A DNA stretch of 64,000 nucleotides. It comes from Bacteroidota bacterium. GTDB taxonomy: Bacteria > Bacteroidota > Bacteroidia > UBA8524. The stretch spans positions 1 through 64,000 of the forward strand of contig WBUH01000016.1 in the NCBI GenBank assembly GCA_008933805.1, given 5' to 3'. This document shows, one piece after another, positions 1 through 64,000 of the stretch. A program made the position numbers and the translations under genes. Below the pieces are notes generated by a model that did no database searches, was not told the DNA's origin, and worked only from the letters and a program-made list of their open reading frames with translations. The stretch's first letter is position 1. Every line of letters starts with the position of its first letter.

Positions 1-909
1 CCCTTTTACATTGATGCAGGCAGTCTCAACTTGTCCCAAACTTTCAGCTCTAACCAGCAACAAAGTGGAGCTATTGCTGACAAGGCTTTTTAAATACACT
101 GTAACGTTTTTCCCGTTTTGACCCGACCCACCCGAACCGCCGTTCTGTCCGCCTCGCCCGTCCCTACCGTTTTGCCCGTAAGCGTCATTACCGTCTCTGC
201 CTTGCTGCCCGCCATACCCGTCAAAATTTAAATGGTAAGCCCCATTGTATAATAACGGAATTTGAATTTCAGTTTTTACATCCGGATTATACTTGTACGA
301 TACCTTTACCTCAATAAAATCAACAGAAAAAGGGTATTTAGAGTCGGGAATCAGTATCCCGTTTTTAATCATTTTACCGTTGTACTCAACGTCAAACAAA
401 TTCCACAAAAAGCTGCCATTAAATGAGGTGGTTGATACTTCTGTTCCGTTACTAAATCTACTGTGGAGCGTTAGTTTTAAAGGTATTCCGGGAGAAATCA
501 CCGCAGGCATTTCAAAAAAAACAGTAACCTTCTGAGGGCGTGGAATATCAATGGTAAATGTATCTACATAGTTGGCATTGTTTTTTGGTTTGACAATCAA
601 CTGTATCGGCTTATTTTCGGTTAAAACTTCCCGGGGATTGTAGGTTAACCTTCCATAGCTAAATGCCGAGTTAACCGCTTGCACATTAAATCGCCACCAG
701 TCCCAACCTCCTTTGGCCAAGCCGATAGTTGATTTTTGTTTACCATTATGCAAACGGACATTTATGCCTGTTGCTAAAACGCCATTTTGCTGTATGGCTT
801 GTGCAGTGTCAATTACTAAATCCATTTCTACCACACTCCTTTTGTGCAGTTTGTGTGATGAGCAAGCTGCAAAAAGCAGCAATAATGCAATCACTGGGTA
901 TGATTTCAT
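1..909 (-). CDS. Collagen-like lipoprotein (3' end beyond window)
   Basis: Read on the minus strand, the frame is open for all 303 codons from an ATG at 909 to the left edge, so the C-terminus is missing. The N-terminus is a lipoprotein signal: MKSYPVI, a Leu/Ala-rich core and the lipobox-like AACSS with the cysteine near residue 17. A roughly 200-residue region without a recognised domain follows, then a glycine-rich Gly-X-X stretch near residues 229-263 with GRDGNDAYGQNGRDGRGG, which is collagen-like, then a return to ordinary sequence. Exported and anchored in a membrane by inference. It is transcribed divergently from the flippase gene at 1026. Collagen-like lipoproteins of this kind are known in Bacteroidota but have no agreed function. 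Confidence 0.75.
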   Translation of the reverse strand, partial: MKSYPVIALLLLFAACSSHKLHKRSVVEMDLVIDTAQAIQQNGVLATGINVRLHNGKQKSTIGLAKGGWDWWRFNVQAVNSAFSYGRLTYNPREVLTENKPIQLIVKPKNNANYVDTFTIDIPRPQKVTVFFEMPAVISPGIPLKLTLHSRFSNGTEVSTTSFNGSFLWNLFDVEYNGKMIKNGILIPDSKYPFSVDFIEVKVSYKYNPDVKTEIQIPLLYNGAYHLNFDGYGGQQGRDGNDAYGQNGRDGRGGQNGGSGGSGQNGKNVTVYLKSLVSNSSTLLLVRAESLGQVETACINVKG

Positions 910-1009
910 AGTTACGATAGGTTTCGTCATATTAAACGATATGGGATGTGTTTTTATTGAATCTTTTGACGAAAAAAACATAGGCTTTATCTGCTATGGG
1001 TAATAGATG

Positions 1010-1017
1010 TATTTTTG
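1010..1017 (+). promoter_or_regulatory. Putative -7 promoter element
   Basis: TATTTTTG matches the Bacteroidota -7 consensus TAnnTTTG. It ends 8 nt before the ATG at 1026, which supports that start over the in-frame ATG at 996 and implies a very short leader. Confidence 0.5.
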
Positions 1018-1025
1018 CGCCGCAC

Positions 1026-2468
1026 ATGCAGCAAAAATTTTTATCAAACTTTACCCTTTTAGTGGTACTGAACCTTGCGGTGAAACTGTTTTGGGTGTTT
1101 GGTATTGATGTGGCCGTGCAGAATATGCTGGGCAGCGAGGTGTATGGCGACTATTTTGCCCTTTTTAACTTTGCTTACATTTTTGCCATTGTAAGCGATG
1201 TAGGTATTATTAACTACAACAACCGTGTAATAGCGGGTGAGCCCGAAAAGCTATCGTTTTATTTGGCTAATATCCTTGCCGCCAAAACCGGTTTGTTTGC
1301 CTTGTATTTGTTGGTGCTGGTGGTTTTTTCGTTTGTAGTGGGCTACAACAGCCAGCAATTAGGGTTGCTGATAATCATTGGTATCAACCAAGGGCTGATA
1401 ACCTTTTACAACTACCTGCGTTCAAATGTATCTGCTTTGCACCTCTTCAAAACCGAAAGTTTTCTTTCAGTAAGTGATAAGCTGGTAATGATTGTTTTGT
1501 GCGGTCTTTTACTTTGGCTTAATCCGTTTTCCACCCCTTTCACCATTTACACTTTTGCGTGGGTACAGGTACTTGGTTTAGTGTGCGGAGTGAGTATCTC
1601 TTTTGTTGTACTATACCGTTTTATAAAAAAGACAGAATTTAGGGTGGAGTGGGCTACCGTAAAGGATATTGTAAAAAAATCGTATCCGTATGCCATACTA
1701 GTAACCTTGATGAGCTTTTACACCCGCCTGGATGCGGTAATGATTGAGCGTTTGCTTCCCGACGGTGCTACCGAGGCCGGTATTTATGCATCAGGGTTTC
1801 GCCTGCTTGATTCGTTGATAATGTTTGCCGTATTAATGGCCAATATGCTACTGCCCATGTTTGGCCGTTTGATACACCGGGGGTTGCCTGTAGGCCAACT
1901 GGTAAAACAAAGTTTCGCCATTATGATGTTGCCTGCCGTGGGAGTGCCCCTGCTGGCTTGGTTTTATAAGGAGGACTTGTACAATCTTATCTACCCCAAT
2001 TTATACACCCCTTACAATGCCTACATTTTTGCATGGGTGCTCAGTGCTTTTGTACCCATCAGCATGGGGTATATTTTTGGTACTCTGCTAACTGCCAACG
2101 GCAGCTTACGGCAGCTAAACATCATCTCGGTACTTGGTTTGTTTGCCAATTTTTTGCTAAACCTTGTGCTGATACCCCAATACAAAGCAATGGGGGCTTG
2201 TATTGCCACAATTGCCACACAATCATTGGTGATACTACTTACCGTTTTGTATTGCCGACGGTTTTTCAAGTTCACCGTACCGCCAAAATTTGCCCTTTCA
2301 ACTATTTTTTTTCCCGTTTCAGCCGCAACCGTTTTTTATGCCTTTACATTTATACAGTGGGATTGGAAACTTGAAGTGCTTGCTGCACTAGGCTGCATGG
2401 TTTTATTAGCAGTAAGTACCGGACTAATAAAAATCAAAGAATTACTTACATCGTTCAAAACCACTTAG
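1026..2468 (+). CDS. Polysaccharide flippase (Wzx/MATE-like)
   Basis: A 480-residue, highly hydrophobic protein with about 12-14 predicted membrane segments, beginning MQQKFLSNFTLLVVLNLAVK. Length and pattern (paired helices, charged loops such as EFRVEWATVKDIVKKSYPYA, a C-terminal bundle with LGLFANFLLNLVLIPQYKAMG) fit the polysaccharide-biosynthesis flippase superfamily, which moves lipid-linked oligosaccharide across the inner membrane. An upstream in-frame ATG at 996 is rejected because the promoter-like TATTTTTG lies downstream of it. It is followed 58 nt later by Wzz-like and then ligase/polymerase-like genes, a typical Wzx/Wzy-type arrangement. Which glycan it moves cannot be told. Confidence 0.85.
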   Translation: MQQKFLSNFTLLVVLNLAVKLFWVFGIDVAVQNMLGSEVYGDYFALFNFAYIFAIVSDVGIINYNNRVIAGEPEKLSFYLANILAAKTGLFALYLLVLVVFSFVVGYNSQQLGLLIIIGINQGLITFYNYLRSNVSALHLFKTESFLSVSDKLVMIVLCGLLLWLNPFSTPFTIYTFAWVQVLGLVCGVSISFVVLYRFIKKTEFRVEWATVKDIVKKSYPYAILVTLMSFYTRLDAVMIERLLPDGATEAGIYASGFRLLDSLIMFAVLMANMLLPMFGRLIHRGLPVGQLVKQSFAIMMLPAVGVPLLAWFYKEDLYNLIYPNLYTPYNAYIFAWVLSAFVPISMGYIFGTLLTANGSLRQLNIISVLGLFANFLLNLVLIPQYKAMGACIATIATQSLVILLTVLYCRRFFKFTVPPKFALSTIFFPVSAATVFYAFTFIQWDWKLEVLAALGCMVLLAVSTGLIKIKELLTSFKTT

Positions 2469-2526
2469 GCAGAAGCCTTATTATATCGCCGTAATTTTTA
2501 TTTTTGCCATAAATACTCTTTATCTG

Positions 2527-3540
2527 ATGTCTGACCAAAAGACCAATTACCAGTTTAATACCATCGAGATTATCCGTCTGATTATCCGTCGCAAAATGCC
2601 GATAATCATCCTTACAGTGGTGGCTGCTATCGCTTCCATTATATTTTCAGGTCCTGCATTTATTACCCCAAAGTACGAGTCGAATGTGATTTTCTACCCC
2701 GCAAAAAACAACTCAGTTTCAGGGGGTATTTTGGAAGATGCAACGGCACGTGATGTGGATGCTTCTGAATTTGGTGAAGAGGAAAACGCCGAGCAGGCTT
2801 TGCAAATTTTGGGTTCTTCTCAATTGATGGGTCGCGTGGTTGAGCGCTTTCAGTTGATGAAGCATTATAATATCGACCCTAACGGCTCGATGCCATACAC
2901 CAAGCTTGCCAACAAAATAAAATCAAACATAAAATTCCGCCGTACTGAATTTCTTTCAATAGAGATTAGTGTGCTGGATGCCGACCCTAAAATGGCAGCG
3001 AGCATTGCCAACGGAATTTCACAGATATATGATACTGTGCGTACCGAGATTCAGAGACAGGTAGCCAGTAAGGCATATCAGATTATTGAGAACGAGTATA
3101 ATGCCAAGATAAAGGAAGTTGAGAGCTTGCAGCAGCAAGTAAACGAAATATCAAGCGGCAAGGGCATTTCTCCCGCAATGCTTTCAGGCGGAAAGAATGA
3201 AGGTACCGGACAGGCAATGGAACGCCAGCAAAAAATGGCTAAAAGCGGTGCCGATGTGGGTACGTTGATACGTCTTACCGAATCTCTTAGCCAACAAGTG
3301 GAGCAAATGAACCACTTGAAAGAAAAGTACCGCAAAGCAAAAGCAGATATGGAAGAGTACATTCCCCACAAGTTTGAGATTAGCCCTGCTTTTGCCGCCG
3401 AGCAAAAAGCGTATCCCCGTCGCAGTATTATTGTACTGCTTTCAACATTCGGCGTGTTTATCTTATCGGTATTGATGATGATATTGATGGAGCGTCTTTC
3501 TTTCTTCCGCGCCCAACTAAAAGAAGGTAACAACGCTTAA
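2527..3540 (+). CDS. Wzz-like chain-length determinant protein
   Basis: A 337-residue protein with one membrane segment near each end: residues about 24-46 (MPIIILTVVAAIASIIF) and about 299-322 (SIIVLLSTFGVFILSVLMMI). Between them lies a periplasmic region rich in predicted coiled coil (QIIENEYNAKIKEVESLQQQ) and a PxxP-like stretch before the second helix (AYPRRS). This is the architecture of polysaccharide co-polymerases of the Wzz family, which set polymer length. No C-terminal tyrosine-kinase domain is present. It lies between the flippase and the O-antigen-ligase-like gene and its stop codon abuts the next start, so the three are probably one operon. Confidence 0.85.
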   Translation: MSDQKTNYQFNTIEIIRLIIRRKMPIIILTVVAAIASIIFSGPAFITPKYESNVIFYPAKNNSVSGGILEDATARDVDASEFGEEENAEQALQILGSSQLMGRVVERFQLMKHYNIDPNGSMPYTKLANKIKSNIKFRRTEFLSIEISVLDADPKMAASIANGISQIYDTVRTEIQRQVASKAYQIIENEYNAKIKEVESLQQQVNEISSGKGISPAMLSGGKNEGTGQAMERQQKMAKSGADVGTLIRLTESLSQQVEQMNHLKEKYRKAKADMEEYIPHKFEISPAFAAEQKAYPRRSIIVLLSTFGVFILSVLMMILMERLSFFRAQLKEGNNA

Positions 3541-5019
3541 TTGCGTTTATATATGCTTACACGGGGGCAGATAATCAGCTTTTATGCTATTGGCGGCTTA
3601 TTTATAGCAGCCAATGTGATTGCTGTGCTGTTTGATTTCTATTTTGTGCCCCTTTTTCCTATAGCGTTTATTATCGTATTACTTGCCCTGTTTGCACAGG
3701 ATAAGCTTATCTACCTTGTTACCGGTTTAGTTCCCTTTTCAATACCTGTATGGCATTTAATGGGCAACTTCGGGTTGATACTCCCCACAGAGCCCATCAT
3801 TATTCTGTTAATGATTATTGGCGGGCTAAAATTGCTTAACAATGAGGGGGGCAACAATACCCGCGAGCTAATGCGCAATCCGCTCACCATTGCCATACTT
3901 ATAAACGTAGGCTGGTTGTTGTTTACCTCGGCTACCAGCAGTATGCCGCTGGTTTCGTTTAAATACACCGTTTCACGGATTTGGTACATCGTAGTGTTCT
4001 ACTTCATGGCCTATTTGCTGTTTACCAACTACAACCGTATCGAGAAGTTTTTGTGGTGGTTTACCATTCCGTTGGCCGGAGTAGTTGTGTACGTAATGGT
4101 ACGCCATTACCAACACGGGTTTATCAGGGATGTTTTCCCCTACATGATACAGCCCTTCTTTTGGGTACACGGTGTTTACAGTGCTACGGTGGCAATAACT
4201 ACCCCTATGCTGATTGTGTTTTTTATACGCAGTAAGCAAATGGGGTATAGCACCCTTACCCGCGGGTTTATTGCGTTGGCGGCTATGTTGTTTTTGCTTG
4301 CCATCACCTACTCATACACCCGCGCCACTTGGATTAGTTTAATGGGCGCATTGGCTGCTATGGCTGTGTTCTACATCAAAGTACCCATACGTTTTATATT
4401 CACTTCGATATTTGTGGTGTTGCTGGGCATTTTTGTTTTTCAGAAAGACATCATGCTAAAGTTGAGCGAGAATGAGCAAGGCTCATCGCGTAAAAGCGAT
4501 TTGGGCGAACACTTGCAATCGGTTTCAAACATTAAGAACGACCCCAGTAACCTTGAGCGTATTAACCGTTGGAACTGCGCTATCCGAATGTTTGAAGAGC
4601 GGCCAGTGTTGGGTTGGGGTCCGGGCACGTACGCATTTCAGTATGCGCCTTTTCAGCGTAGTAAAGATTTAACGGTTATCAGTACCAACTTTGGCGATGT
4701 GGGTCATGCCCATAGCGAATACTTAGGGCCCTTGGCTGAAGGCGGCCTTTTTGGTATGCTCACTTGGTTAGGTTTCTTTTTATTAAGCGTTTATAAGGGA
4801 ATGCGGCTGTTTTACAACAGCATTAACGAAAAGACACGCACCATAGCTCTTGCAGTAGTGTTAGGATTGATTACCTACTACGTACACGGCGTACTAAACA
4901 GTTACATTGATTACGACAAAATTGCCGTGCCCTTGTGGGGCTTCTGTGCTATTTTAGTGGCCTTGGAAAAGATTGATAAGACTTTTTCTAATACTGCAAA
5001 AGAGAGCCAAAAACAATAA
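3541..5019 (+). CDS. O-antigen ligase/polymerase family membrane protein
   Basis: A 492-residue protein with 10-12 hydrophobic segments and a large hydrophilic loop near residues 300-400 containing LERINRWNCAIRMFEERPVL followed by GWGPGTY and HAHSEYLGPLAEGG. Those loop motifs (GxGPG and the H-x-x-x-x-x-x-E/G region) are the signature of the Wzy_C/WaaL family, so it polymerizes or ligates surface glycan at the periplasmic face. The reading frame starts with TTG directly after the wzz stop; an ATG at 3553 (MLTRGQ) is an equally reasonable start. The 3' end overlaps the convergent toxin gene by 32 nt. Polymerase versus ligase cannot be decided from sequence. Confidence 0.85.
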   Translation: MRLYMLTRGQIISFYAIGGLFIAANVIAVLFDFYFVPLFPIAFIIVLLALFAQDKLIYLVTGLVPFSIPVWHLMGNFGLILPTEPIIILLMIIGGLKLLNNEGGNNTRELMRNPLTIAILINVGWLLFTSATSSMPLVSFKYTVSRIWYIVVFYFMAYLLFTNYNRIEKFLWWFTIPLAGVVVYVMVRHYQHGFIRDVFPYMIQPFFWVHGVYSATVAITTPMLIVFFIRSKQMGYSTLTRGFIALAAMLFLLAITYSYTRATWISLMGALAAMAVFYIKVPIRFIFTSIFVVLLGIFVFQKDIMLKLSENEQGSSRKSDLGEHLQSVSNIKNDPSNLERINRWNCAIRMFEERPVLGWGPGTYAFQYAPFQRSKDLTVISTNFGDVGHAHSEYLGPLAEGGLFGMLTWLGFFLLSVYKGMRLFYNSINEKTRTIALAVVLGLITYYVHGVLNSYIDYDKIAVPLWGFCAILVALEKIDKTFSNTAKESQKQ

Positions 5020-5275
5020 CATATACTACAATTTCATCATCTTCTTTTTTGTAGGCAATCACCCATTTATCAATAAAAAAGCAGCGCAGCCCTCTTGCTT
5101 TAAAAACAGGGTATTTGCAATCATTATGATCTGAAAAGGTAGTTAAGGTGTTTTTTATTTTGAGCAAGAAATTTTTCTTGAAACGCTTACCCGCGCCAGC
5201 AGTGTTTTTTGAATCAACGAACGTCGACAATTCCGAAATAACAAGTTGCGCTTCTTTTGAAAGCTTAATTTTCAT
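4988..5275 (-). CDS. RelE/ParE-type toxin
   Basis: A 95-residue protein, MKIKLSKEAQLVISELS..., with the secondary-structure order and spacing of type II RelE/ParE toxins: an N-terminal strand, a helical hairpin (residues 6-45), then strands ending RGLRCFFIDKWVIAYKKEDD and EIVVYVIVFGSLLQY. The conserved Arg before the central strand and the IAYK-like strand suit ribosome-dependent or gyrase toxins. The start overlaps the end of the antitoxin-like gene by 11 nt, implying coupled translation. The C-terminal codons overlap the end of the convergent polysaccharide gene (to 5019). RelE versus ParE activity is undetermined. Confidence 0.7.
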   Translation of the reverse strand: MKIKLSKEAQLVISELSTFVDSKNTAGAGKRFKKNFLLKIKNTLTTFSDHNDCKYPVFKARGLRCFFIDKWVIAYKKEDDEIVVYVIVFGSLLQY

Positions 5276-5486
5276 TAATCAAATCATCAATATCACTAAG
5301 TTCACTATTCATGCAATGATTGAGATATTCTTCAAGCTCTTTATCTGTTGCTTTCCTGCCTATTCCCAATGCTACATCTTTGGCACTTAACGCAGTGGTT
5401 GAATACTTCACTCCCAGCTCTTCTAAAGCTTGTAAAAGTTTCTTTCCGTTTTCGGTTGTTTCATCAAGTTCAATCTTGATTTCCAT
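5265..5486 (-). CDS. Antitoxin partner of the RelE/ParE-like toxin
   Basis: A 73-residue acidic protein, MEIKIELDETTENGKKLLQA..., ending in LNHCMNSELSDIDDLINEN. Its small size, acidic C-terminal tail and 11-nt overlap with a downstream RelE/ParE-like gene fit a type II antitoxin. I do not recognise the DNA-binding family. The frame is open 17 codons further upstream, but a TATATTTG promoter element ends 3 nt before the ATG at 5486, so that ATG is the likely start and the transcript would be almost leaderless. Confidence 0.65.
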   Translation of the reverse strand: MEIKIELDETTENGKKLLQALEELGVKYSTTALSAKDVALGIGRKATDKELEEYLNHCMNSELSDIDDLINEN

Positions 5487-5489
5487 ATT

Positions 5490-5497
5490 CAAATATA
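5490..5497 (-). promoter_or_regulatory. Putative -7 element of the toxin-antitoxin operon
   Basis: On the minus strand TATATTTG matches TAnnTTTG exactly and lies 3 nt upstream of the antitoxin ATG at 5486. Confidence 0.5.
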
Positions 5498-5597
5498 ACT
5501 TAAAACGTGCTTTTTTAATTGTATTCAGCCGCTGCACATAGCCTTATTTTATGCCAATATTTTAATTAGCACGGCTTTTGTTGTAAAATTGCAGTTT

Positions 5598-5876
5598 ATG
5601 GCTGAAGAAGTAGATGCTTACAAATCCCTGCTCGACAGGTTATACCAATACTCACAGTGGCCTTCGGTGTACAGGTTTAAATTTATCTTTAAAACCGACC
5701 ACCAATTAGGGGCTAAAATAGAAAACTGGTTTGGGAGTGATGCTAAGGTGCATTACCTGCAATCAAGTGCAAATAAATACCAAAGCTTAACGGTAGATAT
5801 AGAAATGGCAACCCCTGAAGATGTGATTGCCATTTATAAACGCGGTGCTGAGATTGACGGCTTGGTGATGTTGTGA
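5598..5876 (+). CDS. DUF493 (YbeD-like) family protein
   Basis: A 92-residue protein, MAEEVDAYKSLLDRLYQYSQ, with WPSVYRFKFIFKTDH and VDIEMATPEDVIAIYKRGAE. The order strand-helix-strand-strand-helix-strand and the Y-x-F-K-F-I motif match the DUF493/YbeD fold, a small ACT-like regulatory domain of unknown ligand. An in-frame TTG 9 nt upstream is possible but ATG at 5598 gives the usual family length. It converges on rimK with a 6-nt gap. No cellular function is established for the family. Confidence 0.75.
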   Translation: MAEEVDAYKSLLDRLYQYSQWPSVYRFKFIFKTDHQLGAKIENWFGSDAKVHYLQSSANKYQSLTVDIEMATPEDVIAIYKRGAEIDGLVML

Positions 5877-5882
5877 GAACTG

Positions 5883-6794
5883 TTAGGCACTCACTTTATC
5901 CTTGCGGCCGGGTCTTTTCTTGTTCACATTCTGCTCTATAAACTCAATCATCTTTCCTGCAATGTCCTTTTTGGTGGCTTGTTCAATGCCTTCCAAACCG
6001 GGTGATGAGTTTACTTCAAGTACCAAAGGTCCCCTGTCGCTTTGCAGCATATCCACACCGGCTATGTGCAAGCCCATTGCTTTGGCAGCTTTTAATGCAG
6101 TTTCTTTCTCAGCTTTTGTCAGTTTTATCGGTGCGGCACTTCCTCCCCTGTGCAGGTTAGAGCGGAACTCACCTTCGGCAGCTTGTCTTTTCATGGCACA
6201 TACTACCTCATTGCCCACCACAATAACGCGCAAATCAGCTCCTTTAGCCTCTTTTATATACTCTTGGAGCAGTACGTTCTTATCAATGCCTTGAAAAGCC
6301 TCTAAAATCGATTTAGCCGTCTTTTTAGTTTCGGCAAGCATCACGCCTATGCCTTGGGTTCCCTCTAGTAGTTTTATCACCACAGGAACTCCGCCCAGCA
6401 TTTTAAGAAGGTCGTTCATATTGTCCGCATTGTGGGCAAATGCCGTATGGGGCATTCCCAAGCCTTCGCGGGCAAGTAATTGCATACTGCGCAGTTTATC
6501 TCGAGAGCGGGTAATGGCCATACTTCCGTTGGCACAAAACACGTTCATCATTTCAAACTGGCGCACAATGGCCGTTCCGTAAAACGTTACCGATGAGCCG
6601 ATGCGCGGTATTACAGCATCCACTCCGGTAATGTCTTTACCGTTATGGTGTATGGTAGGAGCCCCTTTTTTAAGCCCTACGTAACAATCAAGGTGGTTAT
6701 ATACTTCAACCTCATGCCCCCTTTGTTGGGCAGCCTCAACCAGCCTTGCGGTTGAATACAACTTTGTGTTTCTGGATAAAATAGCGATTTTCAT
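5883..6794 (-). CDS. rimK: RimK-type ATP-grasp glutamate ligase
   Basis: A 303-residue protein. The N-terminal domain begins [20 protein letters not shown], with the [19 protein letters not shown] segment typical of RimK, followed by the ATP-grasp domain: [17 protein letters not shown] (nucleotide-binding lysine and glycine loop), [20 protein letters not shown], and the metal-binding end [17 protein letters not shown]. Family knowledge: RimK adds glutamate residues to the C-terminus of ribosomal protein S6; relatives in other pathways ligate other amino acids. It ends an operon with an aspartic-protease-like partner (17 nt upstream) and dtd. Close match in length to the family. Confidence 0.92.
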
Positions 6795-6811
6795 AAAACT
6801 TACCCGGTTAA

Positions 6812-7297
6812 TTATTGGGCACGCTTTTCAGTATGCAATGCGTTCTTTAGTTTCTTTATCTTCTTTTTGTGTGATAGGTTGGCCTTGGCCACATCTACCA
6901 CAAATTTTCCCCGTAAAAACCTCCTGCCCAGCAGTACAGGGTACTCAAGGTTAGAGCGGTCGCGCAACGAGATTTCCATATCGTATAACTTGCCGAACAT
7001 TCTTACGGTAGTAAGCACTATATAGCGGTTCTCACCATGCCCGAAAGAGTTTTTTATTCTCTTCTCTTTATGAAACGGCAAAATAAACTCTTTACCGTTA
7101 AAAGCAGGCATTGAAGCATCTAACGGAATAAATTTAACATATTGTTTACGATAGCGTTTCACCAAGGCGATGCTGCTGCAATGCAGCACCGATGTAGATG
7201 CGCCGGTATCAATTTTGGCATCCACGTCCTCAAGGCCAAAGTCAACAAAGTCAACTTTTTCTTTCCAGCCTATTTTGGGTCGTAGCTTTGGGGCCAT
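6812..7297 (-). CDS. RimB-like retropepsin-fold protein
   Basis: A 161-residue protein with the aspartic-protease signature [18 protein letters not shown] near residues 26-43 and the second conserved block [17 protein letters not shown] near residues 118-136. This is the family annotated as ATP-dependent zinc protease or RimB, a retropepsin-like fold found beside RimK. Established knowledge: RimB is a proposed protease acting with RimK on glutamated ribosomal S6. Here it precedes rimK by 17 nt on the same strand, so the functional pairing is well supported by context. Proteolytic activity itself is inferred. Confidence 0.85.
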
Positions 7298-7315
7298 AGC
7301 TCAATCAATTATAAT

Positions 7316-7768
7316 TTATACTCTGTTCTTAGTATCAATCAGTATTGTAACAGGTCCGTCGTTTATCAATCCCACTTTCATGTCAGCACCAAACTTACCT
7401 GTTTTTATAGGCTTGTTCAATAAGGTTTCAACCTGCTTAATGGTTTGCTCGTACAAAGGTATAGCTATATCGGGCTTTGCCGCCATAATATACGACGGAC
7501 GGTTTCCTTTTTTTGTACTGGCGTGCAAAGTAAACTGACTTACCAGCAACATATCACCCTTGGTATCCAAAAGGCTCAGGTTCATTACCCCGTCAGTATC
7601 GTTAAAAATGCGCAGGTTTACCATCTTAGCAGTTAGCCACTCAATATCTTCAGAACTATCCGCTTCCTCAATACCCAATAGCACCATTAAACCGGGGCCG
7701 ATAGATGAGTGTTCAACTCCGTCTATGGTTACGCTTGCTTGCAAAACCCTTTGTATTACTGCTTTCAT
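7316..7768 (-). CDS. dtd: D-aminoacyl-tRNA deacylase
   Basis: A 150-residue protein, MKAVIQRVLQASVTIDGVEH, carrying both catalytic signatures of the DTD family: SQFTLHASTKKGNRPSY (Ser-Gln-x-x-x near residues 78-94) and NDGPVTI (Gly-Pro cis motif near residue 136). It hydrolyses D-amino acids, and glycine from tRNA-Ala, in the cytoplasm, protecting translation. It is the first gene of a three-gene minus-strand unit with the RimB-like gene (18 nt away) and rimK. Upstream lies the terminator of the Exb operon. Confidence 0.95.
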   Translation of the reverse strand: MKAVIQRVLQASVTIDGVEHSSIGPGLMVLLGIEEADSSEDIEWLTAKMVNLRIFNDTDGVMNLSLLDTKGDMLLVSQFTLHASTKKGNRPSYIMAAKPDIAIPLYEQTIKQVETLLNKPIKTGKFGADMKVGLINDGPVTILIDTKNRV

Positions 7769-7781
7769 GGGTGTCTATAAA

Positions 7782-7812
7782 TAAAAAATCCATCACTGTA
7801 AGGTGATGGATT
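7782..7812 (-). terminator. Rho-independent terminator of the Exb operon
   Basis: A perfect 10-bp stem AATCCATCAC/GTGATGGATT with loop TGTAAG. Read on the minus strand it is followed by a run ATTTTTTAT, the U-tract. It lies between the last exbD (ends 7836) and dtd (starts 7768). Confidence 0.85.
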
Positions 7813-7835
7813 AAAGTATTCCAAAAAATCGTTTG

Positions 7836-8306
7836 TTACAGGCCTGGGCCGGTATTACGTTTTTTCGCTGAGTAATAAATCTTAAACACCGATGTTTTAC
7901 GTAATTCCTGCTTCACATCCACCACTGTACCCATTTTTGCTTCTTTATCAGCTTTTAATGAAACTGAAAACTTAGGCAAATCTACAGGGTGTATCTGTGT
8001 TTTCTCCAACTCTAAGAATTGAGGAATTTGGCTAGGGTATGCTAATTGATCGTTTAGCTGGATACGTGATGCAGTACCTAAACGGTCATCGGCAGGGGGG
8101 CCAACGTAAATAAAGCTGGTAGCTGATTTACGTTCAAGTTTTTCAACCTCTTCGGCCATTGGAGTATTGTTTTTTACTTTCAAAGTAACCTCACGCAAGG
8201 TGGTAGTCACCATGAAGAAGAAAAGCAACATGAACACGATATCAGGCAACGAAGCTGTTGAAATAGGCGCTGAGCCTGTAGACTTCTTTTTCTTAAACTT
8301 TGCCAT
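7836..8306 (-). CDS. exbD: ExbD/TolR-family protein (second copy)
   Basis: A 156-residue protein with a lysine-rich N-terminus (MAKFKKKKSTGSAPI), one membrane helix at about residues 21-40 (LPDIVFMLLFFFMVTTTLRE) that contains the conserved Asp of ExbD/TolR proton-channel subunits, and a periplasmic domain. Its ATG overlaps the stop of the upstream ExbD gene by 1 nt, so translation is coupled. Inferred role: with ExbB it uses proton motive force to energize an outer-membrane process, of the TonB or Tol type. No TonB gene is in the window. Confidence 0.9.
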   Translation of the reverse strand: MAKFKKKKSTGSAPISTASLPDIVFMLLFFFMVTTTLREVTLKVKNNTPMAEEVEKLERKSATSFIYVGPPADDRLGTASRIQLNDQLAYPSQIPQFLELEKTQIHPVDLPKFSVSLKADKEAKMGTVVDVKQELRKTSVFKIYYSAKKRNTGPGL

Positions 8307-8851
8307 TATTTAGTTCCTCCTATATCTTCGGGTTCAGCTTCTGAAATCTTTTGAGGAAACTCCTTTTTGATAATTTCCTTTTCAGCATCAGAAAGCGATT
8401 CAAAATCTTTACCGTATTTCTGCTGTGCGGCCTTATCCCTCACTTCCCTATACGCTTTTCTAAGTTTATCCTGCACCTGTACATAAATATCGTATTCAGT
8501 ACCACGGTCGTTTTTCAATGAAATAACCGCTTTTTTGGGATCGTCAGATAGGTTTGCTTCCCTACCGTAGTTAGTGATAAACTTAATCGTCTTAGCCTTC
8601 AATTCTCGAATTTGAATGTATTCACCCTCAACCAGTAATTGGTTGTTTGAGTTGATACGGATTTCAAACACGTTCCTTTTGTTAAACTCAGGAACTTCTT
8701 GATTCGGTAGAGGCATAGGAGGAAGGACAGCGCGCAAACCCATATCGGTATCCATGGTAGTTGTTACCAGGAAGAAGATAAGCAGCAAGAAAGCTATATC
8801 AGCCATCGAGCCTGCATTTATTTCGGGTATTGGGCGTTGCTTGCGGGCCAT
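8306..8851 (-). CDS. exbD: ExbD/TolR-family protein (first copy)
   Basis: A 181-residue protein: basic N-terminus MARKQRPIPEINAGS, one membrane helix with the conserved acidic residue (MADIAFLLLIFFLVTTTMDT, Asp at residue 18), then a larger periplasmic domain ending in a charged tail (DAEKEIIKKEFPQKISEAEP). Paired non-identical ExbD subunits next to one ExbB are usual in Bacteroidota. It begins 1 nt after the end of the 4-TM gene, within a tightly packed operon. Confidence 0.9.
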   Translation of the reverse strand: MARKQRPIPEINAGSMADIAFLLLIFFLVTTTMDTDMGLRAVLPPMPLPNQEVPEFNKRNVFEIRINSNNQLLVEGEYIQIRELKAKTIKFITNYGREANLSDDPKKAVISLKNDRGTEYDIYVQVQDKLRKAYREVRDKAAQQKYGKDFESLSDAEKEIIKKEFPQKISEAEPEDIGGTK

Positions 8852-8852
8852 A

Positions 8853-9326
8853 TTATAATTGTTTAATAAAATCAGTTACGGTATTGTACACATACATAAG
8901 TATGCTTATTACGAATAAGATAACAGTAGCGTTTATCATACCTCCGATAAATTTAGATTTACCCGGGGTATCAATACCCATACTAATGTAAGTAGCTGTT
9001 ACCTCGTTACCTGCAGTAACGTAACCGGCTAAAAATATCAGCGCAAGAGTGCCAACTCCAATACCGGCTGTTTTAAGGCTTTTAGGATTAGCTAGCATAC
9101 CAGTTACCGGTAATACAACAAAAGCTATACCTGCAGCAATTATTGATAATGCAACCGATAACCAAAGTACGATGCCTGTGCCTTTTTGCAAGTTTTCGTC
9201 AAGCACCATCACTTCCGCTGGCTGACCTAGCGAGTCAGACTGAAATAGCATTATATAAAAGCCTATTACAGATATAAGCACTGTAATAGCATAAAATGCT
9301 ATAGTTAAAATTCTTTTTAACGACAT
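8853..9326 (-). CDS. Four-helix membrane protein in Exb operon, unknown
   Basis: A 157-residue protein with four hydrophobic segments: residues about 7-27 (ILTIAFYAITVLISVIGFYI), 50-73 (GIVLWLSVALSIIAAGIAFV), 86-106 (AGIGVGTLALIFLAGYVTAG) and 128-150 (MINATVILFVISILMYVYNT). I do not recognise a named family. Its place between exbB (25 nt upstream) and exbD (1 nt downstream) suggests it is part of, or regulates, the same membrane complex. It is longer than and unlike ExbD. Confidence 0.8.
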   Translation of the reverse strand: MSLKRILTIAFYAITVLISVIGFYIMLFQSDSLGQPAEVMVLDENLQKGTGIVLWLSVALSIIAAGIAFVVLPVTGMLANPKSLKTAGIGVGTLALIFLAGYVTAGNEVTATYISMGIDTPGKSKFIGGMINATVILFVISILMYVYNTVTDFIKQL

Positions 9327-9351
9327 ATCGAAAATGGTTTAAATGACCTAA

Positions 9352-10170
9352 TTACTTAATTTCTTTCCTCACCAACATATCTACTAGAGATATTGATGAA
9401 TCTTCCATATCGTTAACAATCGAATCGATTTTAGAAACGATAATGTTATAGAAGATTTGAAGGATAATCGCAACAATCAAACCCGCAACCGTAGTTAAAA
9501 GAGCGATTTTGATACCACCTGCTACTACTGTTGGAGAAATATCACCTGCTGCTGCAATTTGGTCGAACGCGATAATCATACCGATTACTGTACCCAAGAA
9601 ACCCAACATAGGGGCAAGAGCAATAAACAGGTTAAGCCATACAAGACCCTTTTCCATTTGACCCATTTGTACTGAGCCGTATGAAGCTACTGACTTTTCT
9701 ACAATGTCAATCCCTTCGTGCGAACGGTCAAGACCTTGATAAAATATAGAAGCGATAGGACCACGAGTGTTGCGGCATACCTCTTTAGCAGCTTCAACAC
9801 CACCGGTGTTTAGCGCATCTTCAATATTTGCCAAAAATTTCTTAGTGTTGGTGCTTGAAAGGCTTAGAGTAAGAACCCTTTCAATAGCAATTGCCAAACC
9901 AAAAATCAAGCACAACAATACAGGAGTCATCCATATTGGGTCACCTTCGATAAATTTATCTTTGATAACCTGCATTCCTTCTGCTTTTGCTTCTTCTTTA
10001 GGAGCCTCTTCACTAGTAGCGGCGGCTTTTTTTGACGTGTCTGCTTTTTGGGTAGTGTCAGTTGCTGTGGTTTTAGCGGCACCTGTGTCAGGTTTACTTT
10101 CGGCTAAAACAGTGGTGGCTTGGCATAGCACAAAACCCAAAGCCAAAACCATTGCTAATACTTTTTTCAT
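9352..10170 (-). CDS. exbB: ExbB/TolQ/MotA proton-channel family protein
   Basis: A 272-residue protein starting MKKVLAMVLALGFVLCQATT, a signal-peptide-like N-terminus, then a Lys/Glu/Ala/Thr-rich linker (residues 23-60), then the MotA/TolQ/ExbB domain: EGDPIWMTPVLLCLIFGLAI, LAPMLGFLGTVIGMIIAF (the conserved LGLLGTVxGM-like motif) and GIKIALLTTVAGLIVAI. It forms the channel core with ExbD. The ATG at 10170 is chosen because a TATTTTTG promoter element lies at 10205-10212, inside the longer open frame that reaches 10233. Confidence 0.92.
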   Translation of the reverse strand: MKKVLAMVLALGFVLCQATTVLAESKPDTGAAKTTATDTTQKADTSKKAAATSEEAPKEEAKAEGMQVIKDKFIEGDPIWMTPVLLCLIFGLAIAIERVLTLSLSSTNTKKFLANIEDALNTGGVEAAKEVCRNTRGPIASIFYQGLDRSHEGIDIVEKSVASYGSVQMGQMEKGLVWLNLFIALAPMLGFLGTVIGMIIAFDQIAAAGDISPTVVAGGIKIALLTTVAGLIVAIILQIFYNIIVSKIDSIVNDMEDSSISLVDMLVRKEIK

Positions 10171-10204
10171 ACAAACGTGTTTCTTTAAATTTTTGGATTG
10201 TGGG

Positions 10205-10212
10205 CAAAAATA
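10205..10212 (-). promoter_or_regulatory. Putative -7 element of the Exb operon
   Basis: On the minus strand TATTTTTG matches TAnnTTTG and gives a leader of roughly 28 nt before the exbB ATG at 10170. Confidence 0.5.
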
Positions 10213-10311
10213 GGATAAATTACTATTAAGCATATTAATTCAGCGTTTTTTTTATAAGCTATCTTATCTTGCCCCTGTAAAAACTGTTTTTATTTTAGAG
10301 ACTAAACGTAA

Positions 10312-11679
10312 ATGGCGAAGATACAAAAGTCATTTTTCTGTCAGAATTGTGGATCACAATCCACAAAATGGATTGGAAAGTGCCCAAACTGTGGCGAATG
10401 GAACACCTATGTTGAAGAAATAGTTCATAAAGATAAACCTCAACAAAAGGGATACAAGGCAGGTAGCACTAAAGAGAAGGTAGTTTCAGTGCCTATAAAA
10501 GAGGTAACTGCACAAAGCGGACACCGTATTGTTACCCCTGATGCCGAATTGAACCGCGTATTGGGAAGCGGCATTATGCCGGGCAGTTTGGTATTGCTGG
10601 GAGGCGAACCCGGTATAGGGAAAAGTACCCTGCTATTACAAATGGCGCTGAACTCAGGCTACAAAATTTTGTATGTGAGCGGCGAAGAAAGTGCTGTACA
10701 GATAAAAAACCGTGCCGACCGGATTGGCATTGCGAATGAAAACTGTTACGTTTTTACTGAAACAGGGTTGGATGAAATTTTTACAGCCATAAAAGATGTG
10801 GAGCCTGATATCGTTGTTATAGATTCAGTACAAACGCTGCATTCATCGTTGGTGGATAGCACACCGGGCAGCATTAGTCAGATAAAAGAGTGCGCGGGCG
10901 AACTGCTGCGTTTTGCTAAAGAAACACATACGCCTGTTTTTTTGATAGGCCATATTACTAAAGACGGAGCTATTGCCGGACCAAAAGTGTTAGAACACAT
11001 GGTGGATACCGTGCTGCAATTTGAGGGCGACCGCCATAATACCTATAGATTATTACGCACCACCAAAAACCGTTTCGGAAACACCTCCGAGTTGGGCATT
11101 TATGAAATGGTAGAGGCCGGATTGCGCGAAGTGAGCAACCCTAGCGAAATTCTTATCTCACAAAAAGACGATAACCTAAGCGGTATTGCTATTTGCGCCT
11201 CGCTGGAAGGAGCAAGGCCATTGCTGATTGAAACGCAGGCATTGGTAAGTACGGCAGTGTACGGTACCCCGCAACGCAACAGCAACGGGTTTGATTTGCG
11301 CAGGCTGAATATGTTGTTAGCCGTGCTTGAAAAACGTTGTGGTTTCCGTTTGGGGGTGCAAGATGTATTTATAAATATAGCAGGCGGATTAAAAATAGAA
11401 GACCCCGGGACGGATTTGGCCATCGTCTCTGCGATACTATCCTCATACGAGGATATTGCCATTCCTCATAAAACAGCTTTTGCAGCCGAAGTGGGCTTGA
11501 GTGGTGAAATACGCGCGGTTACCCGTATTGAACAACGCATTAGTGAAGCTGAGAAGCTGGGTTTTGACCGTATCTTCATTTCAAAATTCAATCAAAAAGG
11601 ATTGGAGATGATAAAACCCAAAATAAAAATAGAAGCCGTAGGCAAAGTTGAAGAAGCTTTCGAGCTGCTGTTTGGGTAG
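10312..11679 (+). CDS. radA: DNA repair/recombination protein RadA (Sms)
   Basis: A 455-residue protein with all RadA hallmarks in order: an N-terminal four-cysteine zinc finger (CQNCGS...KCPNCGEWN, residues 9-29), the RecA-like core with Walker A GGEPGIGKSTLLLQ (about residue 93-106), SGEES switch, the RadA-specific KNRFGNTSELGIY motif near residue 250, and the C-terminal Lon-protease-like domain (RLGVQDVFINIAGGLKIEDP). It is a hexameric helicase that promotes branch migration in recombination. Full family length. It stands alone, followed by a block of non-coding repeats. Confidence 0.97.
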   Translation: MAKIQKSFFCQNCGSQSTKWIGKCPNCGEWNTYVEEIVHKDKPQQKGYKAGSTKEKVVSVPIKEVTAQSGHRIVTPDAELNRVLGSGIMPGSLVLLGGEPGIGKSTLLLQMALNSGYKILYVSGEESAVQIKNRADRIGIANENCYVFTETGLDEIFTAIKDVEPDIVVIDSVQTLHSSLVDSTPGSISQIKECAGELLRFAKETHTPVFLIGHITKDGAIAGPKVLEHMVDTVLQFEGDRHNTYRLLRTTKNRFGNTSELGIYEMVEAGLREVSNPSEILISQKDDNLSGIAICASLEGARPLLIETQALVSTAVYGTPQRNSNGFDLRRLNMLLAVLEKRCGFRLGVQDVFINIAGGLKIEDPGTDLAIVSAILSSYEDIAIPHKTAFAAEVGLSGEIRAVTRIEQRISEAEKLGFDRIFISKFNQKGLEMIKPKIKIEAVGKVEEAFELLFG

Positions 11680-11760
11680 TCCCGCTCTAACTCGGTTCGT
11701 AATCGCATAGGAAAATCTTGTGAATGGTGATGAGATGCCGAAACAAGTTCGGCAGGAGAC
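11680..11760. repeat. Partial copy of structured intergenic repeat
   Basis: This stretch repeats the distal third of the element at 11778-11985: a degenerate CCCG..CTCGGTTCG block, then ATCGCATAGG, GTGAATG and the hairpin TGCCGAA-acaag-TTCGGCA (11736-11754) followed by GGAG. The whole 11680-12011 interval holds only this and the next repeat; no gene or RNA of known type is seen. Confidence 0.65.
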
Positions 11761-11777
11761 TACCTGAGTTGCATTTC

Positions 11778-11985
11778 CACCCCCTCACCCCCGCAAGCGG
11801 GGGATATTGAACGACGAACGAAATTTGATACTTGAAAAGTTAATGAGATAGGTCAGCACCCCAATGTCCTCCTTTGGAGGAGGATGTAGGAGGAGGAAAA
11901 CCACCGCCCTCCCGAACTCGGTTCGGGATCGCATAGGGAAATCAAGTGAATGAGATAATGTGATGCCGACATGCGTCGGCAGGAC
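11778..11985. repeat. Structured intergenic repeat, full copy A
   Basis: About 208 bp closely matching 33846-34052. In order: CCCCCGC/GCGGGGG hairpin (11788-11803), the conserved block GATATTGAACGACGAACGAA, AAGTTAATGAG, hairpin TCCTCC-TTT-GGAGGA (11867-11881), GGATGTAG and AGGAGGAAA, hairpin CCCGAAC/GTTCGGG with GATCGCATAG, and hairpin TGCCGAC-atgc-GTCGGCA (11964-11981). No open reading frame is shared by the copies, so it is non-coding. Orientation and boundaries are approximate. Confidence 0.75.
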
Positions 11986-12011
11986 GATGCTGAAACAAGT
12001 TCAACACCTGC

Positions 12012-13454
12012 TTACAGCTTAATGCAAACGTTTTTAGTTTCAGTAAAGAAACGTAGAGCTTCCCAGCCGCCCTCGCGGCCTACACCGCTTTGCTTCATGC
12101 CGCCAAACGGAGTACGCAAATCACGCAGCAACCAGCAGTTAATCCATATTATACCGCTCTTCACTTTGGCAGCCATACGATGGGCCTTAGTCAGATTCTC
12201 AGTCCAAATAGTGGCAGCAAGGCCATAAGTGGTGCTGTTGGCATACATTAGCACTTCTTCTTCCGTATCAAACGGAGTTAGGGTTACTACAGGGCCAAAT
12301 ATTTCTTCTTGGTTAGTGCGGCAATCATAACTCAACCCTTCAATTACAGTAGGCGCAATAAACCAGCCTGTATTGCAACGTCCTTCAGGTTGCACGGTAT
12401 GACCTCCGGTTAGCACTACTCCCCCCTCCTGCTTGGCAAGCTCAATATAGCTTAACACTTTTTCGAAATGGGGTTTTGAGACAATTGCACCCACTTTAGT
12501 AGCATCGTTAGAGGGGTCACCTACTACCAATTGCTTCACTTGGGCTACAAATGCCTCTTTAAATTTATCGTAAATGCTGCGTTGGACGAAAATACGCGAC
12601 CCGCACAAGCAAATCTCGCCTTGATTTTGGAACGAAGAAAGCACCGAGGTTTTCACTGCTTTATCAAAATCGCAATCATCAAAAATGATATTGGGGTTTT
12701 TACCTCCCAACTCCAACGAAAGTTTCTTGAACATGGGTGCGGCAACACCGGCAATGTGTTTACCTGTTGAGGTTCCGCCTGTAAATGATATAGCTGTAAT
12801 TTCAGGATGGCTCACAATGGCATTACCCACCTTAGGACCAAGTCCGTGTACAATATTCAACACGCCTTTGGGCAAGCCTGCCTGTATGCACAACTCACTG
12901 AACAAATAGGCGGTCATGGGAGTAATTTCTGACGGTTTAGCCACCACACAGTTACCCGCTGCAAGTGCAGGAGCTATTTTCCAAGTAAACAGGTACAGCG
13001 GCAAGTTCCACGGACTAATACATCCTACCACTCCAATTGGGGTGCGGGTAGTATAGTTTACTGCAAAATCAGTCATGGGATGCGCTTCGCTGGCATAATG
13101 CTCAATAGCGGTAGCAAAAAAATGAATATTTTGCTGTGCGCGGGGTATCTCGCCCTTTTGTGCTAACCAAACGGGTTTACCTTGGTCGCGGCTTTCTGCT
13201 TTGGCAAGCAGCTCATTATTATCTTCAATCAACTGCGCCAAACGGAGCATAATACTGCTACGTTCATTCACAGGCATATTTGCCCAACCTTCAAACGCAG
13301 CTTTTGCGGCCTCAACTGCGGCTTGCACATCCGCATCATCGCTATCGGGACAAAGGCTATATACTTGACCGGTAGCAGGTTCGTAATTATCTATATACGC
13401 CCCTGATTTTGGGGCAATTAATTCACCGTTAATGTAGTTGGCTATCTTTTGCAT
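12012..13454 (-). CDS. ALDH8A1-like aldehyde dehydrogenase (probable 2-aminomuconic semialdehyde dehydrogenase)
   Basis: A 480-residue NAD(P)-dependent aldehyde dehydrogenase with the catalytic Glu in LELGGKNPNIIFDD and the catalytic Cys in NQGEICLCGSRIFVQRSIY. That cysteine-loop sequence, the PWNLPLYLFTWKIAPALAAG segment and the C-terminal NCWLLRDLRTPFGGMKQSG are, from memory, very close to animal ALDH8A1, the 2-aminomuconic semialdehyde dehydrogenase of tryptophan catabolism, and to bacterial 2-hydroxymuconic semialdehyde dehydrogenases. Substrate is therefore inferred, not shown. A 3-hydroxyanthranilate dioxygenase gene of the same pathway lies at 37454. It is a single gene, divergent from the response regulator, with a promoter element at 13463. 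Confidence 0.9.
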   Translation of the reverse strand: MQKIANYINGELIAPKSGAYIDNYEPATGQVYSLCPDSDDADVQAAVEAAKAAFEGWANMPVNERSSIMLRLAQLIEDNNELLAKAESRDQGKPVWLAQKGEIPRAQQNIHFFATAIEHYASEAHPMTDFAVNYTTRTPIGVVGCISPWNLPLYLFTWKIAPALAAGNCVVAKPSEITPMTAYLFSELCIQAGLPKGVLNIVHGLGPKVGNAIVSHPEITAISFTGGTSTGKHIAGVAAPMFKKLSLELGGKNPNIIFDDCDFDKAVKTSVLSSFQNQGEICLCGSRIFVQRSIYDKFKEAFVAQVKQLVVGDPSNDATKVGAIVSKPHFEKVLSYIELAKQEGGVVLTGGHTVQPEGRCNTGWFIAPTVIEGLSYDCRTNQEEIFGPVVTLTPFDTEEEVLMYANSTTYGLAATIWTENLTKAHRMAAKVKSGIIWINCWLLRDLRTPFGGMKQSGVGREGGWEALRFFTETKNVCIKL

Positions 13455-13462
13455 AGAAGGTA

Positions 13463-13470
13463 CAAAGGTA
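13463..13470 (-). promoter_or_regulatory. Putative -7 element of the aldehyde dehydrogenase
   Basis: On the minus strand TACCTTTG matches TAnnTTTG, 8 nt upstream of the ATG at 13454. Confidence 0.5.
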
Positions 13471-13708
13471 ACATTTTGGAAAGTTAGTTTTTGGAACTTA
13501 CCACATGCAATTCGCAGCTACATCTTTAAAAAAATTGTGATATAGCATTGGCCGTATTTAGATTTATTTTTAAAATAACCGATTAACTTTTAATTATTTG
13601 ATTTTGTGCTTTGTAGGCTATACATACTGTCGTTACTGAGCTGTGGAAAAGTGCACAATCCAAAAAATCAGGACACTAAGCAGTAGGTAATTTGGCATTT
13701 TAATTTTT

Positions 13709-14116
13709 ATGGAGACCGAAAAAGTAAATTTTGCCTGCCTTATAGATGATGATTTGGTGCATGCCTTTATAGTTGAGAAAATGCTGCAAAAAACACCCGA
13801 GTGTACCAACTTACTTGTATTCCCCGACGGCGGCCCTGCCATTGAGTACTTTAAGAGTATGGCTACCAACGCTGATAAGCTGCCCGATGTGATTTTTTTA
13901 GATATTAAAATGCCGGTGGTTGACGGCTGGGGCTTTTTAGAAGAGTTTGCAAAGATTAAAGACTCATTAGCTAAGAAAGTAAGAATCTATATGCTTAGTT
14001 CATCAAAGAACCCGGTAGATATTGAGAAAGCGAAGTCGTATGGCGAAGTAACCGACTATTTAACGAAACCCATTAGCTTAAATCAATACTACTCGATATT
14101 TAAGCAATCCGCATAA
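13709..14116 (+). CDS. Single-domain (CheY-like) response regulator
   Basis: A 135-residue protein consisting only of a receiver domain. The acidic pair is in FACLIDDDLVHAFIVE, the phosphoacceptor Asp in PDVIFLDIKMPVVDGWGFLE (near residue 68), the conserved Ser/Thr in YMLSSSKNP and the Lys in TDYLTKPIS. There is no DNA-binding output, so it must act by protein contact. No histidine kinase is adjacent; the neighbours are unrelated. Stand-alone receivers of this kind are common in Bacteroidota. The 254 bp upstream (13455-13708) hold divergent promoter space and no gene. Confidence 0.9.
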   Translation: METEKVNFACLIDDDLVHAFIVEKMLQKTPECTNLLVFPDGGPAIEYFKSMATNADKLPDVIFLDIKMPVVDGWGFLEEFAKIKDSLAKKVRIYMLSSSKNPVDIEKAKSYGEVTDYLTKPISLNQYYSIFKQSA

Positions 14117-14117
14117 T

Positions 14118-14153
14118 CCTTCGGCAAGCTCAGGGTATTTTGACAGGCTCAGG
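14118..14153. repeat. Dispersed GTCGAAG/CTCAGG-type repeat, copy 1
   Basis: CCTTCGGCAAGCTCAGGG followed by TGACAGGCTCAGG. It is related, in inverse orientation, to the CTGAGC-TTGTCGAAG sequences at 17721-17766 and 24961-24995. Confidence 0.5.
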
Positions 14154-14180
14154 AAAACAACGTCGGTAGTTGTATAAAAC

Positions 14181-14214
14181 AAGAAGGCCCGAACATAAAT
14201 GTTCGGGCCTTCTT
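14181..14214. terminator. Bidirectional terminator
   Basis: A perfect 15-bp stem AAGAAGGCCCGAACA / TGTTCGGGCCTTCTT with loop TAAA between two convergent genes, the response regulator (+) and pyruvate dehydrogenase E2 (-). Confidence 0.85.
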
Positions 14215-14229
14215 AATATCATCATCAGA

Positions 14230-15465
14230 TTACACTAGTAACCTAACGGGCTCTTCAAGCAAGTTTTTAAAGGTTTGCAAGAATTTAGAACCTACTACAC
14301 CGTCAACCACGCGGTGGTCGCAGCTTAAGGTTACTTTCATTACATGACCGGGACGCATTTGACCGTTTTCTACAATCACAGTCTCTTTCATACCGCCCAC
14401 TGCCAATATACAAGCATTGGGAGGATTAATAATGGCGGTAAACTCTTCTATACCGTACATACCCAAATTGCTTATAGAGAAGGTGTTCCCTTCCCACTCA
14501 GCGGGTTGTAGTTTTTTGTTTTTAGCTTTATCGGCCAACTCTTTTACCTCTGCGCTGATTTGGCTAAGGCTTTTGTTATCTGCAAAACGAACTACAGGCA
14601 CCAATAAACCATCGTCAACAGCAACAGCTACACCTACGTGTATGTGGCTGTTGTGGCGGATTTTTTCGCCCATCCACGATGAATTTACTTGAGGGTGTTG
14701 GCGCAACGCAATGGCAGCAGCTTTAATCACCATATCGTTGTACGATAACTTCACAGGTGAGTAGCTATTCATAGCGGTACGGGCTTCCACTGCCTTATCC
14801 ATGTTAATTTCCATGGTAAGGTAAAAGTGAGGAGCTGTGAATTTGCTTTCTGCCAAACGGCGCGCAATGGTTTTGCGCATTTGGCTCACCGGCTCTTCAC
14901 TAAAGCTTTCAACCCCTGTATATGCAGCTGCAGCAGGAACGCTGGCAGCGCTTTCTTTGTAATTCTCAACATCACGCTTCACAATACGGCCGTTATCGCC
15001 GCTACCGTGTATGCGCTGTATATCAATACCGCGCTCTTCGGCCATTTTGCGTGCCAAAGGTGATGCCTTTAAGCGGCTATCGTCGTTACTTGTAACAACT
15101 GGTTGCGCAACGGGTGCAGCAGTATTGTTGGTAACCACTGCCGGAGCTTCGGCTTTGGCCTCTTCTTTAGGAGCCTCAGTTTTAGCTGCGGGCGCACCAC
15201 CTGCCAATAATGCGGCAATATCTTCACCGGGTTCACCTACAATAGCAATAATACCATCAACAGGAACAGCTTGTCCCTTTTGTATGCCTATGTGCAGCAA
15301 AGTGCCTTTCACATAGTTTTCCAACTCCATAGTGGCCTTATCGGTTTCCACCTCAGCCAATATATCACCTGATTTAACAGTATCGCCCACTTTTTTAAGC
15401 CATTCAACAATCACACCTTCAGTCATGGTGTCGCTCATTTTGGGCATTCTTATCACTTCAGCCAT
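14230..15465 (-). CDS. pdhC: Pyruvate dehydrogenase E2 (dihydrolipoamide acetyltransferase)
   Basis: A 411-residue 2-oxo-acid dehydrogenase E2 protein. Residues 1-80 are one lipoyl domain with the lipoylated lysine in VETDKATMELE; an Ala/Pro/Glu-rich hinge follows (residues 92-130); the E3-binding domain is SPLARKMAEERGIDIQRIHG through GRIVKRDVENY; the C-terminal catalytic domain ends with the active-site motif SCDHRVVDG near residue 383. The N-terminus MAEVIRMPKMSDTMTEG fits pyruvate dehydrogenase E2 of Bacteroidota better than the 2-oxoglutarate enzyme. E1 and E3 genes are not in the window, so it is genetically separate. A promoter-like TATTTTTG lies at 15493. Confidence 0.92.
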   Translation of the reverse strand: MAEVIRMPKMSDTMTEGVIVEWLKKVGDTVKSGDILAEVETDKATMELENYVKGTLLHIGIQKGQAVPVDGIIAIVGEPGEDIAALLAGGAPAAKTEAPKEEAKAEAPAVVTNNTAAPVAQPVVTSNDDSRLKASPLARKMAEERGIDIQRIHGSGDNGRIVKRDVENYKESAASVPAAAAYTGVESFSEEPVSQMRKTIARRLAESKFTAPHFYLTMEINMDKAVEARTAMNSYSPVKLSYNDMVIKAAAIALRQHPQVNSSWMGEKIRHNSHIHVGVAVAVDDGLLVPVVRFADNKSLSQISAEVKELADKAKNKKLQPAEWEGNTFSISNLGMYGIEEFTAIINPPNACILAVGGMKETVIVENGQMRPGHVMKVTLSCDHRVVDGVVGSKFLQTFKNLLEEPVRLLV

Positions 15466-15492
15466 TGTATACGTGTTTTAGTATTCGGGGGT

Positions 15493-15500
15493 CAAAAATA
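15493..15500 (-). promoter_or_regulatory. Putative -7 element of pdhC
   Basis: On the minus strand TATTTTTG matches TAnnTTTG, 27 nt upstream of the ATG at 15465. Confidence 0.5.
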
Positions 15501-15549
15501 ATACAATCAACCGTATTTGCAGAACGGTTTATAAAAGGTATGAAAATAG

Positions 15550-15606
15550 TACGGGTTTTTTAAACAGCCAAGGGTTTAAAACCCTCGACTGTTTAAAAAA
15601 CCCGTA
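15550..15606. terminator. Long nested hairpin, probable terminator
   Basis: Arms of 18 bp pair perfectly (15550-15567 with 15589-15606; core ACGGGTTTTTTAAACAG). The 21-nt interior itself contains a second hairpin, AGGGTTTAAAACCCT. Each arm carries a run of six T or A, so it could stop transcription in either direction. It lies between the lipoprotein gene (ends 15651) and pdhC (starts 15465), both on the minus strand. Confidence 0.6.
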
Positions 15607-15650
15607 TGTATCATCCGGCATAAAATCCTATGCTATATTATATAGTATAG

Positions 15651-16133
15651 TTACTGTGCCGTATAGGTTTCGCTGGTAGTAACAGTTAAAAACTGTGTAC
15701 TGCTTATATTCCTTAACACCAGTGTAGTATTATCCACTGATACTATATTCCACGTAGTACCATTAAGAGTAATACTTTGCTCGCTGTTATCAACCGCCCA
15801 GTTATAAGTAGTAACAGGCTGGTTACCGGGGCAAACATTAATGGTTTCTTCTACATCGTATTTTTTGGTGGCCTTAAAAGAAATAAGGTTATCCTTTTGG
15901 CAGGCGGGCACATTACTAAAATCTTCGGTAGGTAACCCATTACTGTACTCCACCGTTTTATTAGTCAATTTCCATTTTTCGGCAATCATTACCTGTGCCT
16001 TTGGTCCCGGAAAAGGGTTTGTTACCACTTTACCTCCGTTCACATTACCCGGATCCGGACTCTCCTCCTTCTTGCAGGCGCTCATTACAAGCGGCACACT
16101 AAAAAGTATCAGCAGTTTTTTAATCATAGTCAT
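15651..16133 (-). CDS. Small lipocalin-like lipoprotein
   Basis: A 160-residue protein with a lipoprotein signal (MTMIKKLLILFSVPLVMSAC, cysteine at residue 20) followed by a charged KKEESPDP linker and a mainly beta domain: EKWKLTNKTVEYSNG, NLISFKATKKYDVEE, TYNWAVDNSEQSITLNG and LVLRNISSTQFLTVTTS. The alternation of W-K-L, F-K-x-x-K-Y and L-x-L-R motifs resembles the lipocalin-like domains common in Bacteroidota lipoproteins. No catalytic residues are evident. Binding or structural role is only a guess. Single gene in its own transcription unit. Confidence 0.75.
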   Translation of the reverse strand: MTMIKKLLILFSVPLVMSACKKEESPDPGNVNGGKVVTNPFPGPKAQVMIAEKWKLTNKTVEYSNGLPTEDFSNVPACQKDNLISFKATKKYDVEETINVCPGNQPVTTYNWAVDNSEQSITLNGTTWNIVSVDNTTLVLRNISSTQFLTVTTSETYTAQ

Positions 16134-16154
16134 AGTTGCTTAGCAAAAGCCGTG

Positions 16155-16162
16155 CAAAAATA
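16155..16162 (-). promoter_or_regulatory. Putative -7 element of the lipoprotein gene
   Basis: On the minus strand TATTTTTG, matching TAnnTTTG, about 21 nt upstream of the ATG at 16133. Confidence 0.45.
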
Positions 16163-16261
16163 AGGTCTTTTTCAGATTCCCTTCCTAACATAAAAACCCA
16201 AAAGTTCCCCCACCATAAAACCCTTGTGCTGCAAAGGTTTCGCCGTGTGGATAAAAATCAG

Positions 16262-16301
16262 TGTCGAAAAGTGGGGGAATATGGAGAAAAGTGTCGGTTT
16301 A
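16262..16301 (+). promoter_or_regulatory. Putative MraZ operator (four 10-bp direct repeats)
   Basis: Four units with exact 10-bp period: GTGTCGAAAA, GTGGGGGAAT, ATGGAGAAAA, GTGTCGGTTT. Each has a TG-rich half and mostly an A-rich half. Known MraZ proteins bind TGGGN direct repeats spaced by 5 nt, which is also a 10-bp period. The array lies just upstream of the -7 element at 16308, so bound MraZ would cover the upstream promoter region, consistent with self-repression of the dcw operon. Confidence 0.7.
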
Positions 16302-16307
16302 TTCTAT

Positions 16308-16315
16308 AATTTTGA
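16308..16315 (+). promoter_or_regulatory. Putative -7 promoter of the dcw cluster
   Basis: TAATTTTG matches TAnnTTTG, 23 nt upstream of the mraZ ATG and 6 nt after the MraZ-type repeats. Confidence 0.55.
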
Positions 16316-16338
16316 AAAGCCTTTAATGTGCCCACGCT

Positions 16339-16809
16339 ATGCCACAGTTTATCGGAGAATTTGAATGCAAAATGGATGGAAAGGGGAGAGTTATGCTCCC
16401 GGCCAGCCTGCGCAAGCAAATTCCGGATGAGGCAGGCGACAAATTGGTGGTGAACAGGGGCTTTGACAAGTGCCTTACTTTATATACTAAGGCAGATTGG
16501 CAAAAAGAAACCGATAAGCTAAAGGGACTAAACTCCTTTAATAAAAAAGACAGGTTGTTTATCCGCCTGTTTAATAACGGGGCTACCGAGGTGCAAATTG
16601 ATACTGCATCAAGGATACTGATACCCAAAAAACTGCAAGAGTATGCAGAGATGGAGAACGATTTGGTGCTGTATGCATACGAGAACAAGATAGAAATATG
16701 GTCGGCTAAGAACTACGAAGAGATGTTTAACATGAGCGCCGACGATTTCTCAGAATTGGCAGAGGAAGTAATGAACCGTAAAGATAAGGGAGGGGAGGGT
16801 GATGAGTGA
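16339..16809 (+). CDS. mraZ: Transcriptional regulator MraZ
   Basis: A 156-residue AbrB-like protein with two SpoVT/AbrB repeats: FIGEFECKMDGKGRVMLPAS with RKQIPDEAGDKLVVNRGFDK, and VQIDTASRILIPKKLQEYAE with LVLYAYENKIEIWSAKNYEE. The DxxGR/DxxxR motifs of both repeats are intact. It is the DNA-binding repressor that opens most dcw operons; the 10-bp repeats at 16262-16301 are its likely site. It overlaps rsmH by 8 nt. Confidence 0.96.
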   Translation: MPQFIGEFECKMDGKGRVMLPASLRKQIPDEAGDKLVVNRGFDKCLTLYTKADWQKETDKLKGLNSFNKKDRLFIRLFNNGATEVQIDTASRILIPKKLQEYAEMENDLVLYAYENKIEIWSAKNYEEMFNMSADDFSELAEEVMNRKDKGGEGDE

Positions 16810-17704
16810 GTACCACATTCCGGTGATGTTGGAGGAGTGCATTGAGGCTCTTAACATAAAACCCGACGGCACATATATAGATGTGACGTACGGAGGCGGC
16901 GGACACAGCAAAGCTATACTGGCCAAGCTGGGAAAAAAGGGCCGACTGGTTGCTTTTGACCAAGATGCCGATGCTATTAATAATAAGGTGGACGATGAGC
17001 GGCTGATTTTGGTAAACCACAATTTCCGCTACTTGAAAAACTTTTTAAAATACCACAACGCTTTACCTGCCGATGGATTGCTGGCCGATTTAGGAATTTC
17101 ATCGTTTCAGATTGATGAACCCGAAAAAGGTTTTGCCCACCGCTGGGATGCTCCGCTGGATATGCGCATGGATCAAAACATTGCACAAACAGCGGCCGAT
17201 GTGGTAAACACTTATAAAGAACAAGAACTGACAAATGTGCTGCGCCACTACGGAGAATTGGACAACGCCTATAAACTGGCCAAAGCAATTATCGCCGAGC
17301 GGACAAAACAGCCGATACTCACAACGGGACAGTTGAAGCAAGCCGTGCAACCTTATTTGCCGCGCAATGCCGAAAACAAATACCTCTCGCAACTATTTCA
17401 AGCATTGCGCATTGAGGTAAACAAAGAACTGGACGTACTGAAACACCTGCTAAAGCAATGCGAAGGGGTGTTAGGTAAAGGGGGAAGGTTGGTAATCATG
17501 TCGTACCACTCGCTGGAAGACAGACTTGTAAAAAACTACATAAAAACAGGAAATATAGAGGGGGAAGAAGATAAAGACCTGTACGGCAATACTACCAAAC
17601 CTTTTAAGGGATTGAGCAGCAAAGCCACTACAGCCAGTGAAGAAGAAATTACCCGCAATCCGCGTGCCCGAAGTGCCAAACTGCGTGTGGCGGAAAGAAT
17701 CTGA
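16802..17704 (+). CDS. rsmH: 16S rRNA m4C1402 methyltransferase RsmH (MraW)
   Basis: A 300-residue SAM-dependent methyltransferase, MSEYHIPVMLEECIEAL, with the SAM-binding loop DVTYGGGGHSKAIL near residues 26-39, LADLGISSFQID, GFAHRWDAPLDMRMD and the C-terminal VIMSYHSLEDRLVKNYIKTG and NPRARSAKLRVAER. It N4-methylates C1402 of 16S rRNA. The ATG at 16802 is preferred over GTG at 16799. Length matches the family. Confidence 0.96.
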   Translation: MSEYHIPVMLEECIEALNIKPDGTYIDVTYGGGGHSKAILAKLGKKGRLVAFDQDADAINNKVDDERLILVNHNFRYLKNFLKYHNALPADGLLADLGISSFQIDEPEKGFAHRWDAPLDMRMDQNIAQTAADVVNTYKEQELTNVLRHYGELDNAYKLAKAIIAERTKQPILTTGQLKQAVQPYLPRNAENKYLSQLFQALRIEVNKELDVLKHLLKQCEGVLGKGGRLVIMSYHSLEDRLVKNYIKTGNIEGEEDKDLYGNTTKPFKGLSSKATTASEEEITRNPRARSAKLRVAERI

Positions 17705-17720
17705 CAGATAACAACAATCG

Positions 17721-17766
17721 CTGTCCTACTGAGCTTGTCGAAGTATGGCTTGTCGAAGCAGGGCAG
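17721..17766. repeat. Dispersed GTCGAAG-type repeat, copy 2
   Basis: CTGTCCTACTGAG followed by two copies of CTTGTCGAAG 15 bp apart (17734-17743 and 17749-17758) and closed by CAGGGCAG, which is roughly complementary to the opening. It lies in the rsmH-ftsL gap. Confidence 0.5.
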
Positions 17767-17832
17767 CAATAATAAAGACGAAAAATTTAAACCGGTTACT
17801 ACTGTTTAGCACACCGCTGAACGCATAACTCA

Positions 17833-18246
17833 ATGGAAAACGAAATCAAAAAAAGGGCACTTGAAGAAGAGCAACCTCAGGAGCAGCCAGCCGAGGAAAA
17901 GGAGACCGTTTCGCCTAAGAAACCGTCGAAAATCCTCTCTGCATCCGAGTACAGCTTCTTTCTTGACAGGGAAAACCTGCACAAGCTGTTCCCCATGATT
18001 TTTTTCCTGGCAGGTTTGGGATTGTTCTACATCTATAACGCCCATTACGCGCAACGCATAGTTAGGAAAACGGACGACATAAAAGACGAAATAAAAGAAC
18101 TGCGGGCCGAGTACATCACTATAAAATCAGACCTGATGTACCAGTCGAAGCAGTCGCAGGTATCAAAAAGATTAGAAGGCGGCGAGTTGAAAGAACTGCG
18201 TACCCCACCCTATAAAATAACATTTACCGAAAAGGATGAACGTTAG
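17833..18246 (+). CDS. ftsL: FtsL-like divisome protein
   Basis: A 137-residue bitopic protein: charged N-terminal tail of about 45 residues (KKRALEEEQPQEQPAEEKE), one membrane helix around residues 54-72 (LFPMIFFLAGLGLFYIYNAH), then a coiled-coil-like segment (RIVRKTDDIKDEIKELRAEY). Size, topology and position between rsmH and ftsI match the Bacteroidota FtsL-like family. Sequence similarity to classical FtsL is weak, as is normal. It overlaps ftsI by 11 nt. Confidence 0.85.
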   Translation: MENEIKKRALEEEQPQEQPAEEKETVSPKKPSKILSASEYSFFLDRENLHKLFPMIFFLAGLGLFYIYNAHYAQRIVRKTDDIKDEIKELRAEYITIKSDLMYQSKQSQVSKRLEGGELKELRTPPYKITFTEKDER

Positions 18247-20341
18247 GCGCGACATACTATGGCGGGTATACCTCGCCTTTTTGCTCACTGCGATATTCGG
18301 GGTGTGGGTGATAGTGTATGCCGTCCGCATTCAGTTCACCGAAGGTCCTGAACTGCGCAAACTTGCCGAAGAATTAAGCATTTCATACGAAACTATTGAG
18401 GCTACAAGAGGTAATATTTACTCTGACGACGGCAGCCTTTTGGCTACCTCAGTACCGGTGTATGACGTGCACATGGACATGGTAGCGGAGGGACTAACCA
18501 AAGAGGTGTTTAATGCTAATGTAGACTCGTTGGCTTGGTTGCTTTCAACAACCTTTAAAGACAAAAGTAAAGACGATTACCTGCGAATGCTGAAACAAGC
18601 CCGCAAGGACAAAAAAAGATATTTCCACCTGAAACGCAGGGTAAACTTTACCCAAATAAAAGCCATGAAAACATGGCCTATGTTCCGTTTGGGTAAATAC
18701 AAAGGCGGCTTTATCGTAACCGAAAAAGAACGTCGCCAAAAGCCTTTCCAAATATTGGCCGAACGTACAATTGGATATAGTATTGACGGTGTTGCACCCG
18801 TTGGACTTGAAGGCGCGTACGACGAAGTATTATCAGGCGTGAGCGGCAAACGGCTGATGCAAAAAGTATCGGGCGGGCAAACCATACCCGTTAATTATGA
18901 CAACGAGATTGAGCCTGAAGACGGTAAAGACATCTACACCACTATTGATATAAACATACAAGACGTGGCCGAAGATGCTCTGATGGAGGCATTGATAAAT
19001 AACGATGCCGAAAGCGGTTGCGCCATTTTGATGGAGGTGAAAACAGGCCACATAAAAGCCATTGCCAACCTAACCCGCAAATCGCCCGGAGTTTATAAAG
19101 AAGAATACAACTATGCTGTGGGCGAAAGTGCCGAGCCGGGCTCAACCTTTAAGCTGGCTTCACTGATTGCGCTGTTAGAAACCGGCGTTGCCGATTTGGA
19201 CGATAGTGTAACGGTAGATTTCGGTCATGCAAAATTCTTCGACCGTGAAATGAAAGACTCTGAGCCGGGTGCTAACAAAAGGCTCTCGCTACGTCAATCG
19301 TTCGAAAAATCTTCTAACGTAGGTATCTCAAAATTGGTGTACCAACACTTTGCCAAAAACCCCGAAAAGTTTGTAGAACAAATAAACAAGCTGGGCTTGG
19401 GCAAATCGTTGGGTTTGCAAATAACCGGCGAAGGAAAACCCCGCATAAAAAACCCCAACGACAAAGACTGGTACGGAACCACCCTGCCTTGGATGTCGAT
19501 AGGCTATGAATCAACCGTTACCCCCTTGCAAATGGCAACCTTGTACAATGCCGTAGCCAATGGCGGAACGATGGTGAAGCCCGTGTTTGTGCGTGAAGTC
19601 CGCCACGTAGGCAAACTGGTTGAGAAATACGAAACCGAAGTACTTAACGAAGCCATCTGCTCAAAAAGCACCCTTAAAAAGGTAAAAGAGGCGATGGAAG
19701 GAGTGGTGCTGCACGGTACGGCCACTAACCTTAAAAACGATAATTACACCGTTGCAGGCAAAACAGGTACGGCACAAATGGCCGACGCTAAAAACGGTTA
19801 CCGCAAATACTACAAATCGTCGTTTGCGGGCTACTTCCCTGCTGATAATCCCCAGTACACCTGTATTGTAACCGTAAACGGAGCCTCAAAAGGTGTGTAC
19901 TACGGCAGCTTGGTTGCAGGCCCTGTATTTAAAGAAATAGCCGACAAGGTATATGCCAGCAAACTGGATTTGCACCTTGACCTTGAGCAAAAAACAGTAA
20001 CCACGGTTGCTGCCCTGCCTACCCCTAAAGTATCGCAGAAAAAAGAACTGCAAGACGTGCTGAACGGTATCGGTATTTCATCACAAACCCAGCAAGAGGT
20101 GGACGACCAACAATGGGTAACTGCACAAACCAACGACAACGCCCTGAAAATTGGCGAACGCAAAATAGTGAACGGACAAGTACCTGATGTTACTGGTATG
20201 AGTTTGAAAGACGCTGTTTTTCTGATAGAAAACATAGGCATGAAAGTACGCTTTAGCGGCAACGGAAAAGTACGCAAGCAATCGTTGCCCGGCGGCTCAC
20301 GGATAGTAAAAGGCGGCACAGTTTATTTAGAATTAAGTTGA
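18236..20341 (+). CDS. ftsI: Septal peptidoglycan transpeptidase FtsI (PBP3-like)
   Basis: A 701-residue class B penicillin-binding protein. One N-terminal membrane helix (YLAFLLTAIFGVWVIVYAV), then the dimerisation domain, then the transpeptidase with the three catalytic motifs: STFK in ESAEPGSTFKLAS (about residue 302), SSN in FEKSSNVGISKLV, and KTG in VAGKTGTAQMA. It ends in one PASTA domain (VPDVTGMSLKDAVFLIENIG, residues 650-701). It cross-links peptidoglycan at the septum. It overlaps ftsL upstream and murE downstream (4 nt). Confidence 0.96.
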   Translation: MNVRRDILWRVYLAFLLTAIFGVWVIVYAVRIQFTEGPELRKLAEELSISYETIEATRGNIYSDDGSLLATSVPVYDVHMDMVAEGLTKEVFNANVDSLAWLLSTTFKDKSKDDYLRMLKQARKDKKRYFHLKRRVNFTQIKAMKTWPMFRLGKYKGGFIVTEKERRQKPFQILAERTIGYSIDGVAPVGLEGAYDEVLSGVSGKRLMQKVSGGQTIPVNYDNEIEPEDGKDIYTTIDINIQDVAEDALMEALINNDAESGCAILMEVKTGHIKAIANLTRKSPGVYKEEYNYAVGESAEPGSTFKLASLIALLETGVADLDDSVTVDFGHAKFFDREMKDSEPGANKRLSLRQSFEKSSNVGISKLVYQHFAKNPEKFVEQINKLGLGKSLGLQITGEGKPRIKNPNDKDWYGTTLPWMSIGYESTVTPLQMATLYNAVANGGTMVKPVFVREVRHVGKLVEKYETEVLNEAICSKSTLKKVKEAMEGVVLHGTATNLKNDNYTVAGKTGTAQMADAKNGYRKYYKSSFAGYFPADNPQYTCIVTVNGASKGVYYGSLVAGPVFKEIADKVYASKLDLHLDLEQKTVTTVAALPTPKVSQKKELQDVLNGIGISSQTQQEVDDQQWVTAQTNDNALKIGERKIVNGQVPDVTGMSLKDAVFLIENIGMKVRFSGNGKVRKQSLPGGSRIVKGGTVYLELS

Positions 20342-21786
20342 TTAGTATAAAAAACATATTACAGGGTGTAAAAACCAAACAGGTTAGCGGTGATGAAACG
20401 GCTGTTATTACCTCGCTTTGCTTGGATTCAAGAAAAGTAGAGGCAGGCAGTATGTTTTTTGCCGTGCGGGGCAGTTTGGCCGATGGCCACAGCTACATAC
20501 CTACTGCACTTGAAAAAGGGGCCGTGGCTATTGTGTGCGAAGAACTGCCCCAAAACCCTATGGCATCCGTAGTATGGATTTTGGTGGAAGAAACCCATGC
20601 GGCCATTGGCCCCATAGCTTGCAATTTTTACCAAAACCCTTCGCACGAGTTTAAACTGATTGGGGTAACAGGCACCAACGGTAAAACCACTGTGGCTACC
20701 TTGTTGTACCAATTATATACCCGCTTGGGATACAAATGCGGCTTGGTATCAACCGTGCAAAATGTTATCGGCACGCAGGTAATCCCATCCACACATACTA
20801 CCCCTGATGCGGTGAGTCTTACTGCTTTGTTGCGCCAAATGGCTGATAGTAGTTGCTCGTTTGTGTTTATGGAGTGCAGCAGCCATGCCATCCACCAAGA
20901 ACGTATTAAAGGACAAAAGTTTGCAGGAGCGGCATTTACCAATATCACGCACGACCACCTTGATTACCACGTAACGTTTGATAATTACCTAAAGGCAAAG
21001 AAGAAGTTTTTTGATGAACTGGATAGCGATGCCTTTGCCCTTACCAACAAAGACGACCGCAACGGCAGTGTAATGCTGCAAAACACCAAAGCCAGCAAAT
21101 ACACCTACAGTCTTCGCGGCATGGCCGATTTCCGTGCCCGCATTGTGGAGCAGGATTTTAGCGGAATGCTGCTTGACATTGACGGGCAAGAAGCCTGGTA
21201 TCGACTCACAGGTCATTTCAACGGGTATAATTTATTAGCTGTGTACGCCATAGCCTTTTTACTGGGCGAAAACAAAGAGGAAATTATTACCGCACTAAGC
21301 ACTATTCCCTCGGTTAGAGGTCGGTTTGAGTTTATGAAATCGCCCAACGGAGTGATAGGGATAGTGGATTATGCCCATACGCCCGATGCGCTTAAAAACG
21401 TGTTGGAAACCATTAACCAAATACGCACCAACAACGAGCAACTGATAACCGTTGTGGGCTGCGGCGGCAACCGTGATGCAGCAAAGCGGCCTGAAATGGC
21501 GGCGATTGCGGTAGAGATGAGCAACCGAGCCATTTTCACCTCAGACAACCCGCGCAATGAAGACCCTGAAGCCATTTTAGAAGAAATGATGCAGGGTGTA
21601 CCGGGACAGCATTACAAAAAGACATTGAAGATAACCGACAGGCGGGAAGCGATTAAAACCGCGGCAACGCTTGCCCAAAAGGGAGATATAATACTGATAG
21701 CAGGCAAAGGCCACGAAACCTATCAGGAAATAAAGGGCATTAAACACCCTTTTGACGACAGGGCTGTGTTGGAGGAAATGTGGTGA
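20338..21786 (+). CDS. murE: UDP-MurNAc-tripeptide synthetase MurE
   Basis: A 482-residue Mur ligase, with ATP loop GVTGTNGKTTVATLL near residue 111, the carbamate-lysine region and the C-terminal motif FTSDNPRNEDPEAI. DNPR is the motif that binds meso-diaminopimelate, so this cell's peptidoglycan very probably contains meso-DAP. The start is TTG at 20338, overlapping the ftsI stop by 4 nt; no ATG is available nearby. Its stop at 21786 lies 4 nt from the left inverted repeat of the inserted cassette. Confidence 0.96.
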   Translation: MISIKNILQGVKTKQVSGDETAVITSLCLDSRKVEAGSMFFAVRGSLADGHSYIPTALEKGAVAIVCEELPQNPMASVVWILVEETHAAIGPIACNFYQNPSHEFKLIGVTGTNGKTTVATLLYQLYTRLGYKCGLVSTVQNVIGTQVIPSTHTTPDAVSLTALLRQMADSSCSFVFMECSSHAIHQERIKGQKFAGAAFTNITHDHLDYHVTFDNYLKAKKKFFDELDSDAFALTNKDDRNGSVMLQNTKASKYTYSLRGMADFRARIVEQDFSGMLLDIDGQEAWYRLTGHFNGYNLLAVYAIAFLLGENKEEIITALSTIPSVRGRFEFMKSPNGVIGIVDYAHTPDALKNVLETINQIRTNNEQLITVVGCGGNRDAAKRPEMAAIAVEMSNRAIFTSDNPRNEDPEAILEEMMQGVPGQHYKKTLKITDRREAIKTAATLAQKGDIILIAGKGHETYQEIKGIKHPFDDRAVLEEMW

Positions 21787-21790
21787 ATAG

Positions 21791-21825
21791 ATGTGCGGAT
21801 TTGCAAGTGAGTAAATGTGCAGATG
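21791..21825 (+). repeat. Left terminal inverted repeat
   Basis: Contains ATGTGC, ATTTGCA, GTG and AAATGTGC in that order, the same blocks and spacing as the reverse complement of 22213-22247. Confidence 0.65.
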
Positions 21826-21826
21826 A

Positions 21827-22192
21827 ATGATGGAGCAGGGTAACCAAATAGTGAATTTGACTTTTGAGTTTGCTGTTTTGGCGATGAGGGTTTCGCAAGT
21901 GTTGGAAGAAAAGAAACGGTTTGCACACGCAAACCAACTCTTCAAATCAGGGACATCGATAGGAGCGAACGTGAGAGAGGCGCAAGGCGCACAAAGCAGG
22001 GCTGATTTTCTTCACAAAATGAAAATTGCCTACAAGGAAGCCGAAGAGACAGAGTACTGGCTATTGTTGGTGAAAGAGTATAAAGACGTGAGTATTGAGA
22101 CCGTTGTTTTTGAACGACTTACAAGTATTAAAAAAGTATTGGGAAGAATAATAACCACTACCACTGAAAAATTGAAACAGGAAAAAAAATAA
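21827..22192 (+). CDS. Four-helix-bundle protein (23S rRNA intervening-sequence/S23 family)
   Basis: A 121-residue helical protein with the family signature: QLFKSGTSIGANVREAQGAQ, RADFLHKMKIAYKEAEETEY and WLLLVKEYKD. This is the four-helix-bundle family also found inside intervening sequences of 23S rRNA genes and distantly related to the Avd protein of diversity-generating retroelements. Molecular function is not established. It sits inside a cassette with inverted repeats, between murE and mraY, and has no relation to cell-wall synthesis. ATG at 21827 or 21830 could start it. Confidence 0.92.
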   Translation: MMEQGNQIVNLTFEFAVLAMRVSQVLEEKKRFAHANQLFKSGTSIGANVREAQGAQSRADFLHKMKIAYKEAEETEYWLLLVKEYKDVSIETVVFERLTSIKKVLGRIITTTTEKLKQEKK

Positions 22193-22212
22193 TAAACCCC
22201 TTGCCAACGCAG

Positions 22213-22247
22213 CATTGGCACATTTGCACACCTGCAAATATGCACAT
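22213..22247 (-). repeat. Right terminal inverted repeat
   Basis: Reverse complement matches 21791-21825 at 28 of 35 positions. It ends 26 nt before the mraY start. Confidence 0.65.
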
Positions 22248-22273
22248 TGAAGCGACGGCAAAAGCAAGGCAAT

Positions 22274-23530
22274 ATGTTATACTACTTATTCGACTACTTA
22301 GAAAAAGAATTTAACCTCGCAGGGGCGGGTGTATTTCAATACATCTCGTTCAGGGCAAGTATGGCCATCATATTGTCGCTGGTTATTTCGCTGTTGTTTG
22401 GCAAAAGCCTCATCGCTATGCTGCACCGCAGGCAAGTAGCAGAAACCGTACGCCAGTTGGGGTTAGAAGGCGAAGCCCAAAAACAAGGTACTCCTACCAT
22501 GGGCGGGCTGATTATTCTTGCCGCCATCCTGCTTCCCACCCTACTGTTTGCCAAAATCACCAACATCTACATTCTGCTGATAATCGTAGTTACGGTTTGG
22601 CTGGGATTGATTGGCTTTTTGGATGATTACATCAAAGTATTTAAACGCGATAAAAAAGGACTTGCGGGCAAGTTTAAAGTAATGGGGCAAGTAGGTGTGG
22701 GTATCATCGTAGGTGCCATCCTGTACTTTCACCCCGAAGTAGTGGTAAAAGAGGTGTACACCCCTGCCGAAGCTGCCAAAACAGGCATAGAGGCAAGCCA
22801 ACTGAAAAAAGAGCAGATGAACGAAAAGGTGTATTACACCCGCGATGTAAAATCGACAGAAACCACTGTTCCCTTTCTAAAAGAAACTGAATTTGACTAT
22901 GCCGATTTACTGAAATGGATAGGCCCTAACTATCGCGATTGGGCGTGGCTTATTTATATACCTATTGTGATATTGATTATCACAGCCGTATCCAACGGAG
23001 CCAACCTAACAGACGGTATCGACGGGCTGGCATCGGGCGTTTCGGCCATTATAGGTACCACATTGGGCGTATTGGCCTACGTTTCGGGCAATAAAATCTT
23101 TGCAGATTACCTCAACATCATGTACATCCCCAACTTGGGCGAGCTGGTAATATTTGCCGGCGCCTTTGTAGGGGCTTGTGTAGGCTTTTTGTGGTACAAC
23201 TCAAACCCAGCACAGGTATTTATGGGCGACACGGGCAGCCTTTCACTGGGCGGTATTATCGCTGTGTTTGCCATCATCATCCGTAAAGAACTGCTGATAC
23301 CCATCCTCTGCGGGATTTTCCTAGTAGAAAACCTAAGTGTGGTAATACAGGTAGCCTATTTCAAATACACCAAAAAGAAATACGGCGAAGGGCGGCGCAT
23401 ATTCAAAATGTCGCCACTGCACCATCATTACCAAAAGCTGGGATATGCAGAACCCAAAATAGTAACCCGTTTCTGGATTGTCGGCATTATGCTGGCCATC
23501 TTCACCATCATCACATTGAAACTGAGATAA
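22274..23530 (+). CDS. mraY: Phospho-MurNAc-pentapeptide translocase MraY
   Basis: A 418-residue membrane protein starting [17 protein letters not shown]. It has about ten membrane helices and the catalytic motifs [21 protein letters not shown]-like [29 protein letters not shown] (catalytic aspartates) and [11 protein letters not shown] with SPLHHHYQK near the end. It makes lipid I. Relative to E. coli it has an extra hydrophilic loop near residues 165-215, usual for Bacteroidota. The frame is open to 22247 inside the inverted repeat, but the ATG at 22274 gives the normal N-terminus. Confidence 0.96.
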
Positions 23531-23534
23531 ACAG

Positions 23535-24881
23535 GTGACAAAACGAATAGTCATATTAGGCGCAGGCGAGAGCGGAACAGGCTCGGCAGTTTTGGCAAAA
23601 GCCAAAGGCTTTGATGTGTTTGTATCAGACAAAGGCACCATAGCTGATAAATACAAAGCCGAACTGGACGGGATTGGTGTGCAATGGGAAGAAGGCCAGC
23701 ATACCGAAGCCATGATACTAAATGCCGACGAGGTAATAAAAAGCCCCGGCATACCCGATAAGGTAGCATTGATAAAAGCCCTTAAAGAGCAAGGCACACC
23801 CATTATCTCAGAAATTGAGTTTGCTGCCCGCTATACCAATGCCCAACTGCACTGCATAACCGGAACCAACGGCAAAACTACTACCACCAGCCTCACCTAC
23901 CACATCCTGCAAAAAGCAGGTTTAAATGTAGGCTTAGGCGGTAACATAGGCCAAAGCTTTGCAAGGCAAGTAGCCACCGGAAACTTTGAACACTTTGTAT
24001 TGGAGTTGAGCAGCTTTCAGTTGGATAACACCTATACCGCAAGAGCCAACAATGGGGTGATATGCAACATTACCCCCGACCATTTGGACAGGTACGATTA
24101 TGAGTTGCAAAACTATATCAACTCAAAATTCCGTGTTACCCAAAACCAAACAGCAGATGACTTATTCATTTACTGTGCCGATGATGAACTAACCGTGCAA
24201 AACCTTGCACAGCAAAAGGGCAATGCCAACCCCATGCCCTTTAGCATTTACAAAACCCTTAGCTACGGTGCATGGCTTGAAGGGAACCTGATGATAATAA
24301 AACTAACCGAAGACGACTCAAACCCATTTACTATGCTTATAGAAGAATTTGCCCTTAAAGGCAAGCACAACATTTACAACACAATGGCCTCGGCTATTAT
24401 TGCCAAAGCCTTAAACATTCGCAAAGAGGTAATACGCGAAAGCCTTACCGATTTTAAGAATGTGGAACACCGCCTTGAGAGCGTTGGAAAAGTACGCGGT
24501 ATGGAGTTTATAAACGACTCTAAGGCCACCAACGTAAACTCAGCATGGTATGCCCTTGAAAGCGTTGAACGCCCCATTATATGGATTGCGGGCGGCGTGG
24601 ACAAAGGTAACGACTACACCATGTTGAAGCCTTTGGTACGCGAAAAGGTGAAACTGATTGTATGCCTTGGGGTTGATAACCGCAAAATACACGAAGCATT
24701 TGCTAAAGACGTGAAAATGCTGGTGAACACCACCTCGATGCCTGAAGCGGTGCACGTAGCCTACAAAATGGGCGAGCAAGGCGATACTGTATTGCTATCA
24801 CCTGCTTGTGCAAGTTTTGATTTGTTTGAGAATTATGAAGACAGGGGCCGCCAGTTTAAACGCGCGGTGAAAAACCTGTAA
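23535..24881 (+). CDS. murD: UDP-MurNAc-L-alanine:D-glutamate ligase MurD
   Basis: A 448-residue Mur ligase, start GTG 4 nt after mraY. The N-terminal nucleotide fold begins RIVILGAGESGTGSAVLAKA; ATP loop CITGTNGKTTTTSLTYHIL; NITPDHLDRYDY; and NDSKATNVNSAWYALESVER, IAGGVDKGNDY, LLSPACASFDLFENYEDRG, all characteristic of MurD. It adds D-glutamate to UDP-MurNAc-L-Ala in the cytoplasm. Confidence 0.96.
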   Translation: MTKRIVILGAGESGTGSAVLAKAKGFDVFVSDKGTIADKYKAELDGIGVQWEEGQHTEAMILNADEVIKSPGIPDKVALIKALKEQGTPIISEIEFAARYTNAQLHCITGTNGKTTTTSLTYHILQKAGLNVGLGGNIGQSFARQVATGNFEHFVLELSSFQLDNTYTARANNGVICNITPDHLDRYDYELQNYINSKFRVTQNQTADDLFIYCADDELTVQNLAQQKGNANPMPFSIYKTLSYGAWLEGNLMIIKLTEDDSNPFTMLIEEFALKGKHNIYNTMASAIIAKALNIRKEVIRESLTDFKNVEHRLESVGKVRGMEFINDSKATNVNSAWYALESVERPIIWIAGGVDKGNDYTMLKPLVREKVKLIVCLGVDNRKIHEAFAKDVKMLVNTTSMPEAVHVAYKMGEQGDTVLLSPACASFDLFENYEDRGRQFKRAVKNL

Positions 24882-24908
24882 ACCGTATTCTTTAAACATA
24901 AGCATAGT

Positions 24909-25045
24909 AAATAAATGTGCTGTTGGACACGTGTGCAAGGTTTGCAAACAAATTAGTCGGTCCTGAGTCTACCGAAGGAGAGCTTGTCGAAGGGCAGATT
25001 GCCTTAGGGCAACCTACCGACAAACCCTCTCCACCATAAGAGGGA
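24909..25045. repeat. Mosaic of short repeats in the murD-ftsW gap
   Basis: Three different repeats follow each other. At 24909-24936, AAATAAATGTGCTG then GTGTGC 18 nt after AAATGTGC, matching 31061-31088 (23 of 28 positions) and resembling the cassette's terminal repeats. At 24961-24995, CTGAGTCTACCGAAGG and AGCTTGTCGAAGGG, copy 3 of the GTCGAAG family. At 25025-25044, hairpin CCCTCT/AGAGGG. No gene is seen in the 216-bp gap. Confidence 0.5.
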
Positions 25046-25097
25046 AACAATGAATAATAAAGCTAACGGCCAAAGGCTAATAGCTAAATGAATAACA

Positions 25098-26309
25098 ATG
25101 AACTGGATACTAAAAAAAACAAAAGGCGATGCGGTAATATGGGCAGTAGTAATACTGTTGTCCATATTCGGGCTATTGGCCGTGTACAGTTCTACGGGCA
25201 CGCTGGCCTATAAAAAACAAGGCGGTAATACCGAGTTTTACCTTTTCAAACACTTATCCTTCTTAACCTTTGGCTTAATACTTATGTATTTAAGCCATTT
25301 GGTAAATTTTAAGTACTACTCGCGTATCTCACAAATACTGCTGATACTCTCTTTTGTACTATTACCCTATACCCTGTTCTTCGGAACAGATATAAACGAT
25401 GCCCGCAGGTGGATTACCCTGCCTGTAATCGGGTTCACCTTTCAAACGTCAGATTTGGCGAAACTGGCTCTTATCATGTACGTGGCCCGTTTCCTTTCAA
25501 AACGTCAGGACGAAATAAAAGACTTTAAAAAATCGTTCCTGCCTGTTACCATCACCATCGCATTAATATGTGCCCTTATTATGCCCGCCAACCTTTCAAC
25601 AGCATTGGTACTTTTCGCCACCTGCTTGTTGTTGATGTTTATCGGTCGTATTGCCTTCAAGCACATATTACTGGTTGTAGGCTCGGGTGCATTAGCCGCT
25701 ACAGTATTAGTAGTAATGGCTCTTACCTTGCCCGATGATGCCCTTAGCAAAATCGCCCGTTTGAAAACGTGGAAACACCGTATTGAGCATTTTGCTGCCC
25801 GTGACAACGGCCCTGTTGATGAGCGCGAAGCCTTGCAAACCGATTATCAGGTAGTGCAGGCCAAAATAGCCATCGCAGGCGGCGGTTTAATAGGTAAAGG
25901 ACCGGGTAACAGCACCCAGCGTAACTTCTTGCCTCACCCCTACTCCGATTTTGTGTTTGCCATCATATTAGAAGAATACGGTCTCATAGGCGCTTCGTTT
26001 CTTATACTGCTGTACCTGGTGCTCTTATTCAGGTGCATCAGGATAGTAATACGAAGTCCGCGAGCCTTTGGGGCACTATTGGCCGTAGGATTAAGTTTCA
26101 GTTTGGTAATACAAGCCTTTATCAACATGGGCGTAGCCGTAAATATATTCCCTGTAACGGGGCTACCCTTGCCATTAGTGAGCATGGGCGGTACCTCATT
26201 AATATTTACCAGCATGGCATTTGGCATTATCCTTAGTGTGAGCCGAGATGTAGAGGAAAAAGAAAATTCAGAGAAACAAGAGGAAGGAGGCGAAGTTGCA
26301 ACCGCTTAA
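25098..26309 (+). CDS. ftsW: Septal peptidoglycan polymerase FtsW
   Basis: A 403-residue SEDS-family protein with about ten membrane helices. Key motifs: DINDARRWITLPVIGFTFQT after the third helix, KARLKTWKHRI-like loop, GPGNSTQRNFLPHPYSDFVF (with the conserved Asp-region in the large periplasmic loop) and GLPLPLVSMGGTSLI near the end. It is a glycosyltransferase acting with FtsI. Start at ATG 25098; it overlaps murG by 14 nt. Confidence 0.95.
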   Translation: MNWILKKTKGDAVIWAVVILLSIFGLLAVYSSTGTLAYKKQGGNTEFYLFKHLSFLTFGLILMYLSHLVNFKYYSRISQILLILSFVLLPYTLFFGTDINDARRWITLPVIGFTFQTSDLAKLALIMYVARFLSKRQDEIKDFKKSFLPVTITIALICALIMPANLSTALVLFATCLLLMFIGRIAFKHILLVVGSGALAATVLVVMALTLPDDALSKIARLKTWKHRIEHFAARDNGPVDEREALQTDYQVVQAKIAIAGGGLIGKGPGNSTQRNFLPHPYSDFVFAIILEEYGLIGASFLILLYLVLLFRCIRIVIRSPRAFGALLAVGLSFSLVIQAFINMGVAVNIFPVTGLPLPLVSMGGTSLIFTSMAFGIILSVSRDVEEKENSEKQEEGGEVATA

Positions 26310-27387
26310 AGTTGTTATTTCAGGAGGGGGCACAGGTGGCCATATATTTCCGGCCATTGCTATTGCAAAAGCCCTGCAAAAGCGTAATCCGCAAACCCAA
26401 GTATTATTTGTAGGAGCAAAAGGCCGCATGGAAATGGAAAAAGTTCCGGCGGCAGGCTACAAAATAGTAGGGCTTGATATAGCAGGCATACAGCGCAAGT
26501 TTGATTTACGCAACCTGCTTATCCCTTATAAAGTAGTTAAAAGCTTGTGGCAGGCTCACAAGATATTAAAGGAGTTTAAACCCGATATAGTAATTGGTGT
26601 GGGTGGTTATGCCAGTGCGCCTACCCTGTACATGGCGGCGCAAATGGACATTCCCACGCTTATACAGGAGCAAAACAGCTATGCCGGCCTCACCAATAAA
26701 ATACTGGCCAAACGGGTAGCTGCTATTTGTGTGGCCTTTAACAACATGGATGCTTATTTCCCTGCTAAAAAGATTGTGCTTACGGGCAACCCTGTGCGCG
26801 AAGATTTGCAGGACATAAGCGGCAAACGTGAAGAAGCACTTAAACACTTTGGACTTAAAGAAGGCCAAAAAACCTTGTTGATTATCGGGGGCAGCTTAGG
26901 TGCACGTACCATCAATACCTCAGTATTTGAAGGTATACATATGCTGAACGATGAAGGCATACAAGTGATATGGCAAACGGGAAAATTCTTTTACGGTAAG
27001 GCGCAGGAAAAAAACAGCAGCACAGTAAAAGTGTTCGATTTTATCAACCGCATGGATTTGGCGTATGCCGCAGCCGATGTGGTAGTATCAAGAGCGGGCG
27101 CATTATCCATTGCTGAATTATGCCTAACAGGTAAGCCCTGTATTTTGGTGCCTTCGCCCAACGTGGCCGAAGACCACCAAACCAAAAACGCAATGGCTTT
27201 GGTAAACGAGAATGCAGCCCAACTGGTAAAAGACGTTGAAGCAAAGCGGATGCTGGTGAACAGTGCTTTGTACTTATTGCACGACGAAAACCGACAAAAA
27301 CAACTTACACAAACCATACGGACGCTGGCTATACCCAATGCCGCCGAACGTATTGTGGATGAAGTTTATAAAATAGTACCACAATAA
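26296..27387 (+). CDS. murG: Lipid II synthase MurG
   Basis: A 363-residue GT28-family glycosyltransferase: GGGTGGHIFPAIAIAKAL at the N-terminus, VGGYASAPTLYMAA, QEQNSYAGLTNKILAKR, IIGGSLGARTINTSV and the UDP-GlcNAc-binding RAGALSIAELCLTGKP. It adds GlcNAc to lipid I at the inner face of the membrane. The only plausible start is TTG at 26296, preceded by AGGAGG at 26285, a strong ribosome-binding site, and overlapping ftsW by 14 nt. Confidence 0.95.
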   Translation: MQPLKVVISGGGTGGHIFPAIAIAKALQKRNPQTQVLFVGAKGRMEMEKVPAAGYKIVGLDIAGIQRKFDLRNLLIPYKVVKSLWQAHKILKEFKPDIVIGVGGYASAPTLYMAAQMDIPTLIQEQNSYAGLTNKILAKRVAAICVAFNNMDAYFPAKKIVLTGNPVREDLQDISGKREEALKHFGLKEGQKTLLIIGGSLGARTINTSVFEGIHMLNDEGIQVIWQTGKFFYGKAQEKNSSTVKVFDFINRMDLAYAAADVVVSRAGALSIAELCLTGKPCILVPSPNVAEDHQTKNAMALVNENAAQLVKDVEAKRMLVNSALYLLHDENRQKQLTQTIRTLAIPNAAERIVDEVYKIVPQ

Positions 27388-27509
27388 AATTTAAAGATTT
27401 GTTGATTTAGAGACTTGAAATAAAGTGTAGAAAGACGGATTGGTGAGATTAGAACGAAAAATAAGACATAAAAGCAAACGGTTAAAGGCCAACAGCAAAT
27501 ACTAAAAAA

Positions 27510-28892
27510 ATGAACGCCGAAGGGCTTAAAAACATATACTTCATTGGCATAGGCGGCATAGGCATGAGCGCACTGGCTCGTTATTTTAAACAACTGGGCA
27601 AAAACGTAGCAGGCTATGACCGTACCGAAACCGAACTGACACGCACCTTGGTGCGCGAAGGGATTGCCGTGCATTATACCGATGATATTAACTTGGTAGA
27701 TGCTGCCGTTTTAGCTAACCCCTCGCAAAGTGCCGTAGTATATACGCCCGCCGTTCCCAAAGACCATAAAGAACTTAATTACCTGCGTGATAAAGGCTAT
27801 ACCCTTTACAAACGCGCTGAAATATTGGGACTAATAACCCGCGAAACGTACACCATTGCAGTAGGCGGCACCCACGGCAAAACCACCACCTCGTGCATGG
27901 TAGCCCATTTGTTACGCCATGCAAACATTGGTTGCGGAGCATTTTTGGGCGGTATCTCGGCCAATTTTAACTCCAATTTTGTATTGCCCGATGCCAACGC
28001 ACCCGAAGCAATTACAGTAACCGAGGCCGATGAGTTTGACCGCTCGTTTTTGCACCTTTCACCCAACATTGCCGTAATTACCTCAATGGATGCCGACCAT
28101 CTGGACATTTACGGCGAACACAGCAGTTTGCTTGAGTCGTTCCATCTGTTTGCACATAAAATAAAAGCTGGCGGAACTTTGTTTGTTCGCTTCGGGCAAC
28201 CCTTCAATACTCAACTTGAAGATGCTACGGTGCTTACTTACGGTTTAGGCGACGGAGCCGATTATTACGCGGCTAACATCACCATAAACAACGGCCATTA
28301 CTATTTCGATTTGGTAACTCCCACCAATGCCTACACTAACTTAAAGTTGGGTATGCCGGGCATTCATAATGTAGAAAATGCCGTAGCGGCTTCTTCCATC
28401 GCGCTAAAGATGGGTGTTACCGAAGAGCAACTGCGCAGCGGCTTGGCGGCTTTTAAGGGCGTAAAACGCAGGTTTGAATACATTATCAACCGTGAGGATT
28501 TTGTGTACATAGACGATTATGCCCATCATCCCACAGAGTTAGAGGCGGCCATTAAATCGGCAAGACAATTATATCCGGGTAAAAAAATAATGGGGGTATT
28601 TCAACCGCATTTGTACTCGCGTACCCGCGATTTTGTTGATGGTTTTGCGCACAGTTTGAGTTTACTGGACGAAGTAATACTGCTGGATATTTATCCCGCA
28701 CGTGAGCTGCCCATTGATGGAGTTACGTCAGAAATTATTTTTGATAAAATAACCACTGCTGCTAAAACCTTGTGTACTAAAGACGAGTTTTTAGCGGTTA
28801 TAAAAAATAAACAACCCGAAGTTTTGCTAACCCTCGGCGCGGGAGATATAGACCAATTTGTATTACCCCTTCAACATTTATATACCGCATGA
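27510..28892 (+). CDS. murC: UDP-MurNAc:L-alanine ligase MurC
   Basis: A 460-residue Mur ligase beginning MNAEGLKNIYFIGIGGIGMSA (N-terminal nucleotide fold), with ATP loop VGGTHGKTTTSCMVAHLL near residue 120, TVTEADEFDRSFLHLSP, DADHLDIYG, and the C-terminal YIDDYAHHPTELEAAIKSAR with GVFQPHLYSRTRDF, diagnostic for MurC. It adds L-alanine to UDP-MurNAc. A 122-nt AT-rich gap separates it from murG; it overlaps ftsQ by ATGA. Confidence 0.96.
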   Translation: MNAEGLKNIYFIGIGGIGMSALARYFKQLGKNVAGYDRTETELTRTLVREGIAVHYTDDINLVDAAVLANPSQSAVVYTPAVPKDHKELNYLRDKGYTLYKRAEILGLITRETYTIAVGGTHGKTTTSCMVAHLLRHANIGCGAFLGGISANFNSNFVLPDANAPEAITVTEADEFDRSFLHLSPNIAVITSMDADHLDIYGEHSSLLESFHLFAHKIKAGGTLFVRFGQPFNTQLEDATVLTYGLGDGADYYAANITINNGHYYFDLVTPTNAYTNLKLGMPGIHNVENAVAASSIALKMGVTEEQLRSGLAAFKGVKRRFEYIINREDFVYIDDYAHHPTELEAAIKSARQLYPGKKIMGVFQPHLYSRTRDFVDGFAHSLSLLDEVILLDIYPARELPIDGVTSEIIFDKITTAAKTLCTKDEFLAVIKNKQPEVLLTLGAGDIDQFVLPLQHLYTA

Positions 28893-29668
28893 AAAAACGC
28901 TGGCAATTAATAGCAACGTACGGCACCTGGACAATACTGGTTATTGCCCTGCTTGCCTCGTTGTCGTTTGTAGAGCGTGAACAGAAGCAAATGCGGTGCA
29001 AATCGTTGGAAGTAAAGATTGAACCTGAGGCTGAAACCTATTTTATTACCCGCGATGATGTGGTAAGTGAATTAACCGGAGGCTTGGGTGAAGCCACACT
29101 GATGGGGCAACCCGTTGCCGGTTTTAATGTAGGCCAGCTGGAAGGATTGCTTGAAGTGAACCCTTTTGTGCAAAGTGCCGAAGTGTTTATTGATATTGAG
29201 GGCAACCTGCGGGTGGATGTAGTACAACGCCGCCCCATAATACGTGTGATGAAGCGTGAAGGCGGCGGTTATTATATTGATGAATACGGCATAAAAATGC
29301 CCTTGAGCGATAGTTTTACCGCCCACGTACCCATTGCCACAGGCAATATTTATGAAAAGCTGGAAAAATCGCGCGACACGGTATTTTCAAAAGCAGGGCG
29401 CGATGTTTACCAATTGGGGTTATACATTGACAAGAACCCTTTTTGGAAAGCCATGATAGAACAAGTGGAGGTAAACGCCAAAGGCGAGTTGGTGTTTATT
29501 CCGAAAATTGCCGACCATAAGGTAATACTGGGTGACGCAGAACGATTGGATGAAAAACTTACCCATTTAAAAATCTTTTACAAAAAAGGTTTGAACAAGT
29601 TGGGGTGGGATAAATACAAAGTGATTAATTTAAAGTACACAGGGCAGATTGTGTGCGAAAAATACTAA
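28889..29668 (+). CDS. ftsQ: Cell division protein FtsQ/DivIB
   Basis: A 259-residue bitopic protein. One membrane helix at about residues 11-28 (YGTWTILVIALLASLSFV), then a POTRA-like domain (LEVNPFVQSAEVFIDIEGN, LRVDVVQRRPIIRVMK) and an FtsQ beta domain (GGGYYIDEYGIKMPLSDSF). It links early and late divisome proteins. Position between murC and ftsA and the 4-nt overlap with murC support the call. Confidence 0.92.
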   Translation: MKKRWQLIATYGTWTILVIALLASLSFVEREQKQMRCKSLEVKIEPEAETYFITRDDVVSELTGGLGEATLMGQPVAGFNVGQLEGLLEVNPFVQSAEVFIDIEGNLRVDVVQRRPIIRVMKREGGGYYIDEYGIKMPLSDSFTAHVPIATGNIYEKLEKSRDTVFSKAGRDVYQLGLYIDKNPFWKAMIEQVEVNAKGELVFIPKIADHKVILGDAERLDEKLTHLKIFYKKGLNKLGWDKYKVINLKYTGQIVCEKY

Positions 29669-29704
29669 AAACAGCAAGGCTATATAAAGTAATATTGAAG
29701 GATT

Positions 29705-31006
29705 ATGCACAACGGTAAAATAATAGTTGGCTTAGACATTGGTACCACAAAGGTTTGCGCCATTGTGGGACGTTTTAACGAGTATGGAAAGATTGACGTG
29801 CTGGGCATGGGCAAAGCCGATTCGCACGGGGTTACACGAGGTGTTGTAACCAACATTAACAAAACAGTAGAAGCTATAAAAAAGGCTATTGACGAGGCTT
29901 CTGACAAATCAGGAGTTGAAGTGCGCAAGGTGCACGTAGGCATAGCCGGACAACATATAAAAAGCCGCCAACACCGTGGTTTGGTAGTGCGCAACTCGAT
30001 AGATACCGAGATTGACATGCACGACCTTAGCAAGCTGGAAGGCGATATGTATAAGCTGGCATTGAACCCCGGCGAAGAAATTATTCACGTATTGCCCCAA
30101 GAATACACTGTGGATAACGAGCCCGGTATCAAAGACCCTGTGGGTATGTCAGGCATCCGTTTAGAAGGAAATTTCCATGTAATTACCGCGCAAGTAACTG
30201 CTGCGCGCAACATATACAAATGCGTTCAGTTGGCAGGCTTAGAAGCGGCTGATTTGATACTGGAGCCTTTGGCGTCGTCAGAATCAGTGCTGAGCCCCCA
30301 AGAAATGGATGCAGGCGTTTGCTTGGTAGACATTGGTGGCGGCACAACAGATATTGCCATCTTCCACGACGGTGTAATCCGCCACACAGCGGTAATCCCC
30401 TACGGTGGTAACATCATTACTGAAGACATCAAAGAAGGTTGCAACGTATTGCGCGACCATGCCGAGCTGTTGAAAGTAAAATTCGGGTCGGCACTATGGG
30501 AAGAAACCAAAGCCAACGAGATTATCTCGATACCCGGTTTGCGTGGTCGCGACCCGAAAGAAATTTCGGTGCGTAACCTTGCCAAAATAATTCAAGCCCG
30601 CGTTGAAGAGATTTTTGAATTGGTGTATTGCGAGATTAAAAACAGCGGCGTAGAGAAGAAACTAATAGGCGGTGTGGTAATAACAGGGGGCGGTGCCCAA
30701 CTGAAACACGTTACCCACCTTGCTGAATATGTAACAGGGTTGGATGCCCGCATAGGCTACCCCAACGAGCATTTGGCCAAAGGAATGGTAGAAGAAGTAA
30801 AAAGCCCCATGTATGCCACAGGTATCGGTTTAGTGATTAAAGGATTAAAAACTGAAGACACAGGCATTGACATGAACGGCGCTGCCAAAAGCGAAGGCGA
30901 GTTGAAAGAACAACGCAAACAGATAAAAGACGAAATGCAGCGCAAAAACTTCCTTAACCGCTTAAAACAGTGGTTTGTGGATGATTTAGACGTGAAGGAT
31001 TTTTAA
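29705..31006 (+). CDS. ftsA: Cell division protein FtsA
   Basis: A 433-residue actin-like ATPase: phosphate-1 loop VGLDIGTTKVCAIVG at residue 9, the SHS2/1C domain with RKVHVGIAGQHIKSRQ, phosphate-2 loop VDIGGGTTDIAIF, GVVITGGGAQLKH, and a C-terminal amphipathic helix (RKNFLNRLKQWFVDDL) that anchors FtsZ rings to the membrane. It precedes ftsZ. Confidence 0.96.
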   Translation: MHNGKIIVGLDIGTTKVCAIVGRFNEYGKIDVLGMGKADSHGVTRGVVTNINKTVEAIKKAIDEASDKSGVEVRKVHVGIAGQHIKSRQHRGLVVRNSIDTEIDMHDLSKLEGDMYKLALNPGEEIIHVLPQEYTVDNEPGIKDPVGMSGIRLEGNFHVITAQVTAARNIYKCVQLAGLEAADLILEPLASSESVLSPQEMDAGVCLVDIGGGTTDIAIFHDGVIRHTAVIPYGGNIITEDIKEGCNVLRDHAELLKVKFGSALWEETKANEIISIPGLRGRDPKEISVRNLAKIIQARVEEIFELVYCEIKNSGVEKKLIGGVVITGGGAQLKHVTHLAEYVTGLDARIGYPNEHLAKGMVEEVKSPMYATGIGLVIKGLKTEDTGIDMNGAAKSEGELKEQRKQIKDEMQRKNFLNRLKQWFVDDLDVKDF

Positions 31007-31060
31007 TTTGAAGACGTGTTGATTTGAGAATTTGATAATTAGCTTATCAACTAATTAAGA

Positions 31061-31119
31061 AAATAAATGTGCTGGTGAGCCGGTGTGCGGCTTCCCTCCT
31101 TAATAAGGAGGGATTGAGG
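31061..31119. repeat. Short repeats in the ftsA-ftsZ gap
   Basis: 31061-31088 matches 24909-24936 (shared AAATAAATGTGCTG and GTGTGC with the same spacing). It is followed by the perfect hairpin CCCTCCTT-AAT-AAGGAGGG at 31094-31112. The gap is 164 bp and holds no gene. Confidence 0.5.
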
Positions 31120-31170
31120 GAGGTGTGATAAAATTTAGAAAATATTTAAATCGATTAATTACTTAAAAGT

Positions 31171-32673
31171 ATGTCGAAGTTTACAGTTGATTTACCCAAA
31201 GAACGCTCATCAATAATTAAAGTTATTGGTGTGGGCGGTGGCGGCAGCAATGCCGTAAACCACATGTACCGTCAGGGTATAGCAGGCGTTGATTTTTTTG
31301 TTTGTAATACAGATTCACAGGCGTTGGAACGCAGCCCTGTGCCTAATAAAATACAGCTGGGCACCTCTATCACCGAAGGATTGGGCGCAGGCTCAAACCC
31401 TGAAATGGGTAAAAAGGCTGCCCTTGAAAGTATAGAGGAGATTATCGACCTATTGGGCGTTAATACCAAAATGATATTTGTTACCGCCGGGATGGGCGGT
31501 GGCACAGGTACCGGAGCTGCCCCCATTATTGCTAAAACGGCAAAAGAAATGGGCATACTAACCGTAGGTATTGTTACCACCCCGTTTAGTTTTGAAGGTC
31601 CGCGCCGTACCCAACAAGGTATGACAGGTGTTGCCGAAATGAAAGATGCTGTTGATGCCCTGCTTATAATCTCTAACGATAAAATCAAAGAGATGTACAG
31701 CAATTTCCGCTTCACACAAGCGTTTGCCCAAGCTGATGATGTACTAACCATTGCTGCCAAAGGCATTGCTGAAATCATTACTATGAGCGGCGACGGTAAC
31801 GTGGATTTCCAAGACGTTCGTACAGCCATGACCAACAGCGGTAAAGCCATTATGGGTACCGGTGTTGCAGAAGGTGCTGACCGTGCTATAAAAGCCTCGC
31901 AAATGGCCATTAACTCACCTTTGTTAGACAACACCCAAATTGAAGGTGCCGGTTGGTTGTTGATAAACATTTCGTGGGGTATGGAAGAACCTACCATGGA
32001 AGAAATGGGAACTGTGATGGACTTTTTCCAAGAGAAAGCCGGATTGAATGCTAACCTTAAATTCGGTTGGTGCTCAAACGAAACATTGGAGAAAAAACTA
32101 TCGGTTACCCTTATTGCTACAGGTTTCGGTAACAAGGAAAACACTTTTAAGACTCCCAAAGAGGAAGTACGCATCCCTTTAATCGAACCAAAAGAAGAGG
32201 TTGAAGAGAACGTACAACCTAAAAACGTAGAGCCTCAAAACACTTTCCACACGCCTCCCGCGTTTGAGGAAAGCGAAATAATATTCCGTCCGATGGCTCC
32301 TCGTCAGGAAAACACCCATACCGAAACGAAACAGGATTTATTTACCATAAAGCCTATGGAAGAAGAGGAACCGGTGCGCATTAACCTGCACGACGAACGC
32401 GTTGAAGACCAAGATTTGGAACGTGAGCGTATACAAAAACTAAAAGAGCGTATGGTGTACCTTAAAAACCTGAACGCGAAGCTAAACAACCCTGAAGGCA
32501 TGATGGACATGGAAAAAGAGCCTGCCTATATGCGTAAAGGTGCAAAGCTGGATGAGGTACCTCATTCATCAGTATCGCAAGTATCTAAAGTGTCGTTGTT
32601 TGAAAATCCTGACGACGACAACAAGATAGAGCTGAAAACCAACAACAGTTTTCTGCACGACAATGTTGATTGA
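31171..32673 (+). CDS. ftsZ: Cell division GTPase FtsZ
   Basis: A 500-residue tubulin homologue: KVIGVGGGGSNAVNHM at residue 17, the GTP-binding signature GMGGGTGTGAAP near residue 108, NDKIKEMYSNFRFTQAFAQA (T7/T6 region). The GTPase body ends near residue 325 and is followed by a long charged linker (about 325-485), longer than in Proteobacteria as usual in Bacteroidota, and the conserved C-terminal peptide ending SFLHDNVD. It polymerises into the division ring. It closes the dcw cluster before a strong terminator. Confidence 0.97.
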   Translation: MSKFTVDLPKERSSIIKVIGVGGGGSNAVNHMYRQGIAGVDFFVCNTDSQALERSPVPNKIQLGTSITEGLGAGSNPEMGKKAALESIEEIIDLLGVNTKMIFVTAGMGGGTGTGAAPIIAKTAKEMGILTVGIVTTPFSFEGPRRTQQGMTGVAEMKDAVDALLIISNDKIKEMYSNFRFTQAFAQADDVLTIAAKGIAEIITMSGDGNVDFQDVRTAMTNSGKAIMGTGVAEGADRAIKASQMAINSPLLDNTQIEGAGWLLINISWGMEEPTMEEMGTVMDFFQEKAGLNANLKFGWCSNETLEKKLSVTLIATGFGNKENTFKTPKEEVRIPLIEPKEEVEENVQPKNVEPQNTFHTPPAFEESEIIFRPMAPRQENTHTETKQDLFTIKPMEEEEPVRINLHDERVEDQDLERERIQKLKERMVYLKNLNAKLNNPEGMMDMEKEPAYMRKGAKLDEVPHSSVSQVSKVSLFENPDDDNKIELKTNNSFLHDNVD

Positions 32674-32698
32674 CGTATTAATTTGGTAAACTCATAGT

Positions 32699-32726
32699 AA
32701 AAGCCCTGCAATTGCGGGGCTTTTTT
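32699..32726 (+). terminator. Terminator of the dcw cluster
   Basis: AAAAGCCC / GGGCTTTT stem (32699-32706 with 32717-32724), inner TGCAATTGCG, followed by more T. The A-run on the other side may also serve the convergent gene at 32732. Confidence 0.85.
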
Positions 32727-32731
32727 GTTTA

Positions 32732-32962
32732 TTAAATACCGTCGAGCACGATTGCCAGCTTGCGATCTTTTTCTGTAATCGTATTACCCGCATCGTGGGT
32801 AGTAAGTACCACGTGCACCTTGTTGTAAACATTTGTCCATTCAGGGTGATGATTTAACTTCTCAATAGCAAAAGAAGCCTTTATCATCCACGCCATTGCA
32901 TTTGCAAATGATGGAAAAACATACGTTTTTACCAGCCTGTTGTTTTCTTCTCTCCATTCCAT
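32732..32962 (-). CDS. Pterin-4a-carbinolamine dehydratase
   Basis: A 76-residue protein: NRLVKTYVFPSFANAMAWMI, then the family signature LNHHPEWTNVYNKVHVVLTT followed by HDAGNTITEKDRKLA. Catalytic histidines (HHPEW and TTHD) are present. It dehydrates 4a-hydroxytetrahydropterin formed by aromatic amino-acid hydroxylases and assists tetrahydrobiopterin recycling. It is shorter than animal PCD because it lacks the N-terminal dimer extension, but fits the bacterial PhhB-like size. No hydroxylase is adjacent. Confidence 0.93.
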   Translation of the reverse strand: MEWREENNRLVKTYVFPSFANAMAWMIKASFAIEKLNHHPEWTNVYNKVHVVLTTHDAGNTITEKDRKLAIVLDGI

Positions 32963-33009
32963 GTCCTAATATACACAAAAATTGCCATTCCCCTGCCCTC
33001 TTTCTTTAG

Positions 33010-33017
33010 TACATTTG
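33010..33017 (+). promoter_or_regulatory. Putative -7 element of the Vsr/GNAT-like gene
   Basis: TACATTTG matches TAnnTTTG exactly, only 5 nt upstream of the ATG at 33023, implying an almost leaderless transcript. Confidence 0.5.
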
Positions 33018-33022
33018 TCCCC

Positions 33023-33841
33023 ATGCCCGCAGGGTTTATCACCGATTTTGAACAACAGGTAAGCACACTGTTTGGCACCGCGTCCCAACACAGCCTCCCA
33101 ACTGCGCCGCAAACACCCTTCCGCATTTTATACTTGCCTCAGTACAATATCCTCTTTCATCTGGTACAAATTAATAACGAGATGTTGCGCGGTTGCACGC
33201 CGGGCTTTTTTGCAGAATGGCAACAAAAAACCGAGGAAAGCGGGGTTAGGGTGGTACAAGTGTTCGAAGACCTTTGGCACACCCGTAGGCAAAACATTAT
33301 TTGCCTGCTTACTTCGCTGGCCGGTAAATCGCAAAAGATATTTGCCCGCAACACAGTTATCAGACGCATTACAAGGCCTGTGGTAAACGATTTTTTAAAC
33401 AACCACCATTTGGGCGGCTCGCCCTCGGCACGTTTTAAATACGGCCTGTTTATAAAGAAAACTAACGAACTGATTGGAGCGGCAACTTTTAGTCCGCCGC
33501 GCAAATTTTACCGCGATGGAAAAGAATACCGTTCGTATGAGTTGATACGCTATGCGGGGATTAACGGAGCTAATATTACAGGCGGGCTTAGTAAGGTGCT
33601 AAAAGCGTTTATTGAAGACGTGCAACCTGATGATATTATGACCTATGCCGACCGTTGCTGGTGGACAGGGGATAGTTACTTACCACTGGGTTTTGAGTGG
33701 ATTGAAAATACTCCCTCGCAAGCCTTTTGTGTAAAAGCAGGCGAATGGATGCGATACCCTGCCCATCAAAAACCCGAAAGTGAGGAGTATCTACAACTGG
33801 AAAATGCCGGAAACAGAAAGTTTTTATTACGGTTGAAGTAG
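33023..33841 (+). CDS. Phage-type protein: nuclease-like N-terminus plus Mom-like GNAT fold
   Basis: A 272-residue protein I recognise only by domain resemblance. Residues about 60-120 (VVQVFEDLWHTRRQNIICLL, KIFARNTVIRRI) resemble the short Vsr-like stretch found in phage and homing-endonuclease-associated proteins. Residues 128-245 (NNHHLGGSPSARFKYGLF, IGAATFSPPRKF, SYELIRYAGINGANITGGLS, TYADRCWWTGDSYLPLGFEW) resemble the GNAT-like Mom fold in those same proteins, including the YADR-W-x-G motif. Such genes are usual in phages, yet no phage gene is nearby. It lies alone, between a pterin dehydratase and the second copy of the structured repeat. Function unknown. Confidence 0.6.
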   Translation: MPAGFITDFEQQVSTLFGTASQHSLPTAPQTPFRILYLPQYNILFHLVQINNEMLRGCTPGFFAEWQQKTEESGVRVVQVFEDLWHTRRQNIICLLTSLAGKSQKIFARNTVIRRITRPVVNDFLNNHHLGGSPSARFKYGLFIKKTNELIGAATFSPPRKFYRDGKEYRSYELIRYAGINGANITGGLSKVLKAFIEDVQPDDIMTYADRCWWTGDSYLPLGFEWIENTPSQAFCVKAGEWMRYPAHQKPESEEYLQLENAGNRKFLLRLK

Positions 33842-33845
33842 TTTT

Positions 33846-34052
33846 TCACCCCCTGCCCCGCCAGCGGGGGATATTGAACGACGAACGAATAGTCAATACT
33901 CGAGAAGTTAATGAGGCAGGCCTGCAACGCTATGTCCTCCTCTGGAGGAGGATGTAGAAGGAGGAAACCCTCCGTCATCCCGAACTTGTTTCGGGATCGC
34001 ATAGTTAAATCACGTGAATGGGGATGAGGTGCCGAAACTAATTCGGCAGGAC
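33846..34052. repeat. Structured intergenic repeat, copy B
   Basis: Matches 11778-11985 along its length: CCCCGC/GCGGGG hairpin, GATATTGAACGACGAACGAA, AAGTTAATGAG, hairpin TCCTCC-TCT-GGAGGA, GGATGTAG and AGGAGGAAA, CATCCCGAAC/TTCGGGATCGCATAG, and hairpin TGCCGAA-actaa-TTCGGCA (34030-34048) followed by GGAC. The surrounding 33842-34151 interval is otherwise empty, apart from AT-rich sequence before the next start. Confidence 0.75.
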
Positions 34053-34151
34053 TCTGATTAGATATTCATTCTACGCTTCGCAAAGAACAAAAGGGTTTTA
34101 GAATTTATTACCGCTTGTTTACTACTAAGTTCTAAATTCGTATTAACAGGT

Positions 34152-34898
34152 ATGAAGAATTTTTTGAAACCGAGTAATTTATTTCTGGTGCTGGCCAATA
34201 TTGTACCCTTGCTGGGTGTACTGTTTTTAGGCTGGGACGGTAAGGGCATTTTTGTAATTTACATATTGGAAACCGTACTGATTGGTATACTAAACGTGCT
34301 TAAAATGCTGGTAGTGTACATCCTAAACGGTACGCGCAACGAGCCCCCTCCTTCACCCGGTGATAATGTTGGCGGTTTTTTTATCATCCCGTTTTTTATT
34401 TTTCACTATTACTTCTTCATTTTTGTGCAAACGGTTCTATTCTTTGCCTTTTCGTCAATAAGAGACCACTCTATTAAAGAGCCGTTTATGGTGATAAACA
34501 ATTTTGCCCCCTACTTGAGCGGTGAAACTAAATATGCGCTGCTTAGCTTATTGGCGGCCAACCTTACCTATTTTATCGATGGCTTTGTATTGTCGGGTAA
34601 GTATAAAACCGAAACATTGTCAGGGCTTATGTTTCAGCCCTATAAACGCATTTTTGTACAGCAATTTGTAGTAATATTCGGCGGGTTTATCTTTATGATG
34701 TCTAACAGCGCAGTAGCAGTAGCCGCTTTGTTTATTGTATTAAAAACCTTGGCAGACTATCTATCGGCTAATTACAGCAGTAGCCCAAAAATTCAAAACT
34801 GGATAAAGGACAATCTTAAAAGCACAGCTGATGGCAAAAGGGAGTTGACTAAAGAGGAGAAGGAAACTATTGAAAGAATTTTCGGTGACAAAAAATAA
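34152..34898 (+). CDS. DUF6498-like integral membrane protein
   Basis: A 248-residue protein with about six membrane segments: LFLVLANIVPLLGVLFLGWD, IFVIYILETVLIGILNVLKM, FIIPFFIFHYYFFIFVQTVL, LLSLLAANLTYFIDGF, FVVIFGGFIFMMSNSAVAVA. The pattern (GWD-x-x-x-IFxIYxxE-x-x-x-GxxNxxKM, then a HYxxFxxV helix and a PYKRIFVQQ loop) resembles DUF6498 proteins from memory. Function unknown. It has no operon partner and ends at a bidirectional terminator facing tyrS. Confidence 0.65.
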   Translation: MKNFLKPSNLFLVLANIVPLLGVLFLGWDGKGIFVIYILETVLIGILNVLKMLVVYILNGTRNEPPPSPGDNVGGFFIIPFFIFHYYFFIFVQTVLFFAFSSIRDHSIKEPFMVINNFAPYLSGETKYALLSLLAANLTYFIDGFVLSGKYKTETLSGLMFQPYKRIFVQQFVVIFGGFIFMMSNSAVAVAALFIVLKTLADYLSANYSSSPKIQNWIKDNLKSTADGKRELTKEEKETIERIFGDKK

Positions 34899-34943
34899 TT
34901 GCCGGTTATTTGTTGCCGCATTAAAACAACAAACAACCGGCAA
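34899..34943. terminator. Bidirectional terminator
   Basis: TTGCCGGTTATTTGTTG pairs with CAACAAACAACCGGCAA (34899-34915 with 34927-34943; 16 of 17 positions), between the convergent membrane-protein gene and tyrS. AT runs (AATAATT and AATTATT) flank it. Confidence 0.8.
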
Positions 34944-34950
34944 CCAATAA

Positions 34951-36228
34951 TTATTCTGCTATCAGCAGGTTTTTGTTTGATTTACCTTTTTGTACCAGCA
35001 AGTAGCTGTTTTGCAATAAGCCGGATGCATCAATCACTGCGTTCGGGTCGGTTACTTTTTGCATATTTATGCTTACGCCTCCTCCCTGAATCATTTTACG
35101 GGCTTCGCCGCGAGAAGGGAAAATCCCTGTTTTATCAGCCAACAACTCAGTAACGGGTATGCCTGCCTGTAGTTCAGCTTTAGACACGTTGAATTTAAGG
35201 TTATCATCCACCATATCTAAAATGATATCGCTGCTAAGGGTACTTAGCTTATCAACCAAATCTTTGCTAAACAACAATTCGGTAGTACGCACAGCATCAT
35301 TATAGCCTGTTTCGCCATGCACACGATGGGTAATGTCTTTAGCCAGGGCTTTTTGCAACACACGCAAATGGGGCGCTTGTTTGTGTTCGGCAATGGTTGC
35401 TTCTATTTCATCCTGTGGCAACAGGGTAAACACCTTGATGTAGTTTTCAGCATCAATATCGGTGGTATTTAACCAAAACTGGTAGAACTTGTAGGGACTT
35501 GTTTTCTTCGCGTCTAGCCAAACGTTGCCGCTTTCGCTTTTACCAAACTTGGTACCATCAGCCTTTTTCACCAAAGGAGCAGTTAGTGCAAAAGCTTCAC
35601 CCCCATCCATACGGCGTATTAATTCAGTACCGGTGGTAATGTTTCCCCACTGGTCGCTACCGCCCATTTGCAGCTTCACTCCTTTGCTTTTGTACAAATG
35701 GAAGAAATCGTAGCCTTGTATTAGCTGGTATGAGAACTCCGTAAACGACATACCGTTTTCTAAGCGGTTTTTTACTGAGTCTTTCGCCATCATGTAATTT
35801 ACACTGATGTGTTTGCCCACATCGCGAATGAAGCCTAAAAAGCTAAACTCTTTAAACCAATCGTAGTTATTTACAATTTCGGCGGGGTTCTTCTCTGCTT
35901 TAAAATCCAAGAACTGCTCTAACTGCTTGCGTTGGCAATTCAGGTTATGGTTTAGTGTATCTAAATCCAACAAATTCCGTTCAGCACTTTTGCCTGAAGG
36001 GTCGCCCACCATACCGGTAGCACCGCCCACCAAAGCAATAGGCCTGTGGCCTGCACGTTGCAAGTGTACCAAAAGCATCACCGGTACCATATTACCAATG
36101 TGCAACGAATCGGCAGTAGGGTCAAAACCCACATACCCGGTAACCGTTTCTTTATTCAGTAACTCTTCCGTTCCGGGCATGATATCTTGCAACAGCCCGC
36201 GCCAGCGTAATTCTTCAACTAAGTTCAT
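34951..36228 (-). CDS. tyrS: Tyrosyl-tRNA synthetase
   Basis: A 425-residue class I synthetase: [20 protein letters not shown] (HIGH-like motif near residue 42), the tyrosine-binding [20 protein letters not shown] with SDQWGN, the KMSKS-like loop [13 protein letters not shown], and a C-terminal S4 RNA-binding domain ([20 protein letters not shown]). Full family length. It is the last gene of a minus-strand group after the WG-repeat gene (29 nt away). Confidence 0.97.
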
Positions 36229-36257
36229 CGTATCTCTTCTTTCTCGTTTTTCGTTTG

Positions 36258-37451
36258 TTATTCTGTATAAAATTGGTTGCCTTTGGTATCCACATATCCT
36301 AAAAATATGCTTCTTCTAAAGGCTTTTGCATACTTGCCCGTGCTAAAGTCAAGCACGTTTTCGTATTGGGGTGTTATTACCTCTTTTCCGTTTTTATCTA
36401 CCGCTCCCCACTTATTATCAGCATTACGGAATGAGGCTACCCCGTTTTTATAGTCAATGGCATAGGTGTATTTGAAATCTACTATGGTATCGGCTTTTTG
36501 ATTAATAAACCCAAAACCAATTCCGTTGTTCACCCGAGCCAATCCCTCACTAAACGACCATACTTCACGGTATTTGCAAGGAATCACCACTTCGCCTTTT
36601 GTATTGATAAAACCCCATTGACCGCTTAACATTATCGGTGCTAAGTCCTCTGAAAAGGGTTTTGCATTGCCAAACTGCAAATCGATAACGCGCTTTCCGG
36701 CGGCATTTATAAAACCGTACAAGCGCTGCCCAAAGGTATCAATACCCACACAAGCCAACCCTTGCGAAAAGGGACCTGCAAAGTCGTATTCAGCATATAC
36801 CACTTGTTTGCCCTTGCTGTTTATATACCCGTATTTACCATTTTTCTTAACGGCGGCATATCCTTCGCTAAAACTAACATAGCTTTCGTACATCGTATCG
36901 CCTAATACTTTGCCATTCTTGTCTAACACTCTCCAACGGGCTTGTTTTTCAACACAAGCTACTGCACCGTTAAACTCCTCCACCATACCATACCTAAGCG
37001 GCACCACTTCTTTGCCTTTAGCATTTACAAAGCCGTAATAATGCCTGATACGCACATACGCCAAGCCGTTTTTCATGCGTCCTGCTTCGTCGTATGCAAA
37101 CGGAGCTATTGGTTTACCCTTGGGATTGATATAACCGCACAACCTGTCTTTTAATACACAGGCTGTTTTCTCAAAAAAATCATCTACGGCATCGTACTCA
37201 AAAGGGATTACTGTAGCGCCTGCAGAGTTTATATACCCCCACTTACCGTTTAGCTTCACAGCGGCTAAGCCTTCGCTAAATAAGTGTGCTTCTTGGTATT
37301 GAGGCTCTATTACAAAGTTTTTCCCTGTATCAGTATAACCCCACAGGGTGCTCTTTTTAAAGGGAACAAGTTCTTTGTTTTTTTGTGCAATTGCAGTAAC
37401 AAACGTCGCACAGGCAAACAGTACAACGAATACATTTTTTAATAGCTGCAT
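36258..37451 (-). CDS. WG-repeat exported protein
   Basis: A 397-residue protein with a signal peptide ([20 protein letters not shown], cleavage near AIAQ) followed by about eleven 34-38-residue repeats of the type WGYIN[24 protein letters not shown]. These are KWG/WG-containing repeats of unknown function, common in exported Bacteroidota proteins. The start at 37451 is preferred to upstream codons because the signal peptide begins there. It starts 2 nt after the stop of the dioxygenase gene and precedes tyrS, so it is probably in one transcript with them. Confidence 0.85.
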
Positions 37452-37453
37452 AA

Positions 37454-37978
37454 TTAAGTACGTTTCACCGGCCGTTCCATCACAGTACCGCAGCTTTTGC
37501 AAGTACAATGCTCGGGGGTGTTGTAAAACCTGTCGAAAATAGGTGGCAACTGCTTCACAATATCAGTCACGTATTCAAACTCCTCATATAATTTCTCTCC
37601 GCAGTTTTCACAATACCACATAAAACCGTCCAGTTCTTTAGTAGCTCTTTCGCGCTCAATTACCAAACCAACTGTATTAGGGCCGCGTTGCGGGCTGTGC
37701 GGAGTACGCGGAGGCAATAAAAATATATCACCTTCTTTAATATGAATATCGCGTGGCTTACCCTCGTCTATAATCTTCACTACCACATCCCCTTCCAATT
37801 GATAAAAGAACTCTTCACCTTCGTTATAATGATAATCCTTGCGGCTGTTAGGCCCACCAACTACCATTACAATAAACTCAGTGTCTTTCCACACTTGTAT
37901 GTTGCCCACAGGAGGTTTCAACAAGTGACGGTTTTCATCAATCCATTTTTTAAAATTAAAAGGGGCTGCTACGGCCAT
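37454..37978 (-). CDS. nbaC: 3-hydroxyanthranilate 3,4-dioxygenase
   Basis: A 174-residue cupin enzyme: MAVAAPFNFKKWIDENRHLL, KPPVGNIQVW, the metal-binding block DYHYNEGEEFFYQLEGD and LLPPRTPHSPQRGPNTVGLV, then the C-terminal rubredoxin-like iron site WYCENCGEKLYEEF and CTCKSCGTVMERPV that bacterial enzymes keep. It opens the ring of 3-hydroxyanthranilate in the kynurenine pathway, giving 2-amino-3-carboxymuconic semialdehyde (to NAD or to 2-aminomuconate). First gene of a minus-strand unit with a WG-repeat gene and tyrS. Confidence 0.95.
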   Translation of the reverse strand: MAVAAPFNFKKWIDENRHLLKPPVGNIQVWKDTEFIVMVVGGPNSRKDYHYNEGEEFFYQLEGDVVVKIIDEGKPRDIHIKEGDIFLLPPRTPHSPQRGPNTVGLVIERERATKELDGFMWYCENCGEKLYEEFEYVTDIVKQLPPIFDRFYNTPEHCTCKSCGTVMERPVKRT

Positions 37979-38074
37979 AATTGTAAATATTTATTGAAGG
38001 CAAAGTTCAATTTTTCAGGGCTAAAATCAAAAAAGACATCTATGATATTCGTCACTACACGTGCAAACCGTACC

Positions 38075-38323
38075 CTATACAGAAATTAAACGCCCAACGG
38101 CCTTCATTCGCTCAAAAACGGTTTCGGTATGCGGGGCATCGGGTAATTCGTGGGTCAAATCCTGTCCGGCCCAGTGTTCATAGTGCTTTCCGTTTCGCCA
38201 AAGCCTGCTTTCCGTCACATCATAAATCACCCCTTTATAGGCCACCCAAATCTCGGGTCGGTCTTGTCCGTTTCTCAACGCAAGTTGATTTTTCGTGAAG
38301 TATGTCAGGTTATTGTCTTCCAA
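38075..38323 (-). CDS. Cytochrome b5-like heme/steroid-binding domain protein
   Basis: An 82-residue protein: LTYFTKNQLALRNGQDRPEI, WVAYKGVIYDVTESRLWRNG, KHYEHWAGQDLTHELPDAPH, TETVFERMKAVGRLI. This is the pattern of small soluble cytochrome b5-like domains (VAxxGxVYDVTxSxxWxxGxH... AGxDLTxxLxxAPH). Two histidines (HYEH, APH) could ligate heme, but the canonical HPGG is replaced. Electron transfer or sterol/heme binding is inferred. It stands alone; minus strand. Confidence 0.88.
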   Translation of the reverse strand: MEDNNLTYFTKNQLALRNGQDRPEIWVAYKGVIYDVTESRLWRNGKHYEHWAGQDLTHELPDAPHTETVFERMKAVGRLISV

Positions 38324-38395
38324 TTGTAATAATTATGCGCAATATTTCATTTTTCTGTAATTTCTTGCAAGGCCAACCTGCAAAGTTTAATCTTT

Positions 38396-38411
38396 TTACA
38401 AACCTTTGTAA
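38396..38411. promoter_or_regulatory. Perfect inverted repeat upstream of the kinase-regulator operon
   Basis: TTACAAA-CC-TTTGTAA, 38 nt before the kinase start codon. Size and symmetry fit a dimeric regulator site; which protein binds is unknown. Confidence 0.35.
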
Positions 38412-38448
38412 TATAACGAACCTAGTTTAACCCCGCTATAAAACAAAT

Positions 38449-39594
38449 TTGAGACTACGGATATCATTTTATGTGATTTTGGTGTTTACGATGACTGCTT
38501 TTTCTTGGTGGACGTATTCGCTCATCAACTTAAGCTACGAGGTGCATGTGTACGACAATGATGTTTTGGGGTTTCAGGTACACCAAGCCACCAACACGGT
38601 ACTGCAAAACTCAAAATTCAGACCGGATGATGATACGGTGTTTACCAAAATGAGTTTAGGCAGACACGCTATTTACTTTGATACGGTAAGGATGCGTGAG
38701 ATGGTAGCGGCAAAGCACCCTTATACAGAGATACAGTACAAAGACACGATGGTGACGCTGAAACCGGCACCCGATATTATTGAGAAGCTTGAAAAAGAGA
38801 AGTACCGAAAGGTAAGTATGTATATTATTGAGGGGGTAGTGTTTTTACTACTGCTGATGGTGGGTTTTAGTTGGATTTACAACCGATTGAACTCTATTAT
38901 AAAGCTTAACCAGCAAAAAAGTAATTTTTTACTGGCAGTAACACACGAGTTGAAAACCCCTATGGCATCGGTAAAGTTGTTTTTGCAAACCATACAACGC
39001 CGAAATTTAACAAGGGAGCAATTAGAACCAATGATTGCGAACTGTATTGATGATGTGGACCGATTGAATGACTTGGCCGAGAATATGCTGCTGGCCACAA
39101 GGATTGAAGGAAACAGCTACCAATACAATTTTGAAGAAGCAGATTTGAGTGCATTGGTAGGCGGCATTAGTGAGAACTATGAAAGCAAGTACAGCGAAAA
39201 CTATAGTTTTCGACTGGATATAGAGGAAGGTATTGAAATATATGCCGATGTTTTTTCGATTACGATGGCTTTGAATAACCTGATTGAAAATGCGCTGAAA
39301 TACTCACCAAAGCATTCGGCAATTTCAATCGGGTTAAAAAAAGAGGGTGAAAAAGTGATACTAACCGTGGCAGATGAAGGCCCGGGTATACCACAAGAAG
39401 AAAAAGGAAACATTTTTAATAAGTTTTACAGGTTGGGCAATGAATCTACCCGCAGTACTAAGGGCACAGGATTGGGCTTATACATTGTGAAACAAACGGT
39501 AAATAACCACAAAGCAACCATTGAGGTGCACGATAACAAACCCCAAGGAAGTTTGTTTAGAATAGTGTTTAAACTCAACGGTGCCAAAAAATAA
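38449..39594 (+). CDS. Sensor histidine kinase
   Basis: A 381-residue kinase with two membrane helices (residues 4-27, FYVILVFTMTAFSWWTYSLI; and about 124-144, MYIIEGVVFLLLLMVGFSWI) flanking a short periplasmic sensor of about 95 residues. Then HisKA with phosphoacceptor His in VTHELKTPMASVKLF (near residue 167) and HATPase motifs NNLIENALKYSP, VADEGPGIP and STKGTGLGLYIVKQ. The start is TTG at 38449. It is 12 nt upstream of its response regulator. The signal is unknown. Confidence 0.93.
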   Translation: MRLRISFYVILVFTMTAFSWWTYSLINLSYEVHVYDNDVLGFQVHQATNTVLQNSKFRPDDDTVFTKMSLGRHAIYFDTVRMREMVAAKHPYTEIQYKDTMVTLKPAPDIIEKLEKEKYRKVSMYIIEGVVFLLLLMVGFSWIYNRLNSIIKLNQQKSNFLLAVTHELKTPMASVKLFLQTIQRRNLTREQLEPMIANCIDDVDRLNDLAENMLLATRIEGNSYQYNFEEADLSALVGGISENYESKYSENYSFRLDIEEGIEIYADVFSITMALNNLIENALKYSPKHSAISIGLKKEGEKVILTVADEGPGIPQEEKGNIFNKFYRLGNESTRSTKGTGLGLYIVKQTVNNHKATIEVHDNKPQGSLFRIVFKLNGAKK

Positions 39595-39606
39595 AACCAT
39601 TAACGT

Positions 39607-40302
39607 ATGAAAAATAAAATTTTACTTGTTGAAGACGAAACCTCGTTGGCACACAACCTGAAACTAAACCTTGAACTGGAGGGGTTTTCGGTAAATGCCG
39701 TTGGCGACGGTTCTAGCGCAATAAGGGCATTTGGTGAAGAGAAATATGACATGGTGATATTAGATATTATGATACCTAATATTGATGGCATTACTGTGTG
39801 CGAGAACATACGTTTAAAGGACAACCAAACCCCTATCCTATTCCTTTCGGCTAAAAACACGGTTGAAGACCGCGTTTTGGGCCTTAAAAAAGGCGGGGAT
39901 GATTACATTGTAAAACCTTTTAACCTTGAAGAGCTGATACTGCGCGTTGATAAGCTGATAAGCCGCAACAAAGTGCAGGCGGGCGATGCCAAACCCGGTA
40001 TTACCGAGTACAGCTTTAGCGATAACTATGTAAACTTTATCAGTTACGATGCTAAAGGCCAACAAGGTGAGTTTAAACTTACCAAGAAAGAGGCTCTTTT
40101 GCTAAAACTGTTGATAGAAAACAAAGATGAAGTGGTGAGTAGAGAAAAGATTTTTCAAACTGTTTGGGGTTACAGCGTTTACCCCAGCACCCGCACCATT
40201 GATAACTTTGTACTTGCCTTCCGTAAGTATTTTGAAACCGACCAAAAGAACCCTAAGCATTTCCACTCATTGCGCGGGGTAGGCTACAAATTCACTGATT
40301 AA
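39607..40302 (+). CDS. OmpR-family response regulator
   Basis: A 231-residue protein: receiver domain (LLVEDETSLAHNLKLNLELE, phosphoacceptor in MVILDIMIPNIDG near residue 52, K in YIVKPFNLEE) and a winged-helix DNA-binding domain (FKLTKKEALLLKLLIENKDE, RTIDNFVLAFRKYFE, HSLRGVGYKF). It is the output partner of the kinase 12 nt upstream. It may regulate the following T9SS esterase gene or the palindrome at 38396; neither is shown. Confidence 0.95.
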   Translation: MKNKILLVEDETSLAHNLKLNLELEGFSVNAVGDGSSAIRAFGEEKYDMVILDIMIPNIDGITVCENIRLKDNQTPILFLSAKNTVEDRVLGLKKGGDDYIVKPFNLEELILRVDKLISRNKVQAGDAKPGITEYSFSDNYVNFISYDAKGQQGEFKLTKKEALLLKLLIENKDEVVSREKIFQTVWGYSVYPSTRTIDNFVLAFRKYFETDQKNPKHFHSLRGVGYKFTD

Positions 40303-40401
40303 GCCAATTGCTTCCGTTCGGGATTGTCATATTTTCCCAACGGGGCAACTCTACAGGGCATTTAGCCAGTCTACTTCCTTAAATATTTACTACAACAATC
40401 T

Positions 40402-42333
40402 ATGAAAACTTTTACTCAGCTCGGAAAGGTGCTCGCTTTTCTGTATTGCATTTTTTGTACTCCAAGTGTTTTTGGGCAAACTACAGGCAGCTTTGACACC
40501 AATATTGCCTTTAACGGAACCCGACAATTGTCTGTATATGTGCCTACCAACTACAATCCTGCCAATAAATACAAGGTAATGGTTTGCCTGCATGGATTGG
40601 GAGATAATGCTGCCAACTACCGAAATGCGCTGGTAAACACACTTAACTGGAAAACCCTGCTTCCTACCACCATTTTTGTATGTCCTGAATCCAGCACTAC
40701 TACAAATGATTATTTTGCCCCCGACGGCAGTGGCAACGAAGAAATAATAAAAGAAAGCATCAACTTCATCCGCGCAAACTACTCAGTTGATACTACCGAC
40801 ATCACCCTTCAAGGGTTTTCGTTGGGCGGCCGTGCAGCCTTGCGCTATGGACTTAGCAACCCCGATGTTTTTAAAGGCTTGTTGCTAAACACTCCGGCCA
40901 TTCAAGGAGTAAAAGAAGGTTCAAGCAAGCAACCTGCCTACCCCTACGCCCTTGCTAATGCAAACAAAATACCTGTGTACATTAGCCACGGTGAGAACGA
41001 TGTGTTTTATACCGCCCCCATCGACTCAATAGTGGAGCAACTGGTATTAAACGATTGCCCCCTGCATTTTAAGCGTATTGCCGGCTTAGACCACACCATT
41101 CCCATTTCGGCTCAATTGGGCAATTTCAGCAAGTTTTTCGACTCAACCACTACCAACGCCTTTGGCATTGAAGTAACCCGCTTATACATCCCCGAAAGGG
41201 TTTGCAACGGTTTTGTAAACGGTAGCGTATTAGTACGCAATACCGGCAAAACTACCATTAACAGCATTGCTCTTGATTTTTCTTCAACCGGCTCAACGGC
41301 GACAAGGGTTTCAACCAACGGATTAAGCCTTGCCCCATTTCAACACGTTATCTTACCCATTACCAACCAATTTGCAGGTAGTGCTGAGGTGCATACCTTT
41401 ACTGTTAAAGCATCATTGATTAACGGGTCTGAAAATACCGACCCAATAAGCCCCAACAACGAAAACAGGAAATCAAAACAGTTGGTGCGCCAAAATAGCG
41501 GCAGAGCGTTGCCCCTTACCGAGGGATTTGAAGGTCCGGATTTCCCGCCCACAGGTTGGGTACTTAAGCAATCGGGCGATGTATTTTCTTCTTGGGAAAA
41601 GTACGACGATGTAAGTAAAACCGGCACTGCTTCAATGGGAGCTTTTAACTCTGTTTTTTTGTTTGACAACAGTTTTAGAAGCGAAGAAGTACAAACTCCT
41701 GTATTGGATTTATCATCGATGCAAAATCCGCATCTTGCCTTCGATTTAGCCTTCAACTACCATAAATTCAAAGCCAACAACGATAGTATTACGCTGTCTG
41801 ATACGTTGGAACTCCTTATTTCAACCGATTGCGGCAATACATTTACCCGCATATTTAAAGCAGGAGGTAAAGAACTAACCACTTTTGCCGCTCCCATATT
41901 GAACCCGCAAACACTTGAGGCTTGCTTTATAAATCCATCGGCTAACAATTGGAGTACAATGTTACTTCCGCTAACAGCTTATGCAACTAGCAACAATGCA
42001 ATTATCAGCTTTAAATATACTTCAGGTCTTGGAGGCTCAATTAACATTGATAATGTGGCAGTAACCAGCAATGCTGTGGGCATTGAAACCCCACAACAAA
42101 ATAACGTGGCAATGTACCCTAACCCTGCAAACAGCAACACCACCATTGAAGCGGAAAACATTACTGCTGTTAATGTTTGGGATGCTAATGGTAAACTATG
42201 CAAGGTAAAAACAACCTCGCTGGGAGAAAATACAACACTATTACATACTGATTTGCTTAGCGCAGGAGTGTATTATGTGCAAGTGGTAACCAAAAACTTT
42301 GTACAGCATCAAAAATTAATTATCGAAAAATAA
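40402..42333 (+). CDS. Secreted alpha/beta-hydrolase (esterase-like) with T9SS sorting domain
   Basis: A 643-residue exported protein. Signal peptide ends near CTPSVFGQ (residue 25). Residues 30-250 are an alpha/beta-hydrolase of the esterase/feruloyl-esterase-like type: VYVPTNYNPANKYKVMVCLH, nucleophile in LQGFSLGGRAALRYGLSNPD (near residue 140), Asp in SHGENDVFYTAP, His in GLDHTIP. The centre (250-570) holds an Ig-like/CARDB-like stretch and an MAM/concanavalin-like region (EGFEGPDFPPTGW). The last 75 residues are a type A sorting domain (VAMYPNPANSNTTIEAENIT ... GVYYVQVVTKNF). Substrate not determinable. Confidence 0.88.
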   Translation: MKTFTQLGKVLAFLYCIFCTPSVFGQTTGSFDTNIAFNGTRQLSVYVPTNYNPANKYKVMVCLHGLGDNAANYRNALVNTLNWKTLLPTTIFVCPESSTTTNDYFAPDGSGNEEIIKESINFIRANYSVDTTDITLQGFSLGGRAALRYGLSNPDVFKGLLLNTPAIQGVKEGSSKQPAYPYALANANKIPVYISHGENDVFYTAPIDSIVEQLVLNDCPLHFKRIAGLDHTIPISAQLGNFSKFFDSTTTNAFGIEVTRLYIPERVCNGFVNGSVLVRNTGKTTINSIALDFSSTGSTATRVSTNGLSLAPFQHVILPITNQFAGSAEVHTFTVKASLINGSENTDPISPNNENRKSKQLVRQNSGRALPLTEGFEGPDFPPTGWVLKQSGDVFSSWEKYDDVSKTGTASMGAFNSVFLFDNSFRSEEVQTPVLDLSSMQNPHLAFDLAFNYHKFKANNDSITLSDTLELLISTDCGNTFTRIFKAGGKELTTFAAPILNPQTLEACFINPSANNWSTMLLPLTAYATSNNAIISFKYTSGLGGSINIDNVAVTSNAVGIETPQQNNVAMYPNPANSNTTIEAENITAVNVWDANGKLCKVKTTSLGENTTLLHTDLLSAGVYYVQVVTKNFVQHQKLIIEK

Positions 42334-42354
42334 TTATCGCAGTAATCATACAAT

Positions 42355-42395
42355 AAATGCCGTAAACAATAAATTGTTTACGGCATTTATTTTTA
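42355..42395 (+). terminator. Terminator of the esterase gene
   Basis: AAATGCCGTAAACAAT pairs with ATTGTTTACGGCATTT (16 bp, 42355-42370 with 42373-42388), followed by ATTTTTAT. Confidence 0.85.
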
Positions 42396-42410
42396 TAGAT
42401 AATTTTCAAA

Positions 42411-42445
42411 AAAAAGCCCCATGTTTCTCAACACGGGGCTTTTTC
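42411..42445. terminator. Second terminator-like hairpin
   Basis: AAAAAGCCCCATGTT / AACACGGGGCTTTTT with loop TCTC. Together with 42355 it gives two tandem stops. The interval 42334-42722 otherwise holds a small hairpin (42638) and no gene. Confidence 0.75.
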
Positions 42446-42637
42446 GCATAGAAATATCGTTTACCGGATATTCCCAATACAGCAGTGCTAATATTTTACT
42501 TTTACAGCACTATTCTTGAATATTAAGGTTATTATGTAGAGACTAAAACATGCTGAAATGTTGTACCCCCGCAAAAACTTCTTCTGAACACACAGATAAT
42601 AAACACATTAATTTATACAGCTTGTAAAATTAAAGAA

Positions 42638-42655
42638 CCGCGCATCCCTGCGCGG
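42638..42655. repeat. Small GC-rich hairpin
   Basis: CCGCGCA-TCCC-TGCGCGG, flanked by AGAA and CTCTACA. Palindromic units of this type are often dispersed in bacterial genomes; only one copy is in the window. Confidence 0.4.
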
Positions 42656-42722
42656 CTCTACATTTGCATACGAAATACAATGTGCGTATTCGTAAGGGGG
42701 CATTACAATTTGTACTAACTCG

Positions 42723-43151
42723 CTATTTTGCGTCTAAATCCCAATGAACCGCACCACCGGTAAAGGGGCTTTTAAAATCAATTTCAAGGCGTTTTGATGT
42801 TAATTTCTTTATCGTCCAAACAGTTTTAAACTCCGGTGCATTTTCATCAATCATTACTGTTTTATAAGTACTGTCAGAAAACTTCCATGTACCGTTATAT
42901 CCGGTTGTAACCAACAAATAAGTTCCATTCTTTTTCATGGTAAGTTCCAGCCCTTCGGTACTATTATCGGGAGCACCGTTATGGGTTGCTTTCACCACTT
43001 CCCAAGTGCGGGCCAAGCTATCCGCCCAACTGGGTTTAGGGGTGTTATTACCTGCATTGTTGGCAGGGGTAGTGGTACCGCCGTCGTCTTTGCTGCAAGC
43101 GGCCAACACTAACAGTGTTGCTGCGATAAAAATGTTTTTACTGATTCTCAT
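42723..43151 (-). CDS. Small lipocalin-like lipoprotein
   Basis: A 142-residue lipoprotein: MRISKNIFIAATLLVLAACS (cysteine at residue 19), an Asn/Thr/Pro/Gly-rich linker (SKDDGGTTTPANNAGNNTPK) and a beta domain: ARTWEVVKATHNGAPDNSTE, LELTMKKNGTYLLVTTGYNG, TWKFSDSTYKTVMIDE, KRLEIDFKSPFTGGAVHWDL. W-x-V, F-x-x-x-G-x-Y and K-R-L-E-I blocks resemble the lipocalin-like domain seen also in the lipoprotein at 15651. Function unknown. Confidence 0.75.
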   Translation of the reverse strand: MRISKNIFIAATLLVLAACSKDDGGTTTPANNAGNNTPKPSWADSLARTWEVVKATHNGAPDNSTEGLELTMKKNGTYLLVTTGYNGTWKFSDSTYKTVMIDENAPEFKTVWTIKKLTSKRLEIDFKSPFTGGAVHWDLDAK

Positions 43152-43265
43152 ATGCTATAGTTTTAATTGTTTTGCTATGAGATGCTTACGACTGTATCGG
43201 AGTTGCGGCCATACCCCGCCTATTATACCATCAGCAGCACAACAACTACACAATGGCTTAACTCT

Positions 43266-43273
43266 TATATTTG
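43266..43273 (+). promoter_or_regulatory. Putative -7 element of the cupin gene
   Basis: TATATTTG matches TAnnTTTG exactly. It ends 4 nt before ATG 43278 and 16 nt before ATG 43290. Confidence 0.5.
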
Positions 43274-43289
43274 TGAAATGGACAATGCA

Positions 43290-43667
43290 ATGGACAGCAA
43301 CAAATACAACATACACCTTGATGTAAAATTTGACCACCAAGAGCGGATAGATTTACCTGAGTTTATAAAAAACGAAGTAAATCACCATTGGTTTAACCAA
43401 ACGCTTACCAAGGTAAACGATAGTGTTGTACGTGTGGGTGTATTTGAAGAGGGCGATTTCCATTGGCACAAACATGATAACGATGATGAATTCTTTTTTG
43501 TGCTGGAGGGTATGCTGGCCATTGACCTTGAAGACAAAACCATAGAGCTGCTCCCCTTGCAAGGCACTACTATAACCAAAGGGGTAATGCATCGTCCGCG
43601 TGCTATTGGCCCCAAAACAGTAGTTTTAATGGTTGAAACTGCTTCAATAGTACCAACAGGAGATTAA
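43290..43667 (+). CDS. Cupin-domain protein
   Basis: A 125-residue single-cupin protein, MDSNKYNIHLDVKFDHQERI. The core cupin motif is VFEEGDFHWHKHDNDDEFFF with VLEGMLAIDLEDKTIELLPL, giving His and Glu metal ligands (H-x-H-x-x-x-x-E), and a second block TKGVMHRPRAIGPKTVVLM with a third His. Small cupins of this kind bind a divalent metal; substrate unknown. Upstream in-frame codons are less likely because TATATTTG at 43266 marks the promoter; ATG at 43278 is also possible. Confidence 0.82.
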   Translation: MDSNKYNIHLDVKFDHQERIDLPEFIKNEVNHHWFNQTLTKVNDSVVRVGVFEEGDFHWHKHDNDDEFFFVLEGMLAIDLEDKTIELLPLQGTTITKGVMHRPRAIGPKTVVLMVETASIVPTGD

Positions 43668-43698
43668 ATATTTTGGCAACAGAGAAGGTTGTGTATTA

Positions 43699-43730
43699 AA
43701 TTAAAAAACCCCGTTAGGGGTTTTTTAATT
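43699..43730. terminator. Bidirectional terminator
   Basis: Perfect 14-bp stem AATTAAAAAACCCC / GGGGTTTTTTAATT with loop GTTA, between the convergent cupin and cytochrome genes. The last base overlaps the cytochrome stop codon. Confidence 0.88.
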
Positions 43731-44062
43731 TATTTAGATTCGTGCATTACCAGCACATATTGTAAAATAAGATCTTGTTCTTTTGCATCCAGCACTTCGC
43801 TGCCTGCTTTTTTATTCACCTTATCAGACATTAAAGGCACCATAGTGCGCCATTCTTTTTCGCTTTCTTTTCTTGGGTCAATTAACTCATGGCAATTGCC
43901 GCAATTTTCTTCGTACAATTTTTTCCCATCGGTCAACTGAGCAAGGGTTACACCCGGAAACTTTGCTGCTCCCCTATCCGCATCGGCTTGGGTAGGAGCC
44001 AACATTTTAGCACTACAAGCCGATAAAATTGCCAAAAGGCTAAGTACAGTAATCTTTTTCAT
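43730..44062 (-). CDS. c-type cytochrome lipoprotein
   Basis: A 110-residue protein starting MKKITVLSLLAILSACSAKM (lipobox cysteine near residue 16), with one heme c site ENCGNCHELIDPRKE (CxxCH) and a distal methionine region TMVPLMSDKVNKKAG, then a C-terminal helix (DAKEQDLILQYVLVMH). It is a membrane-anchored monoheme cytochrome c; electron donor and acceptor are unknown. The frame extends 10 codons upstream (GTG start), but the signal peptide begins at this ATG. Confidence 0.88.
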   Translation of the reverse strand: MKKITVLSLLAILSACSAKMLAPTQADADRGAAKFPGVTLAQLTDGKKLYEENCGNCHELIDPRKESEKEWRTMVPLMSDKVNKKAGSEVLDAKEQDLILQYVLVMHESK

Positions 44063-44145
44063 CCTTAACTGGTTTTTATCAAAAGTATTCACTTTTGGCT
44101 AACTATAGAAACAATATATACTTTCTTTTACCAAACCAGTAGTTA

Positions 44146-44997
44146 TTACCGCCAAGTACCCATCTTACCCGCCTGAAAATCAGCGTATGCCTGCCGTATT
44201 TCTTGTTCGGTATTCATTACAAACGGGCCATAAGCAACAATAGGTTCATTAAACGGCTCGCCATACCCAAACAACAGCATACAATCGTCAGTAGCCATTA
44301 CCTCTATACCTGTACCCTTGTTTGTAAACTCTATTAAATTATGGGTAGTAACCGTTTGTCCATTAACATCAAGCCTACCGCGCATCACGTAGAAAAATAT
44401 ATTATTACTCTCTTTCACATCTGCGGTAAACTTTCCGCCGGCCTTCATTTCAACACTTGCCATTGTTAAACCGGTTATTGAGTTTACAGGACCTTGAATA
44501 CCGTTCCGCTCGCCCGAAATCAAGTTCACGGTTACTTTCCCCTCGTCTTCTACAATGTGTGGTATCTCGTCCTTTTGCAACCCCACATAATTTGGAGTAG
44601 TCATTTTTAACGACGACGGAAGATTAAGCCATAACTGCAAAACTTCAACCTCGCCACCGTTTTTCATAAACTCGTCTGATGAAACTTCTGAGTGTATCAC
44701 GCCGCTGCCGGCCGTCATCCATTGTATCCCGCCTTCAGTAATTACACTTTTGTGCCCGCCTGAATCCCAATGGGTAATATCGCCCGTAATAATAAAAGTC
44801 AGCGTTTCAAACCCTCTGTGCGGGTGAGGCCCAAAGGGCAAACCGTGATTATTGGGTGAATATACCTGAGGCCCGTGGTGGTTAAGAAACAAAAACGGGT
44901 CGATGTGGTTTACCGAATGCGTAGGCATAGCACGGTAGGTAACCAAATCATCTATTGGGGCACTAATGGCAGTATGAATAGCTTTTATAACTCTCAT
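44146..44997 (-). CDS. Pirin family protein
   Basis: A 283-residue two-cupin protein with the Pirin signature: DPFLFLNHHGPQ, GPHPHRGFETLTFIITGDIT, HWDSGGHKSVITEGGIQWMT, AGSGVIHSE. The metal ligands (HPHRG and the later H-x-E) are present. Pirins bind iron and some have quercetinase-like dioxygenase activity or act as regulators. The upstream region carries the palindrome TTTGTTGCAACAAA at 45018. Single gene. Confidence 0.93.
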   Translation of the reverse strand: MRVIKAIHTAISAPIDDLVTYRAMPTHSVNHIDPFLFLNHHGPQVYSPNNHGLPFGPHPHRGFETLTFIITGDITHWDSGGHKSVITEGGIQWMTAGSGVIHSEVSSDEFMKNGGEVEVLQLWLNLPSSLKMTTPNYVGLQKDEIPHIVEDEGKVTVNLISGERNGIQGPVNSITGLTMASVEMKAGGKFTADVKESNNIFFYVMRGRLDVNGQTVTTHNLIEFTNKGTGIEVMATDDCMLLFGYGEPFNEPIVAYGPFVMNTEQEIRQAYADFQAGKMGTWR

Positions 44998-45017
44998 GAC
45001 AAAACTTGAAGATTATG

Positions 45018-45031
45018 TTTGTTGCAACAAA
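45018..45031. promoter_or_regulatory. Perfect 14-bp palindrome in a divergent promoter region
   Basis: TTTGTTGCAACAAA between pirin (start 44997, minus) and the TPR kinase gene (45125, plus). It is about 20 nt upstream of the pirin start, a typical place for an operator. Confidence 0.4.
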
Positions 45032-45098
45032 TAACAAACAAAAACGGGGTTTGTTATACAATTAATCAAAGGTTTTTGAGCATACGCGGATTAAGGGG

Positions 45099-45106
45099 TA
45101 ATTTTG
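45099..45106 (+). promoter_or_regulatory. Putative -7 element of the TPR kinase operon
   Basis: TAATTTTG matches TAnnTTTG; 18 nt before the ATG at 45125. An in-frame TTG at 45104 lies within it and is therefore rejected as start. Confidence 0.5.
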
Positions 45107-45124
45107 TATCTTGTAAATATAGGC

Positions 45125-46954
45125 ATGGGCAGGAAGTTAGTTTTATGGCTTATTGTTTTAACCCTTACCACTGGGGTAAAAGCAAATATTGACAGCCTGA
45201 AAAAGGTATTGGGTACCCCAATGCCTGATTCTTCGCTTACCAATACTTATTTATCGTTGGGCAAGGCGTACATGAACATTAGCCCCGATAGCGCATTAAC
45301 CTATGTTTTGATGGCCTATGAAAATGCCAAAAAGGCCAACGACCTTGAGAAGCTGGCGAGCGCTGCAAACATTACAGGTGTTGTTTACTTAAACAAAGGC
45401 CAATACGACAAAGCTCTTTTGTACCATCTTGAGGCATCAAAATTGTTTGAAAAAACCGGTAACAAGCGCGGTGTATCGTTCAGTTACAACAACATTGGTT
45501 CTGTAAATTTTCACACGGGCAAATACGACGAGGCATTAACGTATTACAAAAAATCACTCGCTCTTAAACTTGAGCTTAATCTGGAAAAAGAGGTAAGCAG
45601 TACGTATGTGAACCTTGGCAATATTTTCATGAAAAAGAATGCTTACGATAGTTGTATTTACTACTATTTGCAGGCACTGGGGAACTCACGAAAAAACAAA
45701 GACTTGTACAACGAATCGGTATCGTTGATGAATTTGGGCGAGGTTTACTACGACACTAAGAACTACCCGATGGCTTTGAATTATTACCACGAAGCACTGG
45801 CAATAAATGAAGCTCGCAACGATTTGTACCATCAAGCCAATTGCTATTACGCAATGGGCAAAATATATACTGAAACAAAGTTGTACGGGCAGGCTGAAAC
45901 AAACTTGAAAAAGGCATACAGCATAGCATCAAAGGGGGATATGAAACCCATGATGATGAACATTTTTTCATTCTTTTCAAAACTGTATGAGGCTACGGGT
46001 GATGCCCAGCAAGCATTGGCATACTACAAAAAATACCACGCCCTTAACGATACGCTTTTCAATATTGAAAAGGCAAACCGTATTGAGGAATTGAAAGCAG
46101 GCTATGAAAGCGAACTAAAAGACCAAAAAATTAAGGAGTTAAACCTTGATATGCTAATGGCCGAGCAAAGTGCTAAGCAAAACAAACTGTTTAGAAACCT
46201 GCTGATTGTTGCATTTCTTTTGGCCGGAGTTACCATTGGGGTTTTGTACCGAAACATCAGATTGAAGCAAAAAACCAACCGCTTGTTGCTTGAAAAAAAC
46301 AAGCAAATTGAGGTGCATCAACAGGAAATTGAAGAGAAAAACCAAGCCCTTGCCCGCTATAACAAAGAGTTGATGACCGAAAACATCAGTGTGAAGTATG
46401 AGGTATTGAAAAGCAAAATAAACCCTCACTTCCTGTTCAACTCTTTAAGCACACTTTCAACACTAATCATCAAAGACCAACGAACAGCCATAGATTTTGT
46501 GGGACGGTTTTCTAAACTATACCGCAGCATACTAAAATCAGGCGATAACAAAGTGGTTTCGCTGGCAGAAGAACTGGAAATAGCCGGCCATTATTTGTAC
46601 ATGCAAAAAATGCGGTTTGGAACAAACTTATCTGTAGAGATTAATGTGCCCCAAACTATGATGCGTAACTGTGTTCCGCCTTTTACGCTGCAATTATTGA
46701 TAGAGAATGCGATTAAACACAATATTATCTCAGAAGAAAACAGTTTATCTATTGAGATAAAATATGAAGCTGGAAATATTGTAATAAGTAATAACTTGCA
46801 GGTGAAACCCCTGAAAGAACCATCAACGGGTATAGGCTTACAAAACATTACCGACCGCTACCGCTTGCTGGAAACCCAACCCCCTGTATTTGGTGTTGAA
46901 AACGGTTATTATGTAGCCCGAATACCGCTTTTAAAACCTGAGTTTGCTGCATGA
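45125..46954 (+). CDS. TPR-containing LytS-type sensor histidine kinase
   Basis: A 609-residue protein: signal peptide (MGRKLVLWLIVLTLTTGVKA), six to eight tetratricopeptide repeats over residues about 25-340 (for example ASAANITGVVYLNKGQYDKA, YNNIGSVNFHTGKYDEALTY), one membrane helix near residues 360-378 (LFRNLLIVAFLLAGVTIGVL), a coiled coil (LLLEKNKQIEVHQQEIEEKN) and a LytS/YehU-type kinase domain (SKINPHFLFNSLSTLSTLI with its phospho-His). Periplasmic TPRs probably sense a partner protein. It overlaps its LytTR regulator by ATGA. Confidence 0.92.
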   Translation: MGRKLVLWLIVLTLTTGVKANIDSLKKVLGTPMPDSSLTNTYLSLGKAYMNISPDSALTYVLMAYENAKKANDLEKLASAANITGVVYLNKGQYDKALLYHLEASKLFEKTGNKRGVSFSYNNIGSVNFHTGKYDEALTYYKKSLALKLELNLEKEVSSTYVNLGNIFMKKNAYDSCIYYYLQALGNSRKNKDLYNESVSLMNLGEVYYDTKNYPMALNYYHEALAINEARNDLYHQANCYYAMGKIYTETKLYGQAETNLKKAYSIASKGDMKPMMMNIFSFFSKLYEATGDAQQALAYYKKYHALNDTLFNIEKANRIEELKAGYESELKDQKIKELNLDMLMAEQSAKQNKLFRNLLIVAFLLAGVTIGVLYRNIRLKQKTNRLLLEKNKQIEVHQQEIEEKNQALARYNKELMTENISVKYEVLKSKINPHFLFNSLSTLSTLIIKDQRTAIDFVGRFSKLYRSILKSGDNKVVSLAEELEIAGHYLYMQKMRFGTNLSVEINVPQTMMRNCVPPFTLQLLIENAIKHNIISEENSLSIEIKYEAGNIVISNNLQVKPLKEPSTGIGLQNITDRYRLLETQPPVFGVENGYYVARIPLLKPEFAA

Positions 46955-47685
46955 ACTGCGCTATAATTGAAGACGAACAACACGCCGCTACCCACCTAGA
47001 GTATTTGCTTTCGCAATGTACGCAAGAAGTTCAGGTACAAGCACGTCTGGGCACAGTGAAATCGGCTTACCAATGGCTGCAAAGCAATGAGCCCGACATT
47101 ATTTTTCTGGATGTACAACTGGGCGACGATTTAGGCTTTAGCATTTTTGAGAATATGCAGGTAACCACACCTGTTATCTTCACCACGTCGTACGAAGAAT
47201 ATGCCATTAAAGCGTTTGAGCTAAACAGCATTGCCTATTTGCTTAAGCCAGTGCTACTGGATGAATTGCAAGCCTCATTAAATAAATACGACAGCTTGGT
47301 GCAGCAACCCAAGTCGTACGAAAACTTAAGCCGTATTCACACACCCTACCAAAAACGGTTCTTGGTACAATCGGGAAAAGAAATCATATCACTGCTTGCC
47401 GATGATATTGCCTATTTTTTTGTGCAAAACCGCCACTTGATTATTGCCACGCTGGATGGCAAAAAGTATTTGTTTGACGGCAGCCTTGACGCTATGGAAA
47501 TGCGTGTTGACCCTGAGAACTTCTTCCGCATAAACCGCCAGTTTATTGTATCGTTTAATGCTATTGAGAAAATGTTTAACCACACGCGCGGCAGGGTGAA
47601 ATTAATTACCCGCCCGTTATCAAAAGAAGAGATGGTGGTGAGCATTGATAGGGCTGCGGAGTTTAAAGATTGGTTAAATCGATAA
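46951..47685 (+). CDS. LytTR-family response regulator
   Basis: A 244-residue regulator: receiver domain (CAIIEDEQHAATHLEYLLSQ, phosphoacceptor in PDIIFLDVQLGDDLGFSIFE, K in AYLLKPVLLDEL) and LytTR DNA-binding domain (KRFLVQSGKEIISLLADDIA, FFRINRQFIVSFNAIEKMFN). It is cotranscribed with the TPR kinase and lies 123 nt upstream of the giant adhesin gene, a plausible target. Confidence 0.95.
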   Translation: MNCAIIEDEQHAATHLEYLLSQCTQEVQVQARLGTVKSAYQWLQSNEPDIIFLDVQLGDDLGFSIFENMQVTTPVIFTTSYEEYAIKAFELNSIAYLLKPVLLDELQASLNKYDSLVQQPKSYENLSRIHTPYQKRFLVQSGKEIISLLADDIAYFFVQNRHLIIATLDGKKYLFDGSLDAMEMRVDPENFFRINRQFIVSFNAIEKMFNHTRGRVKLITRPLSKEEMVVSIDRAAEFKDWLNR

Positions 47686-47808
47686 CCTCTTTTACAATTT
47701 CAAGCACAAAAAAAACACTTTCGCGTTAATACGCAACGCTTTAGTAGTTTTTGCTGCAACATTTTGTGTGTTGTAAGCTATCTATGTTGATTAAACAAGG
47801 CTTAGGAT

Positions 47809-50800
47809 ATGAAACGTTCATTACAGTTTTTAGCAATTTTAATTCTGCTGATCCTTTCACACACAAGGACAGAGGCACAGACCAACTCCATTGAGTTGAA
47901 AAGCGGTTCGGGAAGCCTTATAAGTTCCCACAACTCCGTGTCGGCAGCGATTGCCGCAATTCCTTCTACAATTACACAAGCATACGTAATTGAAATTACC
48001 ACCGCCTATACAGGCGCCAACGAAACTTTTCCTATTACGTTTCCTGCTAAATCAGGCGCAAGCGCAAGCAACACAATTACGTTGCGTCCGGCAAGTAACG
48101 TTACCAGTGCTACAATAACAACATCAGGAGCAACATCGTTAATGGAACTTAAGGATGGTGATTATGTGATTGTTGATGGGCGTCCCGGTGGCACAGGCAC
48201 AACAAAAGCCTTAACGCTGGCGCAAACCAATACAGGAGCATATTCGGCTGTATCATTTGTTGACGGTGCTACAAATAACATATTGAGGTATTTGAACATT
48301 TCACAGGCTTCTACCTCAAGCACAGGACGAAGTATTTATTTTTTCACCTCAGCATCAAACTCTTCAGGTAACTCAGATAACAGGGTAGAATTTTGTAAAG
48401 TTACAGGAGGTCGCTATATCGTTCAATTAGGTGGAACTGCTGCAAACCCTAACCGTAGAAACACTTTATATGGTAATGAGTTTTTGAACCAAACCTATGC
48501 CGGCATATATGGAACCAGCACCGCAAACCAAATGTTTGTAGTGGATTCTAACTCGTTCCACATGACCACTCCCACGACTTCTACTTCTATTTCTTCGGGC
48601 ATCTACATCACTTCGTACTCTGATACTATTATCGTTACCCGTAACAAGTTTTATGACATAACGCTAACGGGTAGTAACGACTGTGATATACACGGTGTGT
48701 ACATATCTGCAACTGCCGGAATGGTAGCAAACATAACTAACAACATTATTGCATTTGATGGAAACCCAGGCTCTACAGCCACCTACGGAATTTCATTAGT
48801 AGGTAGCGGTGCAAGCAATGTAAAAGCATATTACAACTCTATACGTATAGGTGGCACATTAACCACGGGCGGAACGAGCGGCAACGTGCTTTCGGCTTGT
48901 ATAAACAAAACCAATACAAGTACCACTGGCGTATATGATTTTAGAAATAACATTTTGGCAAATATGCGTACCGGCGGAATTAGTGGCGGACAACACCTTC
49001 CCTTTTCAGCTACCAGTGCCAACGGTATTATTGCTGCAATGGACTATAACGTGTATAACTCTGCTTCGGGGCTTATCAGCCGACTAGGCACAGCTACCAG
49101 CAACTCCATTGCATCTCACCAAGCATTATTTACTTCAGGTATAGATGATAACGCCAACGATTATCCTGTTTTCTTTACTTCTAATACTGATTTGCACTTA
49201 ACAGGTACATCACTTGGAAACTCCGATCTTAAAGCTCAAGTTATATCAAGCGTAACCAATGATATTGACAATAACCCTCGTGGTGCTTCAACATACAGGG
49301 GAGCTGATGATAACCCTGCATATCCTATACTAGGTCTTAAAAATGACATTGGTATTGTTAGTATAGACCAACCCGCTGCGGGCAGCTGTGCTACAACACA
49401 AACGGTTAAAGTTACTGCTAAAAACTTTGGCATTAACCAAGTTGACACCTTTACTGTAAACTGGAGCATTAACGGTAGTTTGCAAACTCCTGTTACATTT
49501 TACCAGCTGCTAGATACTGTTTTAGGCTCAGGGAGTGTAACGCAACAAGTAACCTTGGGTAATTTCTCATCTACTGCCGGAGTAAAATACACCATAAAGG
49601 CTTGGACCAGCAGCCCCAACAATGTTAATGACGCCCTAAAAATTAATGACTCTTCAAGCCGTATTTTCTCAATGGCTTTGCAAGCAGGCACTTATACCAT
49701 TGGTGGCACTACACCTAACTTTGCAACAATAAACGATGCAGTAAATGAGCTAAATACCTATGGTATTTGTGGTCCAGTTGTTTTTGATATCCGCAACGGC
49801 ACCTACACTGAAAAGCTGGTGTTCAATGAAATTTCAGGAGCCTCTGCAACAAACACAATCACTTTTAAAAGTGAAAGCAACAATAAAACAGCAGTAACCA
49901 TTAGCTCTGCTGCAAGCACTGTAACTACTGATAACTACACGATTTCATTAGTTGGCACTGACCATATTACATTTAGGGATTTAACGCTTGAACGTAGCGG
50001 AACAGGCACATATTCGTCTGTTATCAATATTGATGGAACCGTTGAAAACATTGTAATACGCGACAACAAGTTTGTTGGACCAACTAATATAACTACTGAT
50101 GCAAACGGTACACGTTCACACGTTTATGCAGGCTCAACCGCTATCACCTCTAATGTGTTAATTTATAACAACGAGATGGTGGGCAACTCAAACGGAGTTT
50201 GGCTAAATGTAAACACTACAACCCGATCAACCGGAACTAAAATATACAGCAACACAATTGATGCAAACTATACAGGTGTTTTTGTAGCAGGCCAGAACTA
50301 TCCTGAGATTTACAAAAACAGAATAGTGCGTGCTGACCAAACCATTAACGTTGAATACTACGGTATAAGCATGAACATTGTTGACAGCGCATACTTTGTA
50401 TCGCAAAACTTTGTTGAATCTAACAGGGGATATGGTATCCGCTTGCGCGACTGTAATGGTAATGCAGGAAAAGAAGGACAGGTAATCAACAACATGATAA
50501 CTATGTCGTATGCAGGAACCTCAAGCGTATATGGTATCAGTAATGAAACTTCAGGTTCTTACCAATTGTTTGCTCACAACACTTGTTTGTTAGATGTTGA
50601 CTACACCTCTACTTCAACTACCACAGGTGGTCGTGGTTTTTACATGCCTGTTGTAACGCTTAACGCTTACAACAAGGTTAGAATATTAAATAACATATTC
50701 TACAACAAGTTAGACGGTGTGGCCGCTTGGTATACTCCCAACGGCTTAGCCGCTATTACAGAACTTGACTATAACTTGTATTATACCACAGGCGAAAACC

Positions 50801-53800
50801 TTGGTTATTTAACCTCAACTTATTACCCTGATTTTGCTTCGTTCCAAACAGCTACAGGAAAGGATGCACATAGCTACAACTTTGCTCCCAACTTTGTTAG
50901 CAGCAAAAACCCTCACTTGTTATTCCTTTCACGCTTTGCGTATGGCAAAAACGGATTGAACATTACTAATGATTATGATGGCGATGTGCGTTGTGCATCA
51001 TTACCTACCATTGGTGCTGATGAATACACTCCATCACTAAGCGCTCCTACAGCTACCTTTATCGGCCCTAACAGCGCTGTTACAGGTGACAGGTCGTACT
51101 TCTTGTTTAATGGTAATGCAAACCAAATAGCCATCTACAAATGGTATGTAAACGGTGTGTACGTAAACCAAGGTATTAACTTTATTTACAGTTTCCCAAC
51201 AGCAGGCAATTATGATATTATGATGGTTGCTGAAAACTGTAGCGGTTTTGACAGTGCACAGGTGAGCTATACCATTGCCGACCCTACACTTGCTCCTACT
51301 GCTAACTTCTCATCTGACAGGAATCAGATATACGTTAATGAGAGCATAAAACTTACTGACCTTTCGCTAAACGGACCTACTGCTTGGCATTGGAGCGTAA
51401 CACCTAATAACGGCACGAATGTTATTTTCTCAGACTCAACGGAGCAAGACCCATCTATTTTGTTTACCGAAGCCGGTAAATATGAAATATGCTTGATTTC
51501 TGATAACGCTATAGGTAGCAGTGCGCAACGCTGCCGTACCGCTTACATTGAGGTGTATCCGATTGTAAATATGTGTGCAGAGAAAACCTCAACTTTTGAG
51601 CGTGGTAAAATTTATGACGACGGTGGTTCAGCGGCTAACTATGCTGCCAACCAAAACTGTGCATTCTTCATCAACCCATGTGCTTCATCTGTAACCCTGC
51701 GTTTTAACCAATGGACCAATACTGATGCTGATGACAAGCTGATTATTTACGACGGTGATACCAGCGATGCTGCTAACATTATTGCTACGATAACCGGAGG
51801 TATGACTAACCCCGGCGGAACAACAGGTTTCACTGCAAAATCAGGACATATGTGGTTGCTTTGGAAAACCGATGCAGCTACGCAGTACGCAGGTTTTGAG
51901 GCTGAGTGGGAAAGCGTACCTGTGAGCACTAGCCCAACTGTAGCAGGTTTCAATATTCCTGATACGTTGTTTGAAGATTCTCCGTACGATTTTGTAAACA
52001 CTTCAACCGGAAACGGATTAACCTTCTTCTGGGATTTTGATTACCCTAACTACGAATCGGATAACAACAACAACTACAGCAAACCAAATCCAACCAAAAC
52101 CTTTGTATTGCCCGGCACATACAATGTTTTGTTGTCATCAACAAACTGTTTAGGTGTTGATTCGTTCTTCAAACAAATTGTGGTTGTTTCTCCAACAACA
52201 GCTCCTACACCGGTTGACTTTACAGCCAGCCTTACTAAAGTAAATACTGCCGAAGTAACCCGCCTAACTGACCTTAGCGGACATGGCCCAAGCAACTGGA
52301 AATGGGAAATAACCCCATCAAACGGTGTGCAGTTTATTGATGCCGCAACCAGCCGCAACCCCCGCGTAGCGTTTAGCTTTGGCGGTAAATACACTGTTAA
52401 ACTTGTAGCTTCTAACAGCGTTGGTGCTGATTCTATTGAGAAAATAGACTACATCGAAGTTGTTGAATACTGCCGTCCTAACGTGCTTACTACGAATACC
52501 GACGTAACCATTCGCCGTGTGAGATTTGAGCAAATCGACCAATCATCTGATTATGGGGTGAACAAATACAGCGATTTCAGCTCAAACGGCCAAGTAGCAC
52601 AAGTTGCTGAAGGCGGAGTGTACAACATTAATATTGAACGTAACACAAACAACGAGCGTGTAAACTTTGCTGCTTGGATTGATTTGAACCAAGACGGTGA
52701 TTTTGAAGATCAAGACGAAGAAGTATTGTTTGACAGTGCTTCAACTGCGCAAATACTAACCGCACCTATTACCATTCCTGCAAGCGGCTTATTAGGCCCA
52801 ACTCGTATGCGTGTAGCAGTATCAAGGGCAAACCTTACTACACTACCTTGCGGTCCTGTTGTAGTTGGTGAGTACGAAGATTTTAAAGTAAATATTCTAC
52901 CTGACGATAAAGCTCCTGTGGTAACCATTGTAGGTCCTAACCCTGCAACTGTAGAGGTTGGCTACGGTTACACCGATTCAGGTGCTACTGCTTTTGATAA
53001 TGTTGACGGTAACATTACCTCAACCATTATGATTGTAGGTAGTGCTGATACCTTAACAGTTGGCGAGTACACCATCAGCTACACTGCAACTGACTCAAGA
53101 GGTAATACTACTACGGTAGAACGTAAAGTGAAAATCACTCCCGATGTTACTAAACCTGTGTTTACTAAAAACGGAGATGATACTGTAAAACTTTCTGTAT
53201 TCTCTCAATACGTTGAGCCCGGCTACAATGCTATTGACAATCCTTTCGGAACAGATTTAACACCTGTTGTAGTAACAACCGGCGCTGTAGATACTGCTAA
53301 GGTTGGCACTTATGAGCTAACCTACACCGTTGCTGATGCAAGCGGTAACACTGTACAATTGAAACGTATCATCATTGTTAGTGATACTACAAAACCTGTA
53401 ATTACACTTAACGGCAATGCAACTATAGACCATAGCGGTAAAACTCCTTATGTGGATGCAGGTGCTTCTGTAGCTGATAACTACGACCCATTTGTACCTT
53501 ATACCGTAACAGGTAGCGTAAACGTTAACGCTTTAGGCACATATACCTTGGTGTATAAAGCCGTTGACGCCGCAGGTAATGTTGCTGACTCAGTAGTACG
53601 CACCATTAATGTGGTTGACAGAATTGCTCCACAAATTACGTTGGTGGGTAGTGATATTGTTCATCTTGCCCGCTGGCAGTCGTACACAGATTCAGGTTAT
53701 ACATTGAGTGATAACTTCTACGACAGCGCACAAGTAACCGTTGAAACACTTGGCAACTGGGTAAACAGCAGTGTTGAAGGCTTGTACTACATCCAATACC

Positions 53801-54132
53801 GTGCTACGGATTTAAGCGGTAATGTATCACTTAGTGCTAAGCGTGTGATTTATGTGAACGGAACCAACAGTGTGCCTGTGATTGAAGGCGGACAAGTAAG
53901 TGTGTATCCTAACCCAAGCAATGGTAACTTTACAGTAGAAGCTACCCAAGCCTTTGGACAAGGTGTAACAATAACTGTTACCAACCTATTAGGTGCTACT
54001 GTTTACCAAACACAACCCGAAAGCGGTGCAACAAAAGCACTTATCAACCTTGAAGGAATAAATGCAGGAATCTATTTTGTAAACATCAGCAACGGTAACC
54101 GTGTTGAAACTACCAAAATAGTAGTGCGTTAA
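47809..54132 (+). CDS. Giant T9SS-exported multi-domain surface protein
   Basis: A 2107-residue protein with signal peptide (MKRSLQFLAILILLILSHTR). In order: a parallel beta-helix region (about 25-485), a CARDB-like stretch (511-620), a second beta-helix region (628-1070), two PKD-like domains (1080-1250), a CUB-like domain (1256-1375; YDDGGSAANYAANQNCAFFI), two further PKD-like domains (1375-1550), a GEVED-type domain (1555-1700; AAWIDLNQDGDFEDQDEEVL), four DUF5011/HYR-like Ig repeats (1700-2018; DSGATAFDNVDGNITST), and a type A sorting domain (2030-2107; VSVYPNPSNGNFTVEA). It is probably a cell-surface adhesin or polysaccharide-interacting protein; no catalytic residues were recognised. Confidence 0.9.
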   Translation: MKRSLQFLAILILLILSHTRTEAQTNSIELKSGSGSLISSHNSVSAAIAAIPSTITQAYVIEITTAYTGANETFPITFPAKSGASASNTITLRPASNVTSATITTSGATSLMELKDGDYVIVDGRPGGTGTTKALTLAQTNTGAYSAVSFVDGATNNILRYLNISQASTSSTGRSIYFFTSASNSSGNSDNRVEFCKVTGGRYIVQLGGTAANPNRRNTLYGNEFLNQTYAGIYGTSTANQMFVVDSNSFHMTTPTTSTSISSGIYITSYSDTIIVTRNKFYDITLTGSNDCDIHGVYISATAGMVANITNNIIAFDGNPGSTATYGISLVGSGASNVKAYYNSIRIGGTLTTGGTSGNVLSACINKTNTSTTGVYDFRNNILANMRTGGISGGQHLPFSATSANGIIAAMDYNVYNSASGLISRLGTATSNSIASHQALFTSGIDDNANDYPVFFTSNTDLHLTGTSLGNSDLKAQVISSVTNDIDNNPRGASTYRGADDNPAYPILGLKNDIGIVSIDQPAAGSCATTQTVKVTAKNFGINQVDTFTVNWSINGSLQTPVTFYQLLDTVLGSGSVTQQVTLGNFSSTAGVKYTIKAWTSSPNNVNDALKINDSSSRIFSMALQAGTYTIGGTTPNFATINDAVNELNTYGICGPVVFDIRNGTYTEKLVFNEISGASATNTITFKSESNNKTAVTISSAASTVTTDNYTISLVGTDHITFRDLTLERSGTGTYSSVINIDGTVENIVIRDNKFVGPTNITTDANGTRSHVYAGSTAITSNVLIYNNEMVGNSNGVWLNVNTTTRSTGTKIYSNTIDANYTGVFVAGQNYPEIYKNRIVRADQTINVEYYGISMNIVDSAYFVSQNFVESNRGYGIRLRDCNGNAGKEGQVINNMITMSYAGTSSVYGISNETSGSYQLFAHNTCLLDVDYTSTSTTTGGRGFYMPVVTLNAYNKVRILNNIFYNKLDGVAAWYTPNGLAAITELDYNLYYTTGENLGYLTSTYYPDFASFQTATGKDAHSYNFAPNFVSSKNPHLLFLSRFAYGKNGLNITNDYDGDVRCASLPTIGADEYTPSLSAPTATFIGPNSAVTGDRSYFLFNGNANQIAIYKWYVNGVYVNQGINFIYSFPTAGNYDIMMVAENCSGFDSAQVSYTIADPTLAPTANFSSDRNQIYVNESIKLTDLSLNGPTAWHWSVTPNNGTNVIFSDSTEQDPSILFTEAGKYEICLISDNAIGSSAQRCRTAYIEVYPIVNMCAEKTSTFERGKIYDDGGSAANYAANQNCAFFINPCASSVTLRFNQWTNTDADDKLIIYDGDTSDAANIIATITGGMTNPGGTTGFTAKSGHMWLLWKTDAATQYAGFEAEWESVPVSTSPTVAGFNIPDTLFEDSPYDFVNTSTGNGLTFFWDFDYPNYESDNNNNYSKPNPTKTFVLPGTYNVLLSSTNCLGVDSFFKQIVVVSPTTAPTPVDFTASLTKVNTAEVTRLTDLSGHGPSNWKWEITPSNGVQFIDAATSRNPRVAFSFGGKYTVKLVASNSVGADSIEKIDYIEVVEYCRPNVLTTNTDVTIRRVRFEQIDQSSDYGVNKYSDFSSNGQVAQVAEGGVYNINIERNTNNERVNFAAWIDLNQDGDFEDQDEEVLFDSASTAQILTAPITIPASGLLGPTRMRVAVSRANLTTLPCGPVVVGEYEDFKVNILPDDKAPVVTIVGPNPATVEVGYGYTDSGATAFDNVDGNITSTIMIVGSADTLTVGEYTISYTATDSRGNTTTVERKVKITPDVTKPVFTKNGDDTVKLSVFSQYVEPGYNAIDNPFGTDLTPVVVTTGAVDTAKVGTYELTYTVADASGNTVQLKRIIIVSDTTKPVITLNGNATIDHSGKTPYVDAGASVADNYDPFVPYTVTGSVNVNALGTYTLVYKAVDAAGNVADSVVRTINVVDRIAPQITLVGSDIVHLARWQSYTDSGYTLSDNFYDSAQVTVETLGNWVNSSVEGLYYIQYRATDLSGNVSLSAKRVIYVNGTNSVPVIEGGQVSVYPNPSNGNFTVEATQAFGQGVTITVTNLLGATVYQTQPESGATKALINLEGINAGIYFVNISNGNRVETTKIVVR

Positions 54133-54173
54133 AAAAAGATATCCTTTTCATTTCCAGTGCATAATGAGAACCT

Positions 54174-54205
54174 AGTGGCCCCGAAAGGGGCCGCTCTGTT
54201 TTATG
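54174..54205 (+). terminator. Terminator of the adhesin gene
   Basis: AGTGGCCCC-gaaa-GGGGCCGCT (9 bp with one G-T pair and a GAAA tetraloop), followed by CTGTTTTA. Confidence 0.75.
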
Positions 54206-54260
54206 GGTATCTGATAAACATTATTAGGAGGGTTTTTTTCTACTTTAAAGCCTTTTGCAC

Positions 54261-54268
54261 TAAGTTTG
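54261..54268 (+). promoter_or_regulatory. Putative -7 element of lpxD
   Basis: TAAGTTTG matches TAnnTTTG, 22 nt upstream of the ATG at 54291. Confidence 0.45.
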
Positions 54269-54290
54269 CCCCATAATTTTCTGCTTATAA

Positions 54291-55223
54291 ATGAAACTGC
54301 CCCGCAAGCACACCTTACAAGAGGTTGCCCAAATGATAAATGCCCGTTTTGTAGGCCCTGATGATTTTGCCGTTACCGGAATTAATGAGATACACATGGT
54401 AGAGGCAGGCGACATTACATTTGTAAACGTAGAAAAATATTACAAAAAGGCACTTACCAGTGCGGCTACTATTGTACTGATAAACAAAGACGTTGAATGT
54501 CCCGAAGGCAAAGCTCTATTAATCAGCGACGACCCCTTCCGTGATTATACGTTTTTGTGTAAGCACTTTAGCCCTACTCCTGTTCCTCAAACAAAAGCCT
54601 ATCACACGGGTAATAATGTAACTATTGGTAAAAACACCATTATACACCCCGGAGTAGCCATTAGCGATAATGTTACCATTGGCGATAATTGTATCATATA
54701 CCCCAATGTGGTGATTTACCACGATACCATTATTGGCAATAATGTAATTATACACGGCAATGCCACTATTGGCGGTGATGCTTTTTATTACAGCAGCTTT
54801 AAGAAAATGCACAGCTGCGGCCGCACCATTTTGCACGACGGTGTTGAAATAGGCTCAGGTACAACTATTGACCGAGGTGTAAGCGGAGATACCATTATAG
54901 GCAGCGAAACCAAAATTGACAGTCAGGTTCACATTGGCCACGACACTCATGTAGGCTCACGCTGCATATTTGCTGCACAAGTAGCCATTGCCGGCGTTAG
55001 CAAGGTTGAAGACAATGTGGTGCTATGGGGCAAAGTAGGTGTGAACAAAGAAGTAGTGATTGGTAAAGGAGCGGTGGTTTTAGCCTCTTCAGGCGTTAGT
55101 AAAAGCCTTGAAGGAGGCAAAGTGTACTATGGCTCCCCTGCTAAAGAAAATCGCCGTATGCTGCGCGAAATGGCCGCCATGGGTCAATTACCCGAGTTGT
55201 TGGATAAACTTCACAAATTATAA
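54291..55223 (+). CDS. lpxD: UDP-3-O-acylglucosamine N-acyltransferase LpxD
   Basis: A 310-residue protein. The N-terminal uridine-binding domain (LQEVAQMINARFVGPDDFAV ... ITFVNVEKYYKKALTSAATI) is followed by a left-handed beta-helix of hexapeptides (GKNTIIHPGVAISDNVTIGD) with the catalytic His in VHIGHDTHVGSRCIFAAQVA near residue 222, and a C-terminal helix (ENRRMLREMAAMGQLPELLD). It N-acylates UDP-3-O-acyl-glucosamine in lipid A synthesis. At 310 residues it is slightly shorter than most LpxD (about 340). Other lpx genes are absent, and a second LpxD elsewhere is possible. Confidence 0.9.
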   Translation: MKLPRKHTLQEVAQMINARFVGPDDFAVTGINEIHMVEAGDITFVNVEKYYKKALTSAATIVLINKDVECPEGKALLISDDPFRDYTFLCKHFSPTPVPQTKAYHTGNNVTIGKNTIIHPGVAISDNVTIGDNCIIYPNVVIYHDTIIGNNVIIHGNATIGGDAFYYSSFKKMHSCGRTILHDGVEIGSGTTIDRGVSGDTIIGSETKIDSQVHIGHDTHVGSRCIFAAQVAIAGVSKVEDNVVLWGKVGVNKEVVIGKGAVVLASSGVSKSLEGGKVYYGSPAKENRRMLREMAAMGQLPELLDKLHKL

Positions 55224-55287
55224 ACCTCGTTTTATCGGCAGGCATTAAAGCAATACCCCGTTAATCTGCCGGAATGTATATTGCAGT

Positions 55288-56085
55288 ATGAAATTTTTCC
55301 GCCCCTTATTTCTTTTGGCGTTCCCCCTGTTTTTTAACGCCTGTTTTTTTGGTACTGATGCTGCCGATGACATTAAAGAACTGTTGGATGCATCAAAGCC
55401 TAACCCCGAGGTTGAACAACGCTTGGAAAAGAAAAAATACACCGGCGAAAAGAAATACTATTACGAGGACAAGAAAATAAAAACCATTATCCGTTACAAA
55501 GACGGAAAGCGCAACGGTGCATCAGTCAATTTTTATAAGGACGGGAATAAATGCGTTGAAACCGAGTTTAAAGACGGGAAGAAAAACGGTAAACTTACAT
55601 GGTATTTCCAAAACGGTAAGCCGTATCGGGTGATTACTTATGTGAACGATAAGATGCAAGGCTCTTATACAGAGTATCACCACGGCGGTGCGGTAAAGTT
55701 TATAGCTCAATTTAACAACGATAATCCCTGCACAGGATACAAAGAGTATGATTACAAGGGTAAAGAAACCGACGACTTGAAAATAAACATTGAGTACACG
55801 GGGTATAACCGTGAGGCTGTAAGTTACCGCTACAAGGTTTCTCTAAATCACCCTGTTAAAAATGCGCTGTTTTACATAGGCAAACTGAAAGATGGCAAAT
55901 GCTATGACGACGCTCTTCTTGAGAATTCGCTGTATAATACCGGCACCGAAGCCACAATTGATGTACCCGTAAAAGCCGGTTACTACTATGAAATACCCGT
56001 TTCAATTGTTGCCAAAATTACTACCAATACTAATGTTGATATAGCTTTGCACCGCAATTACACCATCAACACCAAAGATAAATAG
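55288..56085 (+). CDS. YwqK/MORN-repeat-like lipoprotein
   Basis: A 265-residue protein: lipoprotein signal MKFFRPLFLLAFPLFFNACF (cysteine near residue 19), then repeats of the form YKDGKRNGASVNFYKDGNK, FKDGKKNGKLTWYFQNGKPY and VNDKMQGSYTEYHHGGAVKF (MORN-like, as in the YwqK antitoxin family), then a beta-rich C-terminal half without a known domain (from residue 160). Function unknown; the antitoxin label of the family should not be read as evidence for a toxin here. Confidence 0.8.
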   Translation: MKFFRPLFLLAFPLFFNACFFGTDAADDIKELLDASKPNPEVEQRLEKKKYTGEKKYYYEDKKIKTIIRYKDGKRNGASVNFYKDGNKCVETEFKDGKKNGKLTWYFQNGKPYRVITYVNDKMQGSYTEYHHGGAVKFIAQFNNDNPCTGYKEYDYKGKETDDLKINIEYTGYNREAVSYRYKVSLNHPVKNALFYIGKLKDGKCYDDALLENSLYNTGTEATIDVPVKAGYYYEIPVSIVAKITTNTNVDIALHRNYTINTKDK

Positions 56086-56117
56086 AGCGTGTGTTCCCTT
56101 TAGGGAGTGAGCACTCT

Positions 56118-56125
56118 TATATTTG
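56118..56125 (+). promoter_or_regulatory. Putative -7 element of the EamA transporter gene
   Basis: TATATTTG matches TAnnTTTG exactly, 16 nt upstream of the TTG start at 56142. Confidence 0.45.
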
Positions 56126-56141
56126 CCTAAAATAAACGCTT

Positions 56142-57053
56142 TTGAACCCTGAAAAACGCGCAGCTTACCTGCAACTGCACCTCGCAATATTTTTGTGGGG
56201 ATTTACGGCTATTTTGGGGCGCTGGATAAGCCTGCAAGAAGTCCCATTGGTGTGGTACCGTGTACTGATTACCTGTGTAGGATTACTGTTTGTACCGGGG
56301 GTTATTACGGGGCTAAAGACCCTTCAACGCAAAAATGTTTTCATCTTTTTAGGCATCGGATGCCTCACAGCACTGCACTGGGTGGCCTTTTACGGCTCTA
56401 TAAAGGCAAGTAACGTATCAGTAGCACTCAGCGGATTAGCCACTACCTCGCTGTTTACTTCGTTTATTGAGCCGTTGATATTTAAAAAACGGATACGCCC
56501 CACTGAGGTAATACTGGGTTTATTGGTAATAGCAGGTATTTACATCATCTTTAACGGACTTGACGCAGGGTTTCTTATCGGCTTTATTATGGGATTGATT
56601 GCAGCCTTTCTTGCGGCTTTATTCTCTACCCTCAACAAAAAGTATATCGACCACGCCGACCCAAAATCGATAACCTTTACTGAGCTGGCGGGTGGTTTTA
56701 TTTTCCTTTCGCTTTGCTCACCATTGTACCTATGGCTGTTTCCTAATGCTCAACTGATACCTACTGCTTCCGATTGGTTTAACCTGGTTGTATTGGCGTG
56801 GCTGTGTACCGCATTTACTATGGTATTGGCATTAAAGGCCATGAAACACCTCTCTGCATTTACAGCAAACCTTGCTCTTAACCTTGAGCCTGTATATGGT
56901 ATACTGCTGGCTTGGGCCATTTTTGGGGAGAATAAGGAGCTTTCGCCCAATTTTTATTTAGGAGCGATTATCATCATTTTCAGCGTGTTTTTACACCCTG
57001 TGTTAGAAAATCCTACGGTAAAGAATAAACTGCGTGCTGTGCTTAAAAAATAA
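56142..57053 (+). CDS. EamA/DMT-family transporter
   Basis: A 303-residue protein with ten hydrophobic segments arranged as two five-helix EamA repeats; first repeat starts HLAIFLWGFTAILGRWISLQ, second GFIMGLIAAFLAALFSTLNK. C-terminal NLEPVYGILLAWAIFGENKE is the conserved end-of-repeat motif. It is a drug/metabolite transporter-superfamily exporter; substrate unknown. Start codon TTG at 56142; no nearby ATG. It converges with the M90 peptidase gene with a 9-nt gap. Confidence 0.9.
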   Translation: MNPEKRAAYLQLHLAIFLWGFTAILGRWISLQEVPLVWYRVLITCVGLLFVPGVITGLKTLQRKNVFIFLGIGCLTALHWVAFYGSIKASNVSVALSGLATTSLFTSFIEPLIFKKRIRPTEVILGLLVIAGIYIIFNGLDAGFLIGFIMGLIAAFLAALFSTLNKKYIDHADPKSITFTELAGGFIFLSLCSPLYLWLFPNAQLIPTASDWFNLVVLAWLCTAFTMVLALKAMKHLSAFTANLALNLEPVYGILLAWAIFGENKELSPNFYLGAIIIIFSVFLHPVLENPTVKNKLRAVLKK

Positions 57054-57062
57054 GGCATAGGA

Positions 57063-57851
57063 CTACATCCCCAACTTTGTAGGGTCTTGCTTTAATACGT
57101 TACCGAACATATCGTACAAGCGCGGGGTTTCCGATTTAAAATCCGTGGGAGTTTCAAAAAAATGTTCCCCCATAATTGCAAAAAACTCCATTTCGTTCCT
57201 AAACGCATAATCACGAAACAACGCCTTCTGTTTCATAGTATCCAGCACTGCATGGTCTTGTATGTGGGTCCGCAGTTTTTTAAATTTATTACTGTCAAAC
57301 GGGGCTTCACCGTCCATTTGTGTTTGCTGCAAAAAGTAGGCATGGGCAAACTCATGCACACCAAGATTTAAGTTATCCTTCGGGCTGTCAATCCCTTCTT
57401 TAAAGTGTTTCCAGCTAAAAGCCAAAACACCGATAGCGTTAGCTTCGCCTTTGTGATACTGGCGGGTAATTTTAGAATAATACTCCTCAGGGTACACCAA
57501 TATTTGTTTAAAACCGCTTAACTGATAATCCTCTACCCCAAAACTAAATTTGATAGCCGCAGCACCAATCATCATCTTCATATAATACTCCACCTCAATT
57601 TCCCTTCCGATAAAGTTTTTTGATTGGACGAATAAAGCCAGCCGCTGCATAAACCGTTGCTGCGATGTATACGGCAGTTGGCGATAAAAAAGATCGTTGT
57701 TTAACAACAACTCTTCGTTTTCCTTTATGACTTTAACATCGCTTTTAAAACGGTCTTCGGCGGCTTCCTCTGCAATTGTTTCGGTGTAGGCACTGCGTAT
57801 ATACACAAAAAAAATAACGCCTATAACTATGATAATTATTACTATGTCCAA
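57063..57851 (-). CDS. MtfA-like zinc peptidase (M90 family)
   Basis: A 262-residue protein: N-terminal membrane segment (VIIIIVIGVIFFVYIRSAYT) and metallopeptidase domain with HExxH in NLGVHEFAHAYFLQQTQMDG and the third ligand region NEMEFFAIMGEHFFETPTDF with ETPRLYDMFGNVLKQDP. This is the M90/MtfA family, Zn-dependent peptidases; E. coli MtfA inactivates the repressor Mlc and regulates glucose uptake. Start codon TTG at 57851, supported by TATCTTTG at 57870. The membrane anchor is an addition relative to MtfA. Confidence 0.88.
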   Translation of the reverse strand: MDIVIIIIVIGVIFFVYIRSAYTETIAEEAAEDRFKSDVKVIKENEELLLNNDLFYRQLPYTSQQRFMQRLALFVQSKNFIGREIEVEYYMKMMIGAAAIKFSFGVEDYQLSGFKQILVYPEEYYSKITRQYHKGEANAIGVLAFSWKHFKEGIDSPKDNLNLGVHEFAHAYFLQQTQMDGEAPFDSNKFKKLRTHIQDHAVLDTMKQKALFRDYAFRNEMEFFAIMGEHFFETPTDFKSETPRLYDMFGNVLKQDPTKLGM

Positions 57852-57869
57852 CTATTCAGGGCTTTCCTC

Positions 57870-57877
57870 CAAAGATA
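57870..57877 (-). promoter_or_regulatory. Putative -7 element of the M90 peptidase gene
   Basis: On the minus strand TATCTTTG matches TAnnTTTG, 18 nt upstream of the TTG start at 57851, with GGAGG between them. Confidence 0.45.
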
Positions 57878-57925
57878 AAAAAGAGGGGCACTCTAACACT
57901 TTATTTTAAAAAGTTTTCGATAAGG

Positions 57926-60900
57926 TTATCGTAACAGTGTTATTGTACCGTTTTCAATGCTGCGGCGGGGAGCTTGTCTTTCGCCAATGTAATCTACCAA
58001 CAGCAGCCAAGTATAAACACCATCAGGCAATGGAGCACCTTTAAAGCTACCGTCCCACCCTTTTGACAAGTCTGTGGTTTCAAACACCAGCTCACCCCAA
58101 CGGCTGTATATTTTCAAATCCATTCCCACTGCGTTGTGTAAATACGGCATAAAAAAATCATTTACTCCGTCCCCGTTTGGGGTAAATGCAGTCGGAGTAA
58201 CCCCATAATAGCAATCTTTTGCTAAAATGGTTTTTTCAATAGTATCACAAATATGATATATCATCACGTGGTATTTTCCCGTGTCGGTTACCATATAGGT
58301 GGGTGATGTGCTACCGTCGTGCCACAAGTAGCTTGCATCAGGAATAGCAACGTTTAGTGTAATAGGCTCTTTGAAGCAACTAACATCACTTACTGTAGCA
58401 GGAAAACTAGGTTGGGGGTACACTTTAAAGTATTGCACCGAATGGGAGGTACAGCCATTAACAGTCACCGTATATCTCACGCTATCATTACCTGCTTTTG
58501 TTGGCACCAATACATTTCCTTTTACATTAGTACCGCTAAACACTCCGCCCGGCACTGTAGGAATTAACACCACATCGCCTGCTTTAACACAATAGAAGGA
58601 GTTCATGGCTGTAAAATCAGCAATCGGGTCTGCATAAACCGTTACAGAATCAGAAGTAGAATCAACACATCCTTCCTGCGAAGTGATGATTAATGTAGCT
58701 GCACTTTTACCTGAAACAAGAAACTTTACTTGTTTAGCATCAACAGTGTTTGCTTGCCATCCGCCTGTAAACTGCCAACGGTTGGTATAAGTTCCTGCAA
58801 CTATGCTTGACGTATTTGTAAAATCAAATTGCTGAACACTGAAGCATTGTTCCTTTTTGTTAATTGTAAATGAAGCTTGCGGTTTAGGGCTTACTGTGAC
58901 AAAAAGTAACGTATCATCATCACAACCGTTTAGCGATGCTGCATACTTAACGGTGTCTAACCCGAGGATTTTTGGGGTATAGATATTACCCGACACATTT
59001 TTACCCGAAAACACCCCGCCTTGTGGCCCTGCCACCAACGTATGTGGGGGTGGTGTTGACGTTACACAGTACTGGCTTTTAAGCCCCACAGTAGGCAAAC
59101 TTAAATCAGGTTGAGGCTTTACCCGCACTGTGCCTTGTGTTGTATCCGTACAACCCGACGCCGTGTCTTGTACCACCAGCTTAACCGTAAACAACCCTGT
59201 ATCGGCAAATTTTTTGCCTGACAAGTCTACACTAGTGTAGGTTGTTGAATCTGATAACAACCAATAAGTATTGTGTTTGTTGGGATTGGTTGTTTGGTTA
59301 GTAAAATCATACTGTTGTGCCTTGAAACACTGCACTGCCGTATTTATTTTAAGTACTGCCTTTGGCCTTTGGGCTACAGTGGTGTAGATAAGTGTATCAT
59401 CCTCACAACCTTCCACCGACACATAGTACATAATAGTATCAGGCCCCAATATTTTTGGGGTGTAGATGTTACCCGATACATTTTTACCAAAAAACATACC
59501 CCCTTGGGGCCCGGGCACTAAGGTATAGGGAGTTGGTGTTGCCCCTACACAAAATGTGCTGCTGAAATTAACCAACGAAACACCCAAGTCTGGCTCGGGT
59601 TTCACCCGTACGGTCATTTGGCCAGTATCTTTACAGCCCATCACCGTATCGTGCAGCATTAGTTTAACTACATAGTTTCCGGTATCGTTAAACTTCTTTC
59701 CCACTATATCCATACTACTATAAGATGTAGCATCTGATATTTGCCAATTGGGTATAAAGTTGTTTCTATTGGGTGTGTTATTTGTAAAGTTATATATATG
59801 CCCCTTCGCACACTGGTTGGTGTCATTCACAACTATTATAGGCGCTGTAGGCACAACATAAATACTTAAAGCTTTTACTGCCTGACCCGGCATTGGACAA
59901 GAATTATCGTTGGCGGTAACTGTAAAATAATGCGGGTCGACACGCCCGTCGGCAGATTTAGGCGTCCAGCACAACTGACCAGCCTGTTGCTTGGGATTTG
60001 AACCCGGAAACTTAGTAAATATAGCATTGGGTATACCACTGTTCCAGTCTAAGAATACAGAATCGGTTGCAGTACTGTCAAAAGTGGTAATATTTATACA
60101 TACTTGCTGTCCCGGACAAGTTGTGTCTTGTGTCGCTGTAATTTTCGGCGGAGTATTGTTGTTACAGTTAATTATACTCATCTGCATATCTCGCCGAGTA
60201 ATGCCCACTACCCTCAACACTCCATTTACTTTACGCCATTCGGTAACCTGAAGCACTAATACCGTTACTTGATTTAGCAGCGTGGGTCTAAAATTAAGAT
60301 TACCTGTTGACGAATCAAGATGAAAGCCACTTGGCGAAGGCAATGTTGCATCGGGAAAACCTAAAAAACGTAATGGTTTTTGTGCTGAATACGGACTGAT
60401 ATACCCTAATGGCGAACCGGCAGCTTGTAATGGAGAAACTAAGCTGTAGGTAAGTATATCGTTATCTACTGTATCAAGCGCGCCGTTATTAAATACAAAA
60501 TCTGTATTTACACACACCAATGCTGCTGCAGGTGTAGTAAATATGGGTGAACTATTACAACTTATATCCGTAAAAATGCTTGCTTCTGTATAAAATGTTT
60601 CATCGGCTGCACCCGTGGTAATTGATTTGTTTCTTGCATTCTGCGTCCAACTCACTATTAATTCATTGCACACAGATTTTGAACTGGAAACATCTACTAT
60701 CCCGGTATAAATGTGCTGTTCAATACCGTAAGGATAGTTCCCGCCCTTACACTTGCTACTAAATGATGAAGGGCAATTTCGGCCTATCCCAGTAATATCA
60801 GTAACGCTTTCCTTTCTCACCATCACTGTTGTGGTCCACGTTGAATTCTTACATTTCACAGGAAGGTTAAACGTAACACCTAGAGTAGTCCCGCCACAAT

Positions 60901-61075
60901 CTCTGTAAACAGTAAGAGTAATTTTATATCTATTATTTCCTAAGCATTGATAAGTAATATCACTGCCCATTAAGTGGCTTGCCTTTAAAGACGGAATGAA
61001 AGAAAAGAAAATACCAAGAAACAGTATTGCGTTAAACAACGATATGTGAATTCTCCTTTTAGCTAAATTGATCAT
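57926..61075 (-). CDS. Gliding-motility-type (T9SS type B) surface protein with repeated Ig/PKD domains
   Basis: A 1049-residue exported protein beginning MINLAKRRIHISLFNAILFL, a signal segment with mature part after SLKASHLMGSD. The N-terminal region (YRDCGGTTLGVTFNLP) resembles the conserved head of Sphingobacteriales gliding-associated proteins. From about residue 415 three tandem modules of about 160 residues follow, two of them nearly identical (both with GPQGG, GKNVSGNIYTPKILG). The last 90 residues are the CHU_C type B sorting domain (TAFTPNGDGVNDFFMPYLHN, IYSRWGELVFETTD, GWDGSFKGAPLPDGVYTWLL). It is probably displayed on the cell surface. Confidence 0.88.
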   Translation of the reverse strand: MINLAKRRIHISLFNAILFLGIFFSFIPSLKASHLMGSDITYQCLGNNRYKITLTVYRDCGGTTLGVTFNLPVKCKNSTWTTTVMVRKESVTDITGIGRNCPSSFSSKCKGGNYPYGIEQHIYTGIVDVSSSKSVCNELIVSWTQNARNKSITTGAADETFYTEASIFTDISCNSSPIFTTPAAALVCVNTDFVFNNGALDTVDNDILTYSLVSPLQAAGSPLGYISPYSAQKPLRFLGFPDATLPSPSGFHLDSSTGNLNFRPTLLNQVTVLVLQVTEWRKVNGVLRVVGITRRDMQMSIINCNNNTPPKITATQDTTCPGQQVCINITTFDSTATDSVFLDWNSGIPNAIFTKFPGSNPKQQAGQLCWTPKSADGRVDPHYFTVTANDNSCPMPGQAVKALSIYVVPTAPIIVVNDTNQCAKGHIYNFTNNTPNRNNFIPNWQISDATSYSSMDIVGKKFNDTGNYVVKLMLHDTVMGCKDTGQMTVRVKPEPDLGVSLVNFSSTFCVGATPTPYTLVPGPQGGMFFGKNVSGNIYTPKILGPDTIMYYVSVEGCEDDTLIYTTVAQRPKAVLKINTAVQCFKAQQYDFTNQTTNPNKHNTYWLLSDSTTYTSVDLSGKKFADTGLFTVKLVVQDTASGCTDTTQGTVRVKPQPDLSLPTVGLKSQYCVTSTPPPHTLVAGPQGGVFSGKNVSGNIYTPKILGLDTVKYAASLNGCDDDTLLFVTVSPKPQASFTINKKEQCFSVQQFDFTNTSSIVAGTYTNRWQFTGGWQANTVDAKQVKFLVSGKSAATLIITSQEGCVDSTSDSVTVYADPIADFTAMNSFYCVKAGDVVLIPTVPGGVFSGTNVKGNVLVPTKAGNDSVRYTVTVNGCTSHSVQYFKVYPQPSFPATVSDVSCFKEPITLNVAIPDASYLWHDGSTSPTYMVTDTGKYHVMIYHICDTIEKTILAKDCYYGVTPTAFTPNGDGVNDFFMPYLHNAVGMDLKIYSRWGELVFETTDLSKGWDGSFKGAPLPDGVYTWLLLVDYIGERQAPRRSIENGTITLLR

Positions 61076-61226
61076 AACGCAACTACCTTTTGCAAAGATG
61101 CGGATTACATGTAAAAACGTTGTCAACCAAACAAATAATAATGTTTTAATAACACTATTAATGCCCCGATGTCCCGTTGTTAGCTAAACGAAGAGAAAAG
61201 ATATAAGTATGTAACCGTTGCTGTTT

Positions 61227-62192
61227 TTACAACAAAGTTTTGATAATATCCTCTGCTGAAAGACCTTCTGCTTCGGCTTTGTAGTTTTTAACGATACGGT
61301 GGCGCAATATGGGCTCTGCAACAGCTTGCACATCTTCCATATCAGGCGAATATTTGCCGCGGAAAAGCGCATGGCATTTTGCTCCCATTACCAAATACTG
61401 ACTGGCACGGGGCCCTGCTCCGTATTCAAGGTATTGCTTCACATAATCCGATGCTGTGGTTGATGAGGGGCGTGTTTTTGCAGCCAATTTCACAGCATAC
61501 TCAATTACGTTATCGGGCACGGGCACTTTACGCACCAGCTTTTGGAAATATTGTACCTCGGCAGCACTGATGATTTTACCTGCTTTTGAATCGTTATCGC
61601 TGGTAGTACTTTTTACAACATCAATTTCTTCTTGCAACGATGGGTAATCCAACACAATATTGAACATAAAACGGTCAAGCTGTGCTTCGGGCAAGGGATA
61701 AGTACCCTCCTGCTCAATAGGGTTTTGGGTTGCCAGTACAAAAAACGGCTTATCCAACACGTGCATCTGGCCGGCGGCGGTAACGTTTTTCTCTTGCATC
61801 GCCTCCAGTAACGCCGCCTGTGTTTTGGGCGGAGTACGGTTTATCTCATCCGCAAGGATAATATTGGCAAATATGGGTCCGCGAATAAATTTAAAATGAC
61901 GGCTCTCGTCCAAAATCTCACTGCCCGTAATATCGCTGGGCATCAAATCAGGTGTAAACTGTATGCGGTTAAAGCTCAAATCCATTACATCGGCAATGGT
62001 TTTTACCAACAGGGTTTTTGCCAAACCGGGCACACCTACCAACAAACAGTGTCCATTACAAAACATGCTTATCAGCACGTTCTCAATCACTTTGTCCTGC
62101 CCCACAATCACATTGTGTATTTCAGATTTAAGGTTTTTTATAATGCCGGTAAAGGCATCAGCAGCTTCAACATCGTTCTTGTATTCTACCAT
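61227..62192 (-). CDS. MoxR-family AAA+ ATPase
   Basis: A 321-residue AAA+ protein: IVGQDKVIENVLISMFCNGH, Walker A LVGVPGLAKTLLVKT near residue 50, Walker B NIILADEINRTPPKTQAAL, sensor 1 FVLATQNPIEQEGTYPLPEA and EAQLDRFMF with the AAA lid RAPSSTTASDYVKQYLEYGA-like segment. MoxR proteins are chaperone-like ATPases that work with von Willebrand A-domain proteins; none is in the window. It follows surA by 44 nt on the same strand, the common order in Bacteroidota. Confidence 0.95.
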   Translation of the reverse strand: MVEYKNDVEAADAFTGIIKNLKSEIHNVIVGQDKVIENVLISMFCNGHCLLVGVPGLAKTLLVKTIADVMDLSFNRIQFTPDLMPSDITGSEILDESRHFKFIRGPIFANIILADEINRTPPKTQAALLEAMQEKNVTAAGQMHVLDKPFFVLATQNPIEQEGTYPLPEAQLDRFMFNIVLDYPSLQEEIDVVKSTTSDNDSKAGKIISAAEVQYFQKLVRKVPVPDNVIEYAVKLAAKTRPSSTTASDYVKQYLEYGAGPRASQYLVMGAKCHALFRGKYSPDMEDVQAVAEPILRHRIVKNYKAEAEGLSAEDIIKTLL

Positions 62193-62236
62193 TTGGCGGT
62201 GCTTGAGTTTGTTGGGTTAAAGGGTTACTGCCTGCA

Positions 62237-63592
62237 TTATTTTTTTACCCAATGTTGCAGGGTAGGATGCTCGGCATATTTATCAACTATTTTTATGTAG
62301 TATTCTTTTTTGTTTTTGAAAATCCATTTTTCAAGCGCTTCGGCTTTTTTAGCTTCTAGCGCAGCATTCTGTATTTTCAGCCAATCTTTATCTAGGTCGG
62401 CAATGTGTGGTTCAGTTTCAGCAATCAGGTAAAACAGCTTGTAGCATTCTTTACCGTCTTGTTGTTTGCTATATACAGGACCGTAATAATCGCCCGCTTT
62501 CATTTTTCCAACGGCATCAAAAGCATCCTTATCCAACTCGGCAAGCGTTACTTTAAAGTTGCCCATTTGGTCGCTTATTTTACCTCCGTTTGATGAGGTG
62601 CGTTCGTCGTCAGAATATTTCTTAGCAGCGTCTTCAAACGTTATACTCTGCGCCTGAATTGAGGTTAAAAGAGTATCTAATACGTTCTTCTGCAACTGCA
62701 AATCAGCCGCTACAGTTTTAGGCATTTTAAGAATATGGCGCGCATTTACGCGCTCGCCCCTGCGCTCAATCAGCTTCAGAATATGGTAACCAAACGAGGT
62801 TTCTATAATCTTAGAAATAGTATCGGGTTTTAATTTAAAAGCAGCAGCCTCAAACTCGGGAACCATTTGTCCGCGACCAAAGAACCCTAATTCACCACCC
62901 CGCGCTGCCGACATAGGGTCGTCTGATTCACTAATGGCAGTTATTGCAAAGTCTCCTCCGTCTAAAATTTCCTGACGTATGCGCTCAATTTTCATGCGGG
63001 CATAGTCTTTTTCGGCTTGGGTAACTTTAGGAAACCTAACGATTTGTGCAAGTGTAACCTCTGCATTTATCTGAGGCAAACTGTCTTTGGGTATATCGCC
63101 GTAGTACTTAATAACTTCTGAAGGGGTAATTTTAACATCCTTCAGAATCTTTTGCTGCAATTCATTCACCAGCATTTCTTCGTACAAACGGGCACGGGTT
63201 TGTGCTTTAAACTCTTCGATTGACTTACCGATGTATTTTATAAAATCATCCTCGCCACCCGGAAACTGAGCCAATATATAGGCCATACGGCGTTCAATTT
63301 CTCCATCTACCCTTTCAGGAGCAATCACAACACTATCCAACTGAGCTTTGTACAAAAGTATTTTTTTTGCAATCAGCGAGTTTAGTATCTGGTAGCGGTC
63401 TTCTTCTTTAAACTGAACCCCCGATTGTTCTTCTAAGGTGGCAAACTCCTTATCAATATCCGACCTTAAGATGTAGTTATCGCCCACAATGGCTACAATT
63501 TCATCCAATATGCGCCCGTCGGTCTCAGGCTGTGCCCAAAGGCCGCCCACCGTCAAAAAAAGCACTACGGTAGCTATGAATGTTTTTATCAT
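62237..63592 (-). CDS. surA: SurA-like periplasmic peptidyl-prolyl isomerase/chaperone
   Basis: A 451-residue exported protein: signal peptide MIKTFIATVVLFLTVGGLWA, SurA N-terminal region (DEIVAIVGDNYILRSDIDKE, IAKKILLYKAQLDSVVI) and two parvulin domains: VTLAQIVRFPKVTQAEKDYA with GGELGFFGRGQMVPEFEAAA, and RVNARHILKMPKTVAADLQL with SDDERTSSNGGKIS. It folds outer-membrane proteins. The ATG at 63592 starts the signal peptide; the frame is open 11 codons further. Confidence 0.93.
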   Translation of the reverse strand: MIKTFIATVVLFLTVGGLWAQPETDGRILDEIVAIVGDNYILRSDIDKEFATLEEQSGVQFKEEDRYQILNSLIAKKILLYKAQLDSVVIAPERVDGEIERRMAYILAQFPGGEDDFIKYIGKSIEEFKAQTRARLYEEMLVNELQQKILKDVKITPSEVIKYYGDIPKDSLPQINAEVTLAQIVRFPKVTQAEKDYARMKIERIRQEILDGGDFAITAISESDDPMSAARGGELGFFGRGQMVPEFEAAAFKLKPDTISKIIETSFGYHILKLIERRGERVNARHILKMPKTVAADLQLQKNVLDTLLTSIQAQSITFEDAAKKYSDDERTSSNGGKISDQMGNFKVTLAELDKDAFDAVGKMKAGDYYGPVYSKQQDGKECYKLFYLIAETEPHIADLDKDWLKIQNAALEAKKAEALEKWIFKNKKEYYIKIVDKYAEHPTLQHWVKK

Positions 63593-63731
63593 GGGTTTAG
63601 GGTTAATATGCTTTGCTGCTTTCAAAGTAAATAGCTGTATGTAATTTGTTGTATAAAATTATGCCGGATGTTTGCTATAAACGATAAACACACCCGTTTT
63701 GGTTTGTTGTTGCTGTTTTAATTTTACAGTT

Positions 63732-63770
63732 TACCCCGCTTTGGCCTTTTTACAGTACCAAAGCGGGGTA
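63732..63770. terminator. Possible terminator hairpin
   Basis: TACCCCGCTTTGG pairs perfectly with CCAAAGCGGGGTA (63732-63744 with 63758-63770), with a second small hairpin ATCCCTAAAAGGGAT at 63779-63793. It lies between two minus-strand isomerase genes; the U-tract on the minus strand is weak. Confidence 0.55.
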
Positions 63771-63804
63771 GTATTATAATCCCTAAAAGGGATGTATATA
63801 TCCC

Positions 63805-64000
63805 TTAGCGGGTTATGCTGTTTAAAAACTTATCAAAGTTTGCTTGGTTAATGGTAACAGGGTATTGTTGTTTCAATTCCTCAATCCATTGCTTTTCAAG
63901 CATATTCTGATACTCGCTGGTAATGGGGCCGCGCACTTCGCTTAGTGCTTTAGGCTGTGATTTCAATACTGATTTAATTACTACAAAATAGTATTTACCG
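63805..64000 (-). CDS. Peptidyl-prolyl isomerase-like protein, C-terminal part
   Basis: Only the last 65 codons are in the window, so the start lies beyond 64000. The visible end reads GKYYFVVIKSVLKSQPKALS, EVRGPITSEYQNMLEKQWIE, ELKQQYPVTINQANFDKFL, closing SITR. The pattern (a strand, then TSEYQ-x-x-LE-x-QW and ELKxxYPVxINxxxF) is the usual C-terminus of PpiC/SurA-type isomerases, consistent with the SurA gene next downstream. Family assignment is by context and pattern only. Confidence 0.7.
   Translation of the reverse strand, partial: GKYYFVVIKSVLKSQPKALSEVRGPITSEYQNMLEKQWIEELKQQYPVTINQANFDKFLNSITR

Follow-up and report, generated by a model that had tools for sequence, protein, structure and literature searches.

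An S23 gene between inverted arrays of short words at the murE-mraY junction of a Bacteroidota bacterium: a likely old resident of a mobile element class

Between murE and mraY, in an essential operon of a Bacteroidota bacterium (assembly GCA_008933805.1), lies a small gene enclosed by inverted ends. We asked what this stretch of DNA is and how it came to be there. The window, the whole stretch of DNA that was analyzed, comprises positions 1 to 64,000 of contig WBUH01000016.1, and an earlier note made from its sequence had read the stretch as a miniature mobile element whose protein helps to recognize its own ends. The class of elements described below is defined by one S23 gene between inverted arrays of 7- to 8-nt words, and the window element has exactly this structure. 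Comparison of related loci indicates that gene and arrays travel together and that sites alternate between filled, gene-deleted, and empty states. Our preferred reading, fairly likely even with the mechanism proposed below included, is that the window DNA is an old resident of this class.

The element in the murE-mraY junction

The element and its surroundings are laid out in Table 1. As the earlier note had described, the two arms match as inverted repeats at 28 of 35 positions; the left arm begins 4 nt downstream of the murE stop codon (TGA, 21784 to 21786), and the right arm finishes 26 nt upstream of the mraY start that is homologous among relatives. Both arms have an exact 8-nt period, with four full words and a fifth ATG anchor on each side; the words are degenerate and fit RATKWGMN. 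When 20,000 random places in the window were scored with the same geometry, the arm score was matched 14 times and never beaten; 14 is the number expected from draws landing on the element itself, although the draws were recorded as a count, without positions. The S23 open reading frame (ORF) begins immediately inside the 5′ array. When the element is folded as RNA, the arms form the closing stem of the minimum free energy structure (z = -3.75). A known RNA in the murE-mraY gap was considered and rejected, as Rfam gave only a chance match far below threshold, and the element lies outside any rRNA gene.

Table 1. Coordinates of the murE-mraY element, its neighbors, and a related array in the window
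Feature	Coordinates	Strand	Content or basis
murE (upstream host gene)	20338..21786	+	homology in relatives
Whole murE-mraY gap, held by the element	21787..22273	.	gap comparison across relatives
5′ terminal array	21791..21825	+	ATGTGCGG / ATTTGCAA / GTGAGTAA / ATGTGCAG / ATG (five anchors)
S23 / four-helix-bundle gene (PF05635, TIGR02436), 121 aa	21827..22192	+	profile matches
3′ terminal array	22213..22247	-	ATGTGCAT / ATTTGCAG / GTGTGCAA / ATGTGCCA / ATG
mraY (downstream host gene)	22274..23530	+	homologous start ATG 22274
Gene-less array of the same octamer family, ftsA-ftsZ gap	31006..31092	+	octamer pattern

The predicted protein matches PF05635 (E = 4.6e-20) and TIGR02436 (E = 5.1e-23), in agreement with the S23-type four-helix bundle that had been recognized from the letters alone. 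PF05635/TIGR02436-type profile searches of this ORF, the only one in the element, gave no nuclease, transposase, or strand-transfer domain, and a RAYT (Y1 HUH transposase) gene is absent from the element, whose sole gene is S23. The protein is therefore not a self-sufficient transposase; an enzyme may act on the element in trans. The AlphaFold model (pLDDT 95) matches 2RLD and 2GSC and, more weakly, the Avd protein of diversity-generating retroelements (DGR; 4DWL), with Foldseek E values of 0.5 to 0.8 for Avd versus 4e-5 or better for 2RLD. Against both 4DWL and chains of the DGR RNP structure 8UB7, the TM score is about 0.7. An S23 homologue from Xanthomonas is reported to be a homopentamer, and the function of S23 proteins has been described as unknown (PMC4990558). 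A PF05635 search found the family in 34 of 40 relatives, with up to 12 matches per genome.

Word arrays with and without an S23 gene

Three further S23 genes in the genome of the window are also flanked by inverted ends, whose words differ (TTTGAAGA-type, GACTTGTN, and GTGATTNG). A fixed 35-bp terminal repeat common to all copies, as the earlier note had envisaged, was thereby ruled out: each element has its own word, and the ends are lineage-specific arrays of short words. At 74 distinct loci in Bacteroidia genomes, the score of one flank against the reverse complement of the other had a median of 35, compared to 17 for flanks taken from different loci and 19 for the same flanks in direct orientation. 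Scores of at least 28 were reached at 74% of these 74 loci and at 80% of 84 S23 loci (one locus, in G018, is counted in both sets, which together hold about 158), versus 0 of 144 and 1.5% of 336 control places on the same contigs. The pairing of gene and inverted ends, for which a search in relatives had been proposed, is thus common among them.

One degenerate octamer, RATKWGMN, makes up most of the ends at 85 S23 genes on 82 contigs that carry relatives of the window protein. Across elements the word period is 7 or 8, each inverted arm holds about 4 to 5 tandem words of that length, and most loci measured are roughly 400 to 580 bp in size. A permissive count gave five anchors in 42 of 80 right arms and 31 of 80 left arms, and in 10 of 17 right arms of a plasmid set. 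A strict rule of five words per arm was discarded, since a stricter unit count gives 4 as often as 5. Plasmids of five phyla (hosts: cyanobacteria, Treponema, Gemmatirosa, Azospirillum, and Bernardetia) contributed 22 S23 loci, nearly all with inverted word-array ends made of exact or near-exact heptamers or octamers; several of the cyanobacterial ends are exact heptamer arrays. In the first plasmid set, inverted ends were found at 11 of 11 loci, of which 9 exceeded the 95% cross-locus value, a threshold raised by the sharing of a word among several loci; in the second set, 9 of 11 exceeded the 95% cross-locus value. Direct matches were also strong at two plasmid loci, beating the inverted match in L344 and nearly equaling it in L338, because the arrays there are long or simple.

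End words differ between elements, yet they appear to track the lineage of the S23 protein even at unrelated sites. Protein identity and end-word similarity were correlated across 122 elements (Mantel rho = 0.51; 0 of 300 permutations) in 7,209 pairs at different sites, host kinship being handled only by excluding shared sites. This is what would be expected if the protein helps to recognize the ends, as had been proposed, and the pairing of lineage with word leads to the direct prediction that each S23 protein binds its own word. The two arms of an element also belong together. Among the right arms of same-site orthologues, the element's own partner arm had a mean rank of 0.82 (P = 1.6e-7); the left arm thus fits its own right arm better than those of orthologues, and the arms therefore evolve in concert. 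In one element (L342), an identical unrelated stretch, GGACTAACGTCCCGCTCCGCTAACGC, lies inside both arms, which suggests copying from one arm to the other.

Arrays of the same kind also occur without a gene. A three-word pattern gave 0 to 143 hits per genome in 101 Mucilaginibacter-group genomes, and the reversed-pattern control gave 0 to 1 per strand. Genomes with a close S23 gene had a median of 59 array hits versus 25 in those without (P = 0.001), and genomes without an S23 match to the Mucilaginibacter-group query had a median of 12 (P = 0.0005). Of twenty arrays read in one genome (G130), many have a stop codon as their starting point, and many are palindromes about 100 bp long that contain no gene. 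In the genome of the window, a pattern search gave 56 octamer hits versus 12 in the control, and the GACTTGTN word of another element gave 13 versus 0. The look for further copies of the ends in this genome that the earlier note had proposed thus gave hits to the octamer pattern; no close copy of the element was present. One such array runs from the ftsA stop codon onward into the ftsA-ftsZ gap (TTTGAAGACGTGTTGATTTGAGAATTTGATAATTAG...) and is related to the element as a non-coding derivative or relic.

Several individual arrays deserve mention. A gene-less palindrome directly after a stop codon (L208; G000:C1:470309-470336) combines words from two S23 lineages, ATTTGAAG and GACTTGTN. At the murD-ftsW junction, L282 (G112) and L283 (G048) are gene-less arrays of other heptamers (GTTCATA and GACCATG), and sister species of their hosts have an octamer array there instead. 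A different palindromic repeat, CCCTCCCC...GGGGAGATTTAGAGGGG, is found at murE-mraY or murD-ftsW in Mucilaginibacter (L241 in G041 and L243 in G047); several repeat families therefore use the same dcw junctions.

That gene-less arrays far outnumber genes, that some genomes carry arrays without a detectable S23 match, and that S23 has no catalytic domain match would all be expected if the arrays were host-wide REP-like repeats moved by unrelated machinery, with the S23 gene a trapped passenger. We consider this unlikely, though it is the strongest of the alternatives. A passenger would not be expected to have close inverted arrays on both sides at 74 to 80% of its loci, with two-sided arrays spanning five phyla, nor would the word be expected to follow the S23 lineage at unrelated sites or the window gene to begin at the inner array edge.

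Movement of the class and age of the window copy

Mucilaginibacter and its relatives, handled here as one genus, hold close S23 genes at murE-mraY in most genomes examined. Closely similar genes lie at murD-ftsW in G041, G043, G044, G057, G072, and G074, and in G113 both junctions are occupied, the second copy being decayed. The murE-mraY site is empty in G043, with a TAATG overlap, so that the empty sites that the earlier note had proposed to seek in sister species do exist for other members of the class. In G044 the 3′ arm remains together with the final codons of S23; in G072 and G074 both arms are left without a gene, as palindromes; and murE ends at a stop codon contributed by the array in G040, G042, G048, and G113. 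The two G113 copies are 78% identical to each other, and the one at murD-ftsW is more similar (82 to 84%) to its counterparts in G041, G043, and G044. The duplication is therefore older than the split of these species, which places mobility on the time scale of a genus.

Plasmids show similar events. In Nostoc plasmids, a 418-bp element occurs at unrelated sites with 87.8% identity, and another element (L339) breaks a gene for a cytosine methyltransferase, of which L362, L363, and L365 have uninterrupted versions. The L337 element occupies a cas2-cas1 junction that measures 2 nt in L364. Replacement of host DNA was assessed in three plasmid comparisons, two of them clear: a 431-bp element replaces 197 bp in L346, and a 477-bp stretch replaces 339 bp in L339. 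The third, L337, suggests that host DNA was replaced there too. Neither L346 nor L339, the clearest filled/empty pairs of the class, showed a target-site duplication. At the L339 site, the host sequence has a single word copy, CAATTCG, at the left boundary; with so few cases, this observation is no more than a lead. Taken together, these comparisons support the view that the S23 gene and its ends act as one mobile unit in other class members, and the existence of a mobile class with word-array ends is, in our judgment, highly probable.

The arms could instead serve RNA processing, as in the intervening sequences (IVSs) of rRNA: the arms would pair in the transcript, RNase III would excise the cassette from the operon mRNA, the protein would tune the cutting, and movement would be rare and incidental. 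The closing stem of the predicted fold and the co-evolution of the arms would suit such a cassette, as would the S23 genes of rRNA IVSs, which lie within complementary ends and are excised by RNase III (PMC4990558). However, the L337 element lies on the strand opposite its flanking genes, the L339 element interrupts a gene, and one-armed arrays occur. Arm-to-arm copying, to which the shared unrelated stretch in L342 points, also yields arm coherence. We regard this explanation as somewhat less probable than that of a trapped passenger.

If the class is mobile, how recently did the window copy arrive? Its nearest relative within the genome is only 51% identical, and recent copies of the element were ruled out there, with this as the best match. 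Among 29 assessable genomes, that of the window included, the murE-mraY gap is shorter than 30 nt in 26; S23 is present at the site in two, the window's own genome and G018; and in the remaining one (G030, L058) a 66-nt gap holds a solo TAAATAG heptamer array of about nine units and no S23. An insertion into a gap that is otherwise so short bears out the earlier note's view that the element is tolerated within an essential operon, and distant relatives do not all have the gene here. S23 copies at murE-mraY were also found in Mucilaginibacter, Cyclobacteriaceae, Flammeovirgaceae, and one Bacteroides MAG. One clade per site was not rejected (AU P = 0.29 with the Bacteroides copy and 0.85 without it) on an S23 tree of 100 alignment columns and low resolution, so tree proof of independent insertions at murE-mraY was not reached. 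The copies in several families may represent one lineage, with one old insertion and many losses; repeated use of the site is also compatible with this tree. Given the 51% identity of the nearest relative and the sharing of the site among families, the window copy is not recent. It is probably an old insertion, resident since then as a member of the mobile class; of the earlier reading as a miniature mobile element, the mobile unit of gene and ends stands for other members.

It is very improbable that the element is nothing but a vertical relic, in which an immobile S23 gene became fixed at murE-mraY long ago and slippage and hairpin correction have maintained its ends: several families do share the site, with one clade per site not rejected, and local slippage with template switching could yield both array period and arm coherence, but 26 of 29 genomes lack S23 there, a second site with deletion remnants exists within one genus, similar copies lie at unrelated sites, an interrupted gene has intact counterparts, and arrays are dispersed, so that for the class as a whole this account is already contradicted.

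The flanking gene pair of one locus, L002, is common to L114, L118, L129, L140, L150, L151, and L154 and also to L158, L159, L169, L178, L181, and L184. With flanking pairs common across families, it follows that S23 genes recur at a small number of operon junctions, through either inheritance or repeated insertion, which look alike on the tree.

A possible mechanism and relation to known systems

For the preferred reading, that of a mobile S23 word-array element, we put forward a molecular mechanism that is possible but decidedly tentative. An S23 pentamer would bind one array, with one subunit per word, in a single-stranded or hairpin form exposed during replication or transcription. It would hold the arms together and pass the hairpin to host enzymes, which would use short matches to copy it into a target, either by annealing or by template switching, and this copying would delete the host DNA between the matches. 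Gene-less arrays would be moved by the same S23 protein, and hairpins behind operon stop codons would be tolerated. It is also conceivable, with slightly better odds, that partnership with tandem-word arrays is the dedicated role of S23/IVP proteins as a whole, the pentamer reading about five lineage-specific 7- to 8-nt words and, with host replication or repair enzymes, spreading both S23 elements and gene-less arrays. If so, this would be a mobile element class without any encoded nuclease, and it would account for rRNA IVSs along with the orphan heptamer arrays found in cyanobacteria, Xanthomonas, and Beggiatoaceae.

The nearest known kind is the rRNA IVS. The Coxiella IVS, about 430 to 450 bp with complementary ends, carries an S23 ORF, as do IVSs of Leptospira and Brucella, and rRNA IVSs have been called selfish or parasitic and horizontally acquired (PMC4990558). 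The window element resembles them in its S23-family ORF, its size, and its complementary ends forming a closing stem. Unlike rRNA IVSs, the class sits in operon junctions and genes, has tandem 7- to 8-nt word ends matched to protein lineage, and has dispersed gene-less copies. DNA transposons and MITEs share the inverted ends around a unit, but the S23 ORF encodes no transposase or nuclease, and the class replaces host DNA with no target-site duplication seen in the pairs described above.

REP palindromes with RAYT offer another comparison: one gene is bordered by inverted copies of a short repeat, and further copies of that repeat, without the gene, are scattered through intergenic regions. 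RAYT is a Y1 HUH nuclease, and REPs are single hairpins. The S23 class likewise has dispersed gene-less copies of the repeat flanking its gene, whereas S23, a four-helix bundle, has no nuclease, and the ends of the class are tandem word arrays. With the DGR Avd protein the likeness is one of fold (TM about 0.7), and the window element, taken by itself, is a single ORF with no reverse transcriptase inside. The Avd family link has been stated previously (PMC10053308).

The ends also resemble known intergenic repeats in being 7-nt tandem arrays between genes in the same kinds of hosts. Cyanobacterial heptanucleotide repeats (STRR) are intergenic 7-nt tandem arrays. Such arrays include TAACTGA repeats (PMC4679880) and the GGGNATC repeats of Xanthomonas and Nostoc (PMC4692102), for which the passages searched name no S23 partner. 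Unlike these arrays, those of the class form inverted pairs around S23; that the published heptamer arrays are the same repeats as S23 ends is a lead drawn from this analogy. In the open-access literature searched, we found no report tying S23/PF05635 genes to tandem-word ends, and none describing ends built as word arrays, words specific to a lineage, or relatives without the gene; the S23 family and complementary ends are already known from IVSs. PF05635/TIGR02436 proteins are common in Bacteroidota, and the class gives this long-mysterious family a likely, testable role. One account of the heptamer arrays that have lacked an explanation in several phyla also follows, as does a suggested route of transposition in which host DNA is replaced and the element encodes no transposase.

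Other gene contexts of S23 elements were observed on cyanobacterial plasmids. At five loci (L337, L338, L350, L351, and L355) the element lies between cas genes, the junctions concerned being cas2-cas1, cas6-cas4, and cas10-cmr3; PF05635 genes were already among those tallied in cas loci by a previous survey (PMC3936711). On a Nostoc plasmid (L349), an S23 element lies between genes for ribonucleotide reductase subunits and is antisense to both.
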